Source: a virus. Taken from it: a stretch of 23,189 nt of DNA. Within the stretch, counting starts at the first letter, position 1; every line of letters begins with the position of its first letter. Positions 1 through 23,189 of the stretch are shown one piece after another. The position numbers were made by a program, and so were the translations under genes. The notes under the pieces are model-generated. The model was not told the DNA's origin, did no database searches, and saw only the letters and a program-made list of their open reading frames with translations. The stretch covers positions 1 to 23,189 of IMG/VR virus record IMGVR_UViG_3300032282_001367; one strand, written 5' to 3'.

Positions 1-219
1 AGTGTTAATTCATTTTGGATTTCTCAAGATTATAATGATATTCTAAAACAATTATTAGTATCTGATGAAATCTATTGGGTTTATGATGAAGCAAATAATT
101 ATGTAAGACCTATCACTATTGTAACTCAAAATATAGTATTTAAAACAGGAGTTGTAGATGGTTTAATTCAATATCAATTAGACTTCCAATACGGACAACC
201 ATATAAATTAATAATGTAA
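1..219 (+). CDS. C-terminal part of a phage tail protein (5' truncated)
   Basis: The first 72 codons of the window are open in frame 1 and end at a TAA at 217-219, one base before the next start codon. The start of the gene lies outside the window. The visible part is rich in aromatic residues and alternating hydrophobic residues, as in beta-rich virion proteins. It contains an ISQDYNDILKQLL stretch and ends in an I-Q-Y-Q-L-D-F-Q segment, which resembles the ends of tail proteins that precede the baseplate genes in Bacteroidota phages. Its tight spacing to the baseplate-like gene at 221 supports the same operon and a tail role. The exact function is unknown, and the tail assignment is inferred from position and style only. 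Confidence 0.6.
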   Translation, partial: SVNSFWISQDYNDILKQLLVSDEIYWVYDEANNYVRPITIVTQNIVFKTGVVDGLIQYQLDFQYGQPYKLIM

Positions 220-220
220 T

Positions 221-2200
221 ATGGGAATTATATCTACACAAGCATTTACTTTTAGATTAATTGCTGACGGAACTCAATTGGATATATTTGCAGATGAGGA
301 TATTTTAATCTCAAATAATGTTACAGGTTTATTTGACATTGGTGTATTGCCTGCTGAATTTACAAGACAGATAACCCTACCTGGAACGAAAGTAAACAAT
401 GCTTTTTTTGAACATGTTTACGATATTAGTATTGATAATCCATTTCTATTTGCGACCAATATAAAGGTTCCTGCATACATAGATTTTGATTCTGTATATC
501 TTATTCAAGGATACATTCAATTAAATAAAGTAAATCTATTAGCTAATAAGTTTATTGAATCATATGAAATTACTTTGTTTGGTTCTCTATCATCATTTGC
601 AAGAGATATTAATATAAATTATTTAACAGATTTAAGTTCACTTGCAAAATATAATCATACTTCATCATTACAAAATATTACAGGAAGTTGGAGTGGTAGT
701 TTATTTAATGGTGATATAGTTTATCCATTAGCAGAATATGGACAAAGAATAACTTATTCACCTGAAGAAAATAACTTTGGTATAGATTCTCAATATGGTG
801 GATTGTGTGTGCAAGATTTTAAACCTTCAATTAGAGTTAAACCTGTATTGGATGCAATATTTCAAGAAGCAGGATATACATACTCATCTTCATTTATGCA
901 AGAAGATTGGTTAAATGATGTTTATATGGTTTGTAATAATAAATTAAGATATCCTATATACTCTAATATTGATGCAGAAACTTATGGTTTATTTAAGATA
1001 GGGCCGATATCAGGTAGCAATATGACAAATGTCACAATGTCTGCATCTACTGATTTACAATTGCCATGGTTTAATATTTTGACAAATCCAGGTGGTAATT
1101 ATAATTCAGGTACAAGTGTTTGGAGTACATCTTATGGAACTGAATTAAGAGGTGTAGTGAATCTTAATTTTCAAATAAGTTCATCAACTCAAACTGTTCC
1201 TGTTTTTGCATTAAGAATAAAAGATTCTACTTCAGGAACAACAATATCAAATCAAAGATTGGGACTTATTAATGATTATATGACACAAATAAGTTTATAT
1301 AATGCAGGGCCTACTAGAGTTCAAACAGTTGAAGCTTCACCACAATTTAATTCAGGATTTCTACCATCAGGTAGTTATAAATTTTATTTAGAATATGAAG
1401 CGTCAGGTTCGGGTGCTGTACAAGTTGTATTAGACCCAAACAATACTGTAAGGTCATATTTGGAAGTAAATAAATTAACATCTATTGGTGATAATTTAGT
1501 AATGGATATACCTTCTAATATGCCATATGGTACACAAGGTATTAAACAAATTGATTTTATATTAGGATTACAAAAGAAATTTAATTTAGTAATATATCCA
1601 AATAGGAATTTACCAAAGCAATTTATTATTGAAACATTTAATAGCTGGTATAATAAAGGACAAGTAAAAGATTTTAATAGATACATTAATTTAGATAAGT
1701 CAATAGATGTAATACCTGCAAATAATTTAGCAGTTAATAAATTAAACTTTGGAGATAGTTTAGACACAGATTATATTTCTCAACAATTTGCAAAACAAGC
1801 AAATAGAGAATATGGTAAACAATATTATACAGATACAACAAACTTTTATTCACAAGGAAGTTTTGATGTTAAAACAACATTTGGAAATAGTCCTTTACTT
1901 AGATTGGCAGGAACAGGTGTATCAGGTAGTGTAGGAGGAATTAATCCACCAATTTCACAATATAGTGCAGGTGTATGGCATTTTACATCAAGTGGAGCAT
2001 TGTCTGCATGTAGTTCACCAATACAAATACAAATATACACTGCTAATGGTTTGTTAACATCAGGACAGGTTGCATATATAGACCAATACGGAATTACACC
2101 TTTAACTGGATACACTTATTTTAGTAATGGTACTTTAATATATTCAATAAATTCATCAACAGGAGTAATAGGAGTTACATCGGCAAGATGTGGTAGATAA
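221..2200 (+). CDS. Putative baseplate/tail structural protein (659 aa)
   Basis: A large virion protein that starts one base after the stop of the preceding tail gene. Residues 25-70 hold a compact domain with a PAEFTRQITLPGTKVNNAFF core. I recognise this arrangement from tail or baseplate proteins of Bacteroidota phages, but cannot tie it to a named domain with certainty. The middle is rich in Ser, Thr, Asn, Tyr and Gly with alternating hydrophobics, typical of beta-structured tail-tip proteins. The segment around residues 520-570 (ANREYGKQYYTDTTNFYSQG) reads like the lead-in to the fold that continues in the next gene at 2211. The last ~100 residues form a separate small Cys-containing, Gly/Thr-rich domain before the stop. 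It acts in the virion, probably at the distal tail. No enzymatic motif was seen. Confidence 0.65.
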   Translation: MGIISTQAFTFRLIADGTQLDIFADEDILISNNVTGLFDIGVLPAEFTRQITLPGTKVNNAFFEHVYDISIDNPFLFATNIKVPAYIDFDSVYLIQGYIQLNKVNLLANKFIESYEITLFGSLSSFARDININYLTDLSSLAKYNHTSSLQNITGSWSGSLFNGDIVYPLAEYGQRITYSPEENNFGIDSQYGGLCVQDFKPSIRVKPVLDAIFQEAGYTYSSSFMQEDWLNDVYMVCNNKLRYPIYSNIDAETYGLFKIGPISGSNMTNVTMSASTDLQLPWFNILTNPGGNYNSGTSVWSTSYGTELRGVVNLNFQISSSTQTVPVFALRIKDSTSGTTISNQRLGLINDYMTQISLYNAGPTRVQTVEASPQFNSGFLPSGSYKFYLEYEASGSGAVQVVLDPNNTVRSYLEVNKLTSIGDNLVMDIPSNMPYGTQGIKQIDFILGLQKKFNLVIYPNRNLPKQFIIETFNSWYNKGQVKDFNRYINLDKSIDVIPANNLAVNKLNFGDSLDTDYISQQFAKQANREYGKQYYTDTTNFYSQGSFDVKTTFGNSPLLRLAGTGVSGSVGGINPPISQYSAGVWHFTSSGALSACSSPIQIQIYTANGLLTSGQVAYIDQYGITPLTGYTYFSNGTLIYSINSSTGVIGVTSARCGR

Positions 2201-2210
2201 AAAATAAATT

Positions 2211-3182
2211 ATGGCATCACAAAATATACCTTTATACATACCAACTTACATAGGAAGTATCAACTACGACCCTACTAGAGTTTTACCTCGTCTATTTTTT
2301 TATAATGGACAAGTAGATTGTCAGCCTTATTGGATACAAGGATTTCAATATGGTACAACAAATATTACTTATCCAACTCAATTTACTAATTTTCCATATT
2401 TTGACAATTATAATGTAGTAACAGGAAGTTTTCCAACAACAGATTCTCGTTCATTGCTTTATAATAATGAAAATGCATCATATGGTGAAATACCAACTGA
2501 AAATCTTTATACAACATATTGGTCTACCTATGTAGATTTATTATATAATCCAAAAACAAGATTACTAAATGCATCTGCAATTATACCTCTTGCTGATTAT
2601 TTCAATATGAAATTAAATGATATAGTTAATTTTAGAGGAAACTATTATCATCTTCGTGCAATAAATGATTATTCAGTTAAAACAGGTGAATGTAATTTAC
2701 AATTATTAGGGCCGATAATTCCTAATTCTTTAAATATTCAATATAAACCAACGGTTTGGTATAAAGCAGTGCAATGTTTTGATTCATCTGAATATTATAC
2801 AACATCATATCCTTACCAATCATTTGATACAGGTAGTATTGTTACAAGTTATATATCAGGGTCAAAAACTGCATTAACTATAACAGAAGAATTAGTAAAT
2901 CAACCTAGTGGGTCATTAATATTTGTTACCGGTTCTGAATATCAATCTTGTCCACCAGCAACAAATTATTATCGTTTAAAAAATTGTACTAATGGAGGTT
3001 TTATATATTCTACTTTATACCCATTTGGTTCATTTGAATTAGGTTCTATTGTAACAACTTCACCATTATTAGGTAGTAGTAAAACTGCAACAGTATATGA
3101 TGAAATACAAACTGTACCACCATATGTTCCAGTCGGTCAATATTTAACTTTAACGGCATCTGTTTTAACAACATGTCCATAA
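2211..3182 (+). CDS. Putative baseplate/tail protein with duplicated C-terminal repeat (323 aa)
   Basis: A structural protein that starts 10 bases after the preceding baseplate-like gene. Residues ~1-175 contain TRVLPRLFFYNG, LYTTYWSTYVDLLYNPKTRL and a well-defined NDIVNFRGNYYHLRAINDYS segment. The last reads like the closing strand pair of a baseplate domain. After it come two imperfect tandem copies of a Cys-rich unit of about 60 residues. Each copy has a YP-x-x-SF-(D/E)-x-GSIVT core and ends in a Cys-Pro. One lies at about residues 188-245 and the other runs to the C terminus. Such small repeated domains often decorate tail tips. The N-terminal part looks like the continuation of the protein encoded at 221-2200, so the two genes may be a split version of one. 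The tail role is inferred from context and composition. Confidence 0.6.
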   Translation: MASQNIPLYIPTYIGSINYDPTRVLPRLFFYNGQVDCQPYWIQGFQYGTTNITYPTQFTNFPYFDNYNVVTGSFPTTDSRSLLYNNENASYGEIPTENLYTTYWSTYVDLLYNPKTRLLNASAIIPLADYFNMKLNDIVNFRGNYYHLRAINDYSVKTGECNLQLLGPIIPNSLNIQYKPTVWYKAVQCFDSSEYYTTSYPYQSFDTGSIVTSYISGSKTALTITEELVNQPSGSLIFVTGSEYQSCPPATNYYRLKNCTNGGFIYSTLYPFGSFELGSIVTTSPLLGSSKTATVYDEIQTVPPYVPVGQYLTLTASVLTTCP

Positions 3183-3218
3183 TAGAAACAAATTAAATTG
3201 TTATTAAGAATATGATAA
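3179..3218 (+). promoter_or_regulatory. Weak copy of the recurrent GTTATTA element
   Basis: GTTATTA at 3200-3206 is followed by AGAATATGATAAAG, close to the 3' half of the element seen at 5460, 17979, 20450 and 22907. The 5' half is poor: ATAAT replaces ATAAC and there is no ATTTTT block. The 21-base offset between the two blocks equals that of the copy at 17979. The element runs into the start codon at 3212. It may be a degenerate promoter or chance. Confidence 0.25.
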
Positions 3219-3370
3219 AGGATATAATAGAATTATTGAATACTGGTGAATACTATGGAGTAAGTGAAAGAGTTGATATTGCAAAAGGAAAATATCAAAC
3301 ACCTTTTACATGGAAAGATACATGGAAACATATTAAAAGAAGATTATGGCCGACAAACAAGTCAAAGTAA
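3212..3370 (+). CDS. Small protein overlapping the tape measure start (52 aa)
   Basis: An ATG at 3212 opens a 52-codon frame that ends at TAA 3368-3370. It overlaps the first 25 bases of the tape measure gene in another frame. The product is mixed charged and aromatic (MIKDIIELLNTGEYYG at the start, TWKDTWKHIKRRLWP near the end), which looks like a folded small protein rather than random translation. It fills an otherwise non-coding 160-base gap between two tail genes, the position where phages often place tail chaperones or small tail-completion proteins. I do not recognise the family. The overlap suggests translational coupling to the tape measure gene. It could also be a chance frame. Confidence 0.5.
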   Translation: MIKDIIELLNTGEYYGVSERVDIAKGKYQTPFTWKDTWKHIKRRLWPTNKSK

Positions 3371-5463
3371 AAATTGATGTAGAAACTAATGTAGAAGGTT
3401 CAATTGCCGAATTAAAAGCATTGAAAAAGCAGTTGAAAGAAACTGCTGCTGGCAGTGAAGAATTTAAGAAAATCTATAATCAAATTGATGATTTAGAAGA
3501 TAAAATTAAATCTGCTAAAGGAGTATCTGCTGATTGGATTGATACATTAGAAAGTGCAGGTGGCCCTCTTGGTACATTGGGTGCTGGTTTAAACAAATTA
3601 AAAGTTTCAACTCAATCATTTGGTGCCGCATTAAAGGCAACAGGTATTGGTTTAGTAGTTGGACTTGTAGGTGGATTAGTTGCTGCATTTAGTCAAACAG
3701 AGGGGTCTATGAAAAAATTAGAACCTTTGTTAATTGGAATGGAAAAAATCTTTGGTGGTATTGTAGAAGTAATGCAACCTCTTTTAGATATTTTTTTAGA
3801 GATGGCATTAAAAGCATTACCATACATAACTTCTGGTATTGGTAAAGTATATTCAGGATTTGTTGCATTCTTTACTTTAATTAAAGAAGCGGGTGCAGGT
3901 GTTGGTAAAATTATTAAAGGTATATTCACATTAGATACAGATAGTATTACTGCAGGATATGAACAACTTAAAGGTAGTTGGAGTAAAACTGTTGAAGCAT
4001 ATGATGCAGGTGTACAAAGATTTGAAGCAGGAACAAAGAAACTTACTAAAACTCAAAAAGAAAATGCTAAAAGTCAGAAAGAAATAGATGATAAAGCATT
4101 AGCTGATAAGTTAAAACAAATGGAGGCTTTAGACAAATTAGATGAAGCACGTTTAGAAAAACTTAAAGCAGAAGCATTAGCACTTGCAGATACAGAACAA
4201 AAGAAATTAGACATTGAAAAACAATTTGTAGAAAAATCATATCAATTAGCTAAAAAAGATTTAGAGGATAAGATTGCCATAAATAAACAATATGGTAAAG
4301 ATACAACTGAATTACAGGCAGAATTAATAAAGTTGGATGCAGATAATATTAATAAAAAAGCTGAACTAAAAGACAAACAAAAGACTTTAGATGATAATAC
4401 CTTAAAGGAATTACAAGAATTTAATAAGAGAGCTACTGATATTAAAACTCAGGCTATTATAAATGAATTATCAAAAGCTAAGCAAGCAAGAGCAGATAAA
4501 TATAAAGAAGACCTTGCAGCATTAGAAATAGATAAAGTTTTCATTGCAAAAGAAGAAACTGAAAAACAAGAATTAAGAAAAGCATTAAAGGCAACATTTG
4601 ACCAAGATAATCTTAAATTAGAAGCAGACGCACAAACTAAACAACATGATTTAAAATTAAGAGCATTAGAATTAGAACAACAAGGTTTGATTGAAGGTAC
4701 AATGTCTTATTTTGATAATAAGAAAGCTATATTAGATGAAAATCATGCAAAAGAATTAGATGATAATAAAGCAAAATATAATCAAGGTTTAATTGATTTA
4801 GATGAATTTGAAAAGAATAAGGCAATCATTGAAGCAAAGTATACTAAACAATCTACTGACCTTCAAAAAGCTAAGTTTGATACTTACTTACAATATGCAA
4901 CACAAGTACTTGGAGCACTTAGTAGTGTATTAAGTCAGGCATCGTCTGTAATGAAAATGCAGCAAGACCAAGATATTCAAAATGCAGAAGGTAATACTGA
5001 AAAGATTGAGGAGATAAAGAAAAAAGCATTTGAAGATAATAAAAAGATGCAAATTGCACAAGCAATTATTGGAACATTACAATCAGCAGTTCAAGCATAT
5101 CAATCTCTTGCAGTAATTCCAGTAGTAGGGCCTGCATTAGGAGCAGCTGCTGCAGCTGCAGCATTGGTATTTGGATATAAGCAAGTTGCTTTAATTAAAG
5201 CACAAAAATATCAATCATCCGGTGGAGGAGCCGCAGCCGCAAGTGGTGGAAGTGTAGCAAGTGCACCAACTGCACCAAGTATAGGAGGAATCCAAGCACC
5301 ACAAATACAAACAGGACAAGGTGCAAATCCAACAACACAATTAGGACAAACTTTAACAAATGCACAAAAACCAATTCGTGCATATGTTGTATCACAAGAT
5401 ATTCAATCACAAACCGCATTAGATAGAAGAACTAATAGAGCAGCAACATTTAGTGGGGGATAA
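3346..5463 (+). CDS. Tail tape measure protein (705 aa)
   Basis: Sets tail length during assembly and leaves the tail ahead of the DNA on infection. The N-terminal ~60 residues are a charged helical segment (SIAELKALKKQLKETAAGSE). This is followed by strongly hydrophobic, Gly-rich helices at about 98-115 (GIGLVVGLVGGLVAAF) and 155-195 (LPYITSGIGKVYSGFVAFF). Residues ~230-500 are a long Lys/Glu/Ala/Gln coiled-coil-like rod. A second hydrophobic patch at about 575-620 (IGTLQSAVQAYQSLAVIP, then poly-Ala) precedes a Gly/Ala/Ser-rich tail. This order is characteristic of tape measure proteins. The first bases overlap the small gene at 3212. By the common rule of about 0.15 nm per residue, 705 residues would imply a tail of roughly 100 nm (inference). 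Confidence 0.9.
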   Translation: MADKQVKVKIDVETNVEGSIAELKALKKQLKETAAGSEEFKKIYNQIDDLEDKIKSAKGVSADWIDTLESAGGPLGTLGAGLNKLKVSTQSFGAALKATGIGLVVGLVGGLVAAFSQTEGSMKKLEPLLIGMEKIFGGIVEVMQPLLDIFLEMALKALPYITSGIGKVYSGFVAFFTLIKEAGAGVGKIIKGIFTLDTDSITAGYEQLKGSWSKTVEAYDAGVQRFEAGTKKLTKTQKENAKSQKEIDDKALADKLKQMEALDKLDEARLEKLKAEALALADTEQKKLDIEKQFVEKSYQLAKKDLEDKIAINKQYGKDTTELQAELIKLDADNINKKAELKDKQKTLDDNTLKELQEFNKRATDIKTQAIINELSKAKQARADKYKEDLAALEIDKVFIAKEETEKQELRKALKATFDQDNLKLEADAQTKQHDLKLRALELEQQGLIEGTMSYFDNKKAILDENHAKELDDNKAKYNQGLIDLDEFEKNKAIIEAKYTKQSTDLQKAKFDTYLQYATQVLGALSSVLSQASSVMKMQQDQDIQNAEGNTEKIEEIKKKAFEDNKKMQIAQAIIGTLQSAVQAYQSLAVIPVVGPALGAAAAAAALVFGYKQVALIKAQKYQSSGGGAAAASGGSVASAPTAPSIGGIQAPQIQTGQGANPTTQLGQTLTNAQKPIRAYVVSQDIQSQTALDRRTNRAATFSGG

Positions 5464-5498
5464 CCATTTTTACAACTTATAATGTTATTAAGATATGA
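5460..5498 (+). promoter_or_regulatory. Recurrent bipartite element, copy A (candidate late promoter)
   Basis: ATAAC at 5460-5464, ATTTTT at 5466-5471, a 12-base gap, then GTTATTA at 5484-5490 followed by AGATATGAAAC. The block spacing is identical to that of the copies at 20450 and 22907. It fills the only gap between the tape measure gene and the head protease gene. The protease start codon (5495) lies in its 3' end, so a transcript from it would be leaderless or nearly so, or the element acts on RNA instead. ATAAC and GTTAT are also inverted repeats of each other. Confidence 0.5.
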
Positions 5499-6247
5499 AA
5501 CTATTTGAATTACAGATACAAGATAACGAAGATGAAATCTTTGCAATCTCTTTAGTAGAGAATCCTGCAATAGAATCTGATTTTATGTATTTTGGAAAAG
5601 AGACACAAATGTTTGCAGCAGTAGATAACGAGAAGCACATGTTAATTGGTGCTATTTTAATTCCTGATAAAAAGATAATTAGAGTAGAAGCAGACGGAAC
5701 TCCATATGAGGTTTTCTTTACAAAGGATACAGTTGCTAAATTAGCTCAAAACTATTTAGCAAAGAAGTATACAGACCAAGCAACATTGGAGCATGATGTT
5801 AAAATTAAAAATGTAACACTTGTAGAATCCTGGATTAAGGATGGTCAATTTGATAAATCTAATAATTACGGATTAAATTTACCAAAGGGAACTTGGGTAG
5901 GTATGTTCAAAATCACAGATGATAAACTTTGGAAAGATTATATCAAAACAGGCAAAGTGAAAGGATTTAGTATTGAAGGTTTATTTTCTCATAAGTTGAT
6001 AAAACAATCAATGGAAGATATTTTAGAAAAACCTATTGTTGAATTATCAGATTTAGAAACTGAAGCAGTTTTAAGAAAGTTAAAGCATTTAATTAAACAA
6101 GACAATAGATTTAAGAAAGGACAAAGAATAGATGTATATGATATGGAAGGTGAAAACCCATCTATACCTGTATCATCTTATCCAGGCCAAGCTGCAACTA
6201 AAAAGAACAAATATATTCACCCTGCATTAATCGGACAAAAGAAATAA
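5495..6247 (+). CDS. XkdF-like phage head maturation serine protease (250 aa)
   Basis: Resembles the putative phage serine protease XkdF family (Pfam Peptidase_S78_2). Members are thought to process head proteins during prohead maturation. Seen in the sequence: an N-terminal strand region with LVENPAIESDFMYFGK (21-35); TLEHDVKIKNVTLVESWI (97-114) with the conserved His100 and Ser112; KGTWVGMF (131-138); and VKGFSIEGLFSHKL (155-168) with Ser159. The EH, ESW and GFSIEG motifs are the signature of this family, and His100 and Ser159 are the likely catalytic pair by analogy. The last ~40 residues are a basic linker ending in PALIGQKK. The gene lies after the tape measure and not beside the major capsid gene at 21286, which is an unusual place for a head protease. 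Confidence 0.8.
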   Translation: MKLFELQIQDNEDEIFAISLVENPAIESDFMYFGKETQMFAAVDNEKHMLIGAILIPDKKIIRVEADGTPYEVFFTKDTVAKLAQNYLAKKYTDQATLEHDVKIKNVTLVESWIKDGQFDKSNNYGLNLPKGTWVGMFKITDDKLWKDYIKTGKVKGFSIEGLFSHKLIKQSMEDILEKPIVELSDLETEAVLRKLKHLIKQDNRFKKGQRIDVYDMEGENPSIPVSSYPGQAATKKNKYIHPALIGQKK

Positions 6248-6249
6248 TT

Positions 6250-6624
6250 ATGGCAAGTATAGTAGAAATAGTATCGTATTTTAATTCAGCAAAGCAACAA
6301 GCAATTGTATGGCATCACCAAACGACATCGTTTAGTGAACATAAAGCATTAGAAAACTTTTATACAGAGATTTTGGAATTGTTAGATGGTTTAAGTGAAT
6401 CATACGCAGGTATCTATGGTAGATTAAAAGGATATGATGTACATGATACTCCAGATTGGACAGGACTAGATGCAACAATTTCTTACTTTAAGAATTGTTA
6501 TGAGTGGTTGAAAATAGAAAGAAAGACTGCACCTCAAGATAGTTGGATTCAAAATCAATTAGATGAGATTGCACAATTGTTAGGTGAAACACTTTATCAA
6601 TTATCTTTAAGAACTAATGGATAG
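6250..6624 (+). CDS. Ferritin/Dps-like small phage protein (124 aa)
   Basis: A helical protein starting 2 bases after the head protease gene. Residues 20-50 read V-W-H-H-Q-T-T-S-F-S-E-H-K-A-L, then Y38-x-E40, D46 and E50. This His...His...Asp...Glu spacing is typical of the ferritin-like/Dps superfamily, and it resembles the phage DUF5856 group (recalled, not searched). Residues 51-60 (SYAGIYGRLK) fit a turn after the second helix of such folds. Dps proteins bind iron and protect DNA. Whether this phage protein does so, or only keeps the helical fold for a virion role, cannot be told. It overlaps the next gene by 8 bases. There is no signal peptide or membrane segment. Confidence 0.6.
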   Translation: MASIVEIVSYFNSAKQQAIVWHHQTTSFSEHKALENFYTEILELLDGLSESYAGIYGRLKGYDVHDTPDWTGLDATISYFKNCYEWLKIERKTAPQDSWIQNQLDEIAQLLGETLYQLSLRTNG

Positions 6625-6955
6625 TAACAAAGTATATAATAAATTACTTGAATTAAAAGGAACTGAAATAAGTTTATCTGAATTTCAAGACCTATTAGAA
6701 AGTTCATCTCGTAATAATAAAATAAGAGTTGAATGGGAAACATTAGAAGGTAATACTGATTATTATTATATGTGGTGGGAACCAGGACCAATTGGTGATG
6801 GTATTGAAGGTGGTAGTGATACAAAAGCAGCAGAAGGAATGTTTAATGTTCAAACAACTCTTACATCAGAAAAAGGTAGAGCACAATGGAGAACATTATC
6901 TTTGCAAACTGTATCTAAAGCAAGATTTGAAAAGAAATTATATTATATAAAATAA
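6617..6955 (+). CDS. Hypothetical phage protein (112 aa)
   Basis: Starts inside the end of the preceding gene (8-base overlap), which points to translational coupling. The N-terminal 35 residues look helical and charged. The middle has a WETLEGNTDYYYMWWEPGP stretch, dense in aromatic residues. The end is basic (KARFEKKLYYIK). I do not recognise a family. Its place between the Dps-like gene and a spike-base-like gene suggests a virion or assembly role, but nothing in the sequence proves it. Coding status is supported by codon use like its neighbours, tight packing and an uninterrupted frame. Confidence 0.6.
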   Translation: MDSNKVYNKLLELKGTEISLSEFQDLLESSSRNNKIRVEWETLEGNTDYYYMWWEPGPIGDGIEGGSDTKAAEGMFNVQTTLTSEKGRAQWRTLSLQTVSKARFEKKLYYIK

Positions 6956-6967
6956 AAATAAATAACA

Positions 6968-7225
6968 ATGAGCAAAATCATTAACTTAAACGGATACATT
7001 GAAAACGGACAGTTTGCAGGTGGACAAGCGGTTACAGGGTCAGACCCAATCGGAAGTTTACCATTTACAGCAGGTGGACTATACATTGGTCAAACTGGTA
7101 ATTTAACTGCACAAACTATTGACGGTTCAGTATTGACATTTGTATCTGCATCAGGATTTATACCAGGTATATTTACTTCGGTATCGTCATCAACAACTGC
7201 GGGTGCTATTATAGCATTAAGATAA
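6968..7225 (+). CDS. Small virion protein resembling spike-base/decoration proteins (85 aa)
   Basis: A short, Gly/Thr/Ser-rich beta protein with no Cys. Residues ~28-85 follow a pattern of GGLYIGQTGNLTAQT, then DGSVLTFVSASGFIPG, then SSTTAGAIIALR. The order LY(I/V)G-x-x-GN-(L/V)T, G-x-(V/L)TF, G-x-(I/L)P, TTA-x-x-IxAL is what I know from small phage and gene-transfer-agent spike-base proteins (RcGTA rcc01079 type) and related decoration proteins. It probably forms a trimer on the head or a fibre base. It sits 12 bases after the previous gene and 10 before the next structural gene. The family placement is from memory of the pattern and needs a profile search. Confidence 0.55.
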   Translation: MSKIINLNGYIENGQFAGGQAVTGSDPIGSLPFTAGGLYIGQTGNLTAQTIDGSVLTFVSASGFIPGIFTSVSSSTTAGAIIALR

Positions 7226-7235
7226 ACTAAAAAAT

Positions 7236-8582
7236 ATGTTGTATTTAAGAAATACTAATCAACAACAATCATTAGGCAGAGATATTCAAAGAGGTATAAC
7301 CAATGTGTGTTGTACTCCTACTTTGAATTCTGTAACTACTGCATCTTTAACTGAATTGACAATAAATTCCACATTTGGAACTTATTTAATAAATTGTAAA
7401 AGTTGTGTTGGTGGTTATATTCAAGTATCACAAAATAGCGGTTCTACATGGACTACTATTAACCCTGGTAACTGTTCTACTACTAACCTAGTACCACAAC
7501 CATCTCAATCTGCATATTACAGATTATTCACATCGTGTTCTTCGGTAGACCAACCATTTGACCCTACAGTATCTCAATACTCAAATGAAATATTTTTTGT
7601 ACCTTATGGTATTGTAAATTATAAGTTTGTAGAAGAAGGTGGAGCAAATGGTGTATTTAGATTAAATCAAAATGCAACTACATTAGTAAATGCAAGTTCA
7701 TCGGTTAGTGGAACATTTTGGGAAATACCTTCTGCATCTTTTATGACTGCAAGTTTATTCGCAACTGAATTTCCTTTGACCGGGTCAACTTCAATGTCTT
7801 TAACTGTAACAGGTAGTGGTGAATCTTTTACTACATCATCTTGTTTACAATCAGGTGCTATATTCTTAGATAGTTGGAAAGTAACTCCACACTTATTCTA
7901 TGATGTAACTGCATCAATTAGTCATAGACCAGAGAATAGTTGTACTGCATCTAATTATGTAGATATGGGTTATTTAGTTAATTCATATGACCAATCAACT
8001 GGTATATGGTATCATGCAAATCAATATGGAGTTGCTGATACAAGTGGACTTTATCCATCAGCATCTATAACAGGTAGTGCAACTAGAACAAATGTTGTAA
8101 GTGGAGATTGTAGATATAATGCAATTCAATTTAGTGGGTCTTTAACTTTACCTGTTAATCAAGGTGATAGTGCATTTCCATTTAGAAAAGTATATATGGC
8201 AATTGTAACTGGCTCATTTAATTTAAGTGGTAATGATGGAAGTTATGGTTGGAATTTGAGAGTTAGATATGAAAATACAGGAAGTATAGAAGTTCCAAAT
8301 TATACACTTAATAATGCGACTACAAAGAATGCATGTGTTGGATTACAAAATAATAGTTTTGTTGCACCAGGAGGTGAGAGAGAAATGACTTTATATGTAT
8401 CAGGTAGTAATGTTGCAACAAATCCACCTTATTGGGCTGGAGGAACTACTTTGGGTTCATATATAACATTAACTGGTGTGGGTATCATTAGAGCATTTGG
8501 ATATGGATACTTTGGAAGTAATGACGGATTAGGAAATCAAGCACAATACAATTGTATCTACGATACGACACCATCAAAATAA
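7236..8582 (+). CDS. Large Cys-containing virion protein, possibly fibre or appendage (448 aa)
   Basis: A beta-rich protein dominated by Ser, Thr, Gly, Asn and Tyr. Residues ~1-118 resemble an Ig/fibronectin-like domain with several Cys residues (NVCCTPTL, INCKSCVGG, GNCSTTN, YYRLFTSCSS). Residues ~119-448 are a longer beta domain with aromatic and Gly residues (SYGWNLRVRYENTGS, WAGGTTLGSYITLTGVG) and scattered Cys residues. No enzymatic motif or coiled coil was seen. It follows the spike-base-like gene by 10 bases, which suggests that the two products form one external structure, such as a head or tail fibre. Synonymous choice shows GATC avoidance (GAC codons at 7548 and 7560 before C-starting codons). 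The family is unknown. Confidence 0.6.
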   Translation: MLYLRNTNQQQSLGRDIQRGITNVCCTPTLNSVTTASLTELTINSTFGTYLINCKSCVGGYIQVSQNSGSTWTTINPGNCSTTNLVPQPSQSAYYRLFTSCSSVDQPFDPTVSQYSNEIFFVPYGIVNYKFVEEGGANGVFRLNQNATTLVNASSSVSGTFWEIPSASFMTASLFATEFPLTGSTSMSLTVTGSGESFTTSSCLQSGAIFLDSWKVTPHLFYDVTASISHRPENSCTASNYVDMGYLVNSYDQSTGIWYHANQYGVADTSGLYPSASITGSATRTNVVSGDCRYNAIQFSGSLTLPVNQGDSAFPFRKVYMAIVTGSFNLSGNDGSYGWNLRVRYENTGSIEVPNYTLNNATTKNACVGLQNNSFVAPGGEREMTLYVSGSNVATNPPYWAGGTTLGSYITLTGVGIIRAFGYGYFGSNDGLGNQAQYNCIYDTTPSK

Positions 8583-8588
8583 AATAAT

Positions 8589-8822
8589 ATGCCAATACCA
8601 AAAGTAGAATCAGCAGAAGACCAAGCAACATATGTAGGTAGATGTATGCACGAAATAGCAAGTGAATACGACACCAACGAACAGGCAGTAGCAATATGTA
8701 TCAACACTTATGAGAAAGGAAATATGAGTAAGGATACTACAAATAGAGTAGCAATGAAGATTGCAGGAATAGAGTTATATAAACAATATACTCAAAAAGA
8801 TGCTGACGATATTCAATCGTAA
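8589..8822 (+). CDS. Small phage protein with PIPK / RCM / AIC motifs (77 aa)
   Basis: Begins MPIPKVESAEDQATYVGRCM and continues to NEQAVAICINTYE at residues 36-48. The sequence PxP at the start, RCM after about 15 residues and AIC-x-x-x-(Y/W) further on is a compact motif set that I have seen in small phage proteins and at the ends of head proteins of several phage groups. The second half (KGNMSKDTTNRVAMKIAG) is helical and charged. It starts 6 bases after the previous gene and overlaps the next by 23 bases. The Cys pair (Cys19 in RCM, Cys44 in AIC) might bind metal or be structural. A head-related role is inferred only. Confidence 0.55.
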   Translation: MPIPKVESAEDQATYVGRCMHEIASEYDTNEQAVAICINTYEKGNMSKDTTNRVAMKIAGIELYKQYTQKDADDIQS

Positions 8823-8988
8823 GCCAAAGTTTAATTCAACTTTATATGACATAGAGTTGAAAATTGAAGCTCAACAAAAACAAATTGATGAGTTAAGACA
8901 ATTGGTATTAGAATTATCTAAACAAATTAATTCACTTCAAATAGAATTGGATTATTTAAGTAATAACAAATACGGAAAAGGAATATAA
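8800..8988 (+). CDS. Short coiled-coil protein (62 aa)
   Basis: Overlaps the previous gene by 23 bases and ends in a TAATG junction shared with the next. After a short basic start (MLTIFNRKPKF), residues 15-55 have heptad spacing of Leu and Ile (LYDIELKIEAQQKQIDELRQ continuing to LQIELDYL), which predicts one parallel coiled coil. It may oligomerise as a structural clamp or accessory. No family is recognised. The dense overlaps on both sides support true translation. Confidence 0.6.
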   Translation: MLTIFNRKPKFNSTLYDIELKIEAQQKQIDELRQLVLELSKQINSLQIELDYLSNNKYGKGI

Positions 8989-9110
8989 TGGCTAAAGGAA
9001 TGAATGTACAAGTAAAGGTACTAAAGAGTAAAAAGAAAGGAAATGCTAAAGGCATAAAGGGTAAAGGCCCTAAAGTGAAAGATACAAAACCAACTAGAGG
9101 ACAAGGTTAG
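8988..9110 (+). CDS. Lysine-rich mini-protein (40 aa)
   Basis: The ATG at 8988 shares its A with the preceding stop (TAATG), so translation is probably coupled. The 40-residue product has 12 Lys and 1 Arg and few hydrophobic residues (MAKGMNVQVKVLKSKKKGN, ending in TRGQG). Such a peptide would be disordered and would bind nucleic acid or acidic surfaces. It might be packaged with DNA, but this is inference. It is the last gene before the terminator at 9190. Confidence 0.55.
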   Translation: MAKGMNVQVKVLKSKKKGNAKGIKGKGPKVKDTKPTRGQG

Positions 9111-9189
9111 TAAAATGTATATAAAATAGGAAATAACGCAAATACAGACACTTTATTTGTAAAGTAGGAGAATATATACAAAAGTAACT

Positions 9190-9215
9190 AAACCCTCAGG
9201 AATGGGGGTTTTTTT
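9190..9215 (+). terminator. Rho-independent terminator after the structural operon
   Basis: AAACCCTC at 9190-9197 pairs with GGGGGTTT at 9204-9211 (one G-U pair) around a 6-base loop, followed by a run of T to 9215. It lies 80 bases after the last small gene of the structural module. It resembles the second terminator at 22873 in stem sequence (AAACCC / GGGTTT). Confidence 0.85.
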
Positions 9216-9229
9216 ATGCACTAACTTTA

Positions 9230-9345
9230 TTAAATTAAAAAATCCCCACAGGTATACTGGCGAAACCTTATGGGGATATATTGTAGAGAACTCCCGATAT
9301 ATGCCCATTAGGCGGGGGAGCAGTATTTAATCTCTACTAATTTAA
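9230..9345 (+). ncRNA. Candidate structured RNA with a three-way junction (unclassified)
   Basis: Paired segments can be drawn directly. P1 is TTAAATTA (9230-9237) with TAATTTAA (9338-9345). P2 is ATCCCCA (9242-9248) with TGGGGAT (9271-9277), enclosing AGGT (9250-9253) with ACCT (9265-9268). P3 is GTAGAGA (9283-9289) with TCTCTAC (9331-9337), enclosing CTCCC (9291-9295) with GGGAG (9316-9320) and GCC (9303-9305) with GGC (9311-9313). P1 and P3 are contiguous on the 3' side and could stack. The G/C-rich helices stand out in AT-rich surroundings. It matches no riboswitch or ribozyme that I can name. The strand is assumed from the genes around it, since the pairings are nearly strand-symmetric. 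A DNA-level role (origin, packaging site) is possible. Confidence 0.45.
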
Positions 9346-9363
9346 CAGGTAATAAAAAAAAAG

Positions 9364-9420
9364 TAGTAAAAAGTATGCGTTTGGGTTTCTTTTTTTATAT
9401 TTATTTATAGTAAAAAGTAT
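9364..9420. repeat. 13-bp direct repeat TAGTAAAAAGTAT
   Basis: Exact copies at 9364-9376 and 9408-9420, with starts 44 bases apart (about four helical turns), just upstream of the promoter at 9446. They could be operators or iteron-like sites. Confidence 0.5.
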
Positions 9421-9445
9421 TAAAATATTAAAAAATAAAAATAAT

Positions 9446-9477
9446 TTTGGCAATTCGGGATATTTTGACTATCTTGA
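9446..9477 (+). promoter_or_regulatory. Bacteroidota-type promoter for the accessory module
   Basis: TTTG at 9446-9449, a 20-base gap, then TATCTTGA at 9470-9477, close to the Bacteroidota -33 TTTG / -7 TAnnTTTG pattern. The expected start point lies about 20 bases before the ATG at 9503. The same 20-base gap occurs in the promoter at 10918. Confidence 0.6.
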
Positions 9478-9502
9478 AGTAGATAAAAAAAAAAAGAGAA
9501 AA

Positions 9503-9970
9503 ATGGCAAAAAATGTAATAATCTACCAATCACATTTTGATTTATTTGACCAACTGAACGATATTCAAGCTGGCAAACTTATAAAAGCAATTGGTAAATA
9601 TGAAAAAGGAATACAACCTACTATTGACGATGATTTGGTAAAAGGCATATTCATCAGTATTAAAAGAGATTTTGATATTCAATCTGAGAACTATAAAAAA
9701 ATAGTAGATAGAAACAGAGAAAATGGTAAGAAGGGAGGGAAACCCAAACTAACCGAAACAAACCCAACTAACCCAATGGGTATTTTGGGAACCCAAGTGA
9801 ACCCAAATAACCTTAAAGATAAAGATAAAGATAAAGATAAAGATAAAGATAAAGATAATAATAAAGATATAGATAAAGATTATTACAGTAACAGTAATAA
9901 CAGTAATGAAAGTATTTCAGACTATCTAGCTGATAGTTTAAGAGAAGCAATAAACAAATCAAAATATTAA
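9503..9970 (+). CDS. DUF6291-like protein with Lys-Asp repeat (155 aa)
   Basis: The N-terminal 80 residues (FDLFDQLNDIQAGKLIKAIG, then IKRDFDIQSENYKKIV, then NRENGKKGGKPK) follow the pattern of DUF6291 proteins. These are common in phages and mobile elements of gut and related bacteria, often in replication or early regions, and the R-x-x-NG-x-KGG-(R/K)-P end is typical. Residues 101-122 carry seven Lys-Asp dipeptides encoded by seven exact AAAGAT units, then imperfect copies, then an Asn/Ser-rich linker and a short helix at the end (SDYLADSLREAINKSKY). It may be a replisome organiser or adaptor with a variable linker, but no function is proven. It is the first gene after the host-type promoter. 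Confidence 0.65.
   Translation: MAKNVIIYQSHFDLFDQLNDIQAGKLIKAIGKYEKGIQPTIDDDLVKGIFISIKRDFDIQSENYKKIVDRNRENGKKGGKPKLTETNPTNPMGILGTQVNPNNLKDKDKDKDKDKDKDNNKDIDKDYYSNSNNSNESISDYLADSLREAINKSKY
9815..9856 (+). repeat. In-frame hexanucleotide tandem repeat (AAAGAT x 7)
   Basis: Seven exact AAAGAT units, with imperfect units continuing to 9880. Each unit encodes Lys-Asp, so slippage by whole units changes linker length without breaking the frame. Confidence 0.95.
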
Positions 9971-10007
9971 ACAAACAATAAAACAAAGTCCCGTAAGGGC
10001 ATTAAAA

Positions 10008-10271
10008 ATGGCACAAATAAAAATTACACAAAAGCAAGTAAGCAGATTAAAAAAGTATAAAGAGTGGTTAGAGCATGAAGATACAGAAGTATATTATGCA
10101 GGCCCTTTGCTATACAAAGTTTTAGAAGTTTCTATTGAAAACGAAAAAATACAAGAGTATCATAAAAAAATGTTAAATGAACTTGAAGAAGAATACCAAA
10201 ATCATTTATCAAAAGAAAGATTACATGATGAAGCAACAAGAGAAATAACATCTATATTAAACAATTTATAA
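10008..10271 (+). CDS. Small helical protein, paralogue of the gene at 10541 (87 aa)
   Basis: A charged, helical protein with the core KQVSRLKKYKEWLEHEDT, then LLYKVLEVSIENEKI and KKMLNELEEEYQNHL. The gene at 10541 has the same order of motifs; about half of 63 aligned residues are identical by hand count. The C-terminal extension (residues ~70-87) is missing from the paralogue. The family is not recognised, and there is no DNA-binding motif that I can name. It sits in a run of small early-type genes. A CCC-GTAA-GGG mini hairpin lies just upstream at 9990-9999. Confidence 0.6.
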   Translation: MAQIKITQKQVSRLKKYKEWLEHEDTEVYYAGPLLYKVLEVSIENEKIQEYHKKMLNELEEEYQNHLSKERLHDEATREITSILNNL

Positions 10272-10280
10272 AAAAACAAC

Positions 10281-10523
10281 ATGAAAAAATTAAAAACATT
10301 TAAGAAAAAAGAAACTATGCATTTAGCAATAGCATATAGTATATTATCAGACGCAGGTTTTGATATTGAAGTGCATGACGGACAAATGAATGTATGGTAT
10401 TCATTGGGTGAAATTGAATTTGACTGTGAAGAAGGCCTATGTATTGTGCCAGAAAAATACAGAGAACAATTTAATAAAAGACAAGATAAATATGATAATG
10501 AGTATTTAGATTTAAGAAAATAA
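10281..10523 (+). CDS. Hypothetical small protein (80 aa)
   Basis: Starts 9 bases after the previous gene. It has a basic start (MKKLKTFKKKETMH), a helical segment (LAIAYSILSDAGFDIEV) and an acidic beta-like part (WYSLGEIEFDCEEGLCIVP). It lies between the two paralogous genes at 10008 and 10541, so it was either inserted between them or duplicated with its neighbour and lost one copy. I do not recognise the family. An uninterrupted frame, tight spacing and similar codon use support a real gene. Confidence 0.55.
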   Translation: MKKLKTFKKKETMHLAIAYSILSDAGFDIEVHDGQMNVWYSLGEIEFDCEEGLCIVPEKYREQFNKRQDKYDNEYLDLRK

Positions 10524-10540
10524 TAATTAAACAAAAAATT

Positions 10541-10756
10541 ATGTGGAAAGAAACAAGAACTACAAAAAAACAATTAAATAGATTAAAAAAATATAAAGCA
10601 TGGCTAGAAAATGAAACTACTATGGAGTTTGATTTAGCAATAGATTTATATAAAGTAATACTCTATTCAATACAAAATGAAGCAATAGTAGAAGCTTCTA
10701 AAAAAATATTAAATAAAATTGAAACTCATTATCAAAATAATTTATTAAACAAATAA
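10541..10756 (+). CDS. Small helical protein, paralogue of the gene at 10008 (71 aa)
   Basis: Shares KKQLNRLKKYKAWLENETT, DLYKV, SIQNEAI, KKILNKIE and HYQNNL with the protein at 10008 in the same order, and ends earlier. The duplication is clear at protein level but not obvious at DNA level, so it is old or has diverged fast. There is no recognised family. It probably acts in the host cell early in infection, as it lies downstream of the promoter at 9446. Confidence 0.6.
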   Translation: MWKETRTTKKQLNRLKKYKAWLENETTMEFDLAIDLYKVILYSIQNEAIVEASKKILNKIETHYQNNLLNK

Positions 10757-10760
10757 CAAA

Positions 10761-10916
10761 ATGACAAAAACAAAACAAACAAAACAAGACAAAGAGTGGG
10801 CACTTATTCAAGTAACCAAAGAAACACATGAATTACTTAAAGCATATTGCGACCACCATGGGTTTAAGATTTCAGCATTGGCATCTAACATTATAAAACA
10901 ATATATTAAAAAATAG
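10761..10916 (+). CDS. Ribbon-helix-helix-like small DNA-binding protein (51 aa)
   Basis: An ATG at 10761 opens a 51-codon frame ending at TAG 10914-10916. After a basic, Gln/Lys-rich arm (MTKTKQTKQDKEW) comes a strand (ALIQVTKET), a helix (HELLKAYCDHHG) and a second helix (KISALASNIIKQYI). This is the order and length of an Arc/CopG ribbon-helix-helix domain. Such proteins usually bind DNA as dimers of strand-paired subunits and act as repressors. The stop codon lies directly before the promoter at 10918, so it could control that promoter or the repeats at 9364. The target is inference. Confidence 0.6.
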   Translation: MTKTKQTKQDKEWALIQVTKETHELLKAYCDHHGFKISALASNIIKQYIKK

Positions 10917-10917
10917 A

Positions 10918-10949
10918 TTTGGAAGTGTTAAAAATATTCCTTATATTTA
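10918..10949 (+). promoter_or_regulatory. Bacteroidota-type promoter before the HNH gene
   Basis: TTTG at 10918-10921, a 20-base gap, then TATATTTA at 10942-10949 (consensus TAnnTTTG, one mismatch). The spacing equals that of the promoter at 9446. The next start codon is at 10972. Confidence 0.55.
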
Positions 10950-10971
10950 TAAACAGAGAAAACAAAAAAAA

Positions 10972-11346
10972 ATGGCAACAGAAAAACAATTCGCACAACA
11001 TCCAACACACACATCTTACTATGCAACTACTGATGGAGAAGTAATAAGTTTTAAAGGTAAGACACCAAAGTTTATTATTCAATGCAATCATGGTAGAGGA
11101 TATACACAATTTATGGTATCTGAAAATGGAACAACCAAATCATATCTTACGCATAGATTTTGCTATGAGGCGTTTTATGGTTTAATAGATGATGAAACAT
11201 TACAGGTACATCACATAGACCATGATAAAAAAAACAATGAATTATCTAATTTATCATTAGTCACAGACTGGGAAAATAAAATGCATGCAAAAGCAGCAGG
11301 TAGAAAAACAGGTGGTGCAATGCATAAAAAAAATAAAAAGAAATAA
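10972..11346 (+). CDS. Free-standing HNH endonuclease (124 aa)
   Basis: Residues 16-66 form the beta-rich N-terminal part seen in many phage HNH proteins (YYATTDGEVISFKGK, then THRFCYEAF). Residues 79-98 hold the nuclease core, VHHIDHDKKNNELSNLSLVT. His80/His81, Asp83, His84 and Asn93 are the expected metal-binding and catalytic positions, and EN at 101-102 and His105 complete the motif. The C-terminal end is strongly basic (KKNKKK). It likely nicks or cuts DNA as a homing-type enzyme, or supports packaging. It is not adjacent to the terminase, so homing is the simpler view. It has its own host-type promoter. Confidence 0.8.
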   Translation: MATEKQFAQHPTHTSYYATTDGEVISFKGKTPKFIIQCNHGRGYTQFMVSENGTTKSYLTHRFCYEAFYGLIDDETLQVHHIDHDKKNNELSNLSLVTDWENKMHAKAAGRKTGGAMHKKNKKK

Positions 11347-11559
11347 ATGAAAAAAATATTTAAATGTATAGGTTGCTTTATTCGTATAGGAAGCATATTA
11401 GAACACATTATAGGACTTTTAACTCTTGGTTGGGGAAAGTATGTAGCGAGCTGGGTTGCGAGGAAATTAGGATACTCTAATTGCGGTTGTGATAGAAGGA
11501 GAATGTATCTCAATCAACTAACTTGCAAATCATATTCAGAAACAATATCAATATTATAA
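11347..11559 (+). CDS. Small phage protein with CGCD-x-R-x-x-x-LN motif (70 aa)
   Basis: The start codon directly follows the HNH stop. Residues 1-40 are Lys/Gly/Ile-rich and amphipathic to hydrophobic (FKCIGCFIRIGSILEHIIGL), with no clear transmembrane helix. Residues 41-60 (LGYSNCGCDRRRMYLNQL) match a motif common in small proteins of Bacteroidota phages, a Gly-x-x-x-Cys-Gly-Cys-Asp-x-Arg...Leu-Asn signature. The Cys residues could bind zinc. Function is unknown. The first half might touch the membrane. Confidence 0.55.
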   Translation: MKKIFKCIGCFIRIGSILEHIIGLLTLGWGKYVASWVARKLGYSNCGCDRRRMYLNQLTCKSYSETISIL

Positions 11560-11571
11560 AAACAAAAACAA

Positions 11572-11829
11572 ATGGAAACAACAACAACATTAGCAGGAAC
11601 TGAAATTAACAAAGATGCATTATACTTTGTAGATTGGAACAAATTAAAAGGAGTAGAAGATTTAGTCCTAATCTTTGCATGTATGGGATTATCTTTTAGT
11701 GGTAGACATCCTCATTATGAAACAATCAAACATCTTTTGGACTTATCTAATCCAATCAATCCTAATCAGCCAATGCCTCAACCATCAGCAGAAGAAATTA
11801 AATTACCAAAAATGAAACCTATTAACTAA
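11572..11829 (+). CDS. Hypothetical small protein (85 aa)
   Basis: Starts 12 bases after the previous gene and ends in a TAATG overlap with the next. It begins METTTTLAGTEINKDALYF and has a central hydrophobic stretch (DLVLIFACMGLSFSG) that could be a buried helix. The C-terminal third is Pro-rich (PINPNQPMPQPSAEE). The family is not recognised. The coupling to the CTC-motif gene suggests joint expression. Confidence 0.55.
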   Translation: METTTTLAGTEINKDALYFVDWNKLKGVEDLVLIFACMGLSFSGRHPHYETIKHLLDLSNPINPNQPMPQPSAEEIKLPKMKPIN

Positions 11830-12038
11830 TGGAACTAACTGAACAAGAATTCATAGAGTTAAAGGAAACAGTAGAAGGATTAGGAGCATATCTACCTGAA
11901 AACAAAGCACCTTACATTTGGGATATGTTTGTCAAACTAAACGGAGTGCATGAGAACAGACCTTGTACTTGTGCATCCGCAGGTGGACATTGGAAAAGAG
12001 CAGTTGACTTTCTTTTAAATTATGTAAAGAATAAATAA
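11829..12038 (+). CDS. Small protein with Pro-Cys-Thr-Cys motif (69 aa)
   Basis: TAATG overlaps at both ends (11829 and 12038) tie it to its neighbours. It is a helical N-terminal half (EQEFIELKETVEGLG) followed by ENRPCTCASAGGHWKRAVDFL. The PCTC-x-S/A-x-G-x-x-W pattern recurs in small proteins of Bacteroidota phages that I know, with no assigned role. The two Cys residues and His might form half of a metal site in a dimer. It is translated just before the sigma-like gene. Confidence 0.55.
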   Translation: MELTEQEFIELKETVEGLGAYLPENKAPYIWDMFVKLNGVHENRPCTCASAGGHWKRAVDFLLNYVKNK

Positions 12039-12583
12039 TGATTACAGGGAGTGTTGCTATTGAATGTAGTAGAAGACTTACCAATCTATATATTGAATCT
12101 AATACATGGTTAGTTAGAGAAGCAAAAAAGATAACTAAAAATAAAGAAGAAGCAGAAGATTTAGTGCAAGAACTATTTGAGTATCTACATCTTAAACAAA
12201 ACCCTAAACTTTGGTGGGGTGATAACTCTTACAATCTATTTTACTGCAATAAGTTTTTGCATAGTAGATTTATGAATAAGGTAAGGAAACTAAATCGGAC
12301 AACTTATGTTGAAGTAATGCCTGATAGAGAGGATGATATACCTTACGATGAAGAAAGAGATTTAATGATTCAAAGAGCACATGAAGAAGTTGTTGATGAA
12401 TTAAAGAGATTGAGTGTGACTAGACAATGGCCACAAGCAAAGATATTTGAATTGTATTGGATGACGGATGACACTTTGGACGAAGTTAGTAATAAAATTA
12501 AAATCAGCAAGTCTACTACATTCTTAGCAGTAAAGAAGATAAGAAAATATTTAGAAGAAGTTATTAAAAACCCATATGTTTAA
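12038..12583 (+). CDS. Sigma-70/ECF-like transcription factor (181 aa)
   Basis: Residues 24-50 (WLVREAKKITKNKEEAEDLV, then QELFEYL) fit sigma region 2, with the acidic D-L-V-Q-E-L-F signature of ECF-type factors. Residues 146-176 (TLDEVSNKIKISKSTTFLAV, then KKIRKYL) fit a region-4 helix-turn-helix. The middle linker is longer and less typical. It would bind host RNA polymerase core and direct it to phage promoters, and the recurrent element at 5460, 17979, 20450 and 22907 is a candidate target (inference). The gene starts in a TAATG overlap and ends 8 bases inside the next gene. A generic helix-turn-helix protein is the alternative. Confidence 0.65.
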   Translation: MITGSVAIECSRRLTNLYIESNTWLVREAKKITKNKEEAEDLVQELFEYLHLKQNPKLWWGDNSYNLFYCNKFLHSRFMNKVRKLNRTTYVEVMPDREDDIPYDEERDLMIQRAHEEVVDELKRLSVTRQWPQAKIFELYWMTDDTLDEVSNKIKISKSTTFLAVKKIRKYLEEVIKNPYV

Positions 12584-13016
12584 GAAACCATTCAATAGAA
12601 CAATAGGAGAGGAAAGAACATGCAAAGAATGTGATACTACATTTCATACATTCAAACCTGTATACACATGCCAACCTTGCCAAAACAAAAAGCAAAAGGT
12701 AATTGAACAAAGGAAAAGAGATAAGTATGAAAAGAAACCAAAGTATCCATTTGACACAAAGACCAATGTAGCAGGTAGTAGGTTTTGCAGAATACATCGT
12801 GAATTAGTTATTGCATGGAAACAATATAGAAAAACAGGCAATAGAGATTTCCTTACTCAACATTACGATAAACAATTTAAAGAAGTAGAGGATACTGGTA
12901 TATTAAAGTGGATATTGGACAGACGAGATTCAGAAACAAACAAAGCAAAGACAATAAAGAGTAGAAATAATATTCAAAGAGATTATCCAAACCATCATGA
13001 CTATTATGAATACTAA
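12576..13016 (+). CDS. CxxC zinc-ribbon-like protein (146 aa)
   Basis: Overlaps the sigma-like gene by 8 bases. Residues 16-19 (CKEC) and 32-35 (CQPC) form two CxxC pairs 13 residues apart, which predicts a zinc knuckle or ribbon. The rest is highly charged, with many Lys and Arg (KKQKVIEQRKRDKYEKKPKY) and a conserved-looking RFCRIHRELVIAWKQY helix. The end is His/Tyr-rich. It likely binds nucleic acid and may assist the sigma-like factor or replication, but this rests on neighbourhood only. The family is not recognised. Confidence 0.6.
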   Translation: MFKKPFNRTIGEERTCKECDTTFHTFKPVYTCQPCQNKKQKVIEQRKRDKYEKKPKYPFDTKTNVAGSRFCRIHRELVIAWKQYRKTGNRDFLTQHYDKQFKEVEDTGILKWILDRRDSETNKAKTIKSRNNIQRDYPNHHDYYEY

Positions 13017-13170
13017 TATAGATTATAACTATGTGCATCTTAACTTTGATTGGAATTGGATTAAAGACAAAGAACTTATACTAAGGGGTAATAGGAGAGC
13101 GGGAATGTTAGTTATAATAGATGCAGATGGAAGAACAGTTGGGATGTATGCATTCGAAGAAATCATCTAA
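13006..13170 (+). CDS. Hypothetical small protein (54 aa)
   Basis: ATG at 13006 overlaps the end of the zinc-protein gene by 11 bases, and the frame ends at TAA 13168-13170. The product (MNTNIDYNYVHLNFDWNWIK, then a basic RGNRRAG, then MLVIIDADGRTVGMYAFEEI) looks like a small alpha/beta fold. No family is recognised. It closes the accessory module; 66 non-coding bases follow. A degenerate GTTATA...ATTAGATATAAA sequence lies in that gap at 13196-13214. Confidence 0.5.
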   Translation: MNTNIDYNYVHLNFDWNWIKDKELILRGNRRAGMLVIIDADGRTVGMYAFEEII

Positions 13171-13236
13171 TCAACTACAAATATTAAACCAGATTGTTAT
13201 AATATTAGATATAAATTAAAAATAAAAATAAAAAAT

Positions 13237-13827
13237 ATGATAGAAAAAGTAAAAATTACATCGGTTAAACCAAACAAAAATAACCCACGCACTATAAAAG
13301 ATGCAAAGTTTCGTAAATTGGTAGAGAGCATTAGAGAATTCCCAGAAATGTTAAAATTGAGACCTATTATTGTAAATAAAGAAGATGTAATATTGGGTGG
13401 TAATATGAGATATAAAGCATCGGTTGCAGCAGGTCTAAAAGAAGTATGGATATTAAAAACAGAAGAACTTACAAAAGAACAAGAAGATGAGTTTGTTATT
13501 AAAGACAACGCATCTTACGGAGATTGGGACTGGGACTCATTAGCAAATGTTTATACAATTGAAGATTTGGGTGAATGGGGTTTAGATGTGCCAAGTTATT
13601 TATTAGATGATGATGACAAAGAACCAACATATGATAAAGATAAAGTTGCAGAAAGATTGGGTGCATATATCAATAATAAAATAAAACAAATTACTTTATT
13701 GTTTCCAACAGAAGCATACGAAAAGATAATCATAAAGTTTCAAGATATTATGAAAGACCATGAATTGGAAAGTAATACAGATGTTATATTATTTTTATTA
13801 GACGAATACGACAACAAAAAGAAATAG
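13237..13827 (+). CDS. ParB/Srx-fold nuclease-like protein (196 aa)
   Basis: Residues 1-75 form a ParB N-terminal-like domain: NKNNPRTI (13-20), a helix (LVESIREFPEML), RPIIVNKEDVILGGNMRYKA (42-61) and an ASVAAGLKEVWI helix-strand. The NPR and GG-x-M-R-x-x-A motifs are the family signature. Residues 85-100 (EFVIKDNASYGDWDWD) are typical of phage members that sit upstream of terminases. The C-terminal part (QITLLFPTEAYEKIIIKF) may dimerise or bind partners. Phage members of this fold are found with terminase and base-modification genes; proposed roles include DNA recognition, nicking or base modification steps. It starts the operon that holds the glycosyltransferase and dioxygenase, one base before the next gene. 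Confidence 0.8.
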   Translation: MIEKVKITSVKPNKNNPRTIKDAKFRKLVESIREFPEMLKLRPIIVNKEDVILGGNMRYKASVAAGLKEVWILKTEELTKEQEDEFVIKDNASYGDWDWDSLANVYTIEDLGEWGLDVPSYLLDDDDKEPTYDKDKVAERLGAYINNKIKQITLLFPTEAYEKIIIKFQDIMKDHELESNTDVILFLLDEYDNKKK

Positions 13828-13828
13828 T

Positions 13829-14614
13829 ATGAAAACATTTGCTTTCTTTTACGACAGATACAATACAGCAACAACTTCCATAGAATTAGAAAAAAATGAT
13901 ATAGAGCATTATGTTATGATGCATAGTGAAGAAGCACATAATAAGTTTATAGAAGGAAATACTATAAAGGGAACACCAATAGTAACAAACAATCAAAAAG
14001 GCCTGGCATTTCAAAGGAATAGCGCAATAGAATATTTGATGGAAGATGGTGAGTGGGCAGTTTTTATGAGCGATGACTTCCATAAAATAAAAGCATTTAA
14101 CTTTGATAAATTAAAAATAGAAGATAAAGTTGATTTTGACATTAAAAATCAAGCAAACTTTAAGTATAAGGATAGACCAACTATGAAAGATTTATATTCT
14201 ATATTCCCATATTGTATTAAAACTGCAGAAAGACTTGGAATAAATCTAATTGGTTTTTCAGCAAATGATAATCCTAGAAATGTAAGTAGAAAGTTTGGAT
14301 TTAAAGGACTTGTTGATGGCAGATTATGTTTGGTTAGAAAAACACATTTAAGATTTGATACTAATGTCAATACAATAGATGATTATTATTTTACATTAGC
14401 CAACATAGAAGCGTTTGGTAATAATTTAGTATTGAATTGGATATGTCCAGATTTCCAAAGATATACGGAAGGTGGTGTAGGGTCAAAGGAAGAAAGAAAA
14501 GAACAACGCAAAGGTGATTGTCAATATTTAGTAAATAGATTTCCCAAATTAGTAAAGTTTGCAGACAAAGCAGGATATGATTATGGAGAACATATAAAGA
14601 TTATAGCACGATGA
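13829..14614 (+). CDS. TET/JBP-associated-type glycosyltransferase (GT-A-like, 261 aa)
   Basis: Predicted to add a sugar to a hydroxylated DNA base. Residues 57-66 (KGLAFQRNSA) and 76-83 (WAVFMSDD) form the G-L-x-x-Q-R-N...W-x-V-F-x-x-D-D pattern of the phage glycosyltransferases that accompany TET/JBP dioxygenases (TAGT/GREB1-type, described in comparative genomics by Iyer and colleagues). Asp82-Asp83 take the place of the DxD nucleotide-sugar/metal site. Residues 183-198 (IDDYYFTLANIEAFG) and the GGVG at 215-218 also fit, as does the C-terminal run NRFPKLVKFADKAGYDYGEH. Its stop overlaps the dioxygenase start (ATGA), so the two are co-translated. The acceptor base and sugar cannot be read from sequence. 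A glycosyltransferase for another target is the alternative. Confidence 0.75.
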   Translation: MKTFAFFYDRYNTATTSIELEKNDIEHYVMMHSEEAHNKFIEGNTIKGTPIVTNNQKGLAFQRNSAIEYLMEDGEWAVFMSDDFHKIKAFNFDKLKIEDKVDFDIKNQANFKYKDRPTMKDLYSIFPYCIKTAERLGINLIGFSANDNPRNVSRKFGFKGLVDGRLCLVRKTHLRFDTNVNTIDDYYFTLANIEAFGNNLVLNWICPDFQRYTEGGVGSKEERKEQRKGDCQYLVNRFPKLVKFADKAGYDYGEHIKIIAR

Positions 14615-15498
14615 GAGAATTACATTTAGAAAGAAGACCAATAGATTTAGAACAATTTAAAGCAAGAACTGCTTTATTGTCAGATGTTTCAAATGTTATA
14701 AAAGATGATGTGGTAATTTATAATAACGGAGTGCCTGTGATATTATATAAAAACTTGGATATAGATGTTAGTGGAGTTAGATGGGCAGTTAAAAATATTC
14801 CATATGATAATGGATATAGAACAAGAGGACTAATATCACAAAGCAAGATATTTGGATATTCACCAAGAATTGCTATTAGAAGGAATTGGTGTAGCACTAC
14901 TTCTCTTGCACAATCTCACCCAAAACAACATATGGTTATAGCAGATTTTGGAAAGGAACTAGTTAAATATTATGAAGAATACTTTCCAGATATATTTGAA
15001 ATGCATAAAAATAAAGTAAAAAATGAAGTAAAAGATGATTGGGTAATGGAAGGAACACCATTCACATCTGGTATTATAAACAAAAATAATCAATTAAAAT
15101 ATCATTTTGATTCAGGCAACTTCAAAGATGTCCTATCAAATATGATTGTGTTTAAGAAAGGAGTATCAGGTGGATATTTGATTATACCAGAGTTTGATAT
15201 TGCATTAGAAGTAAGTGATAAATCTTTAACAATATTCAACGGACAAGATATATTGCATGGTGTATCGGATATTGACTATGATATGACAAGTGGATACAGA
15301 TATTCAATAGTATATTATTCTTTGCAGCAGTTTTGGAAATGTGAAACTATAACAGATGAAATCATTGCAGCTCGTAAGATGAAAACAAAAAAAGAGATAT
15401 TGAGAACTGACCCTGAACATATAGCAACATTACAATCACACTACGATAAACTTATGCAAACAGAGCAAATTGTAGAGGATAAACGAAATAAAAAATAA
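14611..15498 (+). CDS. TET/JBP-type 2-oxoglutarate/Fe(II) DNA base dioxygenase (295 aa)
   Basis: Predicted to hydroxylate the methyl group of 5-methylcytosine or thymine in DNA using Fe(II), O2 and 2-oxoglutarate. The metal triad is visible: KYHFDSGNF (163-171) gives His165-x-Asp167, and ILHGV (214-218) gives His216. GYRYSIVYYS (228-237) supplies Arg230 for 2-oxoglutarate. The strand GGYLIIPEFDIALEV between them is the expected core of the double-stranded beta helix. Residues 66-105 (DNGYRTRGLISQSKIFGY, then RRNWCSTTSLA) resemble the conserved N-terminal part of phage members. It overlaps the glycosyltransferase by ATGA and precedes the terminase by 4 bases. No C5-methyltransferase is present in the window, so either it is elsewhere or thymine is the substrate. 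Confidence 0.8.
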   Translation: MRELHLERRPIDLEQFKARTALLSDVSNVIKDDVVIYNNGVPVILYKNLDIDVSGVRWAVKNIPYDNGYRTRGLISQSKIFGYSPRIAIRRNWCSTTSLAQSHPKQHMVIADFGKELVKYYEEYFPDIFEMHKNKVKNEVKDDWVMEGTPFTSGIINKNNQLKYHFDSGNFKDVLSNMIVFKKGVSGGYLIIPEFDIALEVSDKSLTIFNGQDILHGVSDIDYDMTSGYRYSIVYYSLQQFWKCETITDEIIAARKMKTKKEILRTDPEHIATLQSHYDKLMQTEQIVEDKRNKK

Positions 15499-15502
15499 AG
15501 AT

Positions 15503-15862
15503 ATGATAAACAAAAGTGGACACATAAAAAAGAAAGCAATTATAGCAGCATTAGAGCAAACATTAGGAGTTGTGACGACTGCATGCACAAAGGCAGACAT
15601 ACCCCGTTCTACATTTTATAAATGGTATAACGAAGATGCAGGCTTTAAGAAAGAGGTAGATGCTATCCAAGACATTACATTAGACTTTGCAGAGAGTCAA
15701 TTATTTAAGCAGATAAAAGACAACAACACAACTGCAACTATCTTTTTCCTAAAAACAAAAGGAAAGAATAGAGGATATGTTGAAAGACAAGAGATAGAAC
15801 ATAGTGGACAAATACAAAATGTAAATGTGACTATAAAGAAAAAAGATGACGAAACAGAGTAA
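15503..15862 (+). CDS. terS: Terminase small subunit (119 aa)
   Basis: A small DNA-binding protein directly before the large terminase, overlapping it by 17 bases. Residues 11-45 form a helix-turn-helix (KAIIAALEQTLGVVTTACTK, then ADIPRSTFYKWYNED), the usual DNA-recognition part of small terminase subunits. The second half is helical (LFKQIKDNNTTATIFFLKTK, then RGYVERQEIEHSG) and probably oligomerises. It recognises the packaging start on phage DNA. If the DNA is hypermodified, it must read modified DNA, which may explain why the modification genes sit just upstream. Confidence 0.75.
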   Translation: MINKSGHIKKKAIIAALEQTLGVVTTACTKADIPRSTFYKWYNEDAGFKKEVDAIQDITLDFAESQLFKQIKDNNTTATIFFLKTKGKNRGYVERQEIEHSGQIQNVNVTIKKKDDETE

Positions 15863-17048
15863 TCTAAATATAGAAACTACAATTACATTTCAGAACGCTT
15901 GGGATAATGAAAAGAAAATACAATTACATCAAGGGTCGGCTAGAAGTGGGAAGTCATTTGCATTACTACAATATCTAATAGTAAGAGCATTAAAAGCTAA
16001 CGAACTTATATCAGTAGTTAGAAAGACATTCCCAGCCCTTAGAACCTCTGCACTTAGAGACTTTAAGGATATAATGGGAGAGATGGGCATATGGGATGAA
16101 GAGAGATGGATGGCAACTGAGAAGATTTATACATTTGAGAACGGAAGCAAGATAGAGTTTTTCTCAACAGATAACCCTGAGAAACTAAAAGGATTACGCA
16201 GAAACATACTATGGATAGATGAAGCAAATGAGTTGTCATACGACCAATACTTACAGTTAGCAATTAGAACAACTGGTAATATCATACTATCATTCAATCC
16301 TTCCTTCTCACCGAAACATTGGATTATATCACAGGTTCAGGCCGGCGACGATTGTGCAACATTTATTACGACATATAAGGACAACCCATATTTACCAACG
16401 GAGCAAGTTAGATTTATTGAAAAGTATAGAGAAAACAACCCTAGATTTTGGATGACATATGGTTTGGGTATGTTTGCGGTGAATGAAAAACAAATATATG
16501 AGTTTGACATTGTTGACGAATACGATATGGATACAGCAGAGTTTGTTTGCTTTGGTTTAGATATTGGTTATGTGAGTGACCCAACTGCATTGGTAGGTAT
16601 TTGGAAAGCAGGTAATAATTTAATAGTAAACGAACACATATATCAAAAGGGATTGATTACTGCTGATATATTAGAAATGTTGAGAGGTAATGTAGATAGT
16701 AAGGATATAATAATAGTTGATAGTGCAGAACCAAGACTGATAGAGGAAATAAAGAGAGGTGGTTTTCCATTAGCCAAAGGTGTTAAAAAAGGAAAAGATA
16801 GTGTGCAATGGGGAATAGATTTAGTAAAGCAATTTAATTTGGTAATTCCAAAAAATAATACTAATTTGATTGAAGAATTATATTCGTATGAGTGGATAGA
16901 TGATGGTAATGGTGGTGTGACAAATATACCGGTAGATGCAAACAATCACTTATTAGATGCTTTAAGATATGGTGTAATGGAAAGACTAAATGCTAAAAAA
17001 ATAAACGCAGGACAATATGCAATCTCAATCGGAAAATATAAATATTAG
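15846..17048 (+). CDS. terL: Terminase large subunit (400 aa)
   Basis: The ATP-driven DNA packaging motor and headful/cos nuclease. The Walker A motif is GSARSGKS (30-37), and Walker B is ILWIDEANE (121-129) with Asp125-Glu126. IILSFNPS (146-153) is the coupling motif. The RNase H-like nuclease has Asp239 (FGLDIGYVSDP), Asp292 (VDSAEP) and Asp371 (HLLDALRYG). The length and motif order fit the PBSX/phage terminase large family. It overlaps the small subunit by 17 bases and the next coiled-coil gene by 32. All key residues are present, so it should be active. Confidence 0.95.
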   Translation: MTKQSNLNIETTITFQNAWDNEKKIQLHQGSARSGKSFALLQYLIVRALKANELISVVRKTFPALRTSALRDFKDIMGEMGIWDEERWMATEKIYTFENGSKIEFFSTDNPEKLKGLRRNILWIDEANELSYDQYLQLAIRTTGNIILSFNPSFSPKHWIISQVQAGDDCATFITTYKDNPYLPTEQVRFIEKYRENNPRFWMTYGLGMFAVNEKQIYEFDIVDEYDMDTAEFVCFGLDIGYVSDPTALVGIWKAGNNLIVNEHIYQKGLITADILEMLRGNVDSKDIIIVDSAEPRLIEEIKRGGFPLAKGVKKGKDSVQWGIDLVKQFNLVIPKNNTNLIEELYSYEWIDDGNGGVTNIPVDANNHLLDALRYGVMERLNAKKINAGQYAISIGKYKY

Positions 17049-17238
17049 AGAAAACCTATGGAACTCTAACGAAATTAAAGAGTTGATAGAGTATGCTAGA
17101 CATTTGCAAGCAGAAAATGAGGATTTACAAGCAAAAATGATAATGATGCAAGCAAAGTTAAACAACGAAGAAGCAAAGGTAAGACAAATGAATAACGCAA
17201 TAAAACAAATGATATATGGTCAAGGAGGTAACGCTTAG
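17017..17238 (+). CDS. Short coiled-coil protein (73 aa)
   Basis: Overlaps the end of the terminase gene by 32 bases and the start of the tail chaperone gene by 23, which argues for translational coupling. Residues 18-68 (NEIKELIEYARHLQAENEDL, then QAKMIMMQAKLNNEEAKVRQ) have regular hydrophobic spacing and predict a long helix or coiled coil. No family is recognised. It might be a head-tail or tail assembly accessory, judged by place only. Confidence 0.6.
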   Translation: MQSQSENINIRENLWNSNEIKELIEYARHLQAENEDLQAKMIMMQAKLNNEEAKVRQMNNAIKQMIYGQGGNA

Positions 17239-17878
17239 TATCCCACAAAGTTATGGTGATATAAGTTTAAAGAAATGGTTAGAGTTTCAACAAGAATTAA
17301 AAAACTATGAAGATGATGAAGATGCAATAACTGCATTGATGTTATCTTATCTATGTGGATTAGATAGTGAATACATATCACACATAGCAGTATCTGATTA
17401 TGCAATGATTAGAAATGAATTGGGTAAGTTTATAAACAATACTGATTTACCACTACAAAGATTTATTATGGTGAATGGTGTTGAGTATGGATTTGAACCT
17501 AACTTATCTAATATGACTTATGGTGCATTCGCAGACATAACAAAATATAATACAATAACAATAGATGACAATTGGGCAAACATAATGTCAATACTATACA
17601 GACCATTAGTAAAGAAAGTAGGCGAGACATATACTATTAAATCATACACAGGTGACATAGACCACAAACCATTTTTAGAACTAGGTATGGATATACACTT
17701 TGGTTGTTTGTTTTTTTTTGTAAATTTGTCAACGGACTTACTGAATTCTATCCTGAAATCTACGATGGAGATGGAGTTGCCTCTCAACACCAAGTTAACT
17801 TTAGCAAAAAGTGGGGAGCATATCAAGCAATTATTGAACTTGCAAACGGAGATATCCTCAAGATTAACCAAGTTGTAG
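17216..17878 (+). CDS. Tail assembly chaperone, unshifted product (G-like, 220 aa)
   Basis: Predicted to bind the tape measure protein and guide tail tube polymerisation, as lambda gpG does. The N-terminal part (LSIPQSYGDISLKKWLEFQQ) and the helical middle (IRNELGKFINNTD, then NLSNMTYGAFADI) resemble chaperones of Bacteroidota phages. At 17711-17719 a run of nine T encodes LFFF, and a second frame opens there. The unshifted frame goes on for 52 more residues (NLSTDLLNSILKSTMEMELP, ending in SSRLTKL), which look protein-like and not like junk. The overlap of the two frames is therefore dual-coding. The start is the ATG 23 bases before the end of the coiled-coil gene. Confidence 0.75.
   Translation: MVKEVTLSIPQSYGDISLKKWLEFQQELKNYEDDEDAITALMLSYLCGLDSEYISHIAVSDYAMIRNELGKFINNTDLPLQRFIMVNGVEYGFEPNLSNMTYGAFADITKYNTITIDDNWANIMSILYRPLVKKVGETYTIKSYTGDIDHKPFLELGMDIHFGCLFFFVNLSTDLLNSILKSTMEMELPLNTKLTLAKSGEHIKQLLNLQTEISSRLTKL
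17713..17719 (+). other. Slippery heptamer for -1 ribosomal frameshift (T TTT TTT)
   Basis: The zero-frame codons are TTT 17714-17716 and TTT 17717-17719, preceded by T. This is a perfect X-XXY-YYZ type site inside a run of nine T. A -1 slip re-reads 17719 and joins the frame ending at 17979. No strong downstream stem-loop was seen by eye. A homopolymer sequencing error is the other explanation. Confidence 0.7.
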
Positions 17879-17979
17879 AAGAACCATTAGAGAAATGTTT
17901 ATTATATCTTTCTTATAAGGCAGATAAAATACATGTAGATAATCTATTACATAACGAAGCAATGAAGAAAGTTAGATAA
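17719..17979 (+). CDS. Frameshift extension of the tail chaperone (T-like, 86 aa; joined product ~254 aa)
   Basis: Reached by a -1 shift at the T run: 168 residues of the chaperone, then 86 from this frame. This frame has no ATG nearby (it is open from 17656 without one; only a TTG at 17704), so independent initiation is unlikely. The residues are well formed (KKWGAYQAIIELANGDILKI, then PLEKCLLYLSYKAD), and match what I know of T-like extensions in tail chaperones, with the KWG-x-Y-x-x-I-x-x-LA-x-GDI pattern. The extension usually recruits the tail tube subunits. 160 bases (17719-17878) are coding in both frames. Confidence 0.75.
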   Translation, partial: CKFVNGLTEFYPEIYDGDGVASQHQVNFSKKWGAYQAIIELANGDILKINQVVEEPLEKCLLYLSYKADKIHVDNLLHNEAMKKVR

Positions 17980-18013
17980 TAACATTTTTATTTATAGTTG
18001 TTATTAGATAAAA
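17979..18013 (+). promoter_or_regulatory. Recurrent bipartite element, copy B (candidate late promoter)
   Basis: ATAAC at 17979-17983, ATTTTT at 17984-17989, a 10-base gap, then GTTATTA at 18000-18006 followed by GATAAAAGC. It is two bases shorter between blocks than copies A, C and D. TAATAACA (17977-17984) and TGTTATTA (17999-18006) form an exact 8-bp inverted repeat. It lies right after the chaperone extension and 15 bases before the next start codon. Confidence 0.45.
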
Positions 18014-18020
18014 GCTTATT

Positions 18021-18296
18021 ATGGCACGTCAATGGTCTAATTCAGGCAATGGTAATTTAAGATACTCTGTTAATAGACAGAATCAATCAGGTATTTACAT
18101 AGGGCCAACAAGAGGTTTAAGTTCACCAAAGAATAGCAGAAGAGGATGTTTGTGTATTGAAAAAGATACATATTCCGTTAGTTGCTGTGATGGTGCCTTA
18201 ATACAACAAGGAATAGGACAAATACAATCTGCAAGACCAACAGGTGGTGGATTTGATTTAGGATACTCTGACGGCTTTGATACGATAGATAATTAA
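18021..18296 (+). CDS. Small Cys-containing phage protein, probably virion-associated (91 aa)
   Basis: An Asn/Gln/Gly/Ser-rich N-terminal half (WSNSGNGNLRYSVNRQNQSG) leads into RRGCLCIEKDTYSVSCCDGA and LIQQGIGQI. The C-L-C...TYSV-x-CCDG...QGIG pattern is one I know from small genes in structural regions of Bacteroidota phages. The four Cys residues may bind metal or form structural bridges. It sits in front of the fibre gene and probably belongs to its transcription unit. Role unproven. Confidence 0.55.
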   Translation: MARQWSNSGNGNLRYSVNRQNQSGIYIGPTRGLSSPKNSRRGCLCIEKDTYSVSCCDGALIQQGIGQIQSARPTGGGFDLGYSDGFDTIDN

Positions 18297-18313
18297 TAAT
18301 AAATAATAACAAT

Positions 18314-19633
18314 ATGCCAGCGGTACCTAAACCAACCTTATTTCAATTAAATACAGATTCATTTCCAAATAATAACTTAGGTGAGATTACACCTGCAGAT
18401 TTAAGAGACTTTAATACAAGTATGATTACTTCTCTTGTAGATGAAATACCTTATGGTACTTTCACTGCATCAGTAGATAACTCTATTAGTGCATTAAATA
18501 CATTTACTGCATCTGGATATCCATCTTATACTGCATTGAATTCTTTTACTGCAAGTCAATTAACAATCAATACAGGATACAATTCATTTACACAATCTGC
18601 AAATTATAGTATTGGTGCATTGAATTTACAAACTGCATCGTTTAATACATGGACTGCATCTATAAATCAAATACAATCTAATGGTATAGTACAAGGTACT
18701 GCAACAAGATTTAATTTAGTAGGACCAGGTACATTCTTTTCAGCATCAGTAGTACAAAATGTAAATGGAGCAATTGCTACTTTGACATTTACTTCTGATA
18801 ATGCAAAATTGAATACCAGTTCTTTTAATGATTATACTGCATCAAATGCAGCATCTCAATCTATATTTAGTGCAAGTGTTGCAACATCTTTTAGTTCAAG
18901 TAATGCAACATTTACCGCATTTAGTGCATCTCAAAACAGATTTAATCAATCAGCAACTGCATCTATTGTACAACTATTAGATTTCTCTGCTTCATTAGAT
19001 GCAACATACGCAACTGACGCACAATTAAATTATAGTGCATCTATATTACAGGCAAACATTGATACGAAATTAAATACATCTTCATTCAATTCATATACAC
19101 AATCATTCTCTCAAAGTGTTGCAACTTCATTTAGTGCAAGTGCAGCTAGTCTTGTTGCATATAGTTCATCTCAAGCAACAATCAATAGTGGATATAATTC
19201 TTATACTGCAAGTAATAATACTAAGTGGAATACAATTGGATTATTAACAGGCTCATATGCAACAACAGGTAGTAATGTATTTACAGGGTCTCAAACTATA
19301 ACTGGTAGTGTATATGGAAATATAATATCAGCAAGTATAGTAAGTTCAACTGCAAGTTTAGATTTAAGTAAAGGTAATTTCTTTACTTTAACATTAGTGT
19401 CAGGCAGTACAACAAATTTAACTACAACAAATATAAAAGCAGGTCAAACTATAAATTTATTAGTAACACAACCATCCGTTGGATTTGGAAGTTTATCATA
19501 TAATACCGCAATTGCATTTCCACAATTTAATATATACTCTCCAACTACTCAATCAGGTAGTGTAGATATAGTAACTTTTGTAACATTTGATACTGCTAAA
19601 ATTTATGCAACTGCAGTTAAAAATTTAGTATAA
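18314..19633 (+). CDS. Tail fibre protein (439 aa)
   Basis: The N terminus (TLFQLNTDSFPNNNLGEITP, then LRDFNTSMITSL) looks like an anchor that attaches to the tail. Residues ~45-320 are made of imperfect repeats of SFTAS / YNSFTQS / FNTWTAS / SVATSFSAS type, rich in Ser, Thr, Ala and Asn with regularly spaced Phe and Tyr. This is typical of trimeric fibre shafts. The C-terminal ~110 residues (GNFFTLTLVSGSTTNLTTTN, then KAGQTINLLVTQPS) look like a beta-sandwich tip domain. The stop overlaps the start of the glycine-rich adhesin (TAATG), so fibre and adhesin are co-translated. It acts outside the virion in host recognition. Confidence 0.75.
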   Translation: MPAVPKPTLFQLNTDSFPNNNLGEITPADLRDFNTSMITSLVDEIPYGTFTASVDNSISALNTFTASGYPSYTALNSFTASQLTINTGYNSFTQSANYSIGALNLQTASFNTWTASINQIQSNGIVQGTATRFNLVGPGTFFSASVVQNVNGAIATLTFTSDNAKLNTSSFNDYTASNAASQSIFSASVATSFSSSNATFTAFSASQNRFNQSATASIVQLLDFSASLDATYATDAQLNYSASILQANIDTKLNTSSFNSYTQSFSQSVATSFSASAASLVAYSSSQATINSGYNSYTASNNTKWNTIGLLTGSYATTGSNVFTGSQTITGSVYGNIISASIVSSTASLDLSKGNFFTLTLVSGSTTNLTTTNIKAGQTINLLVTQPSVGFGSLSYNTAIAFPQFNIYSPTTQSGSVDIVTFVTFDTAKIYATAVKNLV

Positions 19634-20442
19634 TGAGATTTACACCATTTTCATTTTTAGGAGGAGATAGTAACGCGAGTGCATCGTTAAGTATAACAAA
19701 TGCAATATCAGGAACATTTACATCCGGTTCTGACACTTATGGATATTTAAAATTCACAGGGTCAGGTCAATTGAATATAACTACTGGTGCATTACCTTAT
19801 GCTAATATATTTTTAGTAGGTGGTGGTTCAGGTGGTAGAACACAAGAAGTAGGTAGACCTAATGGACATGGTGGTGGAGGAGGTGGACTATTATTTACTT
19901 CATCACTAACTTTAAATGCAGGTTTATATACAATTAATGTAGGAACTGGAAGTTTTCAAAATTACGATGGTGCTTCATCATCAGTAGTTTGTGATGCAAG
20001 AGGAATTAATATAGGAGTAGATGGAGGTAAATTTGATGGAACATCTGGTTATCCATCATATAATGTTAAAGGTGGATATGGTGCCGGTGCTGCAGGCGGT
20101 GGAGGTGGTTTAGGAAGTGTAGGACAAAGTGGTAGTTTAGGTATAACTTATACGGGCGGAAATGGTGGTACAGGTTTAGCATTTAATATATTAGGTTCAT
20201 CGTCTTATTGGGGAGCAGGTGGAGGTGGTGGTGGATGTAAAGAAGGTGTTCCTTATAGTGGAACAGGTGGAACAGGTGGTAGTGGAATTGGTGGAAATGG
20301 ACAAAGTACAGCTGCAGGTAATGCATATGGTGGTACTGCGGGTGTCACAAATACAGGTGCTGGAGGTGGTGGAGAAGCAAATGATAGTGGTGGAAGTGAA
20401 CCAGGCGGTAGTGGTATAGTAATTATCACATACAAATTATAA
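19633..20442 (+). CDS. Glycine-rich receptor-binding adhesin (269 aa)
   Basis: After a short beta-rich start (~1-60), the protein is dominated by Gly-rich segments: LVGGGSGGRT (61-70), GHGGGGGG (78-85), GAGAAGGGGGLG (150-161), WGAGGGGGG (193-201), GTGGTGGSGIGGNG (210-223) and GAGGGGE. It ends in GGSGIVIITYKL. This alternation of poly-Gly runs with variable loops is known from phage adhesins, such as the tip adhesin gp38 of S16-like phages, where poly-glycine II helices pack in a lattice and the loops between them bind receptors. It is also the pattern of the Gly-rich domain family. The gene directly follows the fibre, as expected for a fibre-tip protein. Confidence 0.75.
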   Translation: MRFTPFSFLGGDSNASASLSITNAISGTFTSGSDTYGYLKFTGSGQLNITTGALPYANIFLVGGGSGGRTQEVGRPNGHGGGGGGLLFTSSLTLNAGLYTINVGTGSFQNYDGASSSVVCDARGINIGVDGGKFDGTSGYPSYNVKGGYGAGAAGGGGGLGSVGQSGSLGITYTGGNGGTGLAFNILGSSSYWGAGGGGGGCKEGVPYSGTGGTGGSGIGGNGQSTAAGNAYGGTAGVTNTGAGGGGEANDSGGSEPGGSGIVIITYKL

Positions 20443-20449
20443 AACAAAA

Positions 20450-20488
20450 ATAACTATTTTTTAAACAACCTTTGTTATTAAAGGTATA
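20450..20488 (+). promoter_or_regulatory. Recurrent bipartite element, copy C (candidate late promoter)
   Basis: ATAAC at 20450-20454, ATTTTT from 20456, a 12-base gap, then GTTATTA at 20474-20480 followed by AAGGTATAAAAC. Block spacing is identical to copies A and D. ACCTTT (20468-20473) and AAAGGT (20480-20485) flank the GTTATT as a small hairpin. It lies between the adhesin and the scaffold-like gene (ATG 20501). Confidence 0.5.
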
Positions 20489-20500
20489 AAACACATACAA

Positions 20501-21262
20501 ATGAATTCAAAAACTGTATTAAGTAAGATAATGTCATTATTAAACATAGAAGACGAAGTATCTTTAACAGACGCAAGAGCACGCAATGGTGCTATACTAC
20601 AATCTCCAACTTTTGATTTGGGTGAAACTGTAGATGTAATTTCTGAAGATGGAACTAAAACTCCTGCACCAGATGGTGAACATGAGATAGCATTGAAAGA
20701 TTCAGAAGGTAAAGAAGTAATTATCAGAGTAGTAACTAAAGATGGTAAAATTACTGAAAGAGAAAATGTAGAGGAAGCACAACCAGAAGCAGAAACAGAA
20801 ATGGAAATGGTTCCAGTTGAAGAGATTCCACAAGCATCAGGAGATTTATTAAAAGTAAACGAAACTCCAACACAAAAGAATTCAGTAGAATCTGGCACTC
20901 AAAAGATGGCAGAACAAACTGATACTGCAGAACCAATCACAGAAGATGAGAATGCACCAACCGAAGAAATGCCAACCGAAGAAGTTGACATGGGTAAATT
21001 AGTTGAGGACATGGCTTATAGAATTTCTGAAATGGAAGCTAAGATAGCAAAAATGGAAGAGACAATGTATCCTCCAGTTAATTCTGAAGTAACTGAAGAA
21101 GTTGCAGGAGTTAAGATGGCTGAAGTAGATGAAGAAGAGTTACCTAAATTAGATGGTGCTCCAGTTGAAGAAGCTACTAAGTTTGCATCTCAAAACAAAA
21201 ACAATTATGGTAAGAAATCAAATGATTCACAATCAAACTTCTTATCTAAATTATATAATTAA
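20501..21262 (+). CDS. Acidic scaffold-like head assembly protein (253 aa)
   Basis: Located directly before the major capsid gene, where scaffolding proteins usually lie. The N-terminal ~90 residues are structured (ILQSPTFDLGETVDVISEDG, then HEIALKDSEGKEVIIRVVTK, DGKITERENVE), a domain I know from capsid-adjacent genes in Bacteroidota phages. Residues ~90-165 are very acidic and Pro/Thr/Glu-rich. Residues ~165-190 form a coiled coil (KLVEDMAYRISEMEAKIAKM), typical of scaffold oligomerisation. The C-terminal 30 residues are basic/Asn-rich and may bind the capsid shell. It would be removed or cleaved by the protease during maturation (inference). Confidence 0.65.
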   Translation: MNSKTVLSKIMSLLNIEDEVSLTDARARNGAILQSPTFDLGETVDVISEDGTKTPAPDGEHEIALKDSEGKEVIIRVVTKDGKITERENVEEAQPEAETEMEMVPVEEIPQASGDLLKVNETPTQKNSVESGTQKMAEQTDTAEPITEDENAPTEEMPTEEVDMGKLVEDMAYRISEMEAKIAKMEETMYPPVNSEVTEEVAGVKMAEVDEEELPKLDGAPVEEATKFASQNKNNYGKKSNDSQSNFLSKLYN

Positions 21263-21285
21263 TTAATTAAACAAAAGAAATTAAA

Positions 21286-22275
21286 ATGAAAAAATTTCAA
21301 AACTTTGCAAACCCAGTTGTAACTTCAACAAGTTATGCAGGTGAGGCAGCAGCAGGATATATCGCAGCAGCGTTATTGAGTGCAAACACATTGGACAAGA
21401 AGTTAGTAACTATCATGCCTAATGTTAAATACAAATCTGTTATCCAAAAGATTTCAGTAGCATCTTTAGTAAATGATGCATCTTGTGATTTTATCACAAA
21501 CACAGGTAGTGTAACTATCGCAGAACAAGTATTGACTCCAAAAGAATTACAAGTTAACTTACAATTATGTAAGCAAGAGTTTGTAGCATCTTGGGAAGCT
21601 TTACAATTAGGTTTTTCAGCTTTTGATGAAATCCCTAAGTCATTCAACGATTTCTTAGTATCTTATGTTGGTGGTAAAGTAGCAGAAGCAACTGAACAAA
21701 ACATTTGGCAAGGAACTTCAACTAATGGTTCTTTCGCAGGTTTCCAAACTATTTTATCTGCATCAGTAATAGCAGGTGGAGCAACAGCAGTATTACCAGC
21801 AAGAGTAACAGGTGGTTCATCTGCACTTATCTCTGGTAGTGTAACTTCAGCGAATGTAGTTTCTAAATTAGATTCTATCGTTCAAACAATCCCAGCAACT
21901 GTATATGGTAAGCAAGACTTATTATTATACATCCCTACTAACGTAGCTAAAGCATTCCAAACTGCAATGGCAGGAAATGGTGCTTCTGGTTTAGGTGCTA
22001 ATGGTTGGAACAATTCAATGAATATCGGTGAGAAGCCTTATAACTTCCAAGGTATTGAAATGGTATTATGTCCAGGTATGAGTGATTCTAACATCGTTGC
22101 AGCACAAAAGAGCAATTTATTCTTCGGGACAGGGCTTTTAAGTGATTATAACCAAGTAAAAGTAATTGACATGAGTGACATTGATGGTTCACAAAACTAT
22201 CGTATCATCATGAGATTTACATCTGGTGTACAATTCGGTGTTGGACAAGATATCGTATACTACGGAGCATACTAA
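21286..22275 (+). CDS. Major capsid protein (329 aa)
   Basis: The head shell protein. The N-terminal region is short and helical (AGEAAAGYIAAALLSANTLD), followed by KLVTIMPNVKYKSVIQKISV, CDFITNTGSVTIAEQVLTPK and ELQVNLQLCKQEFVASWEA. Next comes a long helix region (FNDFLVSYVGGKVAEATEQN), and a C-terminal part with LLYIPTNVAKAFQTAM and KSNLFFGTGLLSDYNQVKV. The order of N-arm, long spine-like helix, and C-terminal strand-rich domain fits HK97-fold capsid proteins of this size. The codon choice is less AT-biased than in neighbours (more AAC, ATC, TTC), as expected for a highly expressed gene. It directly follows the scaffold-like gene. Confidence 0.85.
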   Translation: MKKFQNFANPVVTSTSYAGEAAAGYIAAALLSANTLDKKLVTIMPNVKYKSVIQKISVASLVNDASCDFITNTGSVTIAEQVLTPKELQVNLQLCKQEFVASWEALQLGFSAFDEIPKSFNDFLVSYVGGKVAEATEQNIWQGTSTNGSFAGFQTILSASVIAGGATAVLPARVTGGSSALISGSVTSANVVSKLDSIVQTIPATVYGKQDLLLYIPTNVAKAFQTAMAGNGASGLGANGWNNSMNIGEKPYNFQGIEMVLCPGMSDSNIVAAQKSNLFFGTGLLSDYNQVKVIDMSDIDGSQNYRIIMRFTSGVQFGVGQDIVYYGAY

Positions 22276-22305
22276 CATTAACTAACAAAATTAAAACAAA
22301 GTATT

Positions 22306-22851
22306 ATGGCTTGTAATTTATCAGCTGGAAGACAGGAAGTTTGTAAAGAATCAATTGGTGGTATCCAAGGGGTTTACTTTATTAACTATGTAACCGGGTC
22401 TTTCACTAAAAACGGAAATGGTGAAGTAACTGCAGTACCTTCAGGAAGTGTATTGTATTACTACCAATTAAAAGGAACAAGTGCATATACTGAAACTGTT
22501 ACAACTTCAAGAGAAAATGGTACTACATTCTTTTCACAAGAATTGGTATTAAATCTTAAAAAGTTGACAAACGAAATGACTACCCAATTAAAGCTTATGG
22601 CTTATGGTCGTCCTCAAATTATCGTTTGGACAAATAATGGTGATGCATTGTTAGTTGGTGAACAATTAGGTGCGGATGTAACTGCAGGTACAATTCAAAC
22701 AGGTGGAGCATTGGGTGACCTTTATGGTTATTCAGTAACTTTTACAGGTATGGAACAATTACCAGCAGCATTCTTATCAGGAAGTACAACAACTAACGCT
22801 TTAGGAAGCTTAACTGCAAACTACTCAGTAGTTACAGGGTCAGCTGCTTAA
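22306..22851 (+). CDS. Probable major tail tube or other abundant structural protein (181 aa)
   Basis: Follows the major capsid gene by 30 bases and is followed by a terminator. It shares the more regular codon use of the capsid gene, which suggests high expression. Residues 17-30 (IGGIQGVYFINYVT), 48-56 (SVLYYYQLK), 67-79 (TSRENGTTFFSQE), 95-108 (LKLMAYGRPQIIVW) and 133-152 (GALGDLYGYSVTFTGMEQLP) form a beta-rich pattern I know from tube-like structural proteins of Bacteroidota phages. A tail tube role is my best reading. A head decoration or completion protein is the alternative. Confidence 0.6.
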   Translation: MACNLSAGRQEVCKESIGGIQGVYFINYVTGSFTKNGNGEVTAVPSGSVLYYYQLKGTSAYTETVTTSRENGTTFFSQELVLNLKKLTNEMTTQLKLMAYGRPQIIVWTNNGDALLVGEQLGADVTAGTIQTGGALGDLYGYSVTFTGMEQLPAAFLSGSTTTNALGSLTANYSVVTGSAA

Positions 22852-22872
22852 TCAGTATAGCATAAAAATATT

Positions 22873-22903
22873 AAACCCTACTCTTAACGGAGTGGGGTTT
22901 TTT
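22873..22903 (+). terminator. Rho-independent terminator after the capsid/tail tube unit
   Basis: AAACCCTACTC (22873-22883) pairs with GAGTGGGGTTT (22890-22900; one G-U pair), 6-base loop, then T to 22903. It is 22 bases after the stop of the tube-like gene. Confidence 0.9.
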
Positions 22904-22906
22904 GTT

Positions 22907-22945
22907 TTAACTATTTTAAGATAATACTATGTTATTACAAGATAC
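22907..22945 (+). promoter_or_regulatory. Recurrent bipartite element, copy D (candidate late promoter)
   Basis: TTAAC at 22907-22911, ATTTTA at 22913-22918, a 12-base gap, then GTTATTA at 22931-22937 followed by CAAGATACAAAC. Spacing is identical to copies A and C. It lies just after a rho-independent terminator and 22 bases before the next ATG (22967), where a new promoter is required. This is the strongest argument for promoter function. Confidence 0.6.
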
Positions 22946-22966
22946 AAACAAGCAAATAACAAGATA

Positions 22967-23189
22967 ATGCTAGCTTACTATATATCTCAGTCCAACGGAT
23001 TTACATTTAGAACAGAACCGACTGCAAGTAGTCAATTTACTATGTCTTTACAAGATATGTATACATTACAAAATCTAACTATGTCTATGCAAAGTATGAG
23101 TTACGAACCATACGAAAGTTATATTTCATTTACAGGAAGTATAAGTGCATCAATTGTTGGTAGTGAATATCGTGCTACATTATATAATA
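22967..23189 (+). CDS. N-terminal part of a tail protein (3' truncated)
   Basis: ATG at 22967 opens a frame that is still open at the window end (74 codons visible). The start MLAYYISQSNGFTFRTEPTA is followed by DMYTLQNLTMSMQS, then YEPYESYISFTGSISASIVG and SEYRAT. The D-M-Y-T-L-Q-N and Y-E-S-Y-x-S-F-T-x-S-I segments resemble minor tail proteins of related phages (from memory). It is the first gene after the terminator and element D, so it begins a new transcription unit. Only the N terminus can be judged. Confidence 0.6.
   Translation, partial: MLAYYISQSNGFTFRTEPTASSQFTMSLQDMYTLQNLTMSMQSMSYEPYESYISFTGSISASIVGSEYRATLYN

Follow-up and report, generated by a model that had tools for sequence, protein, structure and literature searches.

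Gene order in the window

Why would a phage keep a ParB-like protein, a sugar transferase and a base-oxidizing enzyme directly in front of its terminase genes, and what would these proteins do to its DNA? The question is raised by a 23,189-base virus fragment with 31% G+C, the whole of which is called the window here. Five genes follow one another on its plus strand: a ParB-like protein of 196 aa (13237..13827), a predicted glycosyltransferase (13829..14614), a dioxygenase of the TET/JBP family (14611..15498), a terminase small subunit, TerS (15503..15862; PHROG terminase small subunit, 3.1e-11), and a terminase large subunit, TerL (15846..17048; Pfam Terminase_3, 1.7e-26, with TIGR01547 also above its cut-off). 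A single base separates the ParB-like gene from the glycosyltransferase gene, an ATGA overlap (14611-14614) couples the latter to the dioxygenase gene, and four bases lie between the dioxygenase gene and TerS. The preliminary description of this DNA had given the coordinates and junctions exactly, but its wording that the cassette is "fused" into the packaging operon goes too far: the genes are co-directional and ATGA-coupled, without any protein fusion.

The phage is of a Bacteroidota type, and, judging from its nearest cultured kin, which have genomes of 35-38 kb, about 60% of its genome is probably present. TerL is closest to those of Phocaeicola phages (mostly 35-38 kb, about 41% identity), and the protein encoded at 21286-22275 is closest to one from Nonlabens phage P12024L (28%; genome 35.7 kb).

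The three proteins upstream of the terminase

The dioxygenase matches Pfam Tet_JBP (PF12851) just above threshold (35.1 bits against a cut-off of 34.9, E = 1e-8, residues 97-237), and a relative, that of locus L015, scores 46.9 bits. His165, Asp167, His216 and Arg230, which the preliminary description had picked out at these positions, are invariant in an alignment of 17 phage homologues that includes actinophage proteins at 26-31% identity; the first three are the predicted iron ligands and the arginine the predicted 2-oxoglutarate ligand. Against structures, the profile gives weak matches to CMD1 and Naegleria Tet1 in the second half of the fold. The eighth residue after the 2-oxoglutarate arginine is His in Naegleria Tet1 and Leu in nearly all of the phage TETs considered here. 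It was tried as a guide to the substrate base and dropped, since Leu is also present in members adjoining a C5-methyltransferase. Homologues in mycobacteriophage cluster B (gp2, in RefSeq) and PHROG 6059 carry the label "queuine tRNA-ribosyltransferase", which conflicts with their Tet_JBP match and their catalytic iron-binding residues. A separate scan of IMG/VR with the TET of Rhodococcus phage Tonitrus as the query found nothing.

The glycosyltransferase is harder to place by sequence. It falls below the cut-off of the Pfam TAGT family, PF20691 (12.6 against 27.5 bits, E = 0.13), it has no sequence match in PHROGs or cultured phages, and its profile gives chance-level matches to PDB sequences, so that the evidence for its fold comes from a structural model. 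The AlphaFold model (pLDDT 84.6, pTM 0.86, from a 20-row alignment) matches the GT-A enzymes AvpGT, TarS, TarP and GalNAc-Ts in a Foldseek search of the PDB, and the best viral matches in BFVD include TAGTs, one of them a T-even-type beta-glucosyl-HMC-alpha-glucosyltransferase. An intermediate homologue (L010) passes the TAGT cut-off at 39.3 bits and is linked to the window protein by phmmer at 2e-26. The QRN (62-64) and SDD (81-83) motifs lie where the preliminary description had put them. All of the related TAGT types found at this gene position, Pfam-positive ones included, share R10, D82, G215 and G216 without exception, and D83 and D185 almost without exception. Judging from the model, this is a GT-A fold glycosyltransferase of the TAGT kind, with a predicted DNA-glycosylating activity. 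The dioxygenase thus falls within Tet_JBP and the transferase within the GT-A glycosyltransferases, the two placements on which the earlier reading of the locus had been staked.

The third protein matches Pfam ParB_N (5.9e-7, 29.9 bits against a cut-off of 26.3), which completes the trio of families proposed from the sequence at the outset. Its model (pLDDT 80.4) is closest in the PDB to the CTP-bound ParB structures 7bnr and 6sdk, and consists of a ParB/Srx nucleotide-binding domain, with an NPR box and a GGNMR box, followed by a helical C-terminal domain. N16, R18, G55, N56 and N91 are invariant, and the G, R and N of the nucleotide pocket are kept. In the hydrolysis box, which reads GGNMR as against GERR, Asn replaces the catalytic Glu, invariantly in the IMG/VR relatives, and the assignment therefore stops at a ParB-like domain, short of a CTPase. 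No parS-reading helix-turn-helix was found in its 196 aa by Pfam, and the best structural match extends over some 100 columns, those of the N-domain; nor do the regions near ParB share any parS-like palindrome. A ribbon-helix-helix C-terminus was considered and set aside, since its matches were sub-threshold. The protein probably tethers or loads the oxidase onto phage DNA, a role suggested by its constant linkage to the oxidase and its ParB-type nucleotide pocket, and by nothing further.

A conserved core with an exchangeable slot

How general is this arrangement? Among 80 IMG/VR loci related to the window TET, the order ParB-[slot]-TET-TerS-TerL is found in nearly every locus whose contig reaches far enough upstream; in three (L066, L067, L072) a C5-methyltransferase sits between TET and TerS, and in three others (L015-L017) the slot is longer. 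The same core is present in cultured phages, as ParB-TET-TerS-TerL in mycobacteriophage KayaCho, ParB-TET-(hypothetical gene)-terminase in Microbacterium phage Terij, ParB-TET-ADDT-kinase-hypothetical gene-terminase in Gordonia phage LittleMunchkin and ParB-TET-adenylate kinase-TerS-TerL in Arthrobacter phage Kharcho, and ParB, TET, ADDT, kinase and terminase also lie together in Tonitrus. Prochlorococcus phage P-HS2 (L109 3584-7371) has ParB-FkbM methyltransferase-TET-small gene-TerL, with the methyltransferase filling the slot, and the core is also found on an Ignavibacteria MAG contig (L104). It thus recurs in Bacteroidota-type phages, actinophages and cyanophages beside two terminase families: the window and L090 have the Terminase_3 type, and KayaCho, Terij, LittleMunchkin, L104 and P-HS2 the Terminase_6 type. 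There are exceptions: Nonlabens phage P12024L and Caulobacter phage Cr30 have TET and a TAGT without ParB or terminase alongside, and in Arthrobacter phage Altadena the ParB, TET, TAGT and PIG-L deacetylase genes are distant from the terminase.

The gene between ParB and TET, on the other hand, is an exchangeable tailoring slot that is swapped wholesale. It holds a TAGT of subfamily D in the window and, in other phages, TAGT-Y, TAGT-K, another presumed glycosyltransferase, or a set of ADDT, FAD oxidoreductase and kinase (L015-L017, L090). TAGT-Y is clearly related to TAGT-D in profile comparisons, and TAGT-K weakly so. The presumed non-TAGT glycosyltransferase (L040, L046, L099), labelled GT-B from a reading of its motifs by eye, has no Pfam or PDB sequence match. 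As in the window, the slot glycosyltransferase of relatives adjoins TET. More distant cassettes hold a thymidine-hypermodification kit of ADDT, P-loop kinase, FAD oxidoreductase, GATase and GNAT.

Among close phages that differ in the slot, the flanking proteins are nearly the same (TET 97-100%, ParB mostly 88-96%, TerS 95-100% and TerL 91-100% identical), and the slot proteins have no significant similarity. A TAGT-D phage (L028) and a TAGT-K phage (L030) are 96% identical in ParB, 99% in TET, 99% in TerS and 96% in TerL; a TAGT-K phage (L021) and one with the presumed GT-B enzyme (L027) are 100% identical in TET, TerS and TerL; and L063 (TAGT-Y) and L067 (TAGT-D plus a C5-methyltransferase) have TETs that are 98% identical, with no match between the slots in any of the three pairs. 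At the DNA level, homology stops at the end of ParB and restarts at the ATG of TET, leaving unmatched slots of 721 and 787 bp in L031 and L034, and of 788 and 764 bp in L063 and L067. The class of slot gene has changed at least 16 times on a tree of 47 TETs, a quick tree in which some branches are weak. The slot is a hotspot, but mosaic sites occur elsewhere too: in the 12 kb compared between L031 and L034 there are two further differing places.

Near-identical phages that differ in this way suggest that the chemical coat of the DNA is changed much as bacteria change their surface antigens. Such swapping plausibly gets a phage past defences tuned to a single decoration, for example the Brig1 glycosylase (PMC11078745; also discussed in PMC13216743). 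The exchangeable slot looks new, with component parts that were already known; no published description of it was found in the literature searched, which omits most subscription journals.

A proposed pathway

What, then, might the cassette do? We favour, as reasonably probable, a late, post-replicative hypermodification of bases in which a ParB/TET core beside the terminase works with a sugar-adding glycosyltransferase to give a protective product, and the slot is swapped by recombination. The ParB-like protein, with most of a CTP-type nucleotide pocket kept, would load or tether the oxidase on phage DNA. After replication, TET would hydroxylate a pyrimidine of polymer DNA at its 5-methyl group, most likely turning thymine into 5-hydroxymethyluracil (hmU) and less likely acting on 5-methylcytosine (5mC), and the GT-A/TAGT enzyme would attach a sugar at the hydroxymethyl group so formed. 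Packaging would come after decoration, and the decorated DNA would resist restriction and CRISPR nucleases, as is assumed from other phages. Relatives replace the slot glycosyltransferase by recombination and may thereby evade defences against one decoration. The preliminary description had already proposed that this phage oxidizes and decorates a base, and the genomic context lends strong support to that prediction, as the ParB-TET-terminase core recurs with TAGTs, a presumed glycosyltransferase, or a kit of ADDT and P-loop kinase. Its further suggestions, that the modification perhaps takes place as packaging begins and that the ParB-like protein may choose sites, are inferences that can point to a deeply conserved linkage to the terminase.

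A bolder version, offered tentatively, would make ParB-TET a conserved thymine-hydroxylating module of phages, a prokaryotic counterpart of kinetoplastid JBP delivered by a ParB clamp from the packaging operon, and the slot gene the switch for a chemical DNA "serotype" (one of several sugars or an amino acid), traded by homologous recombination in the flanking ParB and TET/terminase genes so as to evade Brig1-type defences.

If the favoured pathway is correct, many uncultivated phages, a large group, use TET to produce hydroxymethyluracil on the DNA itself, and the decoration gene is swapped like a surface antigen. One could then test which of the phage TETs hydroxylate thymine, for instance in the cultured phages Tonitrus, LittleMunchkin and KayaCho, and why ParB and terminase stay beside a base-oxidizing enzyme across host phyla. 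The cassettes would also offer a natural panel of diverse enzymes, predicted to glycosylate DNA, on a common core.

Which base is modified?

Thymine is the likelier substrate. Five complete cultured actinophage genomes with the core (Tonitrus, KayaCho, Terij, LittleMunchkin and Kharcho) carry no C5-methyltransferase of PF00145, and no homologue of thymidylate synthase, which could make hydroxymethyl-dUMP, was found in any of the 25 records tested, these five included; both absences argue for thymine, and the latter points to TET as the likely source of hmU. Most of the window's long relatives, which are fragments and therefore no proof, likewise lack PF00145, and a search of the whole 23 kb record, itself incomplete, was empty, in agreement with the lack of such a gene in the original account of this region. 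Thymine is also favoured by the occurrence of the ADDT and P-loop kinase families inside the cassettes of several TET lineages, since earlier work (Lee et al. 2018, 2022, as cited in PMC11955845) assigns ADDT and Ploopntkinase3 to thymidine hypermodification. The kinase and the amino-acid:DNA transferase are present in relatives' cassettes and absent from that of the window, which is therefore kin of the thymidine hypermodification pathway and stands outside it.

The alternative that survives best, though rather unlikely, is that the same cassette acts on 5mC supplied by the host, or by a methyltransferase that the phage encodes beyond the window, and produces glycosyl-5hmC. Experimentally tested phage TETs work together with C5-methyltransferases and glycosyltransferases on cytosine, according to the account of Burke et al. 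2021 in PMC12730594, and the substrate of the T-even TAGT is glucosyl-hmC, which derives from hydroxymethyl-dCTP and receives a second glucose (PMC13216743). A compact C5-methyltransferase directly follows TET in three TAGT cassettes (L066, L067, L072), a small divergent one lies elsewhere in the L004 record, and another lies elsewhere in that of G040, which bears ADDT; 5mC is thus a possible substrate in some lineages. The adjacent gene was rejected as proof of a 5mC substrate, however, since TETs that are 97-98% identical occur both with and without it, and 77 of the 79 nearest relatives of the compact enzyme have no TET in the flanks examined. It therefore looks like an independent, free-standing anti-restriction gene. 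The complete genomes without a C5-methyltransferase and the thymidine-pathway enzymes of related cassettes also speak against 5mC.

A genome-wide or a local mark?

Genome-wide decoration is not the only use to which ParB and TET could be put. They might instead mark a packaging or replication site such as pac, with the terminase reading the marked base or being protected by it. The linkage to TerS and TerL is kept across lineages with differing terminase families, a ParB-type protein adjoins TET in nearly all of the class, and in the mycobacterial and Microbacterium phages no glycosyltransferase interrupts the ParB-TET-terminase run, all of which would fit a local mark. Swappable bulky decorations and thymidine-hypermodification kits are better suited to genome-wide protection, however, there is no conserved palindrome near ParB, and the Altadena core lies away from the terminase, so that a local mark is improbable. 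Least probable is a glycosyltransferase outside the DNA pathway, acting for example on the capsid or host surface and merely an operon neighbour, as its low TAGT score and lack of PHROG or cultured-phage matches might allow, since the TET-coupled slot of its relatives holds only TAGTs, the presumed glycosyltransferase or thymidine-hypermodification enzymes, and its viral structural matches include a T-even-type DNA glucosyltransferase.

Comparison with known systems

Several known systems resemble the cassette in part. Iyer and colleagues are said to have predicted computationally, around 2009-2013, that phage TET/JBP enzymes act with glycosyltransferases or thymine pathways, and their papers may already mention the ParB and terminase neighbours. 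In kinetoplastids, JBP1 and JBP2 hydroxylate thymine in DNA, which is then glycosylated by the J glucosyltransferase to give base J. If thymine is the substrate here, the two systems would share hydroxylation by a TET/JBP enzyme followed by glycosylation; that of kinetoplastids is eukaryotic with unrelated accessory domains, whereas in the window the genes form one run with those for ParB and terminase, and the sugar enzyme is swappable. Phages M6 and ViI, studied by Lee et al. in 2018 and 2022, reportedly hypermodify thymidine starting from hmU that a thymidylate-synthase homologue makes at the nucleotide stage. Their ADDT, kinase and FAD-enzyme families are found in the equivalent cassettes of the window's relatives, but their source of hmU was not found in the 25 records tested.

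The closest published system is that of Tonitrus, a five-gene thymidine hypermodification system with ParB-TET (PMC11955845, 2025). ParB-like, TET/JBP and terminase genes lie in one left-end gene run, and the TET is about 35% identical to the window protein over three quarters of its length. Tonitrus differs in its tailoring genes, which come after TET and comprise ADDT (annotated aGPT-Pplase2), a kinase of the P-loop type and a gene of 293 aa, in a ParB-TET slot without a glycosyltransferase, and in its distant host phylum and terminase. In mycobacteriophage cluster B, where gp2 of Cooper is an example of a phage TET/JBP protein in PMC12730594, gp1-gp2 of KayaCho share the ParB-TET-TerS-TerL order and the catalytic residues with the window, but the stretch from ParB to terminase lacks a tailoring gene, and TerL is of the Terminase_6 type.

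The TAGTs of PF20691, which include the T2/T6 beta-glucosyl-HMC-alpha-glucosyltransferase, resemble the window enzyme in their GT-A fold, Asp pair and overall structure; the window sequence, however, is under the Pfam cut-off, and its hydroxyl substrate is predicted to come from TET acting on polymer DNA. Slot exchange also has a parallel, since beta-GT and TAGT replace one another at a syntenic position in T4 and T6 (PMC13390438). In both cases one DNA-decorating glycosyltransferase is replaced by an unrelated one at the same genomic position, but the T-even example is a single locus, whereas here three TAGT subfamilies and a presumed glycosyltransferase alternate among near-identical phages, with non-sugar kits in more distant ones.

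Other genes in and around the cassettes

Several cassettes carry further genes. In Altadena (L112 3746-6035), TET-TAGT is followed by a gene for a PIG-L GlcNAc deacetylase, which suggests that the sugar put on the DNA is GlcNAc and that it is then deacetylated to glucosamine. A second TET lineage (L196 5120-7470, and L197-L204) has ParB-TET, a class II glutamine amidotransferase, ADDT and a P-loop kinase, and then terminase; several members insert a GNAT acetyltransferase between the amidotransferase and ADDT, and the product is possibly an amidated or acetylated base. The TET cassette of L095 (2505-5205) contains two ADDT-like genes with unmatched proteins of 319 aa and 252 aa between them, the former PLP-enzyme-like by eye. 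Directly 5' of ParB in L072 (6245-6946) is a second sugar-transferase-like gene, with a DXD motif and OCH1-like by eye.

In the window itself, an HNH_3 endonuclease gene (10972-11346; Pfam 9.3e-13), of homing type by eye, lies upstream of the cassette. Two overlapping ORFs in different frames follow TerL at 17216-17979, with a matching layout in L017 (8989-9794), and may be a tail-assembly-chaperone frameshift pair.
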